From positions 124,001 through 188,000 of the forward strand of contig JAEUSM010000012.1 of the NCBI GenBank assembly GCA_016788785.1: a stretch of 64,000 nucleotides of DNA, given 5' to 3'. This document shows, piece by piece, positions 1-64,000 of this stretch. The translations under genes were made by a program, and so were the position numbers. The first letter of the stretch is position 1. Every line of letters begins with the position of its first letter. The notes beneath the pieces were generated by a model that worked only from the letters and a program-made list of their open reading frames with translations, had not been told where the DNA came from and did not search any database. The stretch comes from Candidatus Kapaibacterium sp. (GTDB lineage Bacteria > Bacteroidota > Ignavibacteria > Kapaibacteriales > JAEUSM01).

Positions 1-68
1 CCAAATGCGATTTGTTTGTTGCTTAGTGAATTTAGTCGAAATGAAGTGAACATTGATCGTAGATTCAT
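1..68 (-). CDS. N-terminal start of a gene running off the left edge
   Basis: An ATG at 68-66 on the minus strand opens a frame that stays open to the window edge, about 22 codons (MNLRSMFTSFRLNSL...). An AGGA ribosome-binding site lies eight bases upstream. A good Bacteroidota-type promoter (TTTG, 20-base spacer, TATTTTTG) lies about 30-60 bases upstream and points the same way. The peptide is too short to assign a family. The plus strand is also open here (1-81) and could be the tail of another gene, but promoter plus ribosome-binding site favour this reading. Function unknown. Confidence 0.4.
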   Translation of the reverse strand, partial: MNLRSMFTSFRLNSLSNKQIAF

Positions 69-97
69 TCTTGTCCTATGATAGTAATAAAAGTCTA

Positions 98-129
98 CAA
101 AAATACGATATTTCTAAAGAAGGAACAAA
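98..129 (-). promoter_or_regulatory. Bacteroidota-type promoter for the left-edge gene
   Basis: On the minus strand TTTG (129-126) is followed by a 20-base spacer and TATTTTTG (105-98). This matches the Bacteroidota primary-sigma consensus TTTG/TAnnTTTG. It would start transcription near 94 and lead into the ATG at 68. Confidence 0.5.
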
Positions 130-201
130 AGTAAAAGAAAATATCCGTATATTCGCTTTTTAGAAGATAGTAATGTTCGATAAAAAAGAAATAAATTTAG
201 T

Positions 202-1050
202 TTGATATATACAGAGATTGAAAACCTTACCGCTCCAATTGGAGTATTTGATTCTGGAGTTGGAGGTTTAACAGTACTAAATCGATTATTAAAAGTTCTT
301 CCAGAGCAATCCTATATCTATTTAGGAGATACTGCAAGAGTGCCTTATGGGAACAAATCAAAAGAAACTGTTCAACAATATGCCCTGCAATGTTCGCAAT
401 TTTTGGTTGAACAAGGTGCAAAACTTATTGTTGTTGCTTGTAATACTGCCTCAGCAGTAGCTTTGGATTACATAAGAAATTTGATTCCAATACCTATAAT
501 TGGCGTTATAGATGGTGCTGCTGAAGTTGCTGCTAATGTCACCAAGAATCTTTCCATTGGAGTGATCGGTACTAAGGCAACAATTCGTTCTGAAGCTTAC
601 AAAAAAGCAATAGTTGAACATTCAACAAAAGAAGTTTCTATCACTTCCGTAGCTTGTCCATTGTTAGTTCCAATCGTTGAAGAAAATTGGCAATATCATC
701 CTTCAACAGAATTGATAATTGCTGAATATGCAAAAATATTACATCAAAATTCTATTGATACGTTAGTGTTGGGTTGTACACACTATCCTATGTTGAAACA
801 ACAATTTATGAAGGAGTTTCCTGGTGTAACCTTAGTAGATTGTGGTCAATCAACTGCCGAAATAGTTAGAAAAATTGTGCCGATTCCAACAAGGAGTAAT
901 CAAGAAACAAAAGATTCTACGACAAGAGTAGAATTTTACATTACTGATAACGACTCAAACTTCCCAAAAATTGCTCAAACTTTTTTAGGGTTTGAGCCAG
1001 AAAAAATCCAAACAATTGATATTGATTCGGTTAATAAAACAACGAATTAA
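202..1050 (+). CDS. murI: Glutamate racemase MurI
   Basis: Interconverts L- and D-glutamate in the cytoplasm and supplies D-glutamate for peptidoglycan. The two catalytic cysteines are visible in their family motifs: Cys80 in VVACNTASA and Cys192 in LGCTHYP. The N-terminal IGVFDSGVGGLTVL motif carries the conserved Asp and Ser. At 282 residues the length is normal with a C-terminal tail. The start is a TTG at 202; no ATG exists in this frame before the conserved motif and the upstream frame closes at 181-183. It heads a rightward series of genes, 29 bases before the HD-GYP gene. Family assignment is secure; the start codon is less so. Confidence 0.95.
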   Translation: MIYTEIENLTAPIGVFDSGVGGLTVLNRLLKVLPEQSYIYLGDTARVPYGNKSKETVQQYALQCSQFLVEQGAKLIVVACNTASAVALDYIRNLIPIPIIGVIDGAAEVAANVTKNLSIGVIGTKATIRSEAYKKAIVEHSTKEVSITSVACPLLVPIVEENWQYHPSTELIIAEYAKILHQNSIDTLVLGCTHYPMLKQQFMKEFPGVTLVDCGQSTAEIVRKIVPIPTRSNQETKDSTTRVEFYITDNDSNFPKIAQTFLGFEPEKIQTIDIDSVNKTTN

Positions 1051-1079
1051 TACCTAAAAACCGTAAAAAAATAGAATAT

Positions 1080-1970
1080 ATGAGTTCAGCAGTTTCCATT
1101 GAATTACTTCAAAAACAATTAGAAGATGCTTCAACAGAACTTGCACAAAGTTTTTTGAGTACCATTGATATAATGGAATCACTCATTTCAACAAATGAAC
1201 GATTCTATGATGGTAGCCATTGCAGATTCGTTTCTGCCAAATCCGCACTCATTGCACAGCAAATGGGAATGGAAGGTTATGAAATTTTTGAAATTCAAAC
1301 TGCAGCCTTGTTGCATGATATTGGAAAAATAGGTTTTCCAGATTATATTTCGTCAAAATATTATTCTGAGTTTACCAATGAAGAACAAAAGATTTATTAT
1401 AAACATCCAGAATTAGGCAAACAATTATTGAGTGTCAATTCTAATTTTGACTCAATTGGGAATATCATTCTACAGCATCATGAAAAACTTGATGGAAATG
1501 GATTTCCCAATCATTTGTCTGGAAGTGAAATTCATATTGGTGCACAAATCATTTCTGTTGTTGATTTCTATCATAATGCAGTATTTAGACGTAAACGCGA
1601 TAGAACCCAAATTTCCGATTCTTCCCTTTCCGCTATCAATGGGACTGCATTGGTAACTCAATCCCAAAAACGTTCAACACAAGCAGTACAATACCTTCTT
1701 TCAAAAAGAAAAACAGTATACAATGCTGAAGTAGTTGATTTGTTTGTTCGTATGGTAGAGTATGAACGTGAAAATTTGAGCGAACAAACAATTTTACGAT
1801 GTTCTGTCCATCAGTTGACAGAAGATATGATTATAGCACAAGACTATTATACAACCTATGGTTTGTTAATAGTTGCCAAAGGTGAGCATGTAAAACCCCA
1901 TATTCGAAATGCTCTCATTAAATTTGCAAATAATGGAGAAGTTCCTCCAAAAATTTTAGTAATGCGATAA
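1080..1970 (+). CDS. HD-GYP domain protein, probable cyclic-di-GMP phosphodiesterase
   Basis: Residues 45-180 form an HD-GYP domain: His47, the HD pair His79-Asp80 in LLHDIGKIGFPDY, a KHPELG motif near 108, and the HD-GYP signature HHEKLDGNGFP near 133-143. These are the metal ligands and signature expected of an active cyclic dinucleotide phosphodiesterase. Residues about 188-220 are an atypical polar insertion. The C-terminus (about 240-296) resembles the small domain that often follows HD-GYP domains. No membrane segment or receiver domain is present, so it should be cytoplasmic. The stop is one base before the next gene. No cyclase is visible nearby; hydrolysis of c-di-GMP is inferred from the motifs. 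Confidence 0.85.
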   Translation: MSSAVSIELLQKQLEDASTELAQSFLSTIDIMESLISTNERFYDGSHCRFVSAKSALIAQQMGMEGYEIFEIQTAALLHDIGKIGFPDYISSKYYSEFTNEEQKIYYKHPELGKQLLSVNSNFDSIGNIILQHHEKLDGNGFPNHLSGSEIHIGAQIISVVDFYHNAVFRRKRDRTQISDSSLSAINGTALVTQSQKRSTQAVQYLLSKRKTVYNAEVVDLFVRMVEYERENLSEQTILRCSVHQLTEDMIIAQDYYTTYGLLIVAKGEHVKPHIRNALIKFANNGEVPPKILVMR

Positions 1971-1971
1971 T

Positions 1972-2898
1972 ATGATACAGTTTATAATTAGAAAAATCTT
2001 CTATTCTCTTTTGGTATTGATAGGGGTAATTACAGTTACCTTTTTTATAAACTTCGTTTTACCCGGTGATCCTGCACGTTTGATGCTTGGACAACGGGCT
2101 GATGCTGCTTCGGTTGAATCCTTGCGAAAACAGCTTGGTTTAGATCAACCAGCATTTATTCAATATTTTTCCTATTTGGGTCGACTTTCCAAAGGAGATT
2201 TGGGTCGGTCTTATTCAACAAATAGAGATGTATTAGAAACTATATCGGATAGATTTCCTGCAACAGCGTTACTTGCATTCACCTCAATGGCTGTAGCAAC
2301 ATTCCTTGGAATTGGTTTGGGAGTATTATCTTCATTGAAACCACAATCTATTTTTGATACAACTGCAATGTCTGTTGCACTGTTGGGTATTTCTCTCCCA
2401 GCATTTGTAGTCGGTTTACTCATTGCATTGCTTTTTGGTGTCGTATTAGATTGGTTTCCAATATCAGGATATATAAATAAAGGTTGGGAGTATTTGACCT
2501 TACCAGTTATTACATTATCCTTACGCCCACTCTCCATCATTGCTCGGGTTACACGTTCGAGTATGTTAGAAGTGCTTCACCAAGATTACATTCGAACAGC
2601 CAAAGCAAAAGGTTTACAAACATCAAAAGTAATTGTAAAACATGCCCTTCGTAATGCGTTGAATCCAGTTATCACAACAGTAAGTGCATGGTTTGCAGGG
2701 TTATTAGCCGGTACGTTCTTCGTGGAATATATCTTTAACTGGCCTGGAATAGGGACTGTAACTTTAAATGCAATTGAAAAATTAGATTATCCAATGATAC
2801 AAGGAACGGTGTTGTTTACTGCGGTAATCTTTGTAGCAGTTAATCTCATTGTTGATATTATCTATTCGTTTGTTGATCCGAAAGTGAAGCTATCATAA
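1972..2898 (+). CDS. Oligopeptide/dipeptide ABC transporter permease (DppB/OppB family)
   Basis: Inner-membrane permease of a peptide-type ABC importer. The N-terminus has the family pattern (FIIRKIFYSLLVLIGV then FVLPGDPARLMLG), several membrane segments follow, and the cytoplasmic EAA-like loop (DYIRTAKAKGL then HALRNALNP) that contacts the ATPase is near residues 205-225. Length 308 is normal. The gene is one base from its partner permease at 2900, so the two should form a heterodimer. Binding protein and ATPases are not in this window. Substrate (peptide, nickel or other) cannot be told from sequence. Confidence 0.92.
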   Translation: MIQFIIRKIFYSLLVLIGVITVTFFINFVLPGDPARLMLGQRADAASVESLRKQLGLDQPAFIQYFSYLGRLSKGDLGRSYSTNRDVLETISDRFPATALLAFTSMAVATFLGIGLGVLSSLKPQSIFDTTAMSVALLGISLPAFVVGLLIALLFGVVLDWFPISGYINKGWEYLTLPVITLSLRPLSIIARVTRSSMLEVLHQDYIRTAKAKGLQTSKVIVKHALRNALNPVITTVSAWFAGLLAGTFFVEYIFNWPGIGTVTLNAIEKLDYPMIQGTVLFTAVIFVAVNLIVDIIYSFVDPKVKLS

Positions 2899-2899
2899 T

Positions 2900-3949
2900 A
2901 TGAAAACACAACATCAATCTGAAAGTCAATATAAAAAAGTATTCAAAAAATTATTGAAAAATTACGGATCAGTTGCTGGAATTGTCGTAATTATCGTAAT
3001 GGTTTTGTTTGCAGTTTTTGCGAGTTCTATCGCCCCATTTGATCCAACAGTACAGGTATTAGAATACGCAATTCAACCATCGATGTTCAAGGGGAATATT
3101 CTCCTAAAAAAGAATGCAGCGAATTCCGAAAAACCGACTATAATTGCAATACAGTCCTTTGTAGAAAAAGGAGATACTATTCACTATGTAGATGCTCTTT
3201 CACGGAATCAACAAATTGCTAAAGTTGCTTTATTTGGTAATTCTAAAGATGATTGGCACAAAGAACCAACATATTACTTTGGAACTGATAGATATGGAAG
3301 AGATGTTTTTTCAAGAATAATCTATGGAGCAAGAATTAGTTTGTCAGTTGGATTGATTTCTCAATCCATTGCTTTAATTATTGGCATAATTCTTGGTGCA
3401 TTTGCAGGATACTTTCGAGGGTATACTGATGATGTGATAATGTGGTTTGTCAATGTAGTGTGGTCTTTTCCTACAATTTTGTTAGTAATAGCATTTTCTG
3501 TAGTCTTAGGTCAAGGATTTTGGCAAACATTTGTTGCGATTGGCATTTCATCGTGGGTTGACATTGCAAGGATAGTTCGTGGTCAATTCTTCTCATTACG
3601 TGAACAAGAATATGTAGAAGCTACTAGAGCATTGGGATATGGAACAATGAGAACAATTTTCCGACATATCTTACCAAACGCTTTAGGACCTATCATTGTC
3701 ATCGCCACAGCTGGTTTTGCTACCGCAATTATCTCAGAAGCATCATTAAGTTTCCTTGGATTAGGTGTTCAACCTCCTACTCCTTCGTGGGGGCAAATGA
3801 TTCGTGATGGATATGGGTACATAGCTGCTGGTTCAAATTGGGGCTTGACGCTCTATCCTTCAATTGCAATGGCAATTGCAGTATTTGCTTTCAACTTATT
3901 TGGAGATGGACTACGCGATGTGTTAGATCCGAAAAATATAGAAAAGTGA
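2900..3949 (+). CDS. Oligopeptide/dipeptide ABC transporter permease (DppC/OppC family)
   Basis: Second permease of the peptide-type importer. It has the DppC pattern of one N-terminal helix (about 25-45), then FGTDRYGRDVFSRIIYGARISL near 127-148, and the EAA-like loop (EYVEATRALGYG then HILPNALGP). Between the first helix and the FGTD motif is an extra polar segment of about 60 residues (roughly 60-120), which should lie outside the membrane and is longer than in E. coli DppC. It sits one base after the DppB-like gene and three bases before the receiver-domain gene. Confidence 0.92.
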   Translation: MKTQHQSESQYKKVFKKLLKNYGSVAGIVVIIVMVLFAVFASSIAPFDPTVQVLEYAIQPSMFKGNILLKKNAANSEKPTIIAIQSFVEKGDTIHYVDALSRNQQIAKVALFGNSKDDWHKEPTYYFGTDRYGRDVFSRIIYGARISLSVGLISQSIALIIGIILGAFAGYFRGYTDDVIMWFVNVVWSFPTILLVIAFSVVLGQGFWQTFVAIGISSWVDIARIVRGQFFSLREQEYVEATRALGYGTMRTIFRHILPNALGPIIVIATAGFATAIISEASLSFLGLGVQPPTPSWGQMIRDGYGYIAAGSNWGLTLYPSIAMAIAVFAFNLFGDGLRDVLDPKNIEK

Positions 3950-3952
3950 TGT

Positions 3953-4339
3953 ATGAAAGCTTTTATGAAAAACGTACTGATAATTCAGGAAGACCCTTCC
4001 TACAGGCGTTTATTAAAAAGTGTGTTACAACAACTCGGTGCTCAATTTGAAGAAGCTACCGACGCTACTGAAGCATTAAAACAAATTGCCAAAGGTACTC
4101 CTCATCTGATTATTATGGATATTAATCTTCCTGATAACAGTGGTTTAGGTTTATTGAAAAAAATTCGAGCTACAGAAGAAACTGCAAAAGTACCAATTGT
4201 CATTTTTTCATCAACTACTTCTATCGAACTAATAATGTTATTGAAACGAATTGGTATTTCAGATTTCATCGTTCAAAATTTAGAAATATCCAAAATTCAA
4301 GAAAAATTAGAAAAAGTTTTAGTGAGTGTTGAAGCATAA
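3953..4339 (+). CDS. Stand-alone response-regulator receiver domain, atypical
   Basis: 128 residues form a single receiver domain with no output domain. The acidic pair Glu13-Asp14, the phospho-acceptor Asp56 (IIMDINLP) and the Ser/Thr at 86-87 are present. The invariant lysine of the KP motif is missing: the position reads Ile-Val-Gln-Asn near 106-109. Receivers that lack this lysine often signal or bind differently from ordinary ones. An ATG at 3965 is an alternative start. Its stop overlaps the holA start by one base (TAATG), which suggests translational coupling. It may be a diffusible partner of a kinase elsewhere. Confidence 0.8.
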   Translation: MKAFMKNVLIIQEDPSYRRLLKSVLQQLGAQFEEATDATEALKQIAKGTPHLIIMDINLPDNSGLGLLKKIRATEETAKVPIVIFSSTTSIELIMLLKRIGISDFIVQNLEISKIQEKLEKVLVSVEA

Positions 4340-5409
4340 TGCAATTGCAACAACTTTCCTCATTGTTCACAGCAGAAAATCTCCCTCCAATTCTATTACT
4401 TTTTGGTGAAGAAGACTTTTTAATTGATTCCGCGTATTCACAAGTAATGGATTTAGTTAAATCGAAACAAATCGACGAATTTGATTTGACTATTGTTAAT
4501 GGAGCAGATATTACGGAAGATTTCATCGTTTCTACTTGTCTCTCCTATCCATTTTTATCCTCACATCGGGTAGTTATTGTCAAACATTTTGAGTTAGTTT
4601 CTTTACAACCAATTTCTAAGAAGAAAAGCGATCCAAGTCCGGCATTGTTGTCCTATATCAATAATCCAAATCCATCTACAATGTTAGTTCTTTTCTCGCA
4701 AGAAAAGAAAATATGGGGAGTATCAAAATCAATTCGTTCTAAAAAAGAGATTCGTGTACCTTACCCTTATCAATACATTGTTGAAAGGTATGATTGGATA
4801 GAATTTCAAAAAATAGCAGATTCATCATTACCCAAATGGTTAGCAGATACTTCCAAAACCTTTGGTTTTGAAATGACGCCAGAAGCTTCGGAAGGACTGT
4901 TATATCAGATTGGTACAAATGTCCGTGAATTGTATAATGAACTTGAAAAAATTTCGACCTATACAAAAGGCAAAAAAACTATAACCTATGATGATGTGGT
5001 AGAAATAGTGGGAATGTCACGAGAATTTAGCGTTTTTGAGCTCATCAAAGCATTTAACGAACGAAATGAGTCAAAAACAATCACTATTATGATGCACCTT
5101 TTAGAACATGATAAAGTTGAATTAATGATTGTAGCTTCTCTTGCACGACAAATACTTCAATTATGGTCGTTAAAGGAAGGATTGATGGAACAAAGACCTA
5201 TAAATGATGTTTTGGAACTTTCTGGAATTAATAGATACTTTTTTGATGAATACAAAGCTGCTGCCCAAAACTATTCACTCACAGAATTAGATGCAATGAT
5301 CGTTGATCTCACAGATATTGATACTAAACTAAAGAGTACAACTATTGATAGCAAAGTGCAAATGATAACGTTTTTTTCAAAACATTGTTCAAGGAAGATT
5401 TCTGAGTGA
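4339..5409 (+). CDS. holA: DNA polymerase III subunit delta
   Basis: Clamp-loader delta subunit, which opens the beta clamp during replication. The N-terminus (ILLLFGEEDFLIDSAYSQV, near 17-35) matches the HolA start. The body has the expected AAA+-like fold without a Walker motif, and the C-terminal collar region (about 210-345) is helical, with the LIKAFNERN and LARQILQLWSLKEGL segments seen in the family. Length 356 is typical. The ATG overlaps the stop of the receiver gene. The last 21 bases overlap the 3' end of the convergent gene at 5389-6612. Confidence 0.88.
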   Translation: MQLQQLSSLFTAENLPPILLLFGEEDFLIDSAYSQVMDLVKSKQIDEFDLTIVNGADITEDFIVSTCLSYPFLSSHRVVIVKHFELVSLQPISKKKSDPSPALLSYINNPNPSTMLVLFSQEKKIWGVSKSIRSKKEIRVPYPYQYIVERYDWIEFQKIADSSLPKWLADTSKTFGFEMTPEASEGLLYQIGTNVRELYNELEKISTYTKGKKTITYDDVVEIVGMSREFSVFELIKAFNERNESKTITIMMHLLEHDKVELMIVASLARQILQLWSLKEGLMEQRPINDVLELSGINRYFFDEYKAAAQNYSLTELDAMIVDLTDIDTKLKSTTIDSKVQMITFFSKHCSRKISE

Positions 5410-6612
5410 AATCCCTGCTTGTATAAAAAAAGATTCTTGTAAAGTAGGAATTGATGAAAAACCGTACGATTTATATCCAATACCTCCACATATCCCTAAA
5501 CCCATATTTTCATCAGAATAATTTACATCATAGGTAAAATCTACCAAAACTTGACCACCAATTTTACCCGGCGAATCAACAAAATCTTTCGGTTGATTCC
5601 AAAATTCAATACACCCAGAAGTATAGAAATCTTTTTTGATTATATAATCCGTCACTTCAATTGCAACAGAAAATGGATTATCGTTTTCAGTTGACGAAAA
5701 ACGAAACGTTAATACAGTTTGTAATTGATTCTGATTGGAAAAGACATTTGTCATTCGTACTTCCGGTCCATAGGGAGCTAATAAAACATCGAAATATGGA
5801 AGGTATGTTACAGTCTTTGTTATTCGAATAAATGGACTTTGTTGTGCTGATTTGCCTTTGAAAGGATACGAGAATATCGAATGATACAATGAAGTCCAAA
5901 TCAAAGGATTCAATAAATTTATCGTAGAAATTGATTGGAAATTTTTTCGTTGCTGAGTCGCTTTGGAAGTATCAACGTGTTGAAATCTATCTGATAGTCC
6001 ATATTCACTTGAACCTGAAAATGTTTGTTGTTGTATAAATGGTCTTAATTGTGCAATTGCGGTTGAAACCATAACTGCTGATTCAACGATGGAGGATTTT
6101 TTGGTGTGAAGAATATTTTTTGATAGAGCATTTCGTAGAAAAATAGATTGATTAAACCCATTTGATCTATGAAAATTTTGCTCAATTTTAGTTGTACTGT
6201 TTAGAAATGTTGGGGAAGAAGCAACTACTGTATTATTCCAAAATTGAAATGGATTAGATACAGTAAAATATGCATTGGAATAATGGAGATAATTAGAAAC
6301 AGCAGAGTTTCCATTGGAAATTATCGACGATATTGGTAGTATAATTCCTGCCAAAAGGGTAGTTCTATATAGTGAATTTACGGTGTTTTCAAATCCAGTA
6401 TGTTCGTTTGAAAATACAGATTGAGGTAAACTTGAAAATACACTCCCAAGCAAATGCGTACCATTTCCAATTACAGCAGATTGATTCCAATAGCTTTGTG
6501 GAAATGTGTAAAACAATTGGACTCCTTGCGAAAGACAATTTTTCCAATCATAAAAAAATACAACGACAATTATGCTGAGGGTAAAGAGTTTCGTTTTCGT
6601 AGCGTAAACCAT
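5389..6612 (-). CDS. Exported protein of unknown function, possibly outer-membrane
   Basis: I do not recognise this family. The most likely start is the ATG at 6612, giving 407 residues with an N-terminal hydrophobic signal (LFTLSIIVVVFFY) preceded by lysines. The rest is rich in Ser, Asn, Phe and Tyr, and ends in alternating polar and aromatic stretches (GLGICGGIGYKSYGFS, then FFIQAGISLRNLP) that resemble the last strands of an outer-membrane barrel. An upstream in-frame ATG at 6657 would lengthen the overlap with lnt. The gene overlaps lnt by 43 bases at its 5' end and holA by 21 bases at its 3' end, so it is probably cotranscribed with lnt. Barrel structure is inference. Confidence 0.55.
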   Translation of the reverse strand: MVYATKTKLFTLSIIVVVFFYDWKNCLSQGVQLFYTFPQSYWNQSAVIGNGTHLLGSVFSSLPQSVFSNEHTGFENTVNSLYRTTLLAGIILPISSIISNGNSAVSNYLHYSNAYFTVSNPFQFWNNTVVASSPTFLNSTTKIEQNFHRSNGFNQSIFLRNALSKNILHTKKSSIVESAVMVSTAIAQLRPFIQQQTFSGSSEYGLSDRFQHVDTSKATQQRKNFQSISTINLLNPLIWTSLYHSIFSYPFKGKSAQQSPFIRITKTVTYLPYFDVLLAPYGPEVRMTNVFSNQNQLQTVLTFRFSSTENDNPFSVAIEVTDYIIKKDFYTSGCIEFWNQPKDFVDSPGKIGGQVLVDFTYDVNYSDENMGLGICGGIGYKSYGFSSIPTLQESFFIQAGISLRNLP

Positions 6613-8243
6613 ATTGTAAAAAACAAACAAACTAACAAAGAAAGTTGCGGTACCCAATCTCCCAACATAATGAAAACAGTAGATTGTCCCATGAGAGGTA
6701 TTGTTTCGCTACCTGCTGATTTGGTGTATTGTGGTAATTCACTAATGGATTGACCTAAAGGAGAAATAAATCCTGAAACTCCCGTATTTGCACTTCTGAC
6801 AACAACCCTTCTGTTTTCAATTGCTCGCATTTGCGAAATAAAATAGTGTTGTCTCGGACCTGGAGTAAAATCATACCAAGCATCGTTGGTAATAACTACT
6901 AATACATTTGCAGAAGAATTATTTTCGACGTTGGGTGTTGTATAATTGCGAACAAAATCAGGATATATGGATTCAATACAAATGATTGTACCTATTGTAA
7001 AGGATTTTCCAGTGCTATCATGACAAGTGAGAAGTTTTTGTTCTTTTCCAATTCCCCAAGAAGAAATGCCAACGCCCCATTTTAAAGCATCGATAGCAAA
7101 AGAAAAATAATCAGCATACGGAAGTCTTTCAGCAAATGGAGTTAACCGCATTTTCCTATGGATATTTTGAGATTGCAGATATGGTTGCGGAGATATAACT
7201 ACTGCAGAGTTAAATGTCTCAAAATAAGTCCCGAAAGATTCTTTTGCAGTGGCAGACGCGGCTTCTTTTGAAGAATATCGTTGAATATCCGCAAATCCAG
7301 TTAATACCGAAATAGAATTAGAATCAACATATTTCAAAATTGTGGCTAATTCTTGGATATTTCTTGGTTCATACAACAAATCTGGAATTGCAGTTTCACA
7401 CCAAACAGTAAGTTTTTCTTTACTTTTTTTCTTGTGAAGAGAATCTAATAACGATAAATGCAACCCTAATTGACCCTTTATTCCTTGACTACGAACATCT
7501 TCCCACTTTTCCCAAGGATTTATATTAGGTTGAACGACAGAAATAGTTGTTTTCGGATTATTCTTCATCAGTTTTTGATAATCAAACTGTCTGAATTTGA
7601 TAAAACCATACGCATACGGAAGAATTAAACAACATAAAAATCCAATTAATGGAGCACGAAGTTTTGGATTAACGAGTATCTTTTTGAAGGAAAGTTCGGA
7701 AAATTTATTAGAATGAAGAAAAAATCTGAAAACAAGAGAATTTGCAAAAGCAATAAGAAGTGAGACACCCCATACTCCTCCTAAATCAGCAAATTGAACC
7801 CATAAAATATTCGTTAGTTGCGTATAACCAATAGATAACCAAGGATAGGAAAGCTCTCCTAATGAATGAAGCCATTCAAATCCCGTCCAAAGAAAAGGAA
7901 ATAACGATATTGCCCTCTCAGAACCAAATTTGTTTTTCAAAAGAACATAAAATATGAATGGTACCATTAAAAACAGTGGGTGAACTATCCAAACAGCTAT
8001 TCCAGCAGCGAATAAGTATGGATCTGTATTATGTTGCCATGAAGAAATCCACCAATTTGTAGATCCGTGATAGATAAAAAACGTAAGATACAAAATTGAA
8101 AAGACACTTTTTTTTGATTTTGACTCTTCTAAAGCTACAAAAACAGGTAAGAAAGCGAAAAAGGCTAAAAACCAAAATGGCATAGGTGGAAATGCTAATC
8201 CTAATGCAAGTCCAGTAAGAATACTATAAACAAGTAATTTCAC
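6570..8243 (-). CDS. lnt: Apolipoprotein N-acyltransferase Lnt
   Basis: Adds the third acyl chain to lipoproteins in the inner membrane. An N-terminal block of several helices (about 1-220) precedes a nitrilase-like domain. The catalytic triad is visible: Glu283 in VWCETAIPD, Lys364 in the HRKMRLTPFAERLPY segment (Glu372 also conserved), and Cys422 in IICIESIYPDF. A final helix (about 530-548) anchors the C-terminus. Length 557 is normal. The start is GTG at 8243. Several lipoproteins in this window are plausible substrates. A TATTTTTG promoter element lies 31 bases upstream. Confidence 0.92.
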   Translation of the reverse strand: MKLLVYSILTGLALGLAFPPMPFWFLAFFAFLPVFVALEESKSKKSVFSILYLTFFIYHGSTNWWISSWQHNTDPYLFAAGIAVWIVHPLFLMVPFIFYVLLKNKFGSERAISLFPFLWTGFEWLHSLGELSYPWLSIGYTQLTNILWVQFADLGGVWGVSLLIAFANSLVFRFFLHSNKFSELSFKKILVNPKLRAPLIGFLCCLILPYAYGFIKFRQFDYQKLMKNNPKTTISVVQPNINPWEKWEDVRSQGIKGQLGLHLSLLDSLHKKKSKEKLTVWCETAIPDLLYEPRNIQELATILKYVDSNSISVLTGFADIQRYSSKEAASATAKESFGTYFETFNSAVVISPQPYLQSQNIHRKMRLTPFAERLPYADYFSFAIDALKWGVGISSWGIGKEQKLLTCHDSTGKSFTIGTIICIESIYPDFVRNYTTPNVENNSSANVLVVITNDAWYDFTPGPRQHYFISQMRAIENRRVVVRSANTGVSGFISPLGQSISELPQYTKSAGSETIPLMGQSTVFIMLGDWVPQLSLLVCLFFTIWFTLRKRNSLPSA

Positions 8244-8273
8244 AGATTTAATAGTTTTGTCAGAAAAATTTTA

Positions 8274-8281
8274 CAAAAATA
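8274..8281 (-). promoter_or_regulatory. Candidate -7 promoter element for lnt
   Basis: Minus strand reads CGTATTTTTG, matching TAnnTTTG, 31 bases before the lnt start. No clear TTTG is seen 19-21 bases further upstream, so strength is uncertain. The same decamer occurs upstream of the left-edge gene, the MFS gene and the acyl-CoA dehydrogenase. Confidence 0.4.
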
Positions 8282-8365
8282 CGCCAAAGAATTTGAATGA
8301 TAGAATAAATTATATATATTACATCTCAAAATCTAACTTACTCCAACTTTTGAGTGAATAATACC

Positions 8366-10417
8366 ATGAAATTCAATGTTGATTTCGCTACTTCGTATGT
8401 TGAATGCGAAAAAGAATTAGCCCCATTATATGAACAGTTAACAGTAAGACCAGAAGATTGGTCATTGTCGAAATATGAAGAACAATGCAAGTTTGTTTTT
8501 TCTCGAAATGTTCTCTTTTTACGAACGTATGTCGGATTTATAAAACAATTTGGTCCTTATACGCAGATTGAATTTTCTGATATGCTATCAATATCTATAG
8601 CAACACTAAATAAATGGGAAAATGCACAAGCCTTACCTAATAGATTGTCAATTAAATCTGTTGCAAATTTTGCAAATGTTTCTTTAAAACCATATCCAAT
8701 ACTTACAGAAGCTGATATAATGTGTCGCTTTTTAGTGTTTCACTTTACTGATGCTTCCCAAATTCATTACAAATCTTCTTCAAAAATATTAGACCCAGAT
8801 ACGATTTCTTCTGATTTTATTCTCAATGCAATTGATCATTCATCAGATGGATTTGTATTAGTATCTCAAACTGGTATAGTACAATACATCAATCCATCAG
8901 GAAAGGAATTATTAGGAATCAATGACGATGACCCATCGACAATATCGTTTTATAACTCAACATTTAAATTAGTTGATTCAAATGGTAATCCTATTCCTAC
9001 TCAACGTCATCCACTTTTCAGGGTTTTCGAAGAATCAAAACAAGTAGATATGACTGTTGGAATTCACAGAAGAAATGGTACATTTGGTTGGCTTTCATTC
9101 AATATAACCCCTATTGAAAAGAAAGAAACTGGAGAATTTTATGCTGCAGTTGTATCAATCAAAGACATAACCGAACAACGAAAAGTAGAAAACTCTTTAT
9201 ATTCTATCAAAGAAGAACTTCAACTCAAAATTGAGGAAAGAACTGTTGATTTCAAAAATATATCTCAAAGATTGCAGGAAGTCAATGAAGTTAAAAATCA
9301 AATTGCAAATGAAATTCAATTTGAAAAGCAAGTAGTTAAACAAATTATTCAACCAATAATTACCGTAGATAATAAATTGACAATTGTCAATTGGTCTAAA
9401 GGTACCGAAGAAGTATTAGGGTATAATGAAGAAAATGTCATAGGTGAATCATTATCAAGTTTAATTTTTGATTATACGCATGAAAAATTTACAATGGACG
9501 TACTTAATCCATTGAAAGAACAAGGAGTTATTTTTGTTTTACAAAAATTTCAAACGAAAAATGGTTTTGATATAGAGTTGAATTGTCGTTATTCGCTTTT
9601 GAGAAATAATAATAAAGCTATTTACGCAATTGAAATCATCCGTGATGATTTACATTTAGAATCAAATTTACAAAAAGAACGTAGTACTGTTTTAGATTTG
9701 TTACTTCGTTTTACTCCAGTAATTTATGTAACGTATTCGGAAAAAGAAACAATACTTTCCTCAGAAGGTAATGGATTGCAGTATTTAGGACTTTCTGCTA
9801 ATTCAACAATGGGTAAACCATTTGCTACAGTGTTTGATTTGAAACACGAACGTAAAACTATGCTGAAAAAAGTTTTGAAAGGTGAAAATGTTGTCTTTTC
9901 TGAAGAAATCAATGACGTAACTGTTGAATGGCATTCGTTTAAATCGTTGAACAACAATTTTACAGCAATTGGAGTTGTGCATCAAAAAGAAACAGATTCC
10001 AAAAAATTACCGGCACCGGAAGCAACATTGGTTCCTGAAATCCTTTTCCAAACTATCAAGAAAAATACAGAAGAGCATACACTCACTATTACCAAATTGG
10101 AACGATTGGAATCAATTCTTCATTTATTGACGAATTTCTCCTTTATCATTGACAGATACGAAAAAGTAATTTACAGCTCTACTTTAAGAAGAAAATTCGA
10201 GAGTTATTTGATTACACCAGAAATTCAATACCAAAAAGAATGGTTCAAACAATTCAAAACTGAACTTGTGCAACAATTGACTAGTGGAATTATAACAGCT
10301 CTTCGTGGTCAAGAAGCCGAAGTAGAAATTATTACAAGCGGTTTATCAATGAAATGCACATGTATTCCTGTCAAATTAGATGGATTTACTGACGTGGTTA
10401 TTGTAGTTTGTAAATAA
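8366..10417 (+). CDS. Cytoplasmic HTH plus multi-PAS sensor protein without a kinase domain
   Basis: Residues about 45-105 resemble an XRE-type helix-turn-helix (TQIEFSDMLSISIATLNKWENAQALP). They are followed by at least two, probably three, PAS domains: about 155-280 (FVLVSQTGIVQYINPSGKELLG), about 325-435 (IITVDNKLTIVNWSKGTEEVLGYNEENVIG) and about 450-540. A further PAS-like segment may start near 595. A short coiled coil (about 270-310) separates the first two. No histidine kinase, GGDEF or other enzymatic output is present. I infer a one-component regulator whose DNA binding responds to PAS ligands. An in-frame GTG at 8354 is an alternative start. The gene stops six bases before the -7 element of the next transcript. 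Confidence 0.75.
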   Translation: MKFNVDFATSYVECEKELAPLYEQLTVRPEDWSLSKYEEQCKFVFSRNVLFLRTYVGFIKQFGPYTQIEFSDMLSISIATLNKWENAQALPNRLSIKSVANFANVSLKPYPILTEADIMCRFLVFHFTDASQIHYKSSSKILDPDTISSDFILNAIDHSSDGFVLVSQTGIVQYINPSGKELLGINDDDPSTISFYNSTFKLVDSNGNPIPTQRHPLFRVFEESKQVDMTVGIHRRNGTFGWLSFNITPIEKKETGEFYAAVVSIKDITEQRKVENSLYSIKEELQLKIEERTVDFKNISQRLQEVNEVKNQIANEIQFEKQVVKQIIQPIITVDNKLTIVNWSKGTEEVLGYNEENVIGESLSSLIFDYTHEKFTMDVLNPLKEQGVIFVLQKFQTKNGFDIELNCRYSLLRNNNKAIYAIEIIRDDLHLESNLQKERSTVLDLLLRFTPVIYVTYSEKETILSSEGNGLQYLGLSANSTMGKPFATVFDLKHERKTMLKKVLKGENVVFSEEINDVTVEWHSFKSLNNNFTAIGVVHQKETDSKKLPAPEATLVPEILFQTIKKNTEEHTLTITKLERLESILHLLTNFSFIIDRYEKVIYSSTLRRKFESYLITPEIQYQKEWFKQFKTELVQQLTSGIITALRGQEAEVEIITSGLSMKCTCIPVKLDGFTDVVIVVCK

Positions 10418-10430
10418 TTCATTATATTTG
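10401..10430 (+). promoter_or_regulatory. Bacteroidota-type promoter for the TPP riboswitch transcript
   Basis: TTG at 10401-10403, a 19-base spacer, and TATATTTG at 10423-10430 match the Bacteroidota consensus. The -33 element lies inside the 3' end of the PAS gene. Predicted transcription start is near 10434, exactly where the riboswitch P1 stem begins. Confidence 0.7.
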
Positions 10431-10432
10431 TG

Positions 10433-10519
10433 CTTCCGTTAGAGGTGCTGTTGTTTTCAACAGCTGAGATTAAACTCTTAGAACCTGAACTGGGTAATAC
10501 CAGCGTAGGGAAACGGTTG
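10433..10519 (+). promoter_or_regulatory. TPP riboswitch (THI element)
   Basis: The conserved TPP-aptamer blocks are all present in order: CTGAGA at 10464-10469, GAACCTGA at 10481-10488, GGTAATACCAGC at 10493-10504 and GTAGGGAAACGG at 10505-10516. The P1 stem pairs CCGTT (10436-10440) with AACGG (10512-10516). The aptamer precedes a TonB-dependent receptor, so thiamine pyrophosphate should repress that receptor. Downstream, CTCCT at 10554-10558 could pair with AGGAG of the ribosome-binding site (10591-10595) around a 6-bp hairpin at 10563-10580, which suggests control of translation start. Confidence 0.95.
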
Positions 10520-10590
10520 TACGAATTTATTCCGTACCTACCCGCCTATCTCACTCCTTAACGGACATTATTATATGTCCAACTAATTTT

Positions 10591-10598
10591 AGGAGAGG
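10591..10598 (+). promoter_or_regulatory. Strong ribosome-binding site AGGAGAGG
   Basis: AGGAGAGG lies five bases before the ATG at 10604. Such a strong site is unusual in this window, where most genes lack one, and it fits riboswitch control by masking the site. Confidence 0.75.
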
Positions 10599-10603
10599 TA
10601 TTT

Positions 10604-13018
10604 ATGCCTCAAAAACTCTTTAAAAAAGCAATAGTAGTTGCTTTTACCCTTTCATTTGTTCCATTGCTCTATTCTCAACAAGACAGTATTCGAAAGTACG
10701 AAATTCCTTCGATTACTGTAACGACCACACGTGCTGAAGAAAGAAAATCTCCTGTGCCATTTTCAGAACTTTCCCAAAAAGAAATTCAAAAACTGCATAC
10801 CAATGTTGATTTGCCAAAAGTCCTTTCCGATTTACCATCTATTCTATTTTTCTCTGAAAATGGAAATAATATTGGATATTCTAATTTGACTATGCGAGGT
10901 TTCAATCAACGAAGAATTTCTGTATTAATCAATGGAATTCCACAAAATGACCCTGAAGATCATAATGTATACTGGATCAATTCTCCGGATTTGATGTCAT
11001 CTCTTTCAAAAATTCAAGTTCAACGAGGTGCTGGACTTGCTACCACAGGTACAGCTGCCATTGGCGGGTCTATCGCACTGACAACTAATGATTTCATCAA
11101 TGAAAAATTTATTCGGTATTCTGGTGGAATTGGAGTTCAAGAATTTGGAGCTAATAACAGAACTATATTTGCAAATAATTCATTTCGAAATTCATTGGAA
11201 TTGTCATCTGGTTTGGTTGATAATTATGCATTTTATGCTAGAATTTCAAAAATTGAGTCGTATGGTTATCGAAACAATTCTTGGGCAAATTTGAATAGCT
11301 TCTTTTTTTCCGCAGTTCGATTTGATGAGAATATCTCTACACAAATAAATGTGTTTGGAGGTCCTATTGAAGATGGTTTGGCGTATACTGGTTTACCAAA
11401 ACATTATATATCAGATAGAAATCTTCGTCGAACAAACTATAGTGACTGGGCATATAATACAGATTCGTTAAATTCTGCGAACCCTGTATTGTCTTATTCA
11501 GTACAACGCAGAAATCAGGAATTAGAAAATTTCCATCAACCACACTTTGAAGTTTTACATGATTGGAAAATTAGTGATAATGTCTCACTCAAATCTTCTT
11601 TGTTTTATTACACTGGTACAGGATTTTTTGATTTTGATGCTTCATGGGCAGATAGATCAACGCTCCGATTAACTCCCGAATTTGGTTTCAACGATTCTAA
11701 TCTTATACCCTCTAATTCTATAGTTCGAGCATTTGTTGGAAATAAACAAGGTGGCTGGTTACCACGATTACTAATAAACCATGAAAATGGAGAGTTGACA
11801 ATTGGAGCAGAAATCCGATTCCATCGTTCAGAACATTGGGGAAAAGTTCGATACGCAGATCAACTTCCATTTGGATTTAATCCAGATTTTAAAATATATA
11901 ATTATAACGGTGAACGAGATATCTATTCGGTATTTGTTCGAGAACAATATGCACTTTCAAAAAATTTACTTTTGCATGGAGAGTTACAATTAGTACATCA
12001 TAGTTATCGCATAGCAAATGAACAAGCTGGTGGAAGATTTGTTACCTATACTGATATTAAGAATTCTACGGTTGGTGGAAATGGTCAATTGTTTGATGTT
12101 CGTTATACCTTTCTTAACCCAAGAATTGGTTTAAATTATAATATCAATGAAGAACAATCAGCGTTTGTATCGGCAAATGTAACGTCACGTGAACCTCGTA
12201 TGAGAAATTTATACGCAGCTTCTGATACGTACTTTGGAGGCAATGTACCACTTTTTGAGATGGATACAACTGGTGGTAATCAACGATTTGATTTTTCAAA
12301 ACCGCTCATAAAACCTGAAACAATGCTAGATATTGAGCTGGGTTATTTGTTTAAAAGTGACCTTTTCCAATTGTCTACAACAGTTTTTTGGATGGAATTC
12401 TTTAACGAGTTAGTGAAAAGTGGTCGTCAAGATATTTTTGGTGCACCTATCGATGGTAACGCCGATCGTTCAAGACACATCGGTGTAGAACTTTCAGGCA
12501 CATACCTGGCATTTTCTCACCAAAAAATTGGTTCATTGCAAATAGGAGCAAATGCTACAATTAGTCGTAATCGATTGATTCGATATTCATTTTTCACAAC
12601 TGGAAATAATGGTGAAAATATTTCTATTTCTTTAGATGGCAATCAAGTAGCTGGATTCCCTGAACAAATGGGATCGTTGTTTTTACAATATTCAAAGGAT
12701 AATTTTAATTTCACTACAAGAACCAAGTATGTAGGTCAGTTTGTATCTGACAATTTTGGTTCTCCGGAAAAAATTAAGGAATATCTTTCTATAGCACCAA
12801 TTACAGATTATATTGACAATATAGTTCCATCCTATGTTGTAACAGATCTGATGCTTTCTTATTCATTTTCGAATGTTTCATCAGCATTTACATCAGGAAT
12901 GGTTCGATTCCATTGCAATAATATATTCAATAAATTGTATGCAGCTAGTGCTGAAGGACGGAACTTTTTTCCAGCAGCAGAAAGAAATTATTATTTTGGA
13001 CTTCAATTAGACTTGTAA
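10604..13018 (+). CDS. TonB-dependent outer-membrane receptor, probable thiamine transporter
   Basis: 804 residues. A signal peptide (about 1-24, ending LLYSQ) is followed by a TonB-box-like stretch (EIPSITVTTTRAEE), a plug domain (about 50-170; LTMRGFNQRRISVLINGIPQND and IQVQRGAGLATTGTAAIGGSI) and a 22-strand-type barrel ending in aromatic YYFGLQLDL. It carries no N-terminal carboxypeptidase-like domain. The TPP riboswitch directly upstream implies uptake of thiamine or a precursor; this substrate is inferred from regulation, not from the protein. A strong terminator closes the transcript 33 bases after the stop, so the gene appears to be transcribed alone. Confidence 0.9.
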   Translation: MPQKLFKKAIVVAFTLSFVPLLYSQQDSIRKYEIPSITVTTTRAEERKSPVPFSELSQKEIQKLHTNVDLPKVLSDLPSILFFSENGNNIGYSNLTMRGFNQRRISVLINGIPQNDPEDHNVYWINSPDLMSSLSKIQVQRGAGLATTGTAAIGGSIALTTNDFINEKFIRYSGGIGVQEFGANNRTIFANNSFRNSLELSSGLVDNYAFYARISKIESYGYRNNSWANLNSFFFSAVRFDENISTQINVFGGPIEDGLAYTGLPKHYISDRNLRRTNYSDWAYNTDSLNSANPVLSYSVQRRNQELENFHQPHFEVLHDWKISDNVSLKSSLFYYTGTGFFDFDASWADRSTLRLTPEFGFNDSNLIPSNSIVRAFVGNKQGGWLPRLLINHENGELTIGAEIRFHRSEHWGKVRYADQLPFGFNPDFKIYNYNGERDIYSVFVREQYALSKNLLLHGELQLVHHSYRIANEQAGGRFVTYTDIKNSTVGGNGQLFDVRYTFLNPRIGLNYNINEEQSAFVSANVTSREPRMRNLYAASDTYFGGNVPLFEMDTTGGNQRFDFSKPLIKPETMLDIELGYLFKSDLFQLSTTVFWMEFFNELVKSGRQDIFGAPIDGNADRSRHIGVELSGTYLAFSHQKIGSLQIGANATISRNRLIRYSFFTTGNNGENISISLDGNQVAGFPEQMGSLFLQYSKDNFNFTTRTKYVGQFVSDNFGSPEKIKEYLSIAPITDYIDNIVPSYVVTDLMLSYSFSNVSSAFTSGMVRFHCNNIFNKLYAASAEGRNFFPAAERNYYFGLQLDL

Positions 13019-13050
13019 ATTCAATAGTAACAAATGTAAAACGTATCTAA

Positions 13051-13078
13051 AAGGTAGTTGTAGTAACTACCTTTTTTT
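13051..13078 (+). terminator. Intrinsic terminator after the TonB receptor
   Basis: A perfect 9-bp stem (AAGGTAGTT / AACTACCTT) with a 5-base loop is followed by a run of T. Confidence 0.9.
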
Positions 13079-13088
13079 GTGAATAATT

Positions 13089-16028
13089 ATGAAATATATC
13101 ATACTTTTTTTGTTCTTACTTACGAGTGTTTGTATAAGCCAAACTCTTCGTTCACCTATGAGTTCCAATATCAAAGAATTGAATGAAAATTCTATTCTTT
13201 TTAGTGCTCAAAAACCAATTCTACAAATAAGTGTTAGTCCTCAAGGAACATTAGTTGATGAAAGTGGAAATCGTCAAAAATTCATTGGTGGTATTTTAAT
13301 CAATACTGCTTGTTTTCCAGATAGTCTTCAAGCCATACAAATGGCAAAAAGATTTCAAGCAATAGGAATGAACGCGATTAGACTTGTGAACTTTGACTTT
13401 CCATTTTGGGATCAATCTTCGATACTTGCTCCTTTTTCTACACAGCGTTCAGACGCTTTAGATCCAAATCAAATGAAGAAGTTTGATTGGTTCATTTATC
13501 AATTACATGAACATGGTATCTACGTCCAATTGACTTTTTTTACTCTTTTCAGCCCTAGAATTAATGACAATGCTGGAATTACAGCTGTTGACTATAATTG
13601 GCAAACCTTAGGAAGAATTCTGAATTATTTTGATACAGATTATCAAAGAGTTCAAAAACAAATTCTATCGTTGTTTTTCAATCATACCAATCCATATTTG
13701 AAAACAGTTTACAAAGATTATAAGGGTATTTTAGCTGTTGATTTAATGGATAGGAACTCAATGATTCAATACTTAGTAGCTGGACATTTGCACCCTCAAT
13801 CCCAAGGTGGAACTGGACTATACGCCGCAAAATATACATCGAAATTAGACACCTTGTTTAATCAGTATTTACAAAGAAAATACATCACTGACCAAAATAG
13901 AAGAGCCGCTTGGAGAACGATTTCTCCTGATTCCTCAAATGTACTATTAAACAACAGTTTTGAAGACAGATTTTCTTCAGTTTGGAATTTCTTTACATAT
14001 GAAGGTACAGTTGCAATAACAGATTACAGCGAAACAAACAAGACAGATGGTTCTTTAGGAATGAGAGTGTTTATTCAAAATCCTGGAACTGATTTTTGGC
14101 ATATACAATTGTATCAGGCGTTTCCAAAAATTGATAAATACAAACGATATAGGATATCTTTTGATGCTAAATCTTCTGTTCCATCTAGAAGAATATTTGT
14201 ACAAGTCCATAATTCAGAAGCACCGTATCAAAGTTATGGATTTGCTACTCAAATTACTCTCACTGGTAATTGGCAACCATATACGTACGAATTTCGTGCG
14301 TTAGAATCAGACTTGAATCCTCGTTTGATGTTTGGCTTGGGTGTCGATATGGGAGATGTTTTCTTAGATAAGGTTAGTGTTCAAGAGATATCGGATCCAG
14401 CTTTGCATCAAAATGAATCAATTCAAAATCTTTCTGTAAAAAGAATGCTTGTCAATGATCCTTATATTAATCAGGGGATCATTGCGGATAATATGGGATT
14501 CTACACACAACTAATGGAAGATTACAATAAATCAATGTATTCATATTTGAAAAACACATTGAATGTTAAATGTCTAGTTGGTTCAAACCAGGAACATATA
14601 ATTTTAAATGATGTCTACGCAGTTAGAGAAATGGATTTCACACAATCCGGAACTGGATGGGATTGGAGACGAAGAATATCAGATTCCGGTCCTGATTCAG
14701 TGTGGCGAATTGATAACAATCCAATGTTATCTGTTACTTGGGGTGGAAATATAGGAAATATCGCACGTTCGAAAATAAAAGATAAACCAATGTTTCTTTC
14801 TCGTGTAGGTATGCCATTTCCAAGTTCATCTTTGCACGAGATGGTAACAGTATGGCCAGCATATGCTGCTTTCCAAGATTGGGATGTAGTTTACATAGAT
14901 AACATAACAGATAATCTTGAAATTCTTCCAACCCCATCATACATAAAAGATAATCATAATTCTCATTGGAATAATTCATCGTTGTTAAGTTTCTTTCAGC
15001 CAATGAAAACATTTTTTGTCAATGGTGGAGTTTCAAAGGGTGAGAATGTCATAGAAATACCACAAACTATGAAAGCCTTAGAAAATCCAATTATTGATCA
15101 ACAAGGAATGTACTGGCTCAATGGTCCTGCAGATGGAAGAGTTCCAATTTTCAGAAGAACAGAACTTTCTGGATTTGACAATCAACAACAAGCTTATCGT
15201 CCACAGGACCAGATATCTCAACTCTCAAGTGATTTCGGAGTTGACTTATCCAAATTAGTTACTGACACAGAAGAGATAAATTGGAATGCGTTAGACACGA
15301 CTTTTACTGTGAATTCTCCATCAGTAAAATTAGTAACTGGAAGAGTTACTTCCAAGATTTTTCCTTTAGATGATGTACAGTTGACATTTTTAGACCCTCT
15401 TGGTTATGGCTCACTTGCAGTTACTTCCTTGGATAATTCGCCATTAAGACAATCGAAAAATTCCCTAATTACGGTTGCTTCAAGAACCGCTCATGTTAAT
15501 AGTTTATGGCAACAAAATAACACCATTTGGCAAAATTGGGGCAACGGTGCTGTTCATTCTGAGGCAATTCAAGTAATTGTCAGAATTGATTCTGATTTTG
15601 ACTCACTTGTAGTCAATGTGCTAGATGAAAATGGAATGCCAAAACGTACTTTTTCAGCAGAGAAAATAGCTACAAAACGATTCAGAATACAAATTGATCA
15701 AAAAGTTGACAATGCTTATTGGTTCCATATTCAAGGGATTAAATATCCAACCAGTGTTTCATCAGAAAATATTACTCAACAGTTTGAAGTATATCCACAT
15801 CCTGTAATTGCAACGTCAACAATTTTTTTGCCTGCTTCTAACAAACATTTGAATCGTTCAGTTACATTGAAAGATATGTTCGGTACTGTCGTTAAAAACT
15901 TTGGTGAAATAAATAATGATGAACAAATAGTATTGTTACAATCTTCAAATCTTGCTAATGGCGTGTATTTCCTCTATATTACTGAAGGATTTGAACAAAA
16001 GACTGTGAAAGTTGTTATTCAAAAATAA
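13089..16028 (+). CDS. Secreted glycosidase-like protein with T9SS sorting domain; catalytic residues lost
   Basis: 979 residues. A signal peptide (1-17) is followed by a GH5-like TIM barrel whose first half is about 55-280, a jelly-roll insertion resembling a CBM4/9 carbohydrate-binding module (about 285-430), the second half of the barrel (about 450-620), and beta-rich domains. The last 80 residues are a type A T9SS sorting domain (FEVYPHPV...LANGVYFLYI...KVVIQK), so export to the cell surface is expected. Related glycosidases have a NEN acid/base motif and a SE nucleophile motif. Here these read DRNS (Arg222) and SRVG (Arg572). It is probably a carbohydrate-binding or structural protein rather than a retaining hydrolase. 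Exact GH family is uncertain. Confidence 0.75.
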   Translation: MKYIILFLFLLTSVCISQTLRSPMSSNIKELNENSILFSAQKPILQISVSPQGTLVDESGNRQKFIGGILINTACFPDSLQAIQMAKRFQAIGMNAIRLVNFDFPFWDQSSILAPFSTQRSDALDPNQMKKFDWFIYQLHEHGIYVQLTFFTLFSPRINDNAGITAVDYNWQTLGRILNYFDTDYQRVQKQILSLFFNHTNPYLKTVYKDYKGILAVDLMDRNSMIQYLVAGHLHPQSQGGTGLYAAKYTSKLDTLFNQYLQRKYITDQNRRAAWRTISPDSSNVLLNNSFEDRFSSVWNFFTYEGTVAITDYSETNKTDGSLGMRVFIQNPGTDFWHIQLYQAFPKIDKYKRYRISFDAKSSVPSRRIFVQVHNSEAPYQSYGFATQITLTGNWQPYTYEFRALESDLNPRLMFGLGVDMGDVFLDKVSVQEISDPALHQNESIQNLSVKRMLVNDPYINQGIIADNMGFYTQLMEDYNKSMYSYLKNTLNVKCLVGSNQEHIILNDVYAVREMDFTQSGTGWDWRRRISDSGPDSVWRIDNNPMLSVTWGGNIGNIARSKIKDKPMFLSRVGMPFPSSSLHEMVTVWPAYAAFQDWDVVYIDNITDNLEILPTPSYIKDNHNSHWNNSSLLSFFQPMKTFFVNGGVSKGENVIEIPQTMKALENPIIDQQGMYWLNGPADGRVPIFRRTELSGFDNQQQAYRPQDQISQLSSDFGVDLSKLVTDTEEINWNALDTTFTVNSPSVKLVTGRVTSKIFPLDDVQLTFLDPLGYGSLAVTSLDNSPLRQSKNSLITVASRTAHVNSLWQQNNTIWQNWGNGAVHSEAIQVIVRIDSDFDSLVVNVLDENGMPKRTFSAEKIATKRFRIQIDQKVDNAYWFHIQGIKYPTSVSSENITQQFEVYPHPVIATSTIFLPASNKHLNRSVTLKDMFGTVVKNFGEINNDEQIVLLQSSNLANGVYFLYITEGFEQKTVKVVIQK

Positions 16029-16038
16029 GTATTGAAAA

Positions 16039-16476
16039 CTAATCGTTCCCTTCGAAATTATGTGGTTCCCACGCCAATCCTTCGCAGGGAACGTAGGTCT
16101 CTGTAACATGTTCATCATAAACGCTACATAGTTGATTCGTTTCGTTAAAATGTTTACAAGAACCACATAAAGTATCTGATTTAATTGTAGAGACATTCTT
16201 CAAAAACTTTTGATACGAACGAAACGCAGGGTAAACACCAATCCCCCACAAAAGAAGCATAGAAATTGTCCAAATGGTTTCTGTTCTTCCAAAGTAATCA
16301 TTCAAAAACCATGTTAAAACAATAATGGCACTAACCCTGAGGATAGTGCCATATATTATTGTTCCAACTGTAAATGCAGGTTGGTTTGTTGAATGTGTTG
16401 ACTCAAATACTGGTTGTGGTTTCAATAACACTAAAGACCGAAACCGTTGGTACCATTTATTTGATTCAATTCCCAT
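16039..16476 (-). CDS. Small membrane protein with C-terminal four-cysteine motif
   Basis: 145 residues, no known family recognised. Two membrane segments (about 32-58 and 68-88) are followed by a soluble tail with four cysteines: CGSC near 119-122, then Cys131 and Cys148-like spacing in LCSVYDE and VPCEGLAWEP. Such clusters usually bind zinc or an iron-sulfur centre; the metal is not known. It ends 10 bases from the convergent glycosidase-like gene and begins nine bases after typA ends, so it is likely cotranscribed with typA. Confidence 0.65.
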   Translation of the reverse strand: MGIESNKWYQRFRSLVLLKPQPVFESTHSTNQPAFTVGTIIYGTILRVSAIIVLTWFLNDYFGRTETIWTISMLLLWGIGVYPAFRSYQKFLKNVSTIKSDTLCGSCKHFNETNQLCSVYDEHVTETYVPCEGLAWEPHNFEGND

Positions 16477-16484
16477 GTATTATT

Positions 16485-18332
16485 TTATAATTGAGCTTGT
16501 AGCGCTGCTTTTTTCTTCGCTTTAATACGTTCGTCAGCATTAAGAATTTTCTTGCGTATACGAATGTTTAATGGTGTTATTTCTAATAACTCATCGTCAG
16601 CGATAAATTCTAAACATTGTTCTAAACTCATCAATCGTGGTGTATCCAATTTAACAATTCCATCTGAACTTGATGAACGCATATTTGTTAACTGTTTTGC
16701 CTTCGTTGGATTCACAATTAAATCTTGGTCTCGCGAGTTTTCACCAACAACCATTCCTTCATATACTTCAATTCCAGGTCCGATAAACAATACACCACGC
16801 TCTTGAGAAGATTCTAAAGCATATGCAGTGGTTTGTCCAGTTTCCATAGCAACCAGTGCACCTTTTGAACGTTGTGCAATGGCGCCTTTGAAAGGAGCAT
16901 ACCCAAAGAATGTGTGGTGTATGATGCCTTCACCACGTGTAAGCGTTAAAAACTCAGTTCTAAATCCAATGAGTCCACGTGCTGGAACATAAAACTCTGC
17001 ACGAACAGAATCCCCAACTGCAACCATAGAAGTCATCTCACCCTTACGTTTTCCTAAAAGTTCGATAACTGTTCCAATATGTTTTTCGGTTACGTCTACA
17101 ACTACGTGTTCGATTGGTTCTAACGTATCGCCGTTTTCATCTTTTTTCATCAAAACGATTGGTTTTGAAACAGAAAACTCAAATCCCTCACGACGCATTG
17201 TTTCGATAAGAATCGCCAATTGCAATTCGCCACGTGCAGAAACTGAAAATACATCTGGTAATTCTGTATCACGAACTCTCAATGATACATTTGTACGAAG
17301 TTCTTTGAACAGTCTCTCACGTAATTTAGGTGTTGTTACAAATTTTCCTTCACGACCAGCAAACGGTGAATTATTAACAATAAAATTCATCGCAATTGTT
17401 GGTTCTTCGATGCTAATGAACTGTAAAGGTTCAGGATTTTTTGAATCAGCCAATGTAGAGCCAATCAAAACTTCTTCAAACCCCGCGATAGCTACTATAT
17501 CACCAGCTGATGCTTCAGGAGTTTCTACTTTTAGTAGACCTTCGTATGTATATAATTTCGAAATTCTTTGAGTTTGTGTTGTTCCATCTTGTTGGATAAG
17601 TGTCAATGAATCACCCATTTTAACAGTCCCACGGTGAATTCGACCGATGGAGATACGACCAACATAATCAGACCAATCAAGTGCAGCAACACTCATTTGG
17701 AAACCACCATCAGCATCAAATTTTGGACCTGGGATGGTTTTAATAATTGTTTCAAATATTGGTGTTAATGAATCAGATTCTTCCTCCAAAGACATTTTCG
17801 CAATACCTTGACGAGCAATTGCATAAATGACAGGAAAGTCCAATTGATCTGGATCTTCATCATTTCCAAGTGTCAAAAACAACTCATAAATTTCATCTAA
17901 AACTTCATGAGCTCTTGCATCTTGTCGATCGATTTTATTAATGACTACAATTGGTTTTAATTTAAGTTCTAACGCTTTTTTTAATACAAAACGTGTTTGA
18001 GGTAATGGTCCCTCAGCTGCGTCTACTAACAACAATACACCATCGACAAGGCTAAGAACGCGTTCAACTTCTCCACCAAAATCCGAGTGACCAGGTGTAT
18101 CAACAATGTTAATTTTTATTCCATTCCAAGTAACAGAAGCATTTTTAGAAAGAATAGTAATACCACGCTCTTTTTCAAGATCGTTTGAATCCATTACTCT
18201 ATCAGTAAGAGCTTGGTGTTCTTTAAATGTACCTGCTTGACGGAGTAAAAAATCTACTAAGGTTGTCTTACCGTGGTCAACGTGAGCAATAATTGCGACA
18301 TTCCTGATATCAGGACGTGTTGAAATAATCAT
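16485..18332 (-). CDS. typA: Ribosome-associated GTPase TypA/BipA
   Basis: Translational GTPase of 615 residues involved in ribosome assembly and stress adaptation. G motifs are clear: HVDHGKTTLVDFLLRQ (P-loop, about 16-31), RGITI with switch I, VDTPGHSDFGGEVERVL, and NKIDRQDAR. The C-terminal half has the EF-G-like domains and the TypA-specific region (RGLIGFRTEFLTLTRGEGI; NMRSSSSDG). Length and motifs are those of the family. Confidence 0.97.
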   Translation of the reverse strand: MIISTRPDIRNVAIIAHVDHGKTTLVDFLLRQAGTFKEHQALTDRVMDSNDLEKERGITILSKNASVTWNGIKINIVDTPGHSDFGGEVERVLSLVDGVLLLVDAAEGPLPQTRFVLKKALELKLKPIVVINKIDRQDARAHEVLDEIYELFLTLGNDEDPDQLDFPVIYAIARQGIAKMSLEEESDSLTPIFETIIKTIPGPKFDADGGFQMSVAALDWSDYVGRISIGRIHRGTVKMGDSLTLIQQDGTTQTQRISKLYTYEGLLKVETPEASAGDIVAIAGFEEVLIGSTLADSKNPEPLQFISIEEPTIAMNFIVNNSPFAGREGKFVTTPKLRERLFKELRTNVSLRVRDTELPDVFSVSARGELQLAILIETMRREGFEFSVSKPIVLMKKDENGDTLEPIEHVVVDVTEKHIGTVIELLGKRKGEMTSMVAVGDSVRAEFYVPARGLIGFRTEFLTLTRGEGIIHHTFFGYAPFKGAIAQRSKGALVAMETGQTTAYALESSQERGVLFIGPGIEVYEGMVVGENSRDQDLIVNPTKAKQLTNMRSSSSDGIVKLDTPRLMSLEQCLEFIADDELLEITPLNIRIRKKILNADERIKAKKKAALQAQL

Positions 18333-18470
18333 ACGAAATGGGGAGAATGAAAAAGGGCTTTAACGGATTCTACGGCTCTTTATTGCCTATTTAAGGTAGT
18401 ATTTCTTTTTATTTACAATGTATTCACCCTAATTTAGTTCATAAAACTATTGAATTAGAATTTATAAGTG

Positions 18471-18815
18471 ATGATAAAATTAACTATGTTTGAAACCATT
18501 AATGAATTTTTGATGAAATTGGAAGGAATAAGTGTTCAACCACATTTTGAAAAAATTTCTTATAGGATTGGGAAGACTATTGTTGCGACTTATAATGAAT
18601 CAACCTTTATGTTCACAGTGAAACTTCCTTTGGATGACCAAGAATCATATTCAATTCTATATCCTAACAACGTCTATCCAGTGCCAAATAACTGGGGTAA
18701 ATTAGGCTGGACTCACGTAGATATTGAAGGGTTTCAAGAAACAATTATACTTGAAATTTTCTATTGCTCTTATAGAGAAGTTGCTATAAAACAGAAAAGG
18801 TTGAATAAGCAATAA
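18471..18815 (+). CDS. MmcQ/YjbR-family protein
   Basis: About 114 residues in the YjbR/MmcQ (CyaY-like fold) family. It shows the fold's central strands (SYRIGKTIVATYNESTFMFTVKLP) and the signature YPVPNNWGKLGWTHVDI with the tryptophan-glycine-lysine core. Family members are small cytoplasmic proteins, some proposed to bind DNA; the molecular role is not settled. GTG at 18468 and ATG at 18486 are alternative starts. It stands alone between divergent typA and a convergent glycosyltransferase, from which it is separated by four bases. Confidence 0.75.
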   Translation: MIKLTMFETINEFLMKLEGISVQPHFEKISYRIGKTIVATYNESTFMFTVKLPLDDQESYSILYPNNVYPVPNNWGKLGWTHVDIEGFQETIILEIFYCSYREVAIKQKRLNKQ

Positions 18816-18819
18816 GTTC

Positions 18820-19935
18820 CTACCTGAAAATTTGACCTTTCCATTCAACCTTTTGTTTCAACATAGTAAATGGAATTACTATTTCAACTAAAATCATAAA
18901 GATTTCACCATAGATAAACCATGTATTATGTCTGCTATTTAATCTGTTGAAAGAAATATTCACTAACAGAAAATCAGTCAAGAATTTGATAGCTATTAAG
19001 CTACCTAACCAAATAAAGTCTTGATTCCACGCAGAAAGAAGTACTGCTATCCACATACTAAGAGAATAACATATCAATACAACAGCTTTCCATTTGAGTG
19101 CCATTCCACCAACCCCCCAACGATGATGCTGATGTAAAAATTCTTTGACGGTTGTTGTAGGTTCTGTTTTCACAGTAGCAAATTCATAGCAGATATAGCG
19201 AATTTCATATTTTGATGCAAAAACAGCTTGTAAGAGTGCCAAATCTTCAGTTACAGAAAATGGAATTGTTTCATATCCTCCAACAGCATAATAAGCCTCT
19301 TTACGAATTGCCAAATTGTTTCCAAAACATCCAATAGGACTATTCATGTTGACACCTCCACGTGCTAAAGTATGAGCTTGAATCCATTCAATTGCTTGGA
19401 GTTTGTGAAAAAAGTTGGTTTCATTGATTAGTGTAAATGATGCGACAAGCCCAATGGAAGGACTTTCTTGAAATGATGCTACCATAGTCCGCAACCATTG
19501 AGGATGAACAGTACAATCTGCATCAGTCATCAATATAATTTCACCTTTAGATTCTTTAATACCCAAATTCAAAGCACCCGGTTTCCCCTTAATACCCAAT
19601 TTTTCTTCATCTTTGTTAATTTTCAATATCCGAAGTTGAGGGTGAATTTGTTGTAATTCCAGCAAAATTGAGTGTGTATTATCACTTGAGCGGTCATCTA
19701 TAACTATCAATTCAAATTGAATTCCTTGTTTATCCGAGGAAAAAATAGATTCTACACAACGTCTGATATTTTGTTCTTCATTTCGAGCAGGAACAATGAT
19801 ACTGACAAATGGACTATTTTCAAATGAATACTCTCGTTTTATTTTGTGAATATAATCTCTTTTCAGATTTCCGATTGAAAAGAAGATAAATCGGAATATA
19901 TAGATACTTGCGAAGAATAAATACAGTAGGGTCAT
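18820..19935 (-). CDS. Family 2 glycosyltransferase, membrane-anchored
   Basis: 371 residues from the ATG at 19935. The GT-A fold begins after one N-terminal membrane segment (about 2-20): VSIIVPARNEEQNIRRCVESI, the DDRS motif, MTDADCTVHPQWL (DxD metal site) and a late HHQRW-like HQHHRWGVGG motif. Two or three more membrane segments are at the C-terminus. This architecture matches processive or lipid-directed GT2 enzymes that build cell-surface glycans or glycolipids. The start is placed at 19935 because longer forms would run into the divergent TonB receptor gene and because a TATTTTTG element lies upstream. Substrate unknown. Confidence 0.85.
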   Translation of the reverse strand: MTLLYLFFASIYIFRFIFFSIGNLKRDYIHKIKREYSFENSPFVSIIVPARNEEQNIRRCVESIFSSDKQGIQFELIVIDDRSSDNTHSILLELQQIHPQLRILKINKDEEKLGIKGKPGALNLGIKESKGEIILMTDADCTVHPQWLRTMVASFQESPSIGLVASFTLINETNFFHKLQAIEWIQAHTLARGGVNMNSPIGCFGNNLAIRKEAYYAVGGYETIPFSVTEDLALLQAVFASKYEIRYICYEFATVKTEPTTTVKEFLHQHHRWGVGGMALKWKAVVLICYSLSMWIAVLLSAWNQDFIWLGSLIAIKFLTDFLLVNISFNRLNSRHNTWFIYGEIFMILVEIVIPFTMLKQKVEWKGQIFR

Positions 19936-19958
19936 TGGATATTTTTTGTTTAAGTGTA

Positions 19959-19966
19959 CAAAAATA
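19959..19966 (-). promoter_or_regulatory. Candidate -7 element for the glycosyltransferase
   Basis: Minus strand TATTTTTG, 24 bases before the ATG at 19935. An ATTG lies 21 bases upstream as a weak -33 element. Confidence 0.4.
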
Positions 19967-20041
19967 CAAAAAAATGTATTTTGACGACAATTTTGTACAT
20001 TTACAGTTCTCAATAATTTTCTTTTGAATTGAAAGTAAAGA

Positions 20042-22066
20042 ATGAATAATAGTTTTGCTCTAATTTTCATAATAAGTTTGTATTTTGCTTTGCATCAAAC
20101 ATTATTAGCACAAAAAAAGAATGACGTTTCAAAAAATGGTACAATCGATAGTTTAAAAACCTATACTTTGGGGGAAGTTACAGTACTTCCTGCAAAACTA
20201 ACGAAAAGCATCAGTCAACAATCTTATAAAATTGAAATCCCAACCATACAATCAACGGAAGTATTCTCTGCAAATTTATTACGATTTTTATTGCCGTCAG
20301 GTGCAGTTAGAACAAATTCAAGAGGTGAGACAAATTTCTTTCTTCGAGGATCGGGAGAACGTCAACAAGCAGTTTTTTTTGATGGGATGTTGCTGAATCA
20401 AGCGTATGACAATCGTGCTGATGTAAGCCAAATTCCCATGGATGTGATTGGTGGTATTGAAGTGAACCCAATGAGTTCTTCTGCTTTATTTGGAGCAAAC
20501 ACTATGGGTGGCGTAATTTCTATTACAACACCCGAACTTGCAACCATTAGTTCAGAGTATATGATTCGCGGACAATTGAATGATCATAAAGCACGAAATA
20601 TTTCCTTAACAAGGTTTGATAAAACTGAGGTGTTTTCATCAATTCTCAATGTTTCCTATTTTAATAGTAAAGGAATAGGATTTGATGGTTTTGTAGATAC
20701 AACATTTCGTTCTAATTTGTCTGAATCATTAAGAGATAATACTGACCAAAATAGAGTGAATTTGCTTGGTAGATTTGAATTTACTGGTCATAAAACAGCG
20801 AGAATTGGCGTTACTTTGATGAATACATCAGAAGAACGCGGTGTTCAAAGTGAGGCTCATTTACCAACAAATACCGCAAGATTTTGGAGATATAATGACC
20901 GAAGAAGAACTATTGCAATTCTCAATGCATATACAGGGGATATTCTTAGTAAATCATTTTCATTAAAATCTTCTTTATGGTTTGATAATTCAAAACAAAC
21001 AATCCAACAATTTCCAAACGAACAATATGCATTAATTGCAACAGAACAATTTGACAATAATGTTACAATCGGAGCAAGATTATTGGGGGTATATAATTCA
21101 AATGTAGGTTTGTTTTCTTTTTCGTTGAATGCACTGAACGTTCAGCAAAATGAAAAAATTTTGTCAAATGAGTTACAATTTAAAGAAGTTACTTCAAGTA
21201 TTGGTATTCAATATGAACACCTCTTTTTCTCAAAATTACAAGTAAATCTAGGCGGAAATATAAATAACAATTCTACTGTAGAAGCTGGTAATTTTGTTTC
21301 CATGAATAATACTTCTCGTTCTCAACCAACAGTATTTGGAAAACTATCATATTCCATTAGTAAGGAAACTACTCTCCATGCAACTGCTAGCAAAACGCAA
21401 CGATTCCCTGCATTACGAGAGGCATTTTCAGGTGCATTGAATCGTTTTGTTCCGAATCCAGATTTACAAGCTGAGACAGGGTTTTTTCAGGAAATTGGTA
21501 TGAATTATCAGCTTAATGAACAATCAAATATAAGAGTTAATCTGTTCAATAATAACTATGATAATCTTATTACACAAGTTCGTTTGTCTGCTCAAGAAGA
21601 TAGTTTACGAAGAAGAAAACGAGTGAATACTACAAACGCTACTATTCGAGGAATCGAAACATCATTACAATTTCAAATTGATAAGTTTTCCCTTGTTGGA
21701 AATTACACATTATTACAAAATAACGCAGAAAATCTTGGGAAAATTGATACTTTAGAAAATAGACCAACACAAATGGCAGGATTGATGATACAATCTCATA
21801 ATCTTTTTCCATTCATAACTACACAATTTGAAATTGATTTTGTTGGAAGTTCTTTGCAAAGAAATGATGCAAATAATAGTTTATTTACCGAAATTGCACC
21901 AACAACTATTGCCAACTTTCGAGTAGGAATTCCTATTAATGTAGAAAATGTGAATTTTGATATTGGAATACGATGTAATAATATCTTCAATACATTAAGA
22001 TTTACTCAATTAGGCATTGTCGAAGAACAACGAAGTATTCTTGGTACAATCTTCGTAAAATTTTAA
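20042..22066 (+). CDS. TonB-dependent outer-membrane receptor
   Basis: 674 residues. Signal peptide about 1-23 (ending LLAQ), a plug domain (about 40-175; FLRGSGERQQAVFFDGMLLNQAYDNRADVSQIP and SSALFGANTMGGVISITTPE), then a barrel with typical TonB-receptor strands (TASKTQRFPALREAFSG, DIGIRCNNIFNTLRFTQLG). Substrate cannot be told from the sequence; no riboswitch or SusD-like partner is adjacent. It is divergent from the glycosyltransferase. A hairpin without a T-run separates it from the MATE gene. Confidence 0.88.
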   Translation: MNNSFALIFIISLYFALHQTLLAQKKNDVSKNGTIDSLKTYTLGEVTVLPAKLTKSISQQSYKIEIPTIQSTEVFSANLLRFLLPSGAVRTNSRGETNFFLRGSGERQQAVFFDGMLLNQAYDNRADVSQIPMDVIGGIEVNPMSSSALFGANTMGGVISITTPELATISSEYMIRGQLNDHKARNISLTRFDKTEVFSSILNVSYFNSKGIGFDGFVDTTFRSNLSESLRDNTDQNRVNLLGRFEFTGHKTARIGVTLMNTSEERGVQSEAHLPTNTARFWRYNDRRRTIAILNAYTGDILSKSFSLKSSLWFDNSKQTIQQFPNEQYALIATEQFDNNVTIGARLLGVYNSNVGLFSFSLNALNVQQNEKILSNELQFKEVTSSIGIQYEHLFFSKLQVNLGGNINNNSTVEAGNFVSMNNTSRSQPTVFGKLSYSISKETTLHATASKTQRFPALREAFSGALNRFVPNPDLQAETGFFQEIGMNYQLNEQSNIRVNLFNNNYDNLITQVRLSAQEDSLRRRKRVNTTNATIRGIETSLQFQIDKFSLVGNYTLLQNNAENLGKIDTLENRPTQMAGLMIQSHNLFPFITTQFEIDFVGSSLQRNDANNSLFTEIAPTTIANFRVGIPINVENVNFDIGIRCNNIFNTLRFTQLGIVEEQRSILGTIFVKF

Positions 22067-22069
22067 TCA

Positions 22070-22098
22070 AAGGGTACAAATTACACTTTTGTACCCTT
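22070..22098. terminator. Hairpin after the TonB receptor
   Basis: An 11-bp perfect stem (AAGGGTACAAA / TTTGTACCCTT) with a 7-base loop lies between the receptor and the MATE gene. There is no T-run after the stem, so it may be a weak terminator or an mRNA-stabilising hairpin. Confidence 0.5.
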
Positions 22099-22148
22099 AT
22101 GTTCGTTTCAATCTCGCTTAATACACTAACACATTTTCCTTAATTATT

Positions 22149-23558
22149 ATGAATTCGCAAACAGATACTGAAGAAATACCAGTATCTACTCCACTACAAG
22201 AACAGACTCAAAAACGTGGTAAAACAGACTTGTTAAACGGTGAAGTTCACTCAACACTTCGTAAATTTTCAGCACCATTAGCCCTTAGCTTTTTAGTGAA
22301 TATGATTTACTCATGGATTGATATGTATTTCGTATCAAGAATGGGTGATAAAGCGATTGTTGCCTTAGGTGTCAGTGATCAATTTGGTTTTTTCATTTTC
22401 ACGTTAGGTTCCGGTTTTGCCGTTGGAACAGGGATAGTTGTTGCCCGAAGAGTTGGAGAACGAAATATAGAAGATGCAAATAAAACTGCTACTCAAGCTT
22501 TAGTAGGTATGTTGACGATATCTACGTTGTTGATGGGATTTGTTTTGTTATCATCATCGTTTATCTTACCAAAATTAGGTGCGAGTGGATTATCTTTGGA
22601 TTACGCCCTGGCATATATTACCTTTTTAGCATTAGGTATACCAGCGAATTTAACGACCTTTCAAATTAACAATACGATTCGTTCTACAGGGAATTCCATT
22701 TTCCCCATGATGGTACTATTGATGACTTCTGCCGCGAATTTGTTGTTTGCACCTATTCTCATCTTTGGTTGGGGTTTTCAAGGTTTTGGGATTGCAGGAG
22801 CTGGAATGGCGACTGCACTTGCTCAATGGGCTGGTTTGATATTTAGTTTTTGGTATTTATCCTCTGGTAAATTACAAGTTCGTTTAGATTTTACAAACTT
22901 CAAAATCAATCTCGATACACAATGGCTTATTGCAAAACTGGGATTTCCGGGTTCATTGCAGATGTTGTCGGTTTCATTAACTCGAATTGGGTTATATTCC
23001 ATCGTTGCAAAATTTGGTGAAAGTGTCTTGGCTGCTTATACCTTAGGACTTCGTGTAGACTTTATCGTTTTTATGATTGTGTTCGCGGTTGGTGTTGCGA
23101 TGGAAATCATTACAGGTCAGCATTTGGGTGCTCAAAAAGTGAAACGTATTTTTGAATATCACCGAAGTGCGATGTTACAATTGGGTTCTTTGATGGTGTT
23201 TCTGGGAGCTATTGTATACTTGTTTGGTGTAAATTTGGTATCAATATTCACCAAAGACCCAGTTACCATTTCTGAATCTGTTTCATACTTGCACGTTTTA
23301 GTATTTGGATATCTTGCATTTTCTATTGCAGTAGTTTCAATGAGAATTTTGAGTGGAGCAGGTTCTACTGTTAAAAGTCTTATTGTTGTAGCATCTTCGC
23401 ATATTTTGATTATGTTGCCACTTTGTTACTTTTTCGCATTCTATACACCGTATAAACAATACGGAGTTTGGTACGGTATTGTCATATCGTACGTTTTGAT
23501 GATGATATTTTCGTTAGTGGAAGTGTATCGAAAAAAATGGGTTACCAAAAAAGTGTAA
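22149..23558 (+). CDS. MATE-family efflux transporter
   Basis: 469 residues, 12 membrane helices. The N-terminal half starts with the MATE pattern LALSFLVNMIYSWIDMYFVSRMGDKAIVALGVSDQ, and the second half repeats the fold (FPGSLQMLSVSLTRIGLYSIVAKFGESVLAAYTLGLRVDFIVFM). It should export cationic drugs or metabolites in exchange for sodium or protons. A hydrophilic N-terminus of about 40 residues precedes the first helix. It ends three bases before rsmE, suggesting cotranscription. Confidence 0.9.
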   Translation: MNSQTDTEEIPVSTPLQEQTQKRGKTDLLNGEVHSTLRKFSAPLALSFLVNMIYSWIDMYFVSRMGDKAIVALGVSDQFGFFIFTLGSGFAVGTGIVVARRVGERNIEDANKTATQALVGMLTISTLLMGFVLLSSSFILPKLGASGLSLDYALAYITFLALGIPANLTTFQINNTIRSTGNSIFPMMVLLMTSAANLLFAPILIFGWGFQGFGIAGAGMATALAQWAGLIFSFWYLSSGKLQVRLDFTNFKINLDTQWLIAKLGFPGSLQMLSVSLTRIGLYSIVAKFGESVLAAYTLGLRVDFIVFMIVFAVGVAMEIITGQHLGAQKVKRIFEYHRSAMLQLGSLMVFLGAIVYLFGVNLVSIFTKDPVTISESVSYLHVLVFGYLAFSIAVVSMRILSGAGSTVKSLIVVASSHILIMLPLCYFFAFYTPYKQYGVWYGIVISYVLMMIFSLVEVYRKKWVTKKV

Positions 23559-23561
23559 GGT

Positions 23562-24239
23562 ATGAACTACTTTTTTGAACCAACATTTGTAGGAAACGAG
23601 ACGGAATTTCAACTTTCCGATTCCGAATTTGCTCATGCAAAAGTTTTACGATTGGCAATTGGTGATTCAATTTCCATTTTGAATGGAAAAGGCACCATTG
23701 CCAATTGTGTTATTTCTGAATTCACCAAAAAACAATTGTCAGTAGTTGTTCAAAAAGTAGAAACCAAAGAAAATTCTAAAAAGTTGTCTTTAGCAGTCGG
23801 AATTTTGGACAATAAAGACCGATTCGAATTTCTCATCGAAAAAGCTACAGAATTAGGCGTTAAGGACTTTTATCCTCTAAAAACTGCCTATTCTGCGAAA
23901 GAATCACGAGTGAATCATCAACGATTGGAAGTAAAAATGATTTCTGCACTCAAACAAAGTGGAAATCCTTTTGCTATGAATATTCATCCACCGAGAACAA
24001 TCGAAGAGCTTCTTTCATTAGAATTTGATTCGATTATCGTTGCAGATATTTCAGGTACAATTAATCCTCCACAAAATAATTCTACCAATCAACTGATAAT
24101 CATTGGTCCTGAGGGTGGTCTGTCAATAAGTGAATTGCACCAATTACAACTTGACACTCGAGTTCAACTCTTGCAATTACCAACGAACAGACTTCGAGCA
24201 GAAACTGCAGCCATTGCAGTGGTATCACGTTATTTGTGA
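23562..24239 (+). CDS. rsmE: 16S rRNA (uracil1498-N3)-methyltransferase RsmE
   Basis: SPOUT-class methyltransferase that modifies U1498 of 16S rRNA. The N-terminal PUA-like domain includes HAKVLRLAIGDSISILNGKG. The C-terminal knot carries the SAM-binding motifs IIGPEGGLSISEL and LQLPTNRLRAETAAIAVVS. Length 225 is normal. It is the last gene before a terminator. Confidence 0.95.
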   Translation: MNYFFEPTFVGNETEFQLSDSEFAHAKVLRLAIGDSISILNGKGTIANCVISEFTKKQLSVVVQKVETKENSKKLSLAVGILDNKDRFEFLIEKATELGVKDFYPLKTAYSAKESRVNHQRLEVKMISALKQSGNPFAMNIHPPRTIEELLSLEFDSIIVADISGTINPPQNNSTNQLIIIGPEGGLSISELHQLQLDTRVQLLQLPTNRLRAETAAIAVVSRYL

Positions 24240-24261
24240 TAATTCATTTGAATAACAAAAA

Positions 24262-24287
24262 AGCCCTCGAATAAGGGCTATTTATTT
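24262..24287 (+). terminator. Intrinsic terminator after rsmE
   Basis: AGCCCT / AGGGCT stem with a 6-base loop, then TATTTATTTT. It marks the left border of the GC-rich repeat island. Confidence 0.75.
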
Positions 24288-24321
24288 TGTACCCTTTCCC
24301 AACCTTGATTAATGAAATTTG

Positions 24322-24645
24322 TTGTATTCGTAGTGACGACCTATATGGGCGTCTCAAAACATTATCGTCAAAATCCATTCCAGTGAATGGGTGGAAGAAT
24401 GTCAAGGAGGCACTCTTTAAATCCCGAAGGGATGACCGATTTTGTAGCCCCCGATTTCAATCGGGGGTGATTAGACAGGGTGGAATCTTTCTCAATCCCC
24501 CTCTCCCCAACCCTCTCCCCATAGGGGCGAGGGAGATTTCCTTTTTTGAAATATTCATTCTATAAATATGTGACCATTCCTTGGTCAGAAGACATTTACG
24601 CCACATTCCCTCGCCACTATAGGGAGAGGGTTAGGCAGAGGAGGT
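24322..24645. repeat. GC-rich intergenic repeat island, copy 1
   Basis: A non-coding GC-rich patch in an AT-rich genome. It contains a degenerate form of the GACGCCC/GGGCGTC inverted repeat (24329-24355), a perfect CCCCCGAT/ATCGGGGG hairpin (24448-24467), a gacagggtgg motif, and opposed CCCTCTCCCC / GGGGCGAGGG blocks near 24500-24535 and 24605-24635. A second island of the same build is at 35385-35575. The ORF that can be read through 24287-24565 matches no protein pattern and is an artefact of these repeats. Confidence 0.75.
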
Positions 24646-24671
24646 AAAAAGCAACAAAAAATCGAAATTCC

Positions 24672-24714
24672 TTGTTGAATTTTCATCAACAATTAGGATT
24701 ACACTATAAATTTG
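24672..24714 (+). promoter_or_regulatory. Inverted repeat and candidate -7 box before lipoprotein 1
   Basis: TTGTTGA (24672-24678) and TCAACAA (24686-24692) form a 7-bp inverted repeat. TAAATTTG at 24707-24714 matches the -7 consensus, 50 bases before the ATG, but no TTTG is present at the usual distance. The inverted repeat could be an operator. Confidence 0.35.
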
Positions 24715-24763
24715 AGTAATTTAGTTGAATAATCTAATAATAAATCCATAGTGTGGTTATTCC

Positions 24764-25843
24764 ATGAAAAAGATTCAGTTAATTTTACTTTTGTTTTTAA
24801 TAGTTCTGATTACTTTCTCATGTGAAGAATCAACAGCTCCTATTGATGACAAAAAAACAATAACTTGTGATACCTTTCCACATTGGTTGTTTTATGTTAC
24901 TGGAGATTATAAACCTTTGTATGAGGTAGTTGCTTTGAGTGTTAATCAACAAGACTTTGTTTATAGGTGGTCAGCTGGATATTTCTTTTTTTCTAAAATA
25001 AAAAATACTAAAACATTTTTAGATTTTGATAAACTTACAAAGGGAGAATTACGGTATTATGGAGTTCCAGTCAATGTTTTACCTTGCCCGTATGATGAAA
25101 ATGTTTTCATGTTTGTTGTTGAGGGTTATAACAAGACAAACGAGACAATTACTCATTGGTATTTATACAATACACAAAGTAATACTTTTACAAAAGTTAC
25201 TCCGAGTCAATACAAAGATTCTGGAATAAAAGAAAAAGATTATCCTGACATTGGATTTCCTATAACTTGGTTTAGTACTTCAACTAATGGAAATGATCAA
25301 TTAAACGTAAGATTTTTGGGTACTTACAATCTTCAAAATGAAGAGTTTATAGATAGAATACCTGAAAATATTGGTATTGGCTCAATAAGTATTGATAATA
25401 AGTTTAAATGGTTTGGTTACAAAAATATTAAGTTTGGCGAGCCAGATTTTGGCGCTATATTTTTAAATGGAGTTAAAATTGAAGGAAGGGTTTTAAATGA
25501 AGCTGATCTTTTGAAATTTAGTAATGGTATTCTTTTCTCTTCAGATTCTAAATACATCGCAGTTATTGCTCAAACAGATTTTGTTTTGATAGACAGTTTA
25601 GGTGATTATTTTAAGGAACTTCATATTATTAATGTTGAAAAGACCTTAGCTGCTGGGAGAGTTGTTATTGACAAATCATTAAGCCTCAAAGACCATTTTT
25701 GTAGTTTTAGAGCAGGAATCTATGCACAATATGTGAACAAGGACAAGGTCTTAGTTTCTTGGTCATATCAATATGATGATCGAGGTACTATTTACGAAGT
25801 TGATATGAACACTGGAAAAGCTATTCCACTTGTTTATGATTAG
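24764..25843 (+). CDS. Lipoprotein of unknown function, paralogue of the one at 36262
   Basis: 359 residues with a lipoprotein signal (lipobox ITFSC, Cys20). No known family recognised. The body is beta-rich with propeller-like segments (FSSDSKYIAVIAQ; the closing YDDRGTIYEVDMNTGKAIPL). It aligns along its full length with the lipoprotein at 36262-37359: shared blocks include CPYDxNxFMFVV / CPYSMNKYVFLV, HWYLYN / HWYMYD, FTKVTPSQYKDSGI / VTKVTPIEYREKGI and a common C-terminus. Both sit downstream of a GC-rich repeat island and end at near-identical terminators. Probably surface- or periplasm-exposed. Confidence 0.75.
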   Translation: MKKIQLILLLFLIVLITFSCEESTAPIDDKKTITCDTFPHWLFYVTGDYKPLYEVVALSVNQQDFVYRWSAGYFFFSKIKNTKTFLDFDKLTKGELRYYGVPVNVLPCPYDENVFMFVVEGYNKTNETITHWYLYNTQSNTFTKVTPSQYKDSGIKEKDYPDIGFPITWFSTSTNGNDQLNVRFLGTYNLQNEEFIDRIPENIGIGSISIDNKFKWFGYKNIKFGEPDFGAIFLNGVKIEGRVLNEADLLKFSNGILFSSDSKYIAVIAQTDFVLIDSLGDYFKELHIINVEKTLAAGRVVIDKSLSLKDHFCSFRAGIYAQYVNKDKVLVSWSYQYDDRGTIYEVDMNTGKAIPLVYD

Positions 25844-25867
25844 CACTATTTGTTCCTTTTATAAAAA

Positions 25868-25892
25868 AAGCCCTCATTTGAGGGCTTTTTTT
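25868..25892. terminator. Bidirectional terminator between lipoprotein 1 and nuoF
   Basis: AAGCCCTCATTTGAGGGCTT, an 8-bp stem with a 4-base loop flanked by A- and T-runs on both sides. The 20-base core is identical to that at 35338-35357. Confidence 0.9.
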
Positions 25893-25913
25893 TTGGTATG
25901 TATTTAACCGAAA

Positions 25914-27245
25914 TTAAACGGTTTGTACTAAGGTTTGGGAGGTATTTCTGCGTCCGTGAACAACATTCAAGGAAATGAATGAACGTTGTTTTTTCACACG
26001 AGCTTCAAATTCATCACGGAATTTGAGAATAAACCCACGTACAGGCCAAGCTGCAGCGTCACCCAATGCACAGATAGTATTTCCTTCGATATTTGAGGCA
26101 ACACTCAGCAATAAGTCTATGTCTTGAGAAGTACCTTCACCTTTGTAAATCCGTTTAAGGATTTTTTCCATCCATCCACAACCCTCGCGACAAGGTGTAC
26201 ATTGTCCACAAGACTCGTGATGGTAAAAATGTGCAATTCTCAAGGTAACTTTCACTATGTCAGTATCCTCATCCATCACCATAACTCCAGCAGTACCGAT
26301 GTAGGTACCAATTTTTCGCAAGGATTCGTTATCCATTCGAACGCCTTCAATTTCATCACCACGTAAAGGAGGCATCGAAGAACCACCCGGAATAATGGCT
26401 TTAATTTTTTTGTTATTTGGAACACCACCACACAAATCAAAGAGAATTTCAGTTAGTAATGTACCAGTTGGAAGTTCATACACACCTGGTTTATTGATGT
26501 GTCCACTAATACCATAAAGTAAAGTACCCGGATGTTCAACCGCACCAATTTGTTTGTAGGCTTCAGCACCCATATTCATAATTGGAACAACTGTCGCCAA
26601 TGTTTCAACGTTGTTGATAGTGGTTGGCATACCCCAAAGCCCCTTATTTGCTGGGAAAGGTGGTTTGAAACGAGGATATCCACGATCACCTTCTAACGAA
26701 CTCATTAAAGAAGTTTCTTCACCGCAAATGTACGCTCCAGCACCTTTATGGACGACAATATCAATTGTATAGTCATTGCCGAACGTTTTTTTCATTTTTT
26801 CGCCAATGTAACCTGCGGCATACGCTTCATCAACAGCATCTTGCATACATTTAACCCATTTGTGGTATTCACCACGAATGTAGATAAATGCAGTTTTGAT
26901 ACCCATAGCATAACCTGCAATGAGGATACCTTCGATTAATTGGTGTGGATTATATTCAAAAATTTGTCTGTCTTTGAAAGAACCTGGCTCAGATTCGTCG
27001 CCATTTATTGCCAAATATTTCGGTTTTTCATTTCCTTTTGGCATAAATGACCACTTCATACCAGTGGAAAAACATGCTCCACCTCTACCACGAAGGTTCG
27101 ATGCTTTTACTTCTGCAATCACTTCATCGGAAGTCATTTTAATAGCTTTTTTGTATGCATCAAAACCACCGTTTTTTAGGTAGACGTCTAATTTATGTAA
27201 GTTCTCAATTTTCGGAAGGACAAGATGTGGTCCAGTTTCTAACAT
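25914..27245 (-). CDS. nuoF: NADH-quinone oxidoreductase subunit F (NuoF)
   Basis: FMN- and NADH-binding 51-kDa-type subunit of complex I, 443 residues. Motifs: the glycine-rich LRGRGG...TGMKWSFMP (FMN/NADH), NGDESEPGSFKDR, HKGAGAYICGEETSLMSSLEG and the N3 [4Fe-4S] ligands SCGQCTPCREGC with a distal cysteine in TICALGD. One oddity: the usual GAGFPTG reads GACFSTG, placing Cys and Ser in the flavin-binding loop. No other nuo gene is adjacent, so it is split from the rest of complex I or serves a related NAD-linked enzyme. Confidence 0.9.
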   Translation of the reverse strand: MLETGPHLVLPKIENLHKLDVYLKNGGFDAYKKAIKMTSDEVIAEVKASNLRGRGGACFSTGMKWSFMPKGNEKPKYLAINGDESEPGSFKDRQIFEYNPHQLIEGILIAGYAMGIKTAFIYIRGEYHKWVKCMQDAVDEAYAAGYIGEKMKKTFGNDYTIDIVVHKGAGAYICGEETSLMSSLEGDRGYPRFKPPFPANKGLWGMPTTINNVETLATVVPIMNMGAEAYKQIGAVEHPGTLLYGISGHINKPGVYELPTGTLLTEILFDLCGGVPNNKKIKAIIPGGSSMPPLRGDEIEGVRMDNESLRKIGTYIGTAGVMVMDEDTDIVKVTLRIAHFYHHESCGQCTPCREGCGWMEKILKRIYKGEGTSQDIDLLLSVASNIEGNTICALGDAAAWPVRGFILKFRDEFEARVKKQRSFISLNVVHGRRNTSQTLVQTV

Positions 27246-27299
27246 AGAAATTCTTTCTTTAATAATGCAATTCTTGAAGAAAAGTATTCATTTCGATAG

Positions 27300-27307
27300 C
27301 AAATTTA
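27300..27307 (-). promoter_or_regulatory. Candidate -7 element for nuoF
   Basis: Minus strand TAAATTTG, 55 bases before the nuoF ATG. No TTTG at the expected -33 distance is seen. Confidence 0.3.
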
Positions 27308-27421
27308 CGGTTTTTTTTTCAAATCTTGCTATACTTTTTGCAATTTTGATGATAGAATGTACCAATAAGAGCAAAAGTAGTGCGTTTAGCATCAATCTTT
27401 TTTTAATTGACTATAGTTTCC

Positions 27422-28261
27422 ATGAGCCTAATAGATGCTATTATAATCGGAATTGTCCAAGGTTTAACTGAGTTTATTCCTATTTCTTCCACTGCCCATA
27501 TGACGCTTGTTGGGTCAATGCTCGGAACAATGGCAAAAGATAATCCAGAACTTTGGACAGCTATTCAAGGAGTATTTCAATTAGGAACCTTGGTGGCAGT
27601 TTTTGTCTTTTTTGCTACAGATTTACGAAAGATACTCTTTGAATTTGTAAACCAAAATCTTACAAAAAGAGTTTCATTAGTTGATCAAAGTGTCAATGCT
27701 AAATTGGGATGGTATATTGCAATTGGAACACTGCCAATCCTCACAATTGGTTATGCACTAAAAAAGCAACTTACTGGTTCATTCACAAAAGACCCAACTG
27801 TCATTGCCACAACCCTTATTTCTTTAGCGATTGTTTTGCTTGTGGCAGAATTACTATCCAAAAGAACCCGAACTTTAGAATCAATAACAATGAGAGATTC
27901 AATAATAGTAGGACTATCTCAATGTATGGCATTGATTCCAGGTTCGTCCCGATCTGGAACAACGATTACAGCAGGGTTATTTTTGGGAATGACTCGAGAC
28001 ACAGCTGCTCGATTTTCGTTTTTACTTGGTATACCTGCCATATTGTTGAGCGGATTGGCATCAATGTATGACATATACAAAGCAAAAGAAATTTTTGTGG
28101 GGTTAGATCTGCTTCCAATAGTAGTTGGGACAATCGTTTCTGGAATAGTTGGATATGCTTCGATTGCCTTTTTATTAAAGTTCTTAGCGAAAAATTCCAC
28201 AATGCTTTTCATCATTTATCGAATTGTTTTAGGATTACTTATCTTTTGGTTATCATTTTAA
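27422..28261 (+). CDS. uppP: Undecaprenyl-diphosphatase UppP (BacA)
   Basis: Recycles undecaprenyl pyrophosphate for cell-wall synthesis and can confer bacitracin tolerance. The two family motifs are present: QGLTEFIPISSTAH (about 11-24) and PGSSRSGTTI (about 174-183). About eight membrane helices; 279 residues from the ATG at 27422. A TTG at 27407 is possible but adds nothing conserved. The next gene follows after 29 bases. Confidence 0.95.
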   Translation: MSLIDAIIIGIVQGLTEFIPISSTAHMTLVGSMLGTMAKDNPELWTAIQGVFQLGTLVAVFVFFATDLRKILFEFVNQNLTKRVSLVDQSVNAKLGWYIAIGTLPILTIGYALKKQLTGSFTKDPTVIATTLISLAIVLLVAELLSKRTRTLESITMRDSIIVGLSQCMALIPGSSRSGTTITAGLFLGMTRDTAARFSFLLGIPAILLSGLASMYDIYKAKEIFVGLDLLPIVVGTIVSGIVGYASIAFLLKFLAKNSTMLFIIYRIVLGLLIFWLSF

Positions 28262-28290
28262 ACAATTTTTTAGCAGTGATTTTCGTTGAT

Positions 28291-28986
28291 ATGTGTATGA
28301 AATTGAGAAAACTTATCGTAGTAAGCGTTATCACACTCAGTATGGTATCTTGTTCAAAAACAAATGATAAAACTGAGACAACAGATATTTTGAAAGCACC
28401 AACGTTATCAACAAAAAAATTACATGATAGCTCATCGTCTGAGTCAAAAAAAGACACTAGTGTTATCACATCAACAATTGTTGTAACTACATCAAAAGGA
28501 ATATTTGAGATAGGTTTATTTGGAAAAGAAGCTCCAAATACAGTAAAAAATATTGAAGAATTAGTCAAATCAAAATACTACGATGGTATGCTCATTCATC
28601 GTATTGCCAAAGGATTTGTCATTCAATTTGGAGATCCAAACACGAAAGATGCGTCTAAAAAGTCTCTATGGGGAGTAGGTGGAGAAACTTGGGACAAAAA
28701 TGTTCTCCAAGATGAATTGAATATTCAATCACCATCTGCTCAACGAGGATATGAATATGGAGTAGTTGCAATGGCGACAACAGGAGTTAAAAATTCTGCA
28801 ACATCTCAATTTTTTATCTGTTTAGAATCAGCATCTCAATTACCATTTCTCTATCCAATCTTTGGAAAAGTTACCAAAGGAATTGAAATTATTAAGAAAA
28901 TTTCTGTATCGCCAATAGAAGAAAATTCTCAGGGTGGTATACCAATAGATCCAATTTCCATTACATCAATAACATTACAAAAGTAA
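28291..28986 (+). CDS. Lipoprotein cyclophilin-type peptidyl-prolyl isomerase
   Basis: Catalyses cis-trans isomerisation of prolyl bonds, here as a membrane-anchored extracytoplasmic foldase. A lipobox (MVSC, Cys near 17) precedes a Ser/Thr/Lys linker of about 45 residues and a cyclophilin domain with IHRIAKGFVIQFGDP (catalytic Arg) and ATSQFFIC. The start at 28291 is preferred (28297 also possible), because the upstream frame overlaps uppP. It stands in tandem with a second cyclophilin ten bases downstream, from which it has diverged considerably. Confidence 0.88.
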   Translation: MCMKLRKLIVVSVITLSMVSCSKTNDKTETTDILKAPTLSTKKLHDSSSSESKKDTSVITSTIVVTTSKGIFEIGLFGKEAPNTVKNIEELVKSKYYDGMLIHRIAKGFVIQFGDPNTKDASKKSLWGVGGETWDKNVLQDELNIQSPSAQRGYEYGVVAMATTGVKNSATSQFFICLESASQLPFLYPIFGKVTKGIEIIKKISVSPIEENSQGGIPIDPISITSITLQK

Positions 28987-28995
28987 GGTTACATT

Positions 28996-29601
28996 ATGAA
29001 AATATCAATTTTTATTACAACAATTCTATCAGTATTTCTTGGTTTACAAACCAGTAATGCTATGGATGGAATAGCAAAGAAAGAATGTTTTATGAGTCAA
29101 AACGAGCGACCGAAATACAAAATTACTGTTACTCAAGGTAACAAAGAAATAGGTGTTATGGAATTAGAACTATTTCCAGATATCGCACCTAAACATTGTG
29201 AAAATTTCGATTCATTAGTAACATCAGGATTTTATGATGGAACTGCATTCCACAGAGTAATTCCTGGGTTTATGATTCAAGGTGGAGATCCAAACTCAAA
29301 AACGAAACCTTCGAATACTTGGGGTTATGGAGATCCTTCACAAAAACGTATTCCAGCAGAATTTAGCAAAACTCCACATACTCGTGGAATACTTTCTGCA
29401 GCAAGAAGCCAAGATATTAATTCAGCTGCTTCACAATTTTTCATTTGCCATGCAGATGCTCCACACTTAGATGGACAATATACTGTTTATGGACAATTAG
29501 TAAAAGGTTTCGAAGTGCTTGACGCAATTGCTGAAACTCCATGTGGTGATAGAAATCTCCCGATGGAAAAAGTTGAGATGAAAATTGTGAAAGTTGATTA
29601 A
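28996..29601 (+). CDS. Exported cyclophilin-type peptidyl-prolyl isomerase
   Basis: 201 residues. A cleavable signal peptide (about 1-22, ending SNA) precedes a compact cyclophilin domain with AFHRVIPGFMIQGGDPN (catalytic Arg and the substrate-pocket residues), AASQFFIC and YTVYGQL. Unlike its neighbour it has no lipobox, so it should be free in the periplasm. A terminator follows. Confidence 0.9.
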   Translation: MKISIFITTILSVFLGLQTSNAMDGIAKKECFMSQNERPKYKITVTQGNKEIGVMELELFPDIAPKHCENFDSLVTSGFYDGTAFHRVIPGFMIQGGDPNSKTKPSNTWGYGDPSQKRIPAEFSKTPHTRGILSAARSQDINSAASQFFICHADAPHLDGQYTVYGQLVKGFEVLDAIAETPCGDRNLPMEKVEMKIVKVD

Positions 29602-29626
29602 TTTTCTGACATCAAAAATATAAAGT

Positions 29627-29663
29627 ACTGATGGTAGTTTTACAACTATCATCAGTTTTTTTT
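29627..29663 (+). terminator. Intrinsic terminator after the cyclophilin pair
   Basis: A 13-bp stem (ACTGATGGTAGTT / AACTATCATCAGT, one G-U pair) followed by nine T. Confidence 0.9.
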
Positions 29664-29683
29664 TGTACAAAATTGAATTCCAA

Positions 29684-30856
29684 ATGAATCTAATTCAAAG
29701 AGAAAAAGCAAATATATATAATACATATAATCGATTACCTGTGGCAGTTTCTCATGCCAAAGGTTCAAAAATATATGATGTTGAGGGTAATGAGTATTTG
29801 GATATGCTCTCTGGTATTGCAGTGAATGCTTTAGGTCATTCTCATCCAAGAATTATAGAAGTTATTCAAGAACAAATTCAACGTTATTGTCATATTTCGA
29901 ATTTCTTTTATCAAGAACCACAAATACAATTAGCGGAAAAACTTAACAAATTAACCAATCTATCAAAAACATATTTTTGCAATTCTGGAGCTGAAGCAAC
30001 GGAATCTGCTATCAAACTCTCACGTTTTTGGGGAAATCCTTTAGGAAAAAACAGGATTATTACGTTCTCAGGTGGTTTTCATGGAAGAACAATGGGTACA
30101 CTTTCCGCAATGGATAAACCTTTGTACAAAGAAAGAATGGGTCCATTTTTACCAAATTTTGATATTGTACCAATCAACAAACCAGAAGTGTTGCGTTCGT
30201 ATGTAACAGAAGAAACTGCCGCGATTATGTTGGAGCATATTCAAGGTGAAGGTGGAGTTGTTGAGGCAAGCGAAGAACTTATTCAGACCATGATAAAGTT
30301 ACGAGAAAAATACAATTTGCTGTTAATTGCTGATGAAGTGCAATGTGGTATTGGTAGAAGTGGAGATATGTTCGCTTATCAACAATACAACTATCAACCT
30401 GATATTGTCATTACCGCCAAAGCAATTGGTGGAGGTTTACCTTTGGGAGCAATTACAGTATCTGAAACATTAGGTAATGAATGGAAACCAGGTACTCACG
30501 GCACCACATTCGGCGGTAATGCAGTAGCTTGTTGTGCAGGAATCGTTGTTCTTGATGAATTAGAAAATGGAGTATTGGAGAATGTTCAAACAGTTGGAAC
30601 TTATCTTTTTGAACAATTACAATTGGTACAAAAAGAGTTTCCTAAAAAGATAGTTTCAATTCGAGGTCGTGGACTGATGTTAGGTGTTGAATTTTCGTTT
30701 CCATCGAGACCATTTGTTGAGAAATTATTAGAAAAAAGGATAATTTCAAATTCAACTTCAGAGACGATATTACGAATTGTCCCACCATTAACATTGTCAA
30801 AAGAAGAAGCTCAGCATTTTTTGGATGTGTTACGAAACACTTTACAAAGTTTTTAG
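29684..30856 (+). CDS. argD: Class III aminotransferase, acetylornithine aminotransferase-like
   Basis: PLP-dependent aminotransferase of 390 residues. The PLP features are visible: CNSGAEATESAIKLSR near 100, GGFHGRTMGTLSAM, LIADEVQCGIGRSG near 215-228 and the Schiff-base lysine in VITAKAIGGGLPLG. It is closest in pattern to ArgD, which acts in arginine synthesis, but no other arg gene is close, so ornithine or another omega-amino substrate is possible. The ATG at 29684 is chosen because the TTG at 29663 lies in the preceding terminator. Confidence 0.8.
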   Translation: MNLIQREKANIYNTYNRLPVAVSHAKGSKIYDVEGNEYLDMLSGIAVNALGHSHPRIIEVIQEQIQRYCHISNFFYQEPQIQLAEKLNKLTNLSKTYFCNSGAEATESAIKLSRFWGNPLGKNRIITFSGGFHGRTMGTLSAMDKPLYKERMGPFLPNFDIVPINKPEVLRSYVTEETAAIMLEHIQGEGGVVEASEELIQTMIKLREKYNLLLIADEVQCGIGRSGDMFAYQQYNYQPDIVITAKAIGGGLPLGAITVSETLGNEWKPGTHGTTFGGNAVACCAGIVVLDELENGVLENVQTVGTYLFEQLQLVQKEFPKKIVSIRGRGLMLGVEFSFPSRPFVEKLLEKRIISNSTSETILRIVPPLTLSKEEAQHFLDVLRNTLQSF

Positions 30857-30916
30857 AAAAAATTTCCGTATTTTTACTATTAAATTAAAGAATAATAACT
30901 AGCATATAGTACTAAA

Positions 30917-31429
30917 ATGAATCATATACTTCATAATCCATTGTTCCAACTCATTGCACGATTAGTATTAGGGGGAGTGTTTTTGGTAGCTGCAATTGAC
31001 AAAATTGCAGTTCCTGATGCTTTTGCTAAGTCCATCAATAATTATCACATCGTCCCTACAAATCTTGTGAATTTTTCGGCCTTATTATTGCCTTGGTTAG
31101 AGTTGTTGTGTAGTATATTTCTCATAGTGGGAGTTCGAGTAAAAGCAGCTGCCTTTTTAACTTCAGGTATGTTAGTTGTATTCATAGTAGCGATTATTTC
31201 TGCAATGATACGTGGTTTGGATATTAACTGTGGTTGTTTTTCACAAGCAGGAGTTGCTCCAACAAAAGTAGGTTGGGGTAAAGTATTTGAAGATATTGGG
31301 TTGTTAGTTGCTGGAATTATAATTCTGTTTTCAAATGGAAACAAATTTTCACTGGAATCGTTGGTAGAAAACTCTTCTAACCAAAATACTACTTCTAAGC
31401 CTGAACCATCGTACTCAGAATCACTGTAA
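30917..31429 (+). CDS. DoxX/MauE-family membrane protein
   Basis: 170 residues with four membrane helices in the DoxX/MauE pattern (LIARLVLGGVFLVAAIDKIAVPDAFAKSINNYHIVP, then LLPWLELLCSIFLIVGV). A Cys-Gly-Cys pair (LDINCGCFSQ, near 100) is typical of MauE-like members that handle redox or disulfide chemistry. A polar C-terminal tail of about 25 residues follows. The stop abuts the start of the next gene. Confidence 0.8.
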   Translation: MNHILHNPLFQLIARLVLGGVFLVAAIDKIAVPDAFAKSINNYHIVPTNLVNFSALLLPWLELLCSIFLIVGVRVKAAAFLTSGMLVVFIVAIISAMIRGLDINCGCFSQAGVAPTKVGWGKVFEDIGLLVAGIIILFSNGNKFSLESLVENSSNQNTTSKPEPSYSESL

Positions 31430-33253
31430 ATGCACAAAATAGAATTTAAAGATAAAATCGGAACTTCAGTTTTAGTAACTGATGGTTCGATGTTGGTGAT
31501 GTTACAACAACGTGGGTTTATGGAAACCCCACCAGACATATATAACTTAAAACAACCTGTTGTCATTGAACAAATTTATCAAGAATTTGTTGATGCAGGG
31601 TCTGATATTTTGCAAACGAATACTCTCTTTTCCAATAAGTTTGGATTAGAAAGAATTGGTTTACATGATAAGGTCTATGAAATCAATCGAAAAGGTGTTT
31701 GGTTAGCTCGTTCGATTGCCAGAAAAAAATGTTATGTCGCTGGTGTAATTGGTCCTACTGGCAGATTCTTAACGCCAATTGGGAATTTAGTTAGTGAGGA
31801 TGTCAGACGTTCTGTTTTAGAGCAAGTCGTACCACTTCTTGATGGAGGAATTGATGTATTGTTTCTCAAATCCTTTATTGATGTAACAGAATTAGAAATT
31901 GCTATCGAAGCAGTCCGTTTTGTTACAAAAGACACACCAGTTGTTGCAATGAAAGCATTTCCGGAAGATGGTGCATTGCTTTCAACTTCGTTTCCAAAAG
32001 ATGTGGTCAATCGAATTCAAAAATATGATTTGACCGCTTTCGGTGCGAATTCCACCGTAGGTCCTCAAAGAATGTTATCCATCATACAATCCATCAGAAC
32101 AGAAGGTCAGTTGTTAGCGGCAATACCAGATATTGGAATACCAACATTGGTTGATGGTTTTCCAATTTACAATGCCGACCCACAATATGTTGCCGATGTA
32201 GTAAAAAAATTGGTACAAAATGGAGCATGTATTGTTGGAGCAGAGGGTGGTGCGACTGTCGAACATATCAAGTTAATTGCTGAGACAGTTTCTAATGAAA
32301 CTATTGGCTCCATTGCTATTAAAGTAAAACATTCAAAACTTGAGGAATCATCAGAAGAAATTGTTGATGAACGAAGTGAGTTTCACAAAAAAATTGGCAA
32401 TAAATTCATAGCTACTGTCGAACTGGATATTCCACGTGGATTGGATATGTCCTCTGTTCTTGAAGGAGCAATCTATCTCAAAAATAAAGGAATTGATGCA
32501 GTTAATATTTCTGATGGTGCTCGTGCAAGACTAAGAATGAGCTCTATTGCAATTTCGAGTTTGGTTCAAAATGCGACTGGGATGGATTGTATAACGCATT
32601 TTGCATGCCGTGACAGAAATATGATTGGACTTCAGTCAGAACTTTTGGGAGCGTATGCACATAATGTTAAGACTATTTTGGCTGTAACTGGTGATCCTGC
32701 TCAAATTGGGGATTATCCTAATGCGACTTCTGTATATGATGTTGATTCTATTGGGCTTATCAAATCTATGAATAATATGAATCATTCCAATGATTTGATG
32801 GGAAATCCTATCGGTAAAAAAACAAACTTTTTGATAGCTTGTGCTGCTAATCCAGTAGCTGATGATTTGGATAGAGAAATTGAACGATTATGGAAAAAAG
32901 CTGAGTCAGGTGCAACACTAGCATTTACGCAACCACTTTTTGACCAAGATTTATTAGAAGATTTTTTGAAAAAAATTGAAACAATTCCTATTCAAGTTGT
33001 ATTAGGTGTTATTCCACTAAGAACTGTTCGTCATGCGGAATTTTTGCATTACGAAGTTCCAGGAATGACAGTACCTGAGTGGGTGCGTAAAAAAATGGCT
33101 ACTGCTGGAGATTCTACCGAACAAGCATCGAAAATTGGTATTGAAATAGCAGTTGACTTTGTAAAAAAAGTGAAAAACTCTGTGAGCGGTATCTATATGA
33201 TGCCACCATTTAAACGCTATTCGATGGCGGTTGAAATTTTAGAACAATTATAA
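31430..33253 (+). CDS. Fused homocysteine methyltransferase-like and methylenetetrahydrofolate reductase; zinc site lost
   Basis: 607 residues in two domains. Residues 1-290 are a homocysteine S-methyltransferase barrel (DGSMLVMLQQRGF; AGSDILQTNTLFSNKFGL). Residues about 315-607 are a MetF-type 5,10-methylenetetrahydrofolate reductase (ATVELDIPRG; FACRDRN; ILAVTGDPA; FTQPLFD). The order matches the Bacillus YitJ-type bifunctional enzymes. The barrel lacks all three zinc ligands: GANC reads GANS (Ser208) and GGCC reads GAEG (Glu272, Gly273), almost the same numbering as Cys207, Cys272 and Cys273 of Thermotoga MetH. Cys267 lies nearby. The reductase half looks intact; the methyltransferase half is probably inactive or repurposed. 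Confidence 0.85.
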   Translation: MHKIEFKDKIGTSVLVTDGSMLVMLQQRGFMETPPDIYNLKQPVVIEQIYQEFVDAGSDILQTNTLFSNKFGLERIGLHDKVYEINRKGVWLARSIARKKCYVAGVIGPTGRFLTPIGNLVSEDVRRSVLEQVVPLLDGGIDVLFLKSFIDVTELEIAIEAVRFVTKDTPVVAMKAFPEDGALLSTSFPKDVVNRIQKYDLTAFGANSTVGPQRMLSIIQSIRTEGQLLAAIPDIGIPTLVDGFPIYNADPQYVADVVKKLVQNGACIVGAEGGATVEHIKLIAETVSNETIGSIAIKVKHSKLEESSEEIVDERSEFHKKIGNKFIATVELDIPRGLDMSSVLEGAIYLKNKGIDAVNISDGARARLRMSSIAISSLVQNATGMDCITHFACRDRNMIGLQSELLGAYAHNVKTILAVTGDPAQIGDYPNATSVYDVDSIGLIKSMNNMNHSNDLMGNPIGKKTNFLIACAANPVADDLDREIERLWKKAESGATLAFTQPLFDQDLLEDFLKKIETIPIQVVLGVIPLRTVRHAEFLHYEVPGMTVPEWVRKKMATAGDSTEQASKIGIEIAVDFVKKVKNSVSGIYMMPPFKRYSMAVEILEQL

Positions 33254-33259
33254 GAAAGG

Positions 33260-34339
33260 ATGTACATGCAAAAAGGACTTCATTATTTTGATTATTTGGG
33301 ATTAGATAAAATTCTTTCTGCCCAAGAATTGGAAAGTGATAAATTCAATAAACATGCACATGACGAAATGTTGTTTATTATCACCCATCAAGCTTTTGAA
33401 TTGTGGTTCAAACAAGTTCTGTTTGATGTTGATTCAGTTATTTCGTTGCTTTCCCAACAATTTGTTCCTGAAAAAGATATAAGTATTTGTTATCAACGAA
33501 TGGGCAGGGTTAAACAAATCCTCACCTTTGTTACTGGTCAATTTGAGATTTTGGAAACGATGACGCCATTAAATTTTACGGATTTCCGTAATTTCTTAAA
33601 TCCAGCAAGTGGTTTTCAATCATTTCAATTCCGTCTGTTAGAAACTAAATTAGGATTGCCAAATGATACAAGGGTTAATAAACATTTCGAAAATGCACTC
33701 AAAACAGAAGATTTACAATTATTAGAATCTGCACGTAATTCCCATTCGTTATTCTCGGCAATTGAACAATGGCTTGAAAATATGCCATTTTTACAACTCA
33801 ATACGTATTCATTTAGTGAGGAATACAAACAGACCTTACTTGCTATGATAGAGAAAGATAAAGAATATGCAAAAGAGTTAATAGAAAGTCCAGAAGAATA
33901 TGAAAAAAGAATTCAGCAAATTGATCAATTAAAAGAAAGCTTTTTGTCTCTTTTTGATGAAACATTATACCAAAAGCACATAGAAGAGGGTTCAAGAAGA
34001 CTATCGTTCAAAGCTACTCAAGCCTATTTGTTTATCAGTTTGTATGCAGATTTTCCGTTATTACAATTACCATTTTTGCTTTTGCAAACCGTTATTGAAG
34101 TTGATAATGCACTTTCTGTTTGGCGATATCATCATTTCAAAATGGTTTCGAAAATGATTGGTAGAAAAATTGGTACTGGAGGTTCAAGTGGTTCGGATTA
34201 TCTTTTACGAACCGTATCTGCACAGAGAGTATTTGACGATTTAGGCTCATTAGCTTCATTTTTAGTAGCAAGAGATACCATTCCTACTCTTCCAGAAGAA
34301 ATAGCACATCAATTACGTTTTGCGTACGAAATTAAATAA
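33260..34339 (+). CDS. Tryptophan 2,3-dioxygenase family protein
   Basis: Heme enzyme that opens the indole ring of tryptophan to give N-formylkynurenine. Typical motifs: YFDYLGLDKILSAQ, HDEMLFIITHQAFELWFKQVLFDVDS and, near the C-terminus, WRYHHFKMVSKMIGRKIGTGGSSGSDYL with the proximal histidine region. Length 359 is somewhat longer than the bacterial norm because of a helical insertion near 190-245. No kynureninase gene is nearby, but downstream steps of this pathway (glutaryl-CoA and 3-hydroxyacyl-CoA dehydrogenases) are elsewhere in the window. Confidence 0.88.
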   Translation: MYMQKGLHYFDYLGLDKILSAQELESDKFNKHAHDEMLFIITHQAFELWFKQVLFDVDSVISLLSQQFVPEKDISICYQRMGRVKQILTFVTGQFEILETMTPLNFTDFRNFLNPASGFQSFQFRLLETKLGLPNDTRVNKHFENALKTEDLQLLESARNSHSLFSAIEQWLENMPFLQLNTYSFSEEYKQTLLAMIEKDKEYAKELIESPEEYEKRIQQIDQLKESFLSLFDETLYQKHIEEGSRRLSFKATQAYLFISLYADFPLLQLPFLLLQTVIEVDNALSVWRYHHFKMVSKMIGRKIGTGGSSGSDYLLRTVSAQRVFDDLGSLASFLVARDTIPTLPEEIAHQLRFAYEIK

Positions 34340-34359
34340 ACTTTTAACATATTACAATT

Positions 34360-35331
34360 ATGGACCAATTTGAATCACGGGTAGATTTGCAAAGTGTCAA
34401 ATCTTTTGCAGATTCGATAAAAAAACAGATTGCAACTATCGTTGTCGGTCAAGAACAAATGGTTGAATTAATGATTGTTGCTGTTCTTTCCAAAGGACAT
34501 ATTCTCATCGAGGGTGTTCCGGGAATTGCAAAAACATTAACTGCGAAATTACTTTCCAAATCAATTGACACTGAATTTTCGAGAATTCAGTTTACTCCTG
34601 ATTTGATGCCATCAGATGTTTTGGGTACATCTATTTATAATCCAAAAGATTCTTCGTTTTCTTATAGAAAAGGTCCTATTTTTTCGAATATTGTTTTAAT
34701 AGATGAGGTAAATAGAGCTCCTGCAAAAACTCAAGCGGCACTCTTTGAAGTAATGGAAGAACGTCAAGTTTCCTTTGATGGTGAAACCTATCAATTGGGA
34801 TTTCCATTTTTCATTGTAGCAACACAAAATCCAATCGATCAAGAAGGAACCTACCGTTTGCCGGAAGCACAATTGGATCGCTTTTTTGTGAAAATTGAAC
34901 CAACATACCCAACAAAAGAACAAGAAAATAGTATACTTTCAAATGTTCAAAAGGGTATAATTCATTCTAATGTTGACGCTGTAAAACCAGTCGTAACAAC
35001 GAAAGAATTGGAAACTGCTCAAAAAACTATTCAATCAATTATCATTGAAGAAAAACTCTTAGATTTTATAACAACCATTGTGCAAACAACACGCAATCAC
35101 CCATCAATCACCTTGGGTGCATCTCCAAGAGCATCATTGGCATTATTGAACGGATCAAAAGCATTAGCAGGAATAAGGGGTCGTGATTTCGTTACACCAG
35201 AAGATATCATTGATTTGACCCCTGCAGTGTTACGACATCGTATCATCATTTCTCCCGAAAAGGAAATGGAAGGCATCAGTGCCACAGAAGTTGTAAAAGA
35301 AATCGTAGCTCGAATAGAAATACCAAGATAA
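34360..35331 (+). CDS. MoxR-family AAA+ ATPase
   Basis: 323 residues. Walker A GVPGIAKT (about 48-55), Walker B and sensor region VLIDEVNRAPAKTQAALFEVMEERQV, FFIVATQNPIDQEGTYRLPEAQLDRF, then the MoxR lid domain with GASPRASLALL. MoxR ATPases act as chaperones that activate partner proteins, usually with DUF58 and VWA proteins encoded directly downstream. Here the gene is followed instead by a terminator and a repeat island, so its usual partner is missing or elsewhere. Confidence 0.92.
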   Translation: MDQFESRVDLQSVKSFADSIKKQIATIVVGQEQMVELMIVAVLSKGHILIEGVPGIAKTLTAKLLSKSIDTEFSRIQFTPDLMPSDVLGTSIYNPKDSSFSYRKGPIFSNIVLIDEVNRAPAKTQAALFEVMEERQVSFDGETYQLGFPFFIVATQNPIDQEGTYRLPEAQLDRFFVKIEPTYPTKEQENSILSNVQKGIIHSNVDAVKPVVTTKELETAQKTIQSIIIEEKLLDFITTIVQTTRNHPSITLGASPRASLALLNGSKALAGIRGRDFVTPEDIIDLTPAVLRHRIIISPEKEMEGISATEVVKEIVARIEIPR

Positions 35332-35337
35332 ACAAAA

Positions 35338-35362
35338 AAGCCCTCATTTGAGGGCTTTTTCA
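35338..35362. terminator. Intrinsic terminator after moxR-like gene
   Basis: The 20-base core AAGCCCTCATTTGAGGGCTT, followed by T; identical to the terminator core at 25868-25887. Confidence 0.9.
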
Positions 35363-35384
35363 TTTACAAAATGTAGTCACAGTC

Positions 35385-35575
35385 GTAGAGACGCCCTACA
35401 TGGGCGTCTCAAAGTTAGTACGGTAAATTCCCCTCCCATGGAGGGGTGACCGTAGGTCAGGGTGGCTTTCTTTACTAATTATCCCCCTCGCCCCATTGGG
35501 GAGAGGGAAAGGGTGAGGGGGCAAATCATAATCTCCCTCTCCTCTATGTTGTCGAAGTGTGGGTGAGAGGGCATA
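35385..35575. repeat. GC-rich intergenic repeat island, copy 2
   Basis: It holds a perfect inverted repeat GAGACGCCC/GGGCGTCTC (about 35389-35411), a CCCCTCC/GGAGGGG hairpin followed by gtcagggtgg, and opposed CCCCCTCGCCCC / GGGGAGAGGG blocks. Order and motifs parallel copy 1 at 24322-24645. Between the island and 35691 the sequence is AT-rich with no feature except a short coding-like frame (35648-35697). Confidence 0.75.
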
Positions 35576-35691
35576 AAATCACAATATCACTATTATTTTC
35601 ACGAAATATCAAAAAATATTATAAATAATTTGGATTATTCAAATTAAAGCTGTAATTTAATCCTTGAAGAGATTAAAGATATAAGTAATGA

Positions 35692-36252
35692 ATTAGTGAT
35701 GTAAACGAAAAAGCGAGAGTTAAGAGAAAAAAGGGATACAATTTTACAGCTCCGAATGGTTGTAATTTTCAGACAGGTTATACAGGTGTTATTTCGGGGT
35801 ATGGGGGAAATGAAGAAGAAGAATGGAATATGATTCATGATGAAACAAATCCTAATGGATCCCATACATTTACATTTGTTACATACCAATATGAAGTAAG
35901 AAGATGGGGTGGATTGTTTAATTATAAAAATCCACCGGATGATAAAATTGCATTTCATTATTCTGTGTTTGCTGTAGATAGAACTACTTCAGCTGATGAA
36001 GAAAATACAATCATTAATGATTTTCAAGTGTTTCCAACGATTGCGAATAATAACATTTCAGTAAAACTATTAAATCTTACTCAGAATGTTCACAAAATAT
36101 CAGTTTTCAATTCAATAGGAGATTTATTAATTGAGAATAGTTTTTCAAATACTTCAAAAACAATCGATATATCTCACTTATCAAATGGAGTGTATTTTGT
36201 ACTTTTAGACGGAAAAAGATCAAATACACAAAAGTTTGTTATTAATAGATAG
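35692..36252 (+). pseudogene. 5'-truncated remnant of a T9SS-secreted protein
   Basis: The frame is protein-like from 35692 but has no start codon until ATG at 35830, well inside the conserved-looking region. The C-terminal 80 residues are a T9SS type A sorting domain (FQVFPTIANNNISVKLL...LSNGVYFVLLDG...KFVINR). Just upstream, a different frame reads LEEIKDISNE and then stops, which suggests a frameshift near 35690. I therefore read this as the decayed end of a larger secreted protein. A functional 140-residue product from 35830 would lack a signal peptide. It ends nine bases before lipoprotein 2. Confidence 0.65.
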
Positions 36253-36261
36253 GATATTTAA

Positions 36262-37359
36262 ATGAAAATCTACTTAAGAATTTTAATATTTTTAATATCA
36301 ATACTTTTGATATTAAATTCTTGTGGAGATGAAGTTTTGGTAGATAAACTTAGAAATGATGGACACCCCTGTAAAGTACCAGAATGGATTTTACCTCAAG
36401 AAGGAAATAAGAGTAGTACCTTTGAATACAGTATGTATCAAATTAAAGCAGTAAGTTCAGATTTAGAAAGTATACTTTATCACTTAAATGGATATTATTT
36501 ATACTCACGCAATGATAATTCTGTTAGTTATATTCCATTGGGAGAGTTTATTTATAGTGATCCTAATATTAAATCTACTCATGGAAGTTACAAGGAATTT
36601 GCTTGTCCATATAGTATGAACAAATATGTGTTTTTGGTGCAGTTTTTCGCAGTAGATGGTAAGGAGTATCTACATTGGTATATGTACGATCATTCAACGA
36701 AAACAGTAACAAAAGTTACACCAATAGAGTATCGTGAAAAAGGAATTTCTATTTATGACACTACTGCTCCAAGAAGTCTATTTCAATGGTTAAGTAACTC
36801 CACTGAAGAAAATGATTTACTATATACCTCAAAAGGAGTATATTGTTTACAAAAAAATAAAATAATAGATTCTACTTTTAGCTTTCCAAACATATTTTCT
36901 GTTAGCCCAAATGGCAAATATAAATGGCATTTATATTCAGAAAATAGCGGTATTCAGAACCAGAATACGGGGTATTATTTGAATGGAATAGAAATTATTG
37001 GAATTGAAACCATGAATTCAAAATTATTTTTTCCTAGTATTAACAATAACATAGTTTGGTCACCAGATTCAAAATTCATGTCAATTATAGCTTACAAAGA
37101 TGAAGAATTTAGTATTGCAAAAAGCTCAAAAGAAATGATTATAATCGATGTTGAACAATCTCTTCTTCAACGTAAAATTATTAGAGTAAAATCTGTAAGT
37201 TTTAGAGATTCTTATTGTGCTTACAGAATTGGACGTCAAGGTTTGTTTTTAAATGACAACAAGTTTGCAGTCTCATGGTCTTACAATTATGATGATAAAG
37301 GAATCATTTATGAGATTGACTTGGACTCTTTGGATAAAAAAGTACTTGTTGATTTCTAA
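36262..37359 (+). CDS. Lipoprotein of unknown function, paralogue of the one at 24764
   Basis: 365 residues, lipobox LILNSC (Cys21). Beta-rich and propeller-like (WSPDSKFMSIIAYKDEEF; KEMIIIDVEQSL; closing YDDKGIIYEIDLDSLDKKVL). It is homologous over its length to the lipoprotein at 24764-25843 at low identity with shared CPY, HWY-YD and VTKVTP-EYR blocks. It may be cotranscribed with the remnant upstream. Function unknown; probably anchored to a membrane. Confidence 0.75.
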   Translation: MKIYLRILIFLISILLILNSCGDEVLVDKLRNDGHPCKVPEWILPQEGNKSSTFEYSMYQIKAVSSDLESILYHLNGYYLYSRNDNSVSYIPLGEFIYSDPNIKSTHGSYKEFACPYSMNKYVFLVQFFAVDGKEYLHWYMYDHSTKTVTKVTPIEYREKGISIYDTTAPRSLFQWLSNSTEENDLLYTSKGVYCLQKNKIIDSTFSFPNIFSVSPNGKYKWHLYSENSGIQNQNTGYYLNGIEIIGIETMNSKLFFPSINNNIVWSPDSKFMSIIAYKDEEFSIAKSSKEMIIIDVEQSLLQRKIIRVKSVSFRDSYCAYRIGRQGLFLNDNKFAVSWSYNYDDKGIIYEIDLDSLDKKVLVDF

Positions 37360-37391
37360 TTCTAGTTTAGTTTTTATTAACCACCAAAAAA

Positions 37392-37421
37392 AAAGCCCAC
37401 TTTCGTGGGCTTTATGTTTTT
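37392..37421. terminator. Bidirectional terminator between lipoprotein 2 and the haloperoxidase-like gene
   Basis: AAAGCCCAC TTTC GTGGGCTTT, a 9-bp stem with A-runs to the left and T-runs to the right, usable from both strands. It closes the long minus-strand operon. Confidence 0.88.
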
Positions 37422-37432
37422 TTGAGAAAGTT

Positions 37433-38758
37433 TTAGTTGACTTTCTTAATGTTCAGTTTTTTAACTATAAATTTTCCAATTTGGTGTCCAACTTTCTGAC
37501 CTTCTTCACAGCCGTGGGTAAGATGAATTCCACCGTACATTCTACTCATTGAAACTTCTTCAGCTGCATCCATAAATGATTTGAAACTTCTAGATGGTAA
37601 ACCAAATGGCATTTCAGAGGTATCTGTAAATGGAATTGATCCAAAAAGAGCTGTTAAAACTTCAGCATTTGATGAAGAGATGGTGCTATGTGCTGAAGTA
37701 TGTTCAGGGAATGATGGAGTTTCTAATACACCTTCCCATTTTGGATCGATATATTTTTTAATGTAAGAAATTGGACGAATGGTGTTCGAACGGTACTTCT
37801 CAGCCCAGCAAGAAAGAAACCCATCAAATTGTGAGCAACTCACAGCACAATATGCCAAAGATGAGGAAAGAAAGTCAATATCTTGTTCTTTAGCTACAAT
37901 TCTTGTTATTGCAATCCAATGTCCACCAGGATTCATTTGGCGTTGATTGTACATACGGTGTCCATCCCATTTGTTTGAGACAGGTAAACAATTCCAATAC
38001 CAAGCAATGAGTTTCTTTTCTGCATCAACAGTTTTAGAAATGTCATATACTTCCATCATTTGCTTATAAAATTCAGAATTTTTATCGGTGCTAAAAGGAA
38101 TTGGTGGTGCAGGTTTGAATGAGGTAGGTTCTTTGATAACTAATGTTCTCATTGTTGAAAGATACGGTAACACTGGTTCCATAAAATTAGGAGGTGTTGG
38201 TTCCCAATTACCTGGTCCTTTAGGCCATTCAAAGTCCTTTTTTGCCAACATTTCTACATAATTATCTTTTCTCGCCCATTGGAGAATATGTTTTCCAACA
38301 GCAATTCCATACGATTTTGATAATTCAATATCAGAACCATCTTTCAAAGATTCCACATATTCATGTTGAGCTTTTAATAAGCTGTCACAGGATGTTGTTC
38401 TATACATTAATGCTTTGGCAACTGTATGAAATGCGTAGGAAGAAGCTAATTGAAAATGGTATTTCCCATTTTTTTGAGGTTTTGGAATTCCACTTAACCC
38501 ATTCAATTTTTTTTCGAAACTTTGAAATTTTGAAGGATTCAAATGTCTTCCTGCTTCAAAAGCAGCAATATTGGTATAAGCATGGTTTCTTGCAGCAACT
38601 GGAGGTAAAAAACCGTCATCGATATTAATTTCAATAACAATTTCATTCCAATCATGAATAAATCGAGGATTTAGATTTCCTTGATGTTTAGAATCTAATG
38701 AGAAGAGTGAAACCGATGAAATAAAGAATACAAAACAGAACAAGAGTAATTGAGTCAT
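37433..38758 (-). CDS. Exported vanadium-dependent haloperoxidase-like protein (PAP2 superfamily)
   Basis: 441 residues from the ATG at 38758, with a signal peptide (about 1-20). The vanadate/phosphate-binding residues fit the haloperoxidase pattern: Lys321-x6-Arg328 (EKYRSNTIRP), the FPEHTSAHS motif (Ser355, His357), and Arg406-x5-His412 (SRMYGGIH). The glycine of the usual SGH motif is Ala356. Vanadium haloperoxidases use hydrogen peroxide to oxidise halides; related PAP2 proteins are phosphatases, so either chemistry is possible. Its start overlaps the stop of the FG-GAP gene by one base (TAATG), meaning tight translational coupling. Last gene of the operon. Confidence 0.82.
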   Translation of the reverse strand: MTQLLLFCFVFFISSVSLFSLDSKHQGNLNPRFIHDWNEIVIEINIDDGFLPPVAARNHAYTNIAAFEAGRHLNPSKFQSFEKKLNGLSGIPKPQKNGKYHFQLASSYAFHTVAKALMYRTTSCDSLLKAQHEYVESLKDGSDIELSKSYGIAVGKHILQWARKDNYVEMLAKKDFEWPKGPGNWEPTPPNFMEPVLPYLSTMRTLVIKEPTSFKPAPPIPFSTDKNSEFYKQMMEVYDISKTVDAEKKLIAWYWNCLPVSNKWDGHRMYNQRQMNPGGHWIAITRIVAKEQDIDFLSSSLAYCAVSCSQFDGFLSCWAEKYRSNTIRPISYIKKYIDPKWEGVLETPSFPEHTSAHSTISSSNAEVLTALFGSIPFTDTSEMPFGLPSRSFKSFMDAAEEVSMSRMYGGIHLTHGCEEGQKVGHQIGKFIVKKLNIKKVN

Positions 38759-41700
38759 TATTTTGTTGTAATAGTTTGAAGTAATTTCGAACCAGAAAAC
38801 AAATCTATAGAAATACAATCTGCAGTAGAAAGGATAAATGGTGCTTGTTGGGATAAAAAGCCATTTCCAATGTAAAATTCGTGTATTCTCTTTTTGCCAT
38901 TCTTGAAGGTGAGAACAGCTTTAGTTGCTTTAAGATTCGACGCAATAGTATTAATTTTAGACGAAGTATTTTGTAAATTCTTTTCAATTATTTGTAAATG
39001 ATTAGAATTGTTTCCAATTATTCCGACTAAAGAATTTGTTGATTTGGAGTGTACCATAGACATAGCACGAACATTTCCAGCCAGATTTACACCTGATTCG
39101 TTTGGTTCCTGAGGAATAAACCCACCTTTTTTGTCATTGAGAAGTAAGGAACCCAGCCCAGCATGATAATGAACCATATCAGGTGCAGCGCCACTAAAAT
39201 TTCCTGCAACTATGATATCAACATATCCATCTTCATTAAAATCTTCGGTTAAAATTCCATAAATTGGAGAAATTTGAGCAATTTCCGGTAAAGCTTCTTT
39301 CGTAAAAGTACCATTACCATTATTTCTTAAAATAATTGATTCTAATGTCGTTACTTTTAACTGATAGGAGGAAGCTAACTGTTCAGGTGTAAAAATTTGC
39401 TCTATTGTTTCGTTCGCAAATTTATGAAAGGTCGTATAACGAGCATTATACGATGGTATTTGGTTTGTAAACTGTTGTTTTCCAACTATTGGATAACGTT
39501 TACCTTTTTGGTAATATGTTAGAATGATATCTAAACTTGTATTATTGTCGAAATCTTTTGTAAAACATTCCATAGGTTCAGTAACTGATGCTTTATACCA
39601 AGTATTTAGCCCCATATTTCCAACGACATAATCTATATCACCATCATTGTCTAAATCTGTACCAGTAATTGAATTCCACCAACCAAATAAGTTATCTGAA
39701 CCTGTTTGTTTTGTTGTTTCTGTTAAAGTTTTTCCATTATTTTTAAAGAATCGAATAGTAGTCCATTCACCAGTTAAAACTAAATCAGAAATTCCATCAT
39801 TATCATAATCTGTCCAAAGTGCAGAGGTAACCATTCCAGCAGAAGATAAGGCTGGACACACTTTCGCTGTAACATCTTTAAAAACACCTTTGGTATTTTC
39901 TAAAATGTAACTTTTGGGAGCAAATGGATATTGACCAGGTATCAATCTACCACCAACAAATAAATCCAAATCGCCATCTGAATCGTAATCACAAGCAACA
40001 ACAGTTGAAGTTGATGTGAGATTTTTAGGTAAGTTTTTCGATTTTGTAAATTGACCTTTGCCATTATTTATGTACAGCCTGTCTTGAAAATACTCATCAT
40101 CAATATTGGTTTCATTTCCACCACTTGCTACATACAAATCCAGGTCACCATCATTATCTGAATCAAAGAAAATTGCTCCTTGATCTTCTGCATCTTTATC
40201 AATATCAAATACCTGTTGTGAAGATAGTGTGAAATTACCATTAGAAGCTTGTAGGTGCAATTCACCACTTTTATATTTTGGTCCAGCAATAAATACATCA
40301 TCAAATCCATCACCATTCACATCTCCAACTGCTACAGAAGGACCATTGATGGAAAGTCTGTTTGGTAATAGTCTTTCACGTTTAAAATCATCAAAGAAAT
40401 TTTCTTTATGAGTATATTTCAAAACTCCAGATGGTAGTTCACGAATTATTGGTGCAGGATTTTGTCTGTATTTTGGAGTAGGTAATAATGCATTAACTTC
40501 TGAGACTGACATTATTTGATTTGCTGGGATATTTCGAAAAACTTCTCGTTTATGTCCTATCCAATCAACATACATTGAATCAACAACTTTATCGGAACCT
40601 AAACCAAAATGCATTATATTTTCTGAACAAGAAATATAACCTCTGTTTTGATAATGTTCTTGCATTTGTTGTTGAGCATTGTGAAAAATAGTAACTTTAG
40701 TTCCAACACCTAATTTGTTTTGAATATTACCCTCAAACTTTAATCGAAGAAAATTTGAATTTTTATTCTGTTCAACAGTCATGTTTTTGTAAACTAAAGG
40801 AAAAGAATCTATAACCATCACTATCAAATCTAAATCCCCATCCAAATCCAAGTCGCCGACAGCAGCTCCATTGGAGTTAACTTTATGAATTAGTCCCCAA
40901 TCTTCAATTCTGTTTTGGAACCGTAAACCTCCCATGTTTTCGAAGACATAGTTTTGCATTAAAACTACAGGGAGTTTTTCATGGAGATTGTAATACTGCT
41001 CTCCTTGTTTAATAAATCTATTGACATCTAAGTCATTAACATCTCTTTTATAACCATTAACAATAATTAAATCTTTTTTTGCATCATTATTAAAATCTGT
41101 AAAAAACGAAGCCCAACTCCAATCAGTAGCTGCTACACCTGCGATGAAGCAAACGTCTGAAAATTTACCATTGCCACGATTAAGATTAAGGCAGTTTCTC
41201 ATTATTTGTGTCGAATCGAAATAAGGTCCATATTGAGAGAGTGAGGTGATTTGCGTTAAACGTCGTTGATGAGAATCCATCAACATATCTACGCTGATAA
41301 TATCTGGTAATAAATCATTATTAAAATCAGAAATATCCGAACCCATTCCCAATAATGCAGAGTTACGTAACATCGATTTTTCACGTCGAGAAAATGTTCC
41401 GTTTCTATTGTTAATATATATAAGATCTGGCTCTTCGAAATCATTTGCAACAAAAATATCAGGATAACCATCCATATTCAAATCGCCAACAGATGCACTA
41501 AGTGAATACCCTTTATCATCAATTCCAATTGACTTTGAAACTTCAGTAAACCTTCCACCTCCGTCATTTCTATAGAATTTATCAGGATTACCAGGATTTA
41601 TGTAAGCCGAAATTCTAGTTGTTCCGTTAACAACTAAATAGATATCCAAATCACCATCTAAATCATAATCTAAAAGAGCAATTTGCATACTTAAACCTTC

Positions 41701-42183
41701 ACCGGCTAAACCAAATTGTTCTGCAACTTCTTTGAAAGTGCCATCTCCATTATTTAGGTAAAGTTGATTTTTACCAGCAATAGTACAAAAATACAAATCC
41801 AAATCACTATCATTATCTATATCAAACATAGAAACACCCATAAATAGTAAGGTGTCATTTTGAATCAACCCTGCTTTTGTTGTAATATCTTCAAATTGAA
41901 AATTTCCGTTGTTTTTGTAAATTTTATTGGGTTGGAAAATATTTGCTAAAACTACATCAGGAAGTCCATCGTTATCGATATCTCCGATAGCAACTCCACC
42001 ACCCATATAAATTTGCATAATGTAGCCGTAGTTGAATCTCTGGTTTTCAATAACATCATTACGAACTGTTATACCAGATTTCTCAGGTGGAATTGTTTGG
42101 AATAGAGGTTGAGAAAAGGATATTGATGTAGAAATGAGTACTACTGTAATGAATGGTAGAATTTTAGTAAGTAGATTAATCAT
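38758..42183 (-). CDS. Giant exported FG-GAP/VCBS repeat protein with ASPIC/UnbV domain
   Basis: 1141 residues from ATG 42183, with a signal peptide (about 1-25). Many FG-GAP-type repeats carry calcium-binding D-x-D-x-DG loops (DIDNDGLPDVVLAN, DLDLDGDLDLI, DYDSDGDLDLFVGG), suggesting two beta-propellers. Between them (about 480-570) is an ASPIC/UnbV domain (LRLKFEGNIQNKLGVGTKVTIF; MHFGLG). It should be secreted or surface-bound and calcium-stabilised. Genes of this type often accompany TonB receptors and haloperoxidase-like genes in Bacteroidota, as here. It is probably a binding partner of the other exported proteins of the operon. Confidence 0.88.
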   Translation of the reverse strand: MINLLTKILPFITVVLISTSISFSQPLFQTIPPEKSGITVRNDVIENQRFNYGYIMQIYMGGGVAIGDIDNDGLPDVVLANIFQPNKIYKNNGNFQFEDITTKAGLIQNDTLLFMGVSMFDIDNDSDLDLYFCTIAGKNQLYLNNGDGTFKEVAEQFGLAGEGLSMQIALLDYDLDGDLDIYLVVNGTTRISAYINPGNPDKFYRNDGGGRFTEVSKSIGIDDKGYSLSASVGDLNMDGYPDIFVANDFEEPDLIYINNRNGTFSRREKSMLRNSALLGMGSDISDFNNDLLPDIISVDMLMDSHQRRLTQITSLSQYGPYFDSTQIMRNCLNLNRGNGKFSDVCFIAGVAATDWSWASFFTDFNNDAKKDLIIVNGYKRDVNDLDVNRFIKQGEQYYNLHEKLPVVLMQNYVFENMGGLRFQNRIEDWGLIHKVNSNGAAVGDLDLDGDLDLIVMVIDSFPLVYKNMTVEQNKNSNFLRLKFEGNIQNKLGVGTKVTIFHNAQQQMQEHYQNRGYISCSENIMHFGLGSDKVVDSMYVDWIGHKREVFRNIPANQIMSVSEVNALLPTPKYRQNPAPIIRELPSGVLKYTHKENFFDDFKRERLLPNRLSINGPSVAVGDVNGDGFDDVFIAGPKYKSGELHLQASNGNFTLSSQQVFDIDKDAEDQGAIFFDSDNDGDLDLYVASGGNETNIDDEYFQDRLYINNGKGQFTKSKNLPKNLTSTSTVVACDYDSDGDLDLFVGGRLIPGQYPFAPKSYILENTKGVFKDVTAKVCPALSSAGMVTSALWTDYDNDGISDLVLTGEWTTIRFFKNNGKTLTETTKQTGSDNLFGWWNSITGTDLDNDGDIDYVVGNMGLNTWYKASVTEPMECFTKDFDNNTSLDIILTYYQKGKRYPIVGKQQFTNQIPSYNARYTTFHKFANETIEQIFTPEQLASSYQLKVTTLESIILRNNGNGTFTKEALPEIAQISPIYGILTEDFNEDGYVDIIVAGNFSGAAPDMVHYHAGLGSLLLNDKKGGFIPQEPNESGVNLAGNVRAMSMVHSKSTNSLVGIIGNNSNHLQIIEKNLQNTSSKINTIASNLKATKAVLTFKNGKKRIHEFYIGNGFLSQQAPFILSTADCISIDLFSGSKLLQTITTK

Positions 42184-42196
42184 AAGGGTAAAGTAA

Positions 42197-42231
42197 AAAG
42201 TGGTATATTCCTTTTGCAAATATACCACTTT
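42197..42231 (-). promoter_or_regulatory. Perfect 13-bp intercistronic hairpin
   Basis: AAAGTGGTATATT and AATATACCACTTT pair perfectly around a 9-base loop, in the gap between the TonB receptor and the FG-GAP gene, 13 bases before the FG-GAP ATG. On the minus strand it is followed by only TTACTTT, so it is more likely an mRNA-processing or stabilising hairpin, partial attenuator or operator than a full terminator. Confidence 0.6.
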
Positions 42232-42270
42232 AAAGTTAAAATATAGAGAAAAATTAAGGATATTTTCAGA

Positions 42271-44796
42271 TTAAATCGTATAACTTAAAGAGACATTTGC
42301 CAATCGAGGAACTAATGTTCCACCTAAAATTTGAAAGTGTTTTACATCTAATAAATTGTAAACGTTGAAACCTGCTTTTAGATTGTCAGAAAATTGGTAT
42401 CCTCCATTCAGGTTAACAATACCATACGAAGGCACTTCTCCTCTAAAATCACCCGCTAACCATGTAAACGAATCAACAAATCTGTATTGGATCGTTATAT
42501 CAAACAATCTTGGTTCTGAATAAGTTGCAGACAAATTTACTCTATTTGGAGAAGTATTTGCTGAAATAATATCAAAACCTGAAATCAAAAATGGATTTGT
42601 TGTTTTAGCATCTAACAAATTGAAATCAAAATAGGAATAATTGGCTTGTAATTCCAAATTTTTGGTTGGAAAATAGGAAATTCCCATATCAACTCCAAAA
42701 TTTTCAATCAACCCTATATTTGCATTAGATATTACAAATGCTGGATTTCCATCAACTGTAGATAAACGAGATTTATCAAAATTCGTTGGTAATGCACTAT
42801 AAACAATTGAATCGATTTGTGCTGCATATTGCGCTAATTCTGGAGTTAATGTTGATGCTGAAGACCAACTTTTATATTGATCATTTGCACCAGGTAAGAA
42901 ACCTGAGATAAAGTTAGACAATCTTGCATAATAACCCTCAATATTTACACTTAGGTTATTTGTTATTATACCACGATACCCAAGTTCAAAAGAGTTGTTA
43001 GATTCTACTGTTAAATTTGTATTACCTAATCCTAATGATTGAGGTTGTATTCCAGATATTCCTTGTTGAGTAGGAGAGAATAAACCTAAATTTACATTTT
43101 GAGTTAAACCAGTTTGATTTGTAAGAAATTGATTCACTTGGTCTTGAACTGGACGGAAGTTAATTGGACCCATTGCACCTAAAGCAGGTCTAAATCCATA
43201 CCGTCTGTATAACTCAGAAAAATTTGGTCTTTGGAATGCTCTACCGCCTGTTAAACGAAATGTATGTTCAGCAGTTGGAGTATAGATAACTGAGACTCTT
43301 GGAGAGAATTGATTTGGGTTGATAGATGCTCTATCTACTCGTGCAGATCCAACAATTCTCAAATCATCTGTAGCTTTAAAATCAAGTTGTGCATAGGCAC
43401 CTGCAAAATTTGCTTCAATCGAATCAGGTCTAAATACTGTTCCTCTTGAATCCATAAACATATATTGACCTTGAAGACCAGCAGTTAATGACAGATTATC
43501 AGTTAATGTCTCATTATACTGTAAATCTACATTGATATCATAAGCGTGGTCTAAAATAATAGTCCCTGGAGGAGCTGCCAAAATTCGCATTGTATCAAGA
43601 GTATTTCTGTCATTATAGGTAGCTTGACCTTGAAATTTATCGGATACGAACTTTAATCTACCGAATTTTTTACTTGTTTTTGGAACGTGAATTCTACCAG
43701 CCCCAGCCATCATAAATTCGTTACCAAATTGAGTATATCCAAATTCAGATTCTAAATGAGAAGTAGAATTCAATTGATAATCTAAACGAGCAGCACCATA
43801 ATATGAGAATGAATTTCTTTGTTCATCAGTAATTCCATTTTGTTCGATTGCGTTTGGCCATAACCATTCATAACCATCGCTAACAATTCTTGCACTGTCA
43901 GTAGCACGAAGTGCAGGATTTGTAGCTTTTCTGTCTCTGTTTAAGTTACGGCTACCCATAGTTCCTACGTTTACTCGGTAGGAAAAGTCATCAATAACAC
44001 CTGCGTGACGAATATCTGCACGATAGGTATTGTAATCACCACCCAATAAAGAAACCTTCGTTCCAACAACATCTTTTGGTGCATACGTACGTAGATTTAA
44101 TACCCCGTTAAACGCATTTGGACCGAATAATGCAGCAGAAGGACCACGAATTAACTCGATATTTTGGAAATCTTCCATTGGGAAAGTCAACGAGTTCCAT
44201 TCAGGAGCACCAATCTGTTGTAATGCAACATCACGTCCGTCAACGAGGATTAGTAAACGACGATTAGTAGAATTATTAAAACCACGTGTATTTACCTGAA
44301 AGTCAGCATTACCGTTTCTTGTAACATCAACACCCAATTGACCTTCTAAGGCATTCCCAACTTGATTGGAACGAGCCGCTTTTTGAATTTCGACCTGAGA
44401 AAGTGCTGTTACAGCAGCAGGAGTGTTTTTAGCCAACTCGGCTCTTTTTGAAGCTCCATAAACGATGACATCTTCTGTTAATCTTGATTCCATTTCTTCT
44501 AAGTCAATAGTAAGATTCAGATTCTGGCCATCAGTCACGGTTACATTCGAAAATTCTCTCTTTTTATACCCTAAATACGTAACTAAAAGATTATAAGAAC
44601 CTGCTTTCAAATTTGGAATTGAGAACTCTCCATTCTTTTTTGAAATAGTTCCCTTGTTGGAATTGGTAATACTAATTCGAACACCTTCCAATGGAGTGTT
44701 TGAAGTTTTGTCCTTTATTATTCCTTTTATTGCACTTTGAGAATATAAAGAAGTTGCAATAAAGAAACTAAAAAGTAGTATGAATATAGATTTCAT
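42271..44796 (-). CDS. TonB-dependent receptor with N-terminal carboxypeptidase-like domain
   Basis: 841 residues. Signal peptide (about 1-19), then a CarboxypepD_reg-like domain (about 22-105; IKGIIKDKTSNTPLEGVRISI), a plug (about 110-235; VNTRGFNNSTNRRLLILVDGRDVALQ and IELIRGPSAALFGPNAFNGVLNLRT) and a barrel ending in VSLSYTI. The N-terminal domain and sequence style are typical of large-substrate importers, but there is no SusD partner and it is not a SusC type by length. It is the only outer-membrane importer of this operon. Substrate unknown. Confidence 0.92.
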   Translation of the reverse strand: MKSIFILLFSFFIATSLYSQSAIKGIIKDKTSNTPLEGVRISITNSNKGTISKKNGEFSIPNLKAGSYNLLVTYLGYKKREFSNVTVTDGQNLNLTIDLEEMESRLTEDVIVYGASKRAELAKNTPAAVTALSQVEIQKAARSNQVGNALEGQLGVDVTRNGNADFQVNTRGFNNSTNRRLLILVDGRDVALQQIGAPEWNSLTFPMEDFQNIELIRGPSAALFGPNAFNGVLNLRTYAPKDVVGTKVSLLGGDYNTYRADIRHAGVIDDFSYRVNVGTMGSRNLNRDRKATNPALRATDSARIVSDGYEWLWPNAIEQNGITDEQRNSFSYYGAARLDYQLNSTSHLESEFGYTQFGNEFMMAGAGRIHVPKTSKKFGRLKFVSDKFQGQATYNDRNTLDTMRILAAPPGTIILDHAYDINVDLQYNETLTDNLSLTAGLQGQYMFMDSRGTVFRPDSIEANFAGAYAQLDFKATDDLRIVGSARVDRASINPNQFSPRVSVIYTPTAEHTFRLTGGRAFQRPNFSELYRRYGFRPALGAMGPINFRPVQDQVNQFLTNQTGLTQNVNLGLFSPTQQGISGIQPQSLGLGNTNLTVESNNSFELGYRGIITNNLSVNIEGYYARLSNFISGFLPGANDQYKSWSSASTLTPELAQYAAQIDSIVYSALPTNFDKSRLSTVDGNPAFVISNANIGLIENFGVDMGISYFPTKNLELQANYSYFDFNLLDAKTTNPFLISGFDIISANTSPNRVNLSATYSEPRLFDITIQYRFVDSFTWLAGDFRGEVPSYGIVNLNGGYQFSDNLKAGFNVYNLLDVKHFQILGGTLVPRLANVSLSYTI

Positions 44797-44814
44797 ATAA
44801 ATAAAAGAATTTGA

Positions 44815-44832
44815 ATACTACTAAAGTAGTAT
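44815..44832 (-). promoter_or_regulatory. 18-base palindrome upstream of the TonB receptor
   Basis: ATACTACTAAAGTAGTAT has two 8-base arms and a 2-base centre. It lies 19-36 bases before the receptor start and looks like an operator. It shares ATACnACTTT with one arm of the hairpin at 42197-42231. Confidence 0.5.
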
Positions 44833-44836
44833 AATG

Positions 44837-44860
44837 AAAAAATTACTCTGAAGGAAGAGT
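44837..44860 (-). terminator. Weak attenuator-like hairpin after the fourth AhpD gene
   Basis: On the minus strand ACTCT-TCCTTC-AGAGT is followed by AA and six T. The 5-bp stem is weak; it may lower read-through from the AhpD genes into the TonB receptor. Confidence 0.3.
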
Positions 44861-44882
44861 GTATCCCATAAGGGTAAAATTA

Positions 44883-45434
44883 CTATTTTGTTTGAGGCAT
44901 ACTTGCTAAATATCCCTCTTTTGCTCGGATTTTGCCGTTTGCATCGTACAAAGATTTGTCTTTTGGTTGGAACGTACCTAATCCATCGACATATCGATTA
45001 CTCATACAAAACAAGGCAGAAATTAGGACAGCATCATGTATTTCAAGATCTGAAGCAGCTTCATTTCTTGCTCTGTCGATATGATGTTGTTGAACGTTTT
45101 GACCATGTTGTTGAACCTCTTTGGCAATAGCCATCAAGGCTTTCATTTTTGGTGACAAATCTGAGTTTTCTGGATCATTGATTGCTTTAAGTACAAATTC
45201 TTCATCTGCATCGCAATGATATTTCGCTGTAGCAGCATGAGATGTTGTACAGTAATAACAATTATTCAACAGAGAAACATAGGCAGCGATTATCTCTCGT
45301 TCACCTCTTGAAATCCCTACATCAGAGCAAAGAAGTTCTTCTGTTAAGATTCCAATTCCTCGAGCTGTTTCTGTTCGAAATGCCAAGAGTCCTCTTATTC
45401 CAGATAAACCCTTTGGTACATTAATATATGCCAT
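44883..45434 (-). CDS. AhpD-like peroxidase-related protein, tandem copy 4
   Basis: 183 residues in the carboxymuconolactone decarboxylase/AhpD fold. The AhpD-type centre is complete: Glu47-x11-Cys59-x2-Cys62-x3-His66 (EIIAAYVSLLNNCYYCTTSH). The family signature EIHDxVLIxxxFCMxNRYVDGLG is near 130-152. AhpD members reduce peroxides through the CxxC pair; the real substrate of this subfamily is not established. Extra cysteines at 36 and 74 are candidates for further thiol chemistry. It is most similar to copy 3, from which it is separated by 22 bases. Confidence 0.88.
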   Translation of the reverse strand: MAYINVPKGLSGIRGLLAFRTETARGIGILTEELLCSDVGISRGEREIIAAYVSLLNNCYYCTTSHAATAKYHCDADEEFVLKAINDPENSDLSPKMKALMAIAKEVQQHGQNVQQHHIDRARNEAASDLEIHDAVLISALFCMSNRYVDGLGTFQPKDKSLYDANGKIRAKEGYLASMPQTK

Positions 45435-45456
45435 GATGAAATAATAATAAATACAA

Positions 45457-46008
45457 TTATGTTAAAACAACAGGTTTGGTCAAATACCCTTCTGTTGCAC
45501 GTTGTTTACCCATTTGATCATAGATTTTTTGATCAGTAGGTTGTACTGTTCCTAACCCATCTACATACCGATTGAACATACAAAATGCTGCAGCAATGAG
45601 AACAGTATCATGTAATTCCAAATCCGTTGCACCTTGTTCTCTTGCAGCATCAATGTGGTGCTGTTGTACATTTTGCCCATGTTGTTGGACTTCTTTGGCA
45701 ATTGCCAATAATGCCTTCATTTTTGGGGAGACCTGAGAATTTTGTGGATCATTGACAGCATCTTGAACAAATTTCTCGTCTCCATTACAATGAAATTTTG
45801 CGATTGCTCCATGGATAGATCGACAATACAAACAATCATTGAGGGTACAAACATAGGTTGCAATGATTTCTCGTTCACCTTTAGAAAGACCAATATCGAT
45901 TTGTAACAATTCTTCCACCAAAAGATTCAACGCTTTTGCTGTTTCTGGTCGGAATTGCATTAACCCGCGAATACCGGGATGACCATCCGGCACGTTTATG
46001 TAAGCCAT
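45457..46008 (-). CDS. AhpD-like peroxidase-related protein, tandem copy 3
   Basis: 183 residues. Glu47, Cys59, Cys62 and His66 are all in register with the other copies (EIIATYVCTLNDCLYCRSIH). Cys74 is shared with copy 4 only; Cys54 is unique. Long stretches such as the KEVQQHGQNVQQHHID segment are identical to copy 4, so these two arose from a recent duplication. No signal peptide, hence cytoplasmic. Gap to copy 2 is 24 bases. Confidence 0.88.
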   Translation of the reverse strand: MAYINVPDGHPGIRGLMQFRPETAKALNLLVEELLQIDIGLSKGEREIIATYVCTLNDCLYCRSIHGAIAKFHCNGDEKFVQDAVNDPQNSQVSPKMKALLAIAKEVQQHGQNVQQHHIDAAREQGATDLELHDTVLIAAAFCMFNRYVDGLGTVQPTDQKIYDQMGKQRATEGYLTKPVVLT

Positions 46009-46032
46009 ATTAATAATAAATAAGAGTAAAAA

Positions 46033-46590
46033 TTATTCTTCATGAACAACAGGTTTAGTTGTTCCCATATAACCATGGTTGACTAAACGATCAGCTAATT
46101 TTTGATAAAAACCAGAATCTTCAGGTGTCCATGAAGCCAAACCATCTACATAGCGATTGTATAAACAGAACAAAGATGAAATCAAGACTGTGTCGTGGAT
46201 TTCCAAATCTGTTGCTCCATGAACTCTTGCGTTTTCTACATCTTCTTTGGATACAGTTTTTCCATTTAACTGAGTTTTTTGAGCGATTATTAACAATGCT
46301 TTTAATTTCTCAGATATAGGAGCATTGTAAACATTCCATTTTACTGAATCCACTATGGTAGTATTTTCAAACAATGCATTTGCAGTTGCTTCATGTGCTC
46401 GAGTACAGAATGTACATTCATTCAGAAAAGAGACATACGTAGCGATTAGTTCTCGTTCTGCAAAGGTAAGTGTAGATTCTCCACGCATGAGTACCTGAGT
46501 TAATTCACGAATTGGTTTAGCAGAATCCAAACGATATTCTAATAAACCAGTAATGCCTGGTAAACCTGGTTGAATTGGTATATGTGCCAT
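46033..46590 (-). CDS. AhpD-like peroxidase-related protein, tandem copy 2
   Basis: 185 residues with the complete Glu47-Cys59-Cys62-His66 centre (ELIATYVSFLNECTFCTRAH) and the DLEIHDTVLISSLFCLYNRYVDGLAS signature. Its N-terminus (MAHIPIQPGLPGITGL) groups it with copy 1. It lacks the extra Cys74. Cytoplasmic. Confidence 0.88.
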   Translation of the reverse strand: MAHIPIQPGLPGITGLLEYRLDSAKPIRELTQVLMRGESTLTFAERELIATYVSFLNECTFCTRAHEATANALFENTTIVDSVKWNVYNAPISEKLKALLIIAQKTQLNGKTVSKEDVENARVHGATDLEIHDTVLISSLFCLYNRYVDGLASWTPEDSGFYQKLADRLVNHGYMGTTKPVVHEE

Positions 46591-46616
46591 GATATTATGA
46601 AATTAGAGAAAAAAAA

Positions 46617-47159
46617 TTATGATTTTGGAGGTATATAACCTACAGATGCCATTCTTACACCCATTTCTACATAATCAGCAGGGTCTTGTGGAGTAAAAGA
46701 GGCTAATCCATCGACATACCTATTGAACATACTGAATGCAGCGGCAATAAGAACAGTGTCATGAATTTCCATATCTGTTGCACCCAAACTTTTAGCTAAA
46801 GCAACATCTTCATCTGTTACAATACGACCCCCTTTTTGGACTTTCCCAGCAATTGTAAGTAATGATTTTAGCTTATCACTAACAGATGCATTCACACCAT
46901 TTAACAAGACATCATCTACAATCGAAGCATCTTCTTTTAAATGAGCACGTGCAGCAGCGGCATGAGATTGAGTGCAAAATACACACTGATTTCTCGATGA
47001 TACATAGGTTGCTATTACTTCTCTATCACCAGAAGATAAGGAAGATTCTGAGTATAAGAGAACATGAGCTAATTCTCTCATAGGTTTTGCAGTTTCTGGA
47101 CGAAATGCAAACAAACTACTAATTCCGGGTAAACCGGGTTGTGTTGGAATATGAGCCAT
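46617..47159 (-). CDS. AhpD-like peroxidase-related protein, tandem copy 1
   Basis: 180 residues with the complete Glu47-Cys59-Cys62-His66 centre (EVIATYVSSRNQCVFCTQSH). First of the four copies in transcription order, nine bases after the MFS gene, so certainly in the same transcript unless an internal promoter exists. Closest to copy 2. Cytoplasmic. Confidence 0.88.
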   Translation of the reverse strand: MAHIPTQPGLPGISSLFAFRPETAKPMRELAHVLLYSESSLSSGDREVIATYVSSRNQCVFCTQSHAAAARAHLKEDASIVDDVLLNGVNASVSDKLKSLLTIAGKVQKGGRIVTDEDVALAKSLGATDMEIHDTVLIAAAFSMFNRYVDGLASFTPQDPADYVEMGVRMASVGYIPPKS

Positions 47160-47168
47160 ACAATTGAT

Positions 47169-48362
47169 TTAAATTAATTGAGTATCCTTCGTATCCTTAA
47201 CGAAGAACATTAAAAATAAGCCGACAATGAATAATACTGAAAAAGCGAGTATAGAGTTCCCATATCCGCCAAAAAAAGGTACAAGTACACCAACAAAGAA
47301 AACACAGACACCCGTAATTATTCTTCCTAAATTAAAAGAAAGTCCTGTTGCACCTGCACGAATTTTCGTTGGAAACATCTCAGGAATAAAACTTGACAAG
47401 GTACCCTGACCTAATCCAATACAAATTCCCATTCCACCTGTAGCGATGATTGATGCAAGTGTATAATTTTTAATAAAATAGAATACGAGTATTGACAAAA
47501 CACTCAATCCGATAAATGCAAATTGAATAACGGGTTTTCTTCCGACTATATTCGCAAGAAAACCTGAAGAAAATGCTCCAACTATCCCACCTAAAGCCAA
47601 ACACATCAATATTATTCCTCTTGTTTTATTCGCTTCTGCCAAAGGTACTAATTCTTCTGCCCATGTCGGCATCCAAGAAAATAATGCCCATAATCCAATC
47701 AACATAGCACCAAAAATCAGCGATGCCAATACTAACGTTTTTGAAAATAGTGGTTCACTTGATGTTGAAAAAGAAATTGTTATATTCCGATTAGTAAATA
47801 GTTCTGAATTTTTTAGGAATATAAATAGCAGAGGAAGAAGTACTCCTACTAAAGCATTGATGTAGAATAGTTGTTTCCAATCTGGATTTGAAGCGGAAAA
47901 TATTCCAGTTACCATAATCCCTACAGCAAAAGAATTTGCTAATATGCCAATGGAAATTGCTCTTTTTTCAGGTGATATAATCTCTGCAATATGTGTAGTA
48001 GTTACAACCATTAATCCTCCTACCATAGCTCCTGAGAGAAATCGAAAGAGAGCAAAAATATGCCAAGAATCTGTAGTATTGGAAGCAATGCACAAAATTG
48101 ACAATATAGTTGTGAGGATTAAGATTGTTTGTTTACGACCAATTTTATCTGCAAATAAGCCAGATAAAACACCCCCAATTGACCATCCAATTAAGACAAT
48201 ACCATTGAAAATACTTGCAACAAATAGTCGAACCGATTCAGGTTCATTCAAAAGAAATACATCCAAAATTTGGCTCAAATTTGCTGAGACAAGTGATGAA
48301 TTTATGCCACCAAATAGACAAATAATCCAACAAAGGATAAACTGGAGAATAGTTTTATTCAT
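47169..48362 (-). CDS. Major facilitator superfamily transporter
   Basis: 397 residues, 12 predicted membrane helices. MFS signatures are present: GGVLSGLFADKIGRKQTI (loop 2-3, about 64-81) and the matching loop of the second half, SGFLANIVGRKPVI. The pattern is that of the sugar/aromatic-acid-type (MHS or AAHS-like) symporters. It is the first gene of the operon, 128 bases after the regulator gene, with an FNR-type palindrome and a TATTTTTG element upstream. Direction and substrate unknown. Confidence 0.9.
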   Translation of the reverse strand: MNKTILQFILCWIICLFGGINSSLVSANLSQILDVFLLNEPESVRLFVASIFNGIVLIGWSIGGVLSGLFADKIGRKQTILILTTILSILCIASNTTDSWHIFALFRFLSGAMVGGLMVVTTTHIAEIISPEKRAISIGILANSFAVGIMVTGIFSASNPDWKQLFYINALVGVLLPLLFIFLKNSELFTNRNITISFSTSSEPLFSKTLVLASLIFGAMLIGLWALFSWMPTWAEELVPLAEANKTRGIILMCLALGGIVGAFSSGFLANIVGRKPVIQFAFIGLSVLSILVFYFIKNYTLASIIATGGMGICIGLGQGTLSSFIPEMFPTKIRAGATGLSFNLGRIITGVCVFFVGVLVPFFGGYGNSILAFSVLFIVGLFLMFFVKDTKDTQLI

Positions 48363-48382
48363 AATTTCCTTGAAAATTTATA

Positions 48383-48390
48383 CAAAAATA
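48383..48390 (-). promoter_or_regulatory. -7 promoter element of the AhpD/TonB/haloperoxidase operon
   Basis: Minus strand CGTATTTTTG matches TAnnTTTG; predicted transcription start near 48379, 17 bases before the MFS ATG. There is no TTTG at the -33 position, where the FNR-type palindrome sits instead, as expected for an activator-dependent promoter. Confidence 0.55.
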
Positions 48391-48411
48391 CGAAACACAG
48401 GTAGGTGAAAA

Positions 48412-48429
48412 TCTTGATTTGAATCAAGA
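48412..48429. promoter_or_regulatory. FNR-type operator TTGATTTGAATCAA
   Basis: TCTTGATT-TG-AATCAAGA is a perfect 8+2+8 palindrome whose core TTGAT-N4-ATCAA (48414-48427) equals the classical FNR box. Its centre (48420.5) is about 41.5 bases upstream of the predicted start, the class II activator position. The adjacent gene encodes a Crp/Fnr-family protein. Confidence 0.65.
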
Positions 48430-48489
48430 AAATTAAGAAAATTTCAAGAAAATCGTGAAAAAATACGAAAAATTTAGAACTTTTTAAGA

Positions 48490-49143
48490 TTATAACATCT
48501 TTTTGCGGAACCGTGAAAAGGTTTCGGGTGAAATTCCAAGGTAGGAAGCTATCTGATAATGTTTTGCACGTTCCAAAATATCAGGTTGATGTTCTAACAA
48601 ATAACTGTATTGTTCTTCGATAGATTTTGTTCTGGTGTAAAGATCTTTTTTTTCACTGTAGGAAAATCGTTGCTCAGCAGCAGCTCTACTAATATCTTGC
48701 CAACAGTTGTGTGAACAAAACAATTCAACTGATTTATGAGATGGGATATATAATATTTCAGATTTTTCAATTGCAACGATGTTATATAATGCAGGAAGTT
48801 TCATTATTGGATTCATTGTCGCAAAAATCGGAGTTAGTTCTGAGTAAAAATCTTTTATAAAATGTTGCTCTTCATTTTCATAATAACAAAGGAAGAATCC
48901 TTTGGCAATAAAAAATTGATCACCTAGCAATTGTCCTTCATGTTGAATGTGTTCATTCTTGTCAACATGTTTATACTCAAGAATTGAAAGAAAAGAAGAC
49001 CATTCTTCGTCAGGTAAATTGGTGATAGAAGAAAAATAGGTGAAAATCGATTGTAAAGTCGTATCAAAGGAAAAATATGTTGTTGTATCGTTTTCACTAA
49101 TAAAAACATCATCTTTCACGGAGCTAATCGAATTATTTGCCAT
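48490..49143 (-). CDS. Crp/Fnr-family transcription regulator
   Basis: 217 residues. An N-terminal cyclic-nucleotide-binding-like jelly roll (about 40-150) and a helical C-terminus with a winged helix ending at the recognition helix SPETFSRFRKKML. Glu207, Ser210 and Arg211 match the E-x2-SR pattern by which FNR reads TTGAT. It has no N-terminal cysteine cluster, so it is not an oxygen-sensing iron-sulfur FNR; three cysteines (FLCYY, LFCSHNC) could sense redox, but this is speculative. The ATG at 49143 overlaps pdxH by 28 bases; a GTG at 49119 would overlap by the classic four bases (GTGA). It is probably the regulator of the operon downstream. Confidence 0.85.
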   Translation of the reverse strand: MANNSISSVKDDVFISENDTTTYFSFDTTLQSIFTYFSSITNLPDEEWSSFLSILEYKHVDKNEHIQHEGQLLGDQFFIAKGFFLCYYENEEQHFIKDFYSELTPIFATMNPIMKLPALYNIVAIEKSEILYIPSHKSVELFCSHNCWQDISRAAAEQRFSYSEKKDLYTRTKSIEEQYSYLLEHQPDILERAKHYQIASYLGISPETFSRFRKKML

Positions 49144-49772
49144 TCATTTGTATGCGGCATTAACTGGTACATAATTCTGTCATGAAGTCTGCTTTCGCGA
49201 CCTTGCCAGAATTCGAAATTAATTGGTCTAATAACAAATCCTCCCCAATAATCTGGTAGAGCTAATCTGATATCTTTGTATTTTTCTTGCGATTCTTCAA
49301 ATTTAGTTTCCAAATACTCTCTTGAAGGAATTATTTCGCTTTGAGGTGAAATAACTGCTCCAATTTGGCTTTCTTTGGGTCTCGTTTTGAAATATGCAAA
49401 CGATTCTTGATGTGTGAGTTTCGAAGCAATTCCTTGAACTCGGACTTGTCGTTCTAATTCACCCCAGAAAAAAACCATAGAACATTTTGGATTTTCAAGT
49501 AACTCTTTGCCTTTTTTACTTTTGTAATTAGTATAAAAGACAAATCCTTCTTTTTTCACTTCTTTGAGTAAAACAATTCTTACTGAAGGAAATCCATCTG
49601 TTGTTGACGTTGCTAATGAAAATGCATTGGGTTCTAAGATTTTAGAATCTAAGGCTTCTTTGAACCATTGATTAAATTGTTGATAAGGATTTGGATGAAC
49701 ATCATCCTCTAAAAGGCTTGAACGTTTATAATTCTGTCTTAAACTTGAAATATCTACATGATTTTCACTCAT
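49116..49772 (-). CDS. pdxH: Pyridoxamine 5'-phosphate oxidase PdxH
   Basis: FMN-dependent oxidase that makes pyridoxal 5'-phosphate. Start at ATG 49772, 218 residues, the usual size. Motifs: SLRQNYKRSSLLEDD, PNAFSLATSTTDGFPSVRIVLLK, GFVFYTNYKSKKGKELLENP (FMN phosphate contacts) and the C-terminal WGGFVIRPINFEFWQGRESRLHDRI. It follows pgeF by 13 bases and overlaps the regulator gene. Confidence 0.95.
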   Translation of the reverse strand: MSENHVDISSLRQNYKRSSLLEDDVHPNPYQQFNQWFKEALDSKILEPNAFSLATSTTDGFPSVRIVLLKEVKKEGFVFYTNYKSKKGKELLENPKCSMVFFWGELERQVRVQGIASKLTHQESFAYFKTRPKESQIGAVISPQSEIIPSREYLETKFEESQEKYKDIRLALPDYWGGFVIRPINFEFWQGRESRLHDRIMYQLMPHTNEWQIIRLAP

Positions 49773-49785
49773 AACGAAGTACGTT

Positions 49786-50526
49786 TTATTTTGCTGAAAT
49801 TTTGTATATAAACACCACATTTAAACCGAACATCTCTCTATCTCTACGAAAGGAATGAAACTGATTATTAGAAATAGTACAACTCTTATCACATTCGATA
49901 TTGTGCAATTGTACACCAGATTCTACTAATTGATCAAAAACATTCTTTTGAACATCTAAATGTATGTTCGAATCGATTGTACATACATACTTAGAATCAA
50001 ACAAGGAAGAAACATCATTTTGTACTACGTACTTTTGTTGCGAAGCTGATGGGCTTATAAACGCAAGTAATTTTGATGGTTTTGTTCCAAATTCAATCAT
50101 CATTGATTGAATTGTTTTACCAACAATATTCTTAACTGTTCCTCTCCAGCCTGAATGAATACCTGCAATGAGTTGGTTTTCAGCATCATAAAGAGTTATA
50201 CCTACACAATCCGCAACTGAAATACAAAGTACCAAATTCTTTGAAGAAGTAATGATAGCATCCCCACTCAAATTAGGTGTCCATTCTTTTACAATGTGTA
50301 TTCTATCAGAATGTACTTGTTCAAGGAATTGTAACTGATTTCTTTGAATCCCTAATGTAGTGGAAAAATTCTGTTGAGCAATTTTAATTGATTCAACAGA
50401 ATATTTTTTTCCAATCTTAGAAACTGCAAATGAAGTACCAATTGGATTAGTGTTAATTTGTGTTAGTGTAATTCCAGAATGTATTTCGTTGGGAAAAATT
50501 GTTGCTCTTTTTACCTCTACTTTCAT
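49786..50526 (-). CDS. pgeF: Peptidoglycan editing factor / multicopper-like YfiH family (PgeF)
   Basis: 246 residues of the YfiH/DUF152 family, known in other bacteria as a peptidoglycan-editing or purine-nucleoside enzyme. The zinc-site residues are in place: the histidine of LEQVHSDRIH, the cysteine of SVADCVG and the histidine of GIHSGWRGTVKNIV. The C-terminal SFRRDREMFGLNVVFIY is also typical. First gene of the pgeF-pdxH-regulator group. Confidence 0.9.
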   Translation of the reverse strand: MKVEVKRATIFPNEIHSGITLTQINTNPIGTSFAVSKIGKKYSVESIKIAQQNFSTTLGIQRNQLQFLEQVHSDRIHIVKEWTPNLSGDAIITSSKNLVLCISVADCVGITLYDAENQLIAGIHSGWRGTVKNIVGKTIQSMMIEFGTKPSKLLAFISPSASQQKYVVQNDVSSLFDSKYVCTIDSNIHLDVQKNVFDQLVESGVQLHNIECDKSCTISNNQFHSFRRDREMFGLNVVFIYKISAK

Positions 50527-50575
50527 ATTATAATAACTTCACTTTCTAATTGTCTATGTAGCAAATTTTGTCAAT

Positions 50576-50583
50576 TACTTTTG
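50576..50583 (+). promoter_or_regulatory. Candidate -7 element right before the PmbA-like gene
   Basis: TACTTTTG matches TAnnTTTG and ends seven bases before the GTG start at 50591. If used, the transcript would be nearly leaderless. No -33 match at 19-20 bases; low confidence. Confidence 0.25.
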
Positions 50584-50590
50584 CATTAAC

Positions 50591-52450
50591 GTGAGTCTAC
50601 ATAAATTAGTACTGCTTTTAACTGTCTATAGTTCCTTGTTTTTTGTACAAAATAATCATCTTTCTTCAAAAACTTTTGTTTTAAGAAATAATTTATCAAA
50701 TCTTTATGAAGATTTGAGGCTCAAAAATGACGAAAAAGAGCTTTTCAAAGCCATGAAAGATGAGATGAAACGGTCGTTTAGACATTTACGTTTGGATGGT
50801 GTTGACTCTTTATATTATCTTCAATATGTGGTGCAACTTCATAATGTTGTTGAGGTAAAAACTTCAAAAGGTGGTATTGTAAAAGTTACTCAAAAACCCT
50901 ACGCTACTCTTTCAGTTCAAGCTCGAGTAGGTTCACCAAAAATGGATAATACTAACTTTTTTGATGTTTCATTAAACTTTTTTGGTTCTTCAGATGATGA
51001 AGAAAGTTTTGAAAATCGTTTAATACCATTTGAATTAGATTACCCTACCTTAAGAAATGAACTTTGGTTAGCGACAGATGTTGCTTATAAACAAGCAACA
51101 GAAATTTTGGCAAAAAAGGTTTCTTATTTGCAAAATAAAGTTCGGAAAGATTCTACTCCTGACTTCTATTTATTGCCACCAATTCAATTTTCATTACCAT
51201 CAACTTCTGTTGAATTAACAACACAAGAACAAACACAAATACCATTCAAATTAGCTCAACTATCCAAAAGATTTTTGGATTTCCCAGAAATAATTAATTC
51301 ACAAGTTAATTTTGAGTTTATTCAAAAACGAATGCTCTTTTGTAACTCTGAAGGTCGTGAATTTGCAAAATCTGATAATTTTTGTGGAGTTGAAGTTGTT
51401 GCCTTGACACAAAGAGAAGATGGTATGTTGCTTTCCAATACGTACTCCAATTATCAAATTGCTCCCCAAAAATATTTTTTTCAACAAATAGGTTCCAACA
51501 AACATTTTTTAGAAAAAGAAATCGACTCTTTAGCAACAACTGTTATAAAACTTAAAAAAGCACAACCATTAGAAGATCCGTATTCAGGACCAGTTATGTT
51601 TACAGGTCAAGCTACAGGAGAATTGTTTGGTCAGTTTTTTATTCCCAATCTTGTTGTTCAACGTCAAGCACTTTCCGATCAAGGATTTGATGCAACAAGA
51701 AATATCGCGTTTCAAAACAAGGTAGGTGGGAGGGTATTGAATGTTTCATTTTCTGTGAATGCTATTTCTGGATATTCAAAACTTCAAGATTCTGTTGTTG
51801 GTTCATTTCAATATGACGATCAAGGAATTGAAACACCTGAACGAATTGAGTTGGTGAAAAATGGCTATTTAGTAACATTGCTCAATGATAGAACATTAAC
51901 GAAAAAATTCACTACCTCAAATGGTCATCATCGTTCAGGAGGAACAGCTCCAGGTGTGATTGAGATTTCTCATAACGGTAATAAAGAAAGCTATGAAAGT
52001 CTTAAAAAGAAAATGATGGAACTTTGTAAAAAAAGAGAACTTCCTTTTGGATTGGTGGTGAAAAAGATAGTCAACCAAAATCTCCTATTTACTTCGATTT
52101 ATAGGCTTTCTGAAGGTGAATACCCAATTGCACGAGGTGAGGCAAAAGTGAATGCAATTGAAGTGTACAAAGTGTATCCAGATGGCAAAGAAGAACTTAT
52201 TACATCACCTGAAATCAATGGTATTACTGTTGGTATGTTCAAAGAAATTATTGGAGCATCAAACATGACGTCTCGTTATAGTTATTTGGCTTCTGCGATT
52301 ATATCACCATTTATTACTGGAGGTGCACAATTTCTTCCTACGACGTTGTTTTTCCCAGAAACAATCTTAGTAGAAGAATTAGAAGTAAAACCAAATCAAG
52401 AAGAATTTTCTAAACCTCCTATAATGTCAAGTCCATTACTAGCAAAGTAA
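50591..52450 (+). CDS. Exported TldD/PmbA-related protein
   Basis: 619 residues from a GTG, with an N-terminal signal peptide or anchor (HKLVLLLTVYSSLFFVQ). The C-terminal half follows the TldD/PmbA pattern: SGPVMFTGQATGELFGQFF, then IELVKNGYLVTLLNDRTLTKKF and a proline-rich end (EFSKPPIMSSPL). TldD carries an HExxxH zinc site and PmbA does not; the position here reads TGQATGELFG, so it is PmbA-like without catalytic zinc ligands. TldD/PmbA pairs are usually cytosolic, so an exported single member is unusual. Its stop abuts the convergent hybrid kinase gene. Confidence 0.75.
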   Translation: MSLHKLVLLLTVYSSLFFVQNNHLSSKTFVLRNNLSNLYEDLRLKNDEKELFKAMKDEMKRSFRHLRLDGVDSLYYLQYVVQLHNVVEVKTSKGGIVKVTQKPYATLSVQARVGSPKMDNTNFFDVSLNFFGSSDDEESFENRLIPFELDYPTLRNELWLATDVAYKQATEILAKKVSYLQNKVRKDSTPDFYLLPPIQFSLPSTSVELTTQEQTQIPFKLAQLSKRFLDFPEIINSQVNFEFIQKRMLFCNSEGREFAKSDNFCGVEVVALTQREDGMLLSNTYSNYQIAPQKYFFQQIGSNKHFLEKEIDSLATTVIKLKKAQPLEDPYSGPVMFTGQATGELFGQFFIPNLVVQRQALSDQGFDATRNIAFQNKVGGRVLNVSFSVNAISGYSKLQDSVVGSFQYDDQGIETPERIELVKNGYLVTLLNDRTLTKKFTTSNGHHRSGGTAPGVIEISHNGNKESYESLKKKMMELCKKRELPFGLVVKKIVNQNLLFTSIYRLSEGEYPIARGEAKVNAIEVYKVYPDGKEELITSPEINGITVGMFKEIIGASNMTSRYSYLASAIISPFITGGAQFLPTTLFFPETILVEELEVKPNQEEFSKPPIMSSPLLAK

Positions 52451-53554
52451 TTATGCAGAAATTGGAATGGAAATTTTTATGGTTGTTGCAAATTTATCTT
52501 CTAAAGGTACACAATCAATTTCTAATTGACCATTGTAAATCGAAACCATAAACATTGCAATTGCTAATCCAAGACCTGCACCTTGCTGTTCATTTTTATC
52601 TCTGTCAAATTGAGAAAATGCACCTATAAATGCAATTTGTTCTTTTGGAAATTCAATTCCAATATTAGTTATTGAAAGTATGTAAACAAATTGATTCACT
52701 TCACCTTTCACTATTATTGGACTTCCTTCTTGAGAATATTTACATGCATTATCTATAACTTCACGCAATAGTAACCACAAATGATCTGCCTTTATATGCA
52801 AATTAGTTGTTTGTATATCTTCTTGTAAATCATCTAATCTATTCCATTTACTACATTTATGTATAACAACTTCGTGGATTTGTCCATGTGAATCTTCCAA
52901 AATAGACGATTGATGTTCTTTCAAACTTTCTTCATCATTAGCGATGACTAACAAACGAGAAAACTCAATGAATTTATTGACAATAGTCTGCATTCTTGTC
53001 GCAGATGAATAAATCTGATTACCTAATTCAGTGATATCTTCAACTTCCAACAAGTCGGGGTTTTCAAGGAAAATCTTTGAGGCACTAATGATTCCAGTAA
53101 GTGGAGTGAGCAATTCGTGAGGAATTGCCATGGACAAATTTTTACGCAAATTTGTCATATTGGATTCAGTAATGTTTTTGATTGTTTCTGACTTTGCAAG
53201 TCGTGATTCAACTGCTGCCAATAATTCTGGACGAGTAAACGGTTTTGTGAGATAATCATCTGCACCAAGTTCCATACCTTGTCTCAAATCAACCCTGGTC
53301 GTTTTAGCTGTCAAAAAGATGAATGGTATTGTTGCTGTGTGAGGAAGTTTTTTTAATTCTTCTAATACTCCAAATCCGTCTAAAACAGGCATCATAATGT
53401 CACAAACTATCAAATCTGGTAAGTTTTCAATAGCTTTTTCAATACCAACTTTACCATTTTCAGCTTGAAAAACTGTGAATTTTGCTGCTTTTAAAATTTC
53501 ACTTATGGTCATTCTTACTGCGATTTCATCTTCGATGACTAATATTTTTTTCAT
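52451..53554 (-). CDS. Receiver-histidine kinase hybrid
   Basis: 367 residues. An N-terminal receiver domain (1-120; acidic pair in IEDE, phospho-Asp in CDIMMP, lysine in LTKPF) is followed by a HisKA-like helix pair with the H-box MAIPHELLTPLTG (about 140) and a HATPase_c domain with the N-box VIDNACKYSQ and the lid GAGLGLAIA. No membrane segment. Such receiver-first hybrids take phosphate or a signal from an upstream protein and control their own kinase. It lies 20 bases downstream of the degenerate kinase gene and is probably its partner. Confidence 0.9.
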   Translation of the reverse strand: MKKILVIEDEIAVRMTISEILKAAKFTVFQAENGKVGIEKAIENLPDLIVCDIMMPVLDGFGVLEELKKLPHTATIPFIFLTAKTTRVDLRQGMELGADDYLTKPFTRPELLAAVESRLAKSETIKNITESNMTNLRKNLSMAIPHELLTPLTGIISASKIFLENPDLLEVEDITELGNQIYSSATRMQTIVNKFIEFSRLLVIANDEESLKEHQSSILEDSHGQIHEVVIHKCSKWNRLDDLQEDIQTTNLHIKADHLWLLLREVIDNACKYSQEGSPIIVKGEVNQFVYILSITNIGIEFPKEQIAFIGAFSQFDRDKNEQQGAGLGLAIAMFMVSIYNGQLEIDCVPLEDKFATTIKISIPISA

Positions 53555-53574
53555 TGTTTAAAGTTGATTTTTCG

Positions 53575-54552
53575 TTAAAGGTAAAGTTTAAAAAATGCTC
53601 TATCGTCAACAGTATTTCCTATTGTTATCGAGGCATTAAGATATTGAGAACATATTGATGCTAAAAGGTATGGTAACCATTCTCCTGAAACGTCTTCGAT
53701 AATATTTTCTGAAAATAAAGGAAGTAATAACTGTAGTTCGCTTTCACTAAAAGTTTTGTGTGAACTTTGAATATCAATTTCTATCCCTTCATTATTATTT
53801 GTTGTAATAGAAATAGTAGTACTATTTGTTTCCGATTGGAAGGTTTGTAATGCTACACCAATCACATAAAGCAAAGCTCGAATAGGAACTCTGACTATTA
53901 AGTTGTCATTCTTGCTAATGTTGACCTTCTGCGAAAACGTAAATCGTTTTGAGAGAATACTTTCAAGTTGTTGAAAAAAATCTTCAATAGTATTTTGTGT
54001 AACATTCACAACTTCTTGAGTATTGGAACGAGCATCATACAACTCAGCTATCATTTCTAATAACTTGGAAATAGAGGTTGATTGCTGTTGAATTGAGTGT
54101 AAAAATTCAGTGATTTTTTCTGTATCCCATTCTAGGAAAAAATCTAACAGTAATTCCACAGAGGATTGAATGACAGTTAATGGAGTTCGAAATTCATGGG
54201 CTAAGATGGTGAAAATATCCAATTCCTGTTTGGAACGTTTCAATTGTAAGGTTTCGGAACTTGCATCTTTTTTATCATCAAGTACCAACAAAACTGAAGT
54301 AAAAAAATTGAGAGTTTCTATAGACTCAGAGTCTTTTATGGATTGAAATTGTAAATGAAAATATTTTGACTTTAAGTAATTTACTGTTGAATTTGAATTA
54401 ATCGTAGATGTATCACTTTCAAGACGCTCAGATAAATTTGCATTAACCGAAGTGAATTCTTGAGAATTACGCAACAGAATAATTGCCAGCTCGAGTTTCG
54501 AGCAAGCAATTATTCTCGTTAAAAGTTCGTAATAATTACTTATTGAATGCAT
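53575..54552 (-). CDS. Histidine kinase-like protein with degenerate ATPase domain
   Basis: 325 residues. The H-box is intact (LAHEFRTPLTVIQSS, about 135), so it can dimerise and perhaps be phosphorylated. In the following HATPase-like region the N-box asparagine (the segment reads VIGVALQTFQSETNSTTI) and the DxGxG and GxGLG loops are absent. It should not bind ATP in the normal way. I infer a phosphotransfer or scaffold role with the neighbouring receiver-kinase. The N-terminal 110 residues are not recognised. Starts six bases after the acyl-CoA dehydrogenase gene ends. Confidence 0.7.
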   Translation of the reverse strand: MHSISNYYELLTRIIACSKLELAIILLRNSQEFTSVNANLSERLESDTSTINSNSTVNYLKSKYFHLQFQSIKDSESIETLNFFTSVLLVLDDKKDASSETLQLKRSKQELDIFTILAHEFRTPLTVIQSSVELLLDFFLEWDTEKITEFLHSIQQQSTSISKLLEMIAELYDARSNTQEVVNVTQNTIEDFFQQLESILSKRFTFSQKVNISKNDNLIVRVPIRALLYVIGVALQTFQSETNSTTISITTNNNEGIEIDIQSSHKTFSESELQLLLPLFSENIIEDVSGEWLPYLLASICSQYLNASITIGNTVDDRAFFKLYL

Positions 54553-54557
54553 GATTG

Positions 54558-55721
54558 TTAGCTAAACGCTTGGATACCTGTTATATCTGCACCTAATATT
54601 AGGGTATGTATATCGTGAGTTCCTTCATAGGTATAAACAGATTCAAGATTTGCCATGTGTCTCATGACAGGGTATTCATCTAAAATACCATTAGCTCCAT
54701 GAATGTCACGTGCTACTGCAGCAATTTCTCTTGCTATAGAAACATTATTTCTTTTTGCCATTGAAACTTGCTGCGGTGTCATTGTTCCATTGTCTTTCAT
54801 TTTACCTAAATGATAACATAACAATTGACCCTTTGTAATCTCTGAAAGCATCCAAACCAGTTTTTGTTGAACTAATTGAAAAGATGCAATTGGTTTATTG
54901 AATTGAATACGAGATTTAGCATAGTTCAATGATGAATCATACAATCCCATTGCAGCACCTAATGCTCCCCAAGAAATTCCATATCTTGCTTGTGTTAAAC
55001 AACTCAATGGTCCGCGTAAACCTTCAATGGTAAGTATATTTTCTTCAGGTATTTCACAATCTTGAAACACTAATTCGGAAGTAACCGATGCACGCAATGA
55101 ATGTTTTCCTTTCATTTCAGGTGCAGTAAACCCTTTGAATCCTTTTTCTACAAGGAATCCACGCACTTTGCCTTCAAATTTTGCCCAAACAACACAAACA
55201 TCTGCAACAGAACCATTGGTAATCCACATTTTAGCACCATTGAGAAGATATCCGCCTTCTGTTTTGACAGCATTTGTAATCATATCATTCGGATTTGACC
55301 CATAATCAGGTTCAGTTAATCCAAAACAACCAATGGCAGTTCCAGCAGCTAATTTGGGTAGCCATTTTCTTCGTTGTTCCTCTGAACCATATTTGTAGAT
55401 TGGATACATTACTAAAGAACTTTGAACCGAAGCAAAGGAACGAATAGCAGAATCAGCACGTTCCAATTCTTGCATAGCCAAACCATAGCAAATATTGTTC
55501 ATACCAGCACAACCATACTCTTGAGGTAAGGTTACTCCAAAGACGCCAATTGACGCCATTTTTTCAACTAATTCTTCTGGAAATGTTCCAGCCATAAAAT
55601 GTTTGTCGATTATAGGAATTACTTCTTCATCAACAAAATTACCTACAGTATCTCTGACAAGTTTTTCTTCCGAAGTTAAAAGTTCGTCAAGATTATAATA
55701 ATCAACAGGTTTGTAACTCAT
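54558..55721 (-). CDS. Glutaryl-CoA dehydrogenase-like acyl-CoA dehydrogenase
   Basis: FAD enzyme of 387 residues that would convert glutaryl-CoA to crotonyl-CoA and CO2 in lysine and tryptophan breakdown. Motifs: CFGLTEPDYGSNPNDM, MWITNGSVADVCVVWAK, TQARYGISWGALGAAMGLYD and the catalytic Glu366 in TYEGTHDIHTLILG, a context characteristic of GcdH. The start at 55721 is preceded by a CGTATTTTTG element. Substrate is inferred from the motif context. Confidence 0.88.
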   Translation of the reverse strand: MSYKPVDYYNLDELLTSEEKLVRDTVGNFVDEEVIPIIDKHFMAGTFPEELVEKMASIGVFGVTLPQEYGCAGMNNICYGLAMQELERADSAIRSFASVQSSLVMYPIYKYGSEEQRRKWLPKLAAGTAIGCFGLTEPDYGSNPNDMITNAVKTEGGYLLNGAKMWITNGSVADVCVVWAKFEGKVRGFLVEKGFKGFTAPEMKGKHSLRASVTSELVFQDCEIPEENILTIEGLRGPLSCLTQARYGISWGALGAAMGLYDSSLNYAKSRIQFNKPIASFQLVQQKLVWMLSEITKGQLLCYHLGKMKDNGTMTPQQVSMAKRNNVSIAREIAAVARDIHGANGILDEYPVMRHMANLESVYTYEGTHDIHTLILGADITGIQAFS

Positions 55722-55744
55722 AGTACTTTCTTCTAAAATTTTAA

Positions 55745-55752
55745 CAAAAATA
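55745..55752 (-). promoter_or_regulatory. Candidate -7 element for the acyl-CoA dehydrogenase
   Basis: Minus strand CGTATTTTTG, 24 bases before the ATG at 55721. No TTTG at the normal -33 distance. Confidence 0.4.
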
Positions 55753-55802
55753 CGAATTTATAGTCAATAATACCCTTAAAATTGAAAATTATCAGGAATT
55801 TC

Positions 55803-55833
55803 TTTGATAAGATTCAAAATAATTGTATATTTG
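55803..55833 (+). promoter_or_regulatory. Promoter of the rimP-nusA-infB operon
   Basis: TTTG (55803-55806), 19-base spacer, TATATTTG (55826-55833): a full match to the Bacteroidota consensus. Predicted start near 55837, 45 bases before the rimP ATG. Confidence 0.75.
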
Positions 55834-55848
55834 TAATCGTTATTGAAT

Positions 55849-55880
55849 TGGGCTCAGAGTAGCCCATTTTTATTTTTCTC
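55849..55880 (+). promoter_or_regulatory. rimP leader hairpin, attenuator-like
   Basis: TGGGCT-CAGAGT-AGCCCA forms a 6-bp stem followed by TTTTTATTTTT, i.e. an intrinsic terminator between promoter and the first gene of the operon. The ATG is only two bases after the T-run. Because the operon encodes the termination factor NusA, feedback control through this hairpin is an attractive inference. Confidence 0.6.
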
Positions 55881-55881
55881 T

Positions 55882-56367
55882 ATGAACAAAGATCTCTCGA
55901 AAGAAATCATTGTCGAATTTGTACAACCTTTGGCAACACAATTAGAATTGTTTGTTGTTGGGGTCTCTATCAAAGGAACAATGAAACATAGGATTGTTAG
56001 TGTCTTCATTGATAAGCCATCGGGAGTAACAATAGATGATTGTTCGACACTTCAACGATTGATGGATGAACACTTCGAATCATTCGAATATGCTAACAAT
56101 ATAACTTCGATTGAAGTTTCCTCACCAGGATTTGACAATCCCCTATCATTCGATTGGCAAATCGCTAATCATATCACTCGGTTGTGTGATATAAAACTTT
56201 CAGAACAGAAATTACACGGAAGAATTATTTCATATGATGAAAATGGTAGTTTTTCGGTAACATTACTTCCACCCAAACGAAAAGGTGTGAAACAAACTGA
56301 AGGCGAAACAACAACATTTCAATTTTCTGAAATAGATTCTATTACTATAATTCCCGAAATTCGTTAA
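55882..56367 (+). CDS. rimP: Ribosome maturation factor RimP
   Basis: 161 residues from the ATG at 55882. Acts in 30S subunit maturation. N-terminal domain with LELFVVGVSIKG...VSVFIDKPSGVTIDDCSTLQRLMDEHF and the core EVSSPGFDNPL; the C-terminal SH3-like part is somewhat longer than usual with a basic loop. An upstream TTG (55843) lies in the leader hairpin and is rejected. 13 bases before nusA, the usual rimP-nusA-infB order. Confidence 0.92.
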   Translation: MNKDLSKEIIVEFVQPLATQLELFVVGVSIKGTMKHRIVSVFIDKPSGVTIDDCSTLQRLMDEHFESFEYANNITSIEVSSPGFDNPLSFDWQIANHITRLCDIKLSEQKLHGRIISYDENGSFSVTLLPPKRKGVKQTEGETTTFQFSEIDSITIIPEIR

Positions 56368-56380
56368 ACGTACTGATATT

Positions 56381-57763
56381 ATGCCAAGACGTAAAGTAAA
56401 ACCAAAATTTGATAAAAAAGTAATTATTGAAGCTTTTGCTGAAATGGCAAGAGAAAAAAATATTGATCGTGACCTACTTCAAGGTATGGTCGAAGAAACC
56501 TTATCCTTACTTGTTCGTAAACGCTATGGTGCGGAAGTTGATTTTGAAATCATTGTTAATTTAGACAAAGGTGATATTGAAATCTATAGAATGAGAACCA
56601 TTGTGGAATCAAAAACAGACGTTGAAGATCCAGTTTTGGAAGTTTCAATCGAAGAATTGAAAGAAGAAGAAGTAGAAACTGCCGAATTAGAGGTTGGTGA
56701 TAGCTATATTGAAGAGATTACCTTAGATAATATTGCTGAAAATTTTGGAAGAAGGCTTATAGCTTTAGCGACGCAAACTCTTTCACAACGAATTCGTGAT
56801 GCAGAAAAAGATATTGTTTTCAGTGAATTTGCTGATAAAGTTGGTGAAGTAATTGTTGGTGAAGTTTATCAAATGAGAAAAAATGATATTCTTATAGTTC
56901 ACAACAAAGTAGAAATGCGTTTACCTCGTGAAGAACAAATTTCAAACGAACGATATCGAAAAAATCAAACGCTAAAAGCAATCATCAAAGAAGTTAGAAG
57001 ATCTTCCTCAGGAACTCCTGAAGTTATTCTCTCTCGTTCTTCCAATGAGTTTTTGGCTAAATTGTTTGAAATTGAAATTCCAGAAATTTATGATGGAATT
57101 ATCCAAATCAAAGCAATTGCTCGTGAACCGGGTGAGAGAGCTAAAATTGCTGTAATTTCCAATGACGAACGTATTGATCCAGTAGGAGCATGTGTTGGTG
57201 TTAAGGGTATGAGAATCCATTCGATAGTTAGAGAACTCAATAACGAAAATATTGATGTGGTTACTTATTCACCCGATTTGTCGATATTAACGGCACGAGC
57301 ATTGTCACCTGCAAAAATTCGTGACGTTGCTGTTGATTATGAAACGAAATCTATTACCGTTACAGTTCCGGATGAATATGTTTCATTAGCTATTGGTCGA
57401 GCTGGACAAAATGTTCGTTTAGCATCGATGCTTATTGGTTACAATATTACGTTGGTCAAAGAAGGTGGAGAAGATATTCATATTTCTGAATTTGAATCAG
57501 AATTCGGTTCGGAGTTATACAATCAAGTTGTGGAACTTGGAATAGAATCTGCACGTGGATTTTTGGAAACAGATATTGATACCTTACTTCAATTAAACGG
57601 TATGACACCGGAATTACTTGCCGAACTTCGTATCATCATTTTAGACGAATTTGAAGAGCAAGAATCGTTACAAATTTCAGATAAATTGTCTGCATTGTTT
57701 TCAGAACAACCATCAGATGAGTTTATTGGTTCTGATCAAGAATCATCAAATATTGCAGAATGA
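56381..57763 (+). CDS. nusA: Transcription termination/antitermination factor NusA
   Basis: 460 residues. N-terminal RNA-polymerase-binding domain (about 1-125), S1 domain (about 155-225), KH1 (GACVGVKGMRIHSIVRELNNENIDVV) and KH2 (SLAIGRAGQNVRLASMLIGYNI), and a C-terminal acidic region with a helix-hairpin-helix-like segment (ESARGFLETDIDTLLQLNGMTPELLAEL). Second gene of the operon. Confidence 0.97.
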   Translation: MPRRKVKPKFDKKVIIEAFAEMAREKNIDRDLLQGMVEETLSLLVRKRYGAEVDFEIIVNLDKGDIEIYRMRTIVESKTDVEDPVLEVSIEELKEEEVETAELEVGDSYIEEITLDNIAENFGRRLIALATQTLSQRIRDAEKDIVFSEFADKVGEVIVGEVYQMRKNDILIVHNKVEMRLPREEQISNERYRKNQTLKAIIKEVRRSSSGTPEVILSRSSNEFLAKLFEIEIPEIYDGIIQIKAIAREPGERAKIAVISNDERIDPVGACVGVKGMRIHSIVRELNNENIDVVTYSPDLSILTARALSPAKIRDVAVDYETKSITVTVPDEYVSLAIGRAGQNVRLASMLIGYNITLVKEGGEDIHISEFESEFGSELYNQVVELGIESARGFLETDIDTLLQLNGMTPELLAELRIIILDEFEEQESLQISDKLSALFSEQPSDEFIGSDQESSNIAE

Positions 57764-57819
57764 TTTGTGCAGATATTTGTTTGACTTGAAACATTATTTT
57801 TTTCATTTACATCGGATTT

Positions 57820-60800
57820 ATGGCTGGATCAAAAATTAGATTATTTCAACTTGCCTCTCAAATTAACATTGGCAAGGATACTATTGTAGAGTTTCTAACT
57901 TCAAAAGGTTTTAGTGTTGAAAACAAAGCAACGACTATCATCACAGAGGAAATGCAAGAAGCTGTGTATGATAAGTATTCTCGAGAGGTAAAAGCTGTTG
58001 AGACTCAACGCAAAAAAGTTGAAAATCAAAAACAAATTAAAAAACCAACTTCTGATGACAAAGAAGTCGAAGACGCTTCTTCTTCATCAGTGCAAGAGGT
58101 TATTGAGCAACCTCAGGTTGTTTCTGAGCCAAAAATCGCTGCGATTGTAACGGAAGAAATCTCCCAACATGTTGAGATAAAATCACCAGAACCTATTCAA
58201 GAAAAAAGACCCGATCCGGTGGAAAAACTATCGGAAGAAATTTCTCCATCTTCCAAAAAGGAAGTTGTAGAAACAGTTGTTTCCAAAGCAAATCAATCTG
58301 AAAGTGATCAACCAAAACAAACTCCTTCTATACAAGAGATTTTATCTGAAGAGCCTGAAGATTCTCAATTGTTAGTTTTGAATAAAAAGCAAAACAAACC
58401 AATGAAAGATGATGGAAGTGATAAACAAAGACCAAAACGAACTGATGATAATCGACCGCAACATCAGCAACAAGGTCAACAACGTCAAGGTCAAAATCAA
58501 CAAAATCAACAACGTCAAGGTCAAAACCAACAGGGTCAACAACGTCAAGGTCAAAGCCAACAAGGTCAAAGACCACATCAGCAAGGTCAAAATGCTAATC
58601 AAGACGGAAACAAAGGCTTAAAAATAGTTGGTCGTTTAGAAATTAAACCAAAACAGCATCCGAAACCCCGTATGCAAATGACGGTTGGTCAAGGTAATGC
58701 TGGTAATCAAAATCGTAACCAACAACAAGGAAACTTCCAACAAAAAAGATCCAATAATCCGAATCAACCTCAAAATAGAAATCAAGACGTATATCGTTCT
58801 AATGAATACCGTACGAATAATAATGAGCCAAGAATCAATCCGAATCCGCCAATTGTTGTTCTTAAAAGTACATTTGGAAAACCAAATCCATCATTAGGCC
58901 CTGACAAAGAAAAAGGTGCTTTTGATAAAAAAGCTAAAAAGAAACGCATGCCGTTGAAACAACAGGTCAATGTTGATGATGTTGATAAGGCAATACGTAA
59001 AACACTATCAGATATAGACGATTCCTCATCAGGAACTTCAAGTAGAATGAAGAACAAGATGAAGAAAAAAATAGCTCGAGACGAGAAAGAAGTTAAACGT
59101 CAAGAAGAGATTGATAGAGAATCGCAAATTATAAAGATTTCGGAATATGTAACAGTTGCTCAATTAGCGAATCTTCTAAATGTACCAGCTTCACAAGTAA
59201 TTGTGAAATGTATGCAATTAGGACTTATGGTTAGTATTAATCAACGTTTAGATAAAGATACCGTTCAATTGATAGTCAATGATTATGGATTTGAAGCAGA
59301 ATTTTTAGATGATAAAGCTGTCCAACTTCTTGATGAAGAAGAGGATATTGAAGAAAATCTCATTGGTAGACCTCCAATAGTTACTATTATGGGTCACGTT
59401 GATCATGGTAAAACATCACTTTTGGATTTTATTCGAACTGAAAATGTGGTTGCCGGAGAAGCTGGTGGAATAACTCAGCATATTGGTGCGTATCACGTTG
59501 ATTTGCCAAAACGAGGTAGAATTACCTTTTTAGATACTCCAGGTCACGAAGCGTTTACTGCTATGCGTGCTCGCGGTGCAACTGTAACGGATATTGTTAT
59601 TTTGGTTGTTGCTGCTGATGATTCAGTGATGCCACAAACTATTGAGGCTATTGCTCACGCTAAAGCGGCAAATTCTCCTATTATCGTTGCTTTGAATAAA
59701 ATGGACAAGCCAGATGCTAATCCAGATAGAATCAAACAACAATTGAGCGACCACGGTGTTTTGATTGAAGAATGGGGAGGAAAATATCAATGTGTTCCAA
59801 TCTCTGCTAAAACTGGAATGAACGTAGATTTACTTTTGGAAACCATTATTCTTGAGTCAGAACTTTTAGAATTAAAAGCTGACCCTCAAAGAAAAGCTCG
59901 TGGTACTGTCATCGAATCTCATGTTGACAAAGGTAAAGGAAATATTGCTACTGTCATTGTTCAAAAGGGAACTTTGAAAATTGGTGACCCATTTATCGCT
60001 GGTATGAGTGCTGGTCGTGTTCGTGCTATGTACGATGAACGTGGAAGAATTGTATCGGAAGCAGGTCCTTCAATTCCTGTTCAGTTAACTGGATTTGATT
60101 TACTTCCAAATGCTGGAGATATTATTTCTGTAACTGCATCAGAATCAGAAGCGAAACAAATTTCTTCTGAACGACAGTTGAATCAACGTGAACAACAATT
60201 CCGTCAAGTTCGTCACATGACGTTGGACGATATCTCGAAACAAATTCAAATTGGTGGTGTCAAAGAACTTCGATTGATCATCAAAGGTGATTTTGGTGGT
60301 TCTGTAGAAGCACTTTCTGATTCATTGTTAAAACTTTCAAGAACAGAACTGAATGTACGTATCTTGCACAAAGGTGTTGGTACGATAACAGAATCGGATA
60401 TAATGTTAGCCTCTGCATCTGATGCAATCATCATTGGTTTCCAAGTGAATGTAAATACTGCTGCTTCTCAACTGGCAAATTCTGAATCAGTTGATGTTCG
60501 TTTGTATAACATTATCTACGACTGTATTAATGAAATTCAATTAGCATTAGAAGGTTTACTCGATCCAGATTTGAAAGAGGAAATCACCTCTACTATTATT
60601 GTTCGACAAGTATTTAGAATTTCAAAAGTTGGCTCAGTGGCTGGTTGTTATGTACAATCTGGTAAGATTATTCGTAATGATAAAATTAGAATTCTTCGAG
60701 ATGGATTACCTATTTATAAAGGAACTATACAATCACTTAAGCGAATCAAAGATGATGTACGAGAAGTTGATGCAAACTACGAATGCGGAATTGTCATTAA

Positions 60801-60885
60801 TGGATTCAATGACTTTGAGGAGAATGATATCATCGAAGGATATAAAATTACAGAAGTAAAACGAACACTAAGTTCATTAACATAA
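57820..60885 (+). CDS. infB: Translation initiation factor IF-2
   Basis: 1021 residues. IF2_N domain (about 1-55), a long disordered linker (about 60-400) with a Gln/Asn-rich repeat (residues about 219-260), a second IF2_N-like domain (about 445-510), then the G domain with [19 protein letters not shown] (about 524), [15 protein letters not shown] and NKMDKPDAN, and C-terminal domains for initiator-tRNA binding. The GTPase and C-terminal parts are standard; the linker is unusually repetitive. Third gene of the rimP operon. Confidence 0.97.
58474..58563 (+). repeat. Three tandem 30-bp repeats inside infB
   Basis: Units at 58474-58503, 58504-58533 and 58534-58563 differ by a few bases and encode [10 protein letters not shown]-type decapeptides. 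Period is a multiple of three, so copy-number change would keep the frame. Confidence 0.85.
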
Positions 60886-60892
60886 TTAGTAG

Positions 60893-60921
60893 AACCCAAG
60901 TAGCAGTACTTGGGTTTTCTT
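60893..60921 (+). terminator. Terminator-like hairpin between infB and rnhB
   Basis: A 10-bp perfect stem AACCCAAGTA / TACTTGGGTT with a 4-base loop, then TTCTT. It probably reduces transcription into rnhB. Confidence 0.75.
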
Positions 60922-60926
60922 GCAAT

Positions 60927-61511
60927 ATGGTGTTTGCTGGTGTAGATGAAGTTGGACGTGGGGCATTGGCCGGACCCGTGACTGTTGCTGCAGTTGTGTT
61001 GCCAAATGATTTTGAAAATACTGTTGGAATTAAGGATTCAAAACTTTTATCTCATAAAAAAAGAGAAGAGTTGTTTGGTTATATTTCCTCTGTAGCTGTT
61101 GAATACAAGATAGTTTCAATTGATGCCGAAACAATAGATACGATAAATATACTTCGAGCGACGATGTTGGCAATGCAACAGTCGTTAGATTCTTTGAAAA
61201 TTAAACCAACTGCTGTTCTAATTGATGGGAATTATTCAACTATTACTGGTTACAACGTTAGTACCCAAATAAAAGCTGATACTCACAATGTTTCTGTAGC
61301 GGCTGCATCTATCTTAGCAAAAGTTACTCGAGATAGATTGATGATGAACAAACTTCATTATCATTATGAAATTTTTCAATGGAACAAAAATAAAGGGTAC
61401 GCAACCCGAGAACATAGAAATGCAATTAGAATATATGGAGTAACTCCATATCATCGCTTAACTTTTTGTAAAAACTTACTTCAACAAATTGACAATGAAC
61501 GTTTATTTTGA
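60927..61511 (+). CDS. rnhB: Ribonuclease HII
   Basis: 194 residues. Removes ribonucleotides from DNA and RNA from RNA:DNA hybrids. Catalytic acidic residues in GVDEVGRGALAGPV (about 5-18) and VLIDGN; SVAAASILAKVTRD is the family motif. The GYATREH motif is near the C-terminus. Overlaps the next gene by 17 bases. Confidence 0.96.
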   Translation: MVFAGVDEVGRGALAGPVTVAAVVLPNDFENTVGIKDSKLLSHKKREELFGYISSVAVEYKIVSIDAETIDTINILRATMLAMQQSLDSLKIKPTAVLIDGNYSTITGYNVSTQIKADTHNVSVAAASILAKVTRDRLMMNKLHYHYEIFQWNKNKGYATREHRNAIRIYGVTPYHRLTFCKNLLQQIDNERLF

Positions 61512-62775
61512 AAATATTACTCTAACAACTGATACAAGTACTTACAAGACAAATCTTCACATAATCGATGGAATTATTGTTCACAATTCATCAGACATTT
61601 CTCCAAAAAAGAACGAAAACACCAAAATCATAGATGGCACAACATTAACCTGTCTACCGGGGCTTTTTGATATGCATGTTCATTTTCGTGAACCAGGTCA
61701 AGAATATAAAGAAACTATAGAAACAGGATGCAACAGTGCTGCCAATGGAGGCTTTACTGGTGTTTTGTGTATGCCCAACACTGCTCCTTCTATAGATCAT
61801 CCTGCCGTTGTTGAGTATATAAATTCGAAAGCAAAAGGAAATATCGTGGACGTATATTCTTCTGCAGCAATAACCGTTAAACGAGAAGGCTCAACACTCA
61901 CTCCAATGAGACAATTACATGATGCAGGAGTTTTAATGTTCACAGACGATGGTTCTTGTTTGATGGATTCTCAGTTAATGCGAAATGCCTATGATTATGC
62001 CTCTGATTTTGATGGGTTGTTATCTCAACATTGTGAAGATCATCAGTTAACAAAAAACTTTGCTATGAATGAAGGTGCTGTTTCTGAAAAATTGGGACTA
62101 AAAGGGTACCCGACTGTAGCTGAGGAAATAATTATCGCACGTGATATACAATTAGCTAACTTTTGTGGAAATAGACGTTACCATGTTTCTCATATGTCTA
62201 CAAAAGGTGGAGTGCATTTGGTTAGTGATGCAAAGGCTCGTGGTCAAAGAATTACTTGTGAAGTTACTCCTCACCATTTTGTCCTAACCGATTCTTCAAT
62301 TGAACAATATGGAACAAATGCCAAAATGAATCCACCACTAAGAACTGAAGAACATCGATTGGCGTTAATTGAAGGAATTTGTAATGGAACAGTTGATTGT
62401 ATTGCTACTGATCATGCACCTCATGCTTCACATGAAAAAGTTGTTGATTTTTCTTCTGGAGCGAATGGTATTACAGGTTTAGAAACATCTTTTGCACTTT
62501 CCTATACGACCTTTGTATCATCAGGACTTATTTCATTATCAAAATTAGTTTCATTAATGTCCACAAACCCTAGGTCAATTTTGCAACTTCCTTCTATTTC
62601 TTTTGAGGTTGGATCTTCAGCAAATGTAACTATAGTGGATACTAATATTGAATGGGAAATTGACAGTAAAAAACATCTATCTAAGTCGTTAAACACTCCA
62701 TTTGATGGGTTTAAAGTTTTTGGAAAACCGATGTTTACAATTAATAATTCTCAAATGTACACTTGTAATTTATAA
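61495..62775 (+). CDS. pyrC: Dihydroorotase, class I
   Basis: 426 residues. Closes carbamoyl-aspartate to dihydroorotate in pyrimidine synthesis. Zinc ligands and catalytic residues: DMHVHFREPG (about 59-68), the Asp of FTDDGS, the histidines of SQHCEDH, VSHMSTK and EVTPHHF, and Asp in ATDHAPH. The Asp where some dihydroorotases have a carboxylated Lys is typical of class I. The ATG at 61495 overlaps the 3' end of rnhB. No other pyr gene is near. Confidence 0.93.
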   Translation: MNVYFENITLTTDTSTYKTNLHIIDGIIVHNSSDISPKKNENTKIIDGTTLTCLPGLFDMHVHFREPGQEYKETIETGCNSAANGGFTGVLCMPNTAPSIDHPAVVEYINSKAKGNIVDVYSSAAITVKREGSTLTPMRQLHDAGVLMFTDDGSCLMDSQLMRNAYDYASDFDGLLSQHCEDHQLTKNFAMNEGAVSEKLGLKGYPTVAEEIIIARDIQLANFCGNRRYHVSHMSTKGGVHLVSDAKARGQRITCEVTPHHFVLTDSSIEQYGTNAKMNPPLRTEEHRLALIEGICNGTVDCIATDHAPHASHEKVVDFSSGANGITGLETSFALSYTTFVSSGLISLSKLVSLMSTNPRSILQLPSISFEVGSSANVTIVDTNIEWEIDSKKHLSKSLNTPFDGFKVFGKPMFTINNSQMYTCNL

Positions 62776-62785
62776 CAATCAAAAA

Positions 62786-63637
62786 ATGAATATAGCAATA
62801 ATAGGTAGTGGAACAATGGGTTGCGGTATTGCAATCTCTTCTATATTAGCTTCACACACTGTACTAATGTATGATGTTTCAGAAGAGAAACGAATTCAGG
62901 CATTAGAATATGTTTCTAAAGAGTTACTCAAATCTGTAGAACGAGGAAAGTTAGCACCGGATTTATACGAAAGTACCGTTGCTCGATGTTCAGCAGTAGG
63001 TAAACTTGAGGAAATTACAGATTCAGATTTAGTCATTGAGGCTATTATTGAAGATTTTGAGATTAAAAAATCTATATTTTCAAAAATAGAATCTATTCTT
63101 TCTAAAGATACTGCTATAATAGCATCCAATACTTCTTCTTTTTCCATTTCTTCTTTAGCAAAAGATTTAAAAAATCCTGAACGATTTATTGGACTTCATT
63201 TTTTTAATCCTGCTCACATAATGAAGTTGGTAGAAATTATAAAAGGAACATTTACGAATCAAGTATCAATTGATGTAACAACTGATTATGTACGTTCACT
63301 CGGAAAAACACCCGCATTAGCAGCTGATGTACCGGGGTTTATTGTGAATCGTGTTGCTCGAAATTATTACAATGAGTCATTGAGATTACTAACTGAAGGT
63401 GTTGGCTCCATAGAACAAATTGATAGAATTCTCAAAGGTATTGGGTTTAAAATGGGACCATTCGAATTAATGGATTTGATTGGTAATGATGTGAATGTAC
63501 AAGTCTCCAAATCTGTTTGGGAACAGTATTTTTATGAGCCTCGTTTTACACCATCAACGTTACAACAAATGTATGCAGATGCAGGACTTTTAGGCCGTAA
63601 AAGTGGTCAAGGTTTCTATAAATACTCTAAAAAGTAA
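62786..63637 (+). CDS. 3-hydroxybutyryl/3-hydroxyacyl-CoA dehydrogenase
   Basis: 283 residues from the ATG at 62786. NAD-binding Rossmann motif IAIIGSGTMGCGIA, the catalytic-His motif GLHFFNPAHIMKLVEI and Asn-containing SNTSSFSI; the C-terminal domain has the usual DVPGFIVNRVARNYYNESLRLL and GPFELMDLIG. Oxidises 3-hydroxybutyryl-CoA to acetoacetyl-CoA, downstream of crotonyl-CoA from glutaryl-CoA dehydrogenase. Pathway link is inferred. Confidence 0.9.
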   Translation: MNIAIIGSGTMGCGIAISSILASHTVLMYDVSEEKRIQALEYVSKELLKSVERGKLAPDLYESTVARCSAVGKLEEITDSDLVIEAIIEDFEIKKSIFSKIESILSKDTAIIASNTSSFSISSLAKDLKNPERFIGLHFFNPAHIMKLVEIIKGTFTNQVSIDVTTDYVRSLGKTPALAADVPGFIVNRVARNYYNESLRLLTEGVGSIEQIDRILKGIGFKMGPFELMDLIGNDVNVQVSKSVWEQYFYEPRFTPSTLQQMYADAGLLGRKSGQGFYKYSKK

Positions 63638-63653
63638 TTAGCTTAGGATTCTT

Positions 63654-64000
63654 GTGAGACAACTGAAAAGTCTTTCGTTAAAATGGAAAATAGTTGGAGT
63701 AAGTTCCTTACTAATCCTGTTAACATTTGCTATAACAAGTTGTCTATTCTATTGTATTGATAATAGCCATGCTGGAAGTTTATTAAGTCTTGGAAGTTTA
63801 ATACTTTTCGTTAGCATTTCTGTACTGATTTATTTGGGGTATATTCTCATTGCTTTATTGTTACGACCTTTAGAACAAATTACCAATGCTTTAGATGAGA
63901 TAAATGCCAATAATTTAAGTACACGTATTGAATTAGAAAACGATTCAAAAGATGTCATTCAATTGGTTACTTCCATCAATACAATGATACAAAGAATTGA
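63654..64000 (+). CDS. N-terminal part of a HAMP-domain membrane sensor, probably a histidine kinase
   Basis: Open from a GTG at 63654 to the window edge (115 codons), with TTAGGA five bases upstream. Two membrane segments (about 12-34 and 45-70) with a very short outside loop are followed by a HAMP domain (LLRPLEQITNALDEINANNLSTRIEL, then DVIQLVTSINTMIQRI). This is the beginning of a sensor kinase or a chemoreceptor-like protein; the output lies beyond the window. Confidence 0.75.
   Translation, partial: MRQLKSLSLKWKIVGVSSLLILLTFAITSCLFYCIDNSHAGSLLSLGSLILFVSISVLIYLGYILIALLLRPLEQITNALDEINANNLSTRIELENDSKDVIQLVTSINTMIQRI

Follow-up and report, generated by a model that had tools for sequence, protein, structure and literature searches.

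The window, the whole 64,000-nucleotide stretch analysed here, carries on its minus strand a gene for a Crp/Fnr-superfamily regulator of 217 amino acids (48490-49143), followed after a gap of 127 bp by a co-directional gene for an MFS transporter (47169-48362) that partly resembles the aromatic acid/H+ symporter group. The transporter gene is the first of the target operon. Behind it, on the same strand and with short distances between them, lie four genes for carboxymuconolactone-decarboxylase/AhpD-like proteins, all matching the peroxidase-related TIGR01926 (46617-47159, 46033-46590, 45457-46008 and 44883-45434), and a gene for a TonB-dependent receptor with a carboxypeptidase-regulatory-like N-terminal domain (42271-44796), which is likely part of the same operon. 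A minus-strand gene for an FG-GAP/ASPIC-UnbV protein (38758-42228) is possibly the last operon gene, though its co-transcription is uncertain because it has a TAnnTTTG motif of its own upstream.

An MFS-peroxidase-TonB operon lacking the regulator is conserved within the taxonomic order of the window's genome and is widespread in Bacteroidota. At the loci of relatives that keep this operon, we found neither the regulator nor the exact combination of palindrome and promoter box described below. A sequence-only reading of this DNA had proposed, as a check, that the palindrome be sought in relatives that keep the operon; it is absent there, as is the regulator, so the site tracks the regulator and not the operon. 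In several genomes of that taxonomic order a single open frame takes in both the last AhpD-like gene and the TonB receptor, with a stretch resembling a signal peptide in its middle, a possible fusion or overlapping start (L118:9107-12214, L121:1-2395, L122:2787-5828, L123:124-3189 and L124:818-3847). In many Bacteroidia an AhpD-TonB-MFS-AhpD operon is preceded by a membrane-like protein of about 180 amino acids with a proline-rich C-terminus (PPPE, PPPDLA, HPPERA; for example L134:632-1174, L135:314-880 and L139:631-1173).

The gap between regulator and MFS gene holds two elements, both of which the sequence-only reading had placed correctly: a perfect TTGAT-N4-ATCAA palindrome, TTGATTTGAATCAA, at 48414-48427, with both half-sites reading TTGAT, and TATTTTTG on the minus strand at 48390-48383. 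The first is contained in an inverted repeat of 18 bp, longer than had been described, TCTTGATT-tg-AATCAAGA (48412-48429), whose two arms are perfect over 8 bp each and which we propose as the operator. The second is a -7 box of the Bacteroidota type (TAnnTTTG); 23 nt separate it from the 14-bp box upstream. When the 127-bp gap was shuffled, the exact box arose in 19 of 20,000 shuffles, and a box together with a correctly spaced TAnnTTTG in 14 of 20,000. The promoter has no TTTG at -33, as the earlier reading had also observed. A 12-mer around the -7 box, AAAAATACGAAA (48384-48395), is duplicated exactly 75 nt upstream (48459-48470), the upstream copy lacking the final G of TAnnTTTG.

In the mapped transcription start set of the flavobacterial F. 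psychrophilum, TAnnTTTG occupies positions -12 to -5 (PMC9723704), which places the predicted start of the MFS transcript at 48378 on the minus strand and the palindrome centre at -42.5. The centre had earlier been put at about -41.5; the class II-type position stands, but the figure is probably -42.5, and a spacing of 22 nt instead of 23 would be needed to arrive at -41.5. Given this predicted start, the N23 geometry sets the palindrome across the -33/-35 region with its centre within the range, near -41.5/-42.5, that defines a class II site.

Counts show TAnnTTTG to be a genuine promoter signal of this genome: it stands 38 times upstream of genes, where shuffles give 11.6 +/- 3.2 and the coding rate predicts 9.6, and the reversed motif, with 9, shows no enrichment. 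The full arrangement TTTG-N18-21-TAnnTTTG occurs 5 times in ordinary upstream regions against 0.5 expected, so this genome uses the Bacteroidota -7/-33 promoter. Perfect FNR boxes number 21 in the 2.97-Mb genome, and the one in the window is the only one in a promoter-type gap. We rejected a genome-wide regulon of such boxes, since 19 of the 21 fall within open reading frames and one within a CRISPR spacer. The spacer belongs to a long CRISPR array (L109, G000:C18:14800-18800; repeat GTTGTGAATAGCTTTCAATTTAGTATTTTTGTTCTTTGATTCCCAAC) and carries its box by chance.

Crp/Fnr proteins have expanded greatly in Bacteroidota, and the regulator is a member of this expansion, its nearest relatives being about 31% identical; in a search of 395 Bacteroidota genomes, that 31% was the best identity, and no close relative was found in viral contigs or genome contigs. 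Its best sequence match among solved structures is PDB 3dn7 (E=1e-10, residues 36-216 aligned), itself from this Bacteroidota expansion, and the alignment, which runs through residue 216, and the 144 homologs both give it a C-terminal helix-turn-helix with a Crp/Fnr recognition helix. The match is full-length and includes that helix, but the helix of 3dn7 reads PEYLSE and lacks Arg211. The cyclic-nucleotide-binding-type beta-roll (Pfam PF00027) is matched at E=2e-4 with 21.7 bits, under the curated threshold of 27.5, and inspection of the regulator sequence by eye gave no obvious arginine for binding the cAMP phosphate. The first cysteine is residue 86, confirming that the N-terminal cysteine cluster of FNR is missing, and none of Cys86, Cys143 and Cys147 is conserved in homologs. 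The protein is thus not FNR, and the lack of N-terminal cysteines excludes iron-sulfur sensing of the FNR type. About one third of the regulator homologs (L001-L319 set) have a cysteine at alignment column 73, and about one third at column 83. We discarded these as a candidate sensor, as both occur together in only 11 of 145 homologs and the window protein has neither.

The recognition helix, GISPETFSRFRKKM, contains Glu207, Ser210 and Arg211, and the E-x2-SR spacing that had been invoked to connect the protein with TTGAT is indeed present in the translation. As an argument it needs narrowing: in the alignment of the regulator with 144 homologs, Ser210 is missing from only one of the 145 sequences and Arg211 is present in 134 of them, so that two of the three residues are nearly constant across the family and the argument depends on Glu207.

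For a comparison across the family, we assembled 145 homologs with their flanking gaps. A first motif count, for TTG-N8-CAA, showed no enrichment over other spacings; enrichment is visible only in an unbiased palindrome count and when sites are anchored to the -7 box. The unbiased count covered all 5-mer palindromes with spacers of 0-12 in the gaps of the 145 homologs, and motifs in the FNR register ranked top: CTTGA-N6-TCAAG (3 against 0.05 expected), TTAAC-N4-GTTAA (5 against 0.05) and CTTAA-N1-TTAAG (12 against 0.05), the last lying within a longer site, TTAAC-N4-GTGAA. Measured from the palindrome centre, the T of TAnnTTTG is most often 30.5 or 29.5 nt away, a sharp peak that holds 24 of the 30 pairs within 80 nt, against 0.04 expected. 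We then scored as composite any FNR-register palindrome 22-23 nt upstream of TAnnTTTG with at least 11 of 12 fixed letters. Among the homologous regulators, 108 have a co-directional downstream gene, and composites at this spacing occur at 54 of these; other spacings give 0-7 and shuffles 0.5. The 54 are spread over 27 of 59 protein clusters (50% identity), and at this threshold about half of the homologous loci are without a composite. Among control gaps 7 of 363 match; four of these seven belong to the genome's own regulators, and without them the count is 3 of 359.

The rule was then put to a hold-out, built by searching with a different paralog, using loci not used before and with criteria locked. 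Composites at 22-23 nt appeared at 28 of 62 loci, against 0-5 at other spacings. The clusters are drawn from one expanded family, so they are not fully independent events, a concern that clustering at 50% and the hold-out reduce. A pattern scan of 148 whole genomes found 198 matches with the expected spacing, where the reversed control gave 96, a supportive, if noisy, result. Within the window's own genome, the regulator and three paralogs (L111, L112 and L113) all obey the spacing rule and the residue rule described below (4/4). In the literature searched, whose coverage leaves out most subscription journals, we found no report of such a spacing rule. Taken over some 170 homologous regulator loci, hold-out included, the comparison strongly supports two proposals of the sequence-only reading, that the palindrome is a class II site and that the regulator is paired with the site adjacent to it.

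Geometry alone is compatible with repression too. A regulator sitting across the -33 region, which the palindrome overlaps, could block RNA polymerase until an inducer frees the promoter, and with about half of the family members lacking such a site the mode of action could vary among them. However, a -33 TTTG is present in 0 of the 54 composite promoters, yet its pairing with a -7 box occurs 5 times against 0.5 expected in the ordinary upstream regions of this genome, and a constant 22-23 nt maintained over diverse sites is expected of a contact with polymerase and not of simple occlusion. We therefore regard repression as unlikely.

The sites differ among family members in a way that follows the recognition helix. 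Position 207 aligns with Glu181 of CRP and Glu209 of FNR. Among the 54 composite loci, Glu207 with Arg211 is always accompanied by RTCAA in the promoter-proximal half-site (24 of 24, from 15 clusters), Gln207 mostly by GTGAA, Val207 by GTTAA, and Glu207 with Glu or Leu at 211 by TTAA; the association between residues and bases holds at cluster level (Fisher p=2e-6). In the hold-out, Glu207/Arg211 goes with C in 14 of 14 sites and other helices in 3 of 14 (p=3e-5). All three exceptions have Lys211, whose sites read T in 6 of 9, so the rule is looser for Lys211. The window protein, with Glu207/Arg211 and a site reading ATCAA, behaves as the rule predicts. A correlation between residues and bases at CRP positions 180/181 has been published (PMC1274295).

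The residue rule bears on a second alternative, that the site is used by, or shared with, another protein of the same specificity. The paralog L112 (C12:146322) also has Glu207/Arg211, its own site is TTGATATAAGTCAA, with a similar half-site, and its box, TAATTTCG, is near-consensus; an unseen FNR/DNR protein could in principle serve as well. Three more composites of the form TTGAY-N4-RTCAA with TAnnTTTG lie in the genome with no adjacent Crp/Fnr gene. Against this, the site adjoins the regulator gene across the phylum and the genome has no regulon of perfect TTGAT boxes, and we hold this reading to be improbable, somewhat more so than repression. The three composites (L320, L321 and L322, at 1501-1544 in each; G000:C1:7405, C1:159626 and C5:100598) are possible extra targets of the window regulator or of L112.

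The last alternative would make the palindrome a weak terminator for the regulator transcript, or else a repeat that arose by chance. It could draw on the palindrome's position about 60 nt past the regulator stop codon and before a short T run, and on the appearance of some perfect 8-bp-arm repeat in 373 of 3000 shuffles. But a terminator scan found none, a centre of 2 nt suits an RNA hairpin poorly, the fold z-score reaches no more than -1.4, and this reading would leave unexplained why the spacing to -7 boxes is so exact across the phylum; we set it aside as very improbable.

The class II promoters of E. coli FNR offer the closest parallel: they share the TTGAT-N4-ATCAA box, the E-x2-SR spacing and the palindrome over the -35 region. 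At those promoters some 29.5 nt lie between the palindrome centre and the first T of the -10 box, against 29.5-30.5 nt in the window and the family. The differences are that the window regulator lacks the N-terminal cysteine cluster, that the promoter has a TAnnTTTG -7 box where E. coli has TATAAT, that the spacing in the window is 1 bp longer (centre -42.5), and that control would be local, over one operon, and not over a global regulon. The nitrogen-oxide regulators HcpR/HcpR2, DNR and NnrR are likewise Crp/Fnr proteins often encoded beside their targets, with base changes that track the residues equivalent to CRP 180/181 (PMC1274295). Compared with these, the present family has different targets, the set of residues linked to bases reaches Arg211 (by alignment the CRP 185 position), and the rule is tied to a constant distance from TAnnTTTG.

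We consider it likely that the regulator is dedicated to the MFS/peroxidase-like/TonB operon and activates it locally, in a class II-type manner. A dimer would bind the palindrome at 48412-48429, just downstream of its own gene, and upon some signal would bring RNA polymerase, loaded with the primary sigma factor of Bacteroidota, to the -7 box. The palindrome covers the place of the missing -33 element, with its centre at about -42.5, and is therefore in class II geometry; the bound dimer would replace that element. The outcome would be that the operon of MFS transporter, four AhpD-like proteins and TonB receptor is turned on, with a presumed role in chemical or oxidative stress. Site-bearing family members neighbour DoxX, YceI, SDR, NmrA, glyoxalase, cupin and PNPOx-like genes, and also metallo-beta-lactamase-like, GNAT and flavin-oxidase-like genes. 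Together with the AhpD-like genes of the window, these sampled targets point to small modules for stress or detoxification, and the operon in the window, with its MFS transporter and AhpD-like proteins, fits the picture of a stress or detoxification switch.

The comparison turns the single site in the window into a family-level rule. With slightly less confidence than for the window itself, we think it probable that across the phylum such pairs form one-regulator, one-operon switches, in which each Crp/Fnr paralog of the expansion would bind a palindrome of its own, specified by residues 207 and 211 and placed in the gap to the next gene, always 22-23 nt before TAnnTTTG, with the dimer standing in for the -33 element to recruit the primary sigma factor of Bacteroidota. 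Both this sigma factor and its promoter are unusual, and the literature searched describes only poorly how activators act on that promoter. If correct, the distance and the two-residue rule would make sites and targets predictable for many uncharacterised Crp/Fnr paralogs, and would open class II activation at TAnnTTTG promoters to direct tests in which the spacing is changed or half-sites are swapped.
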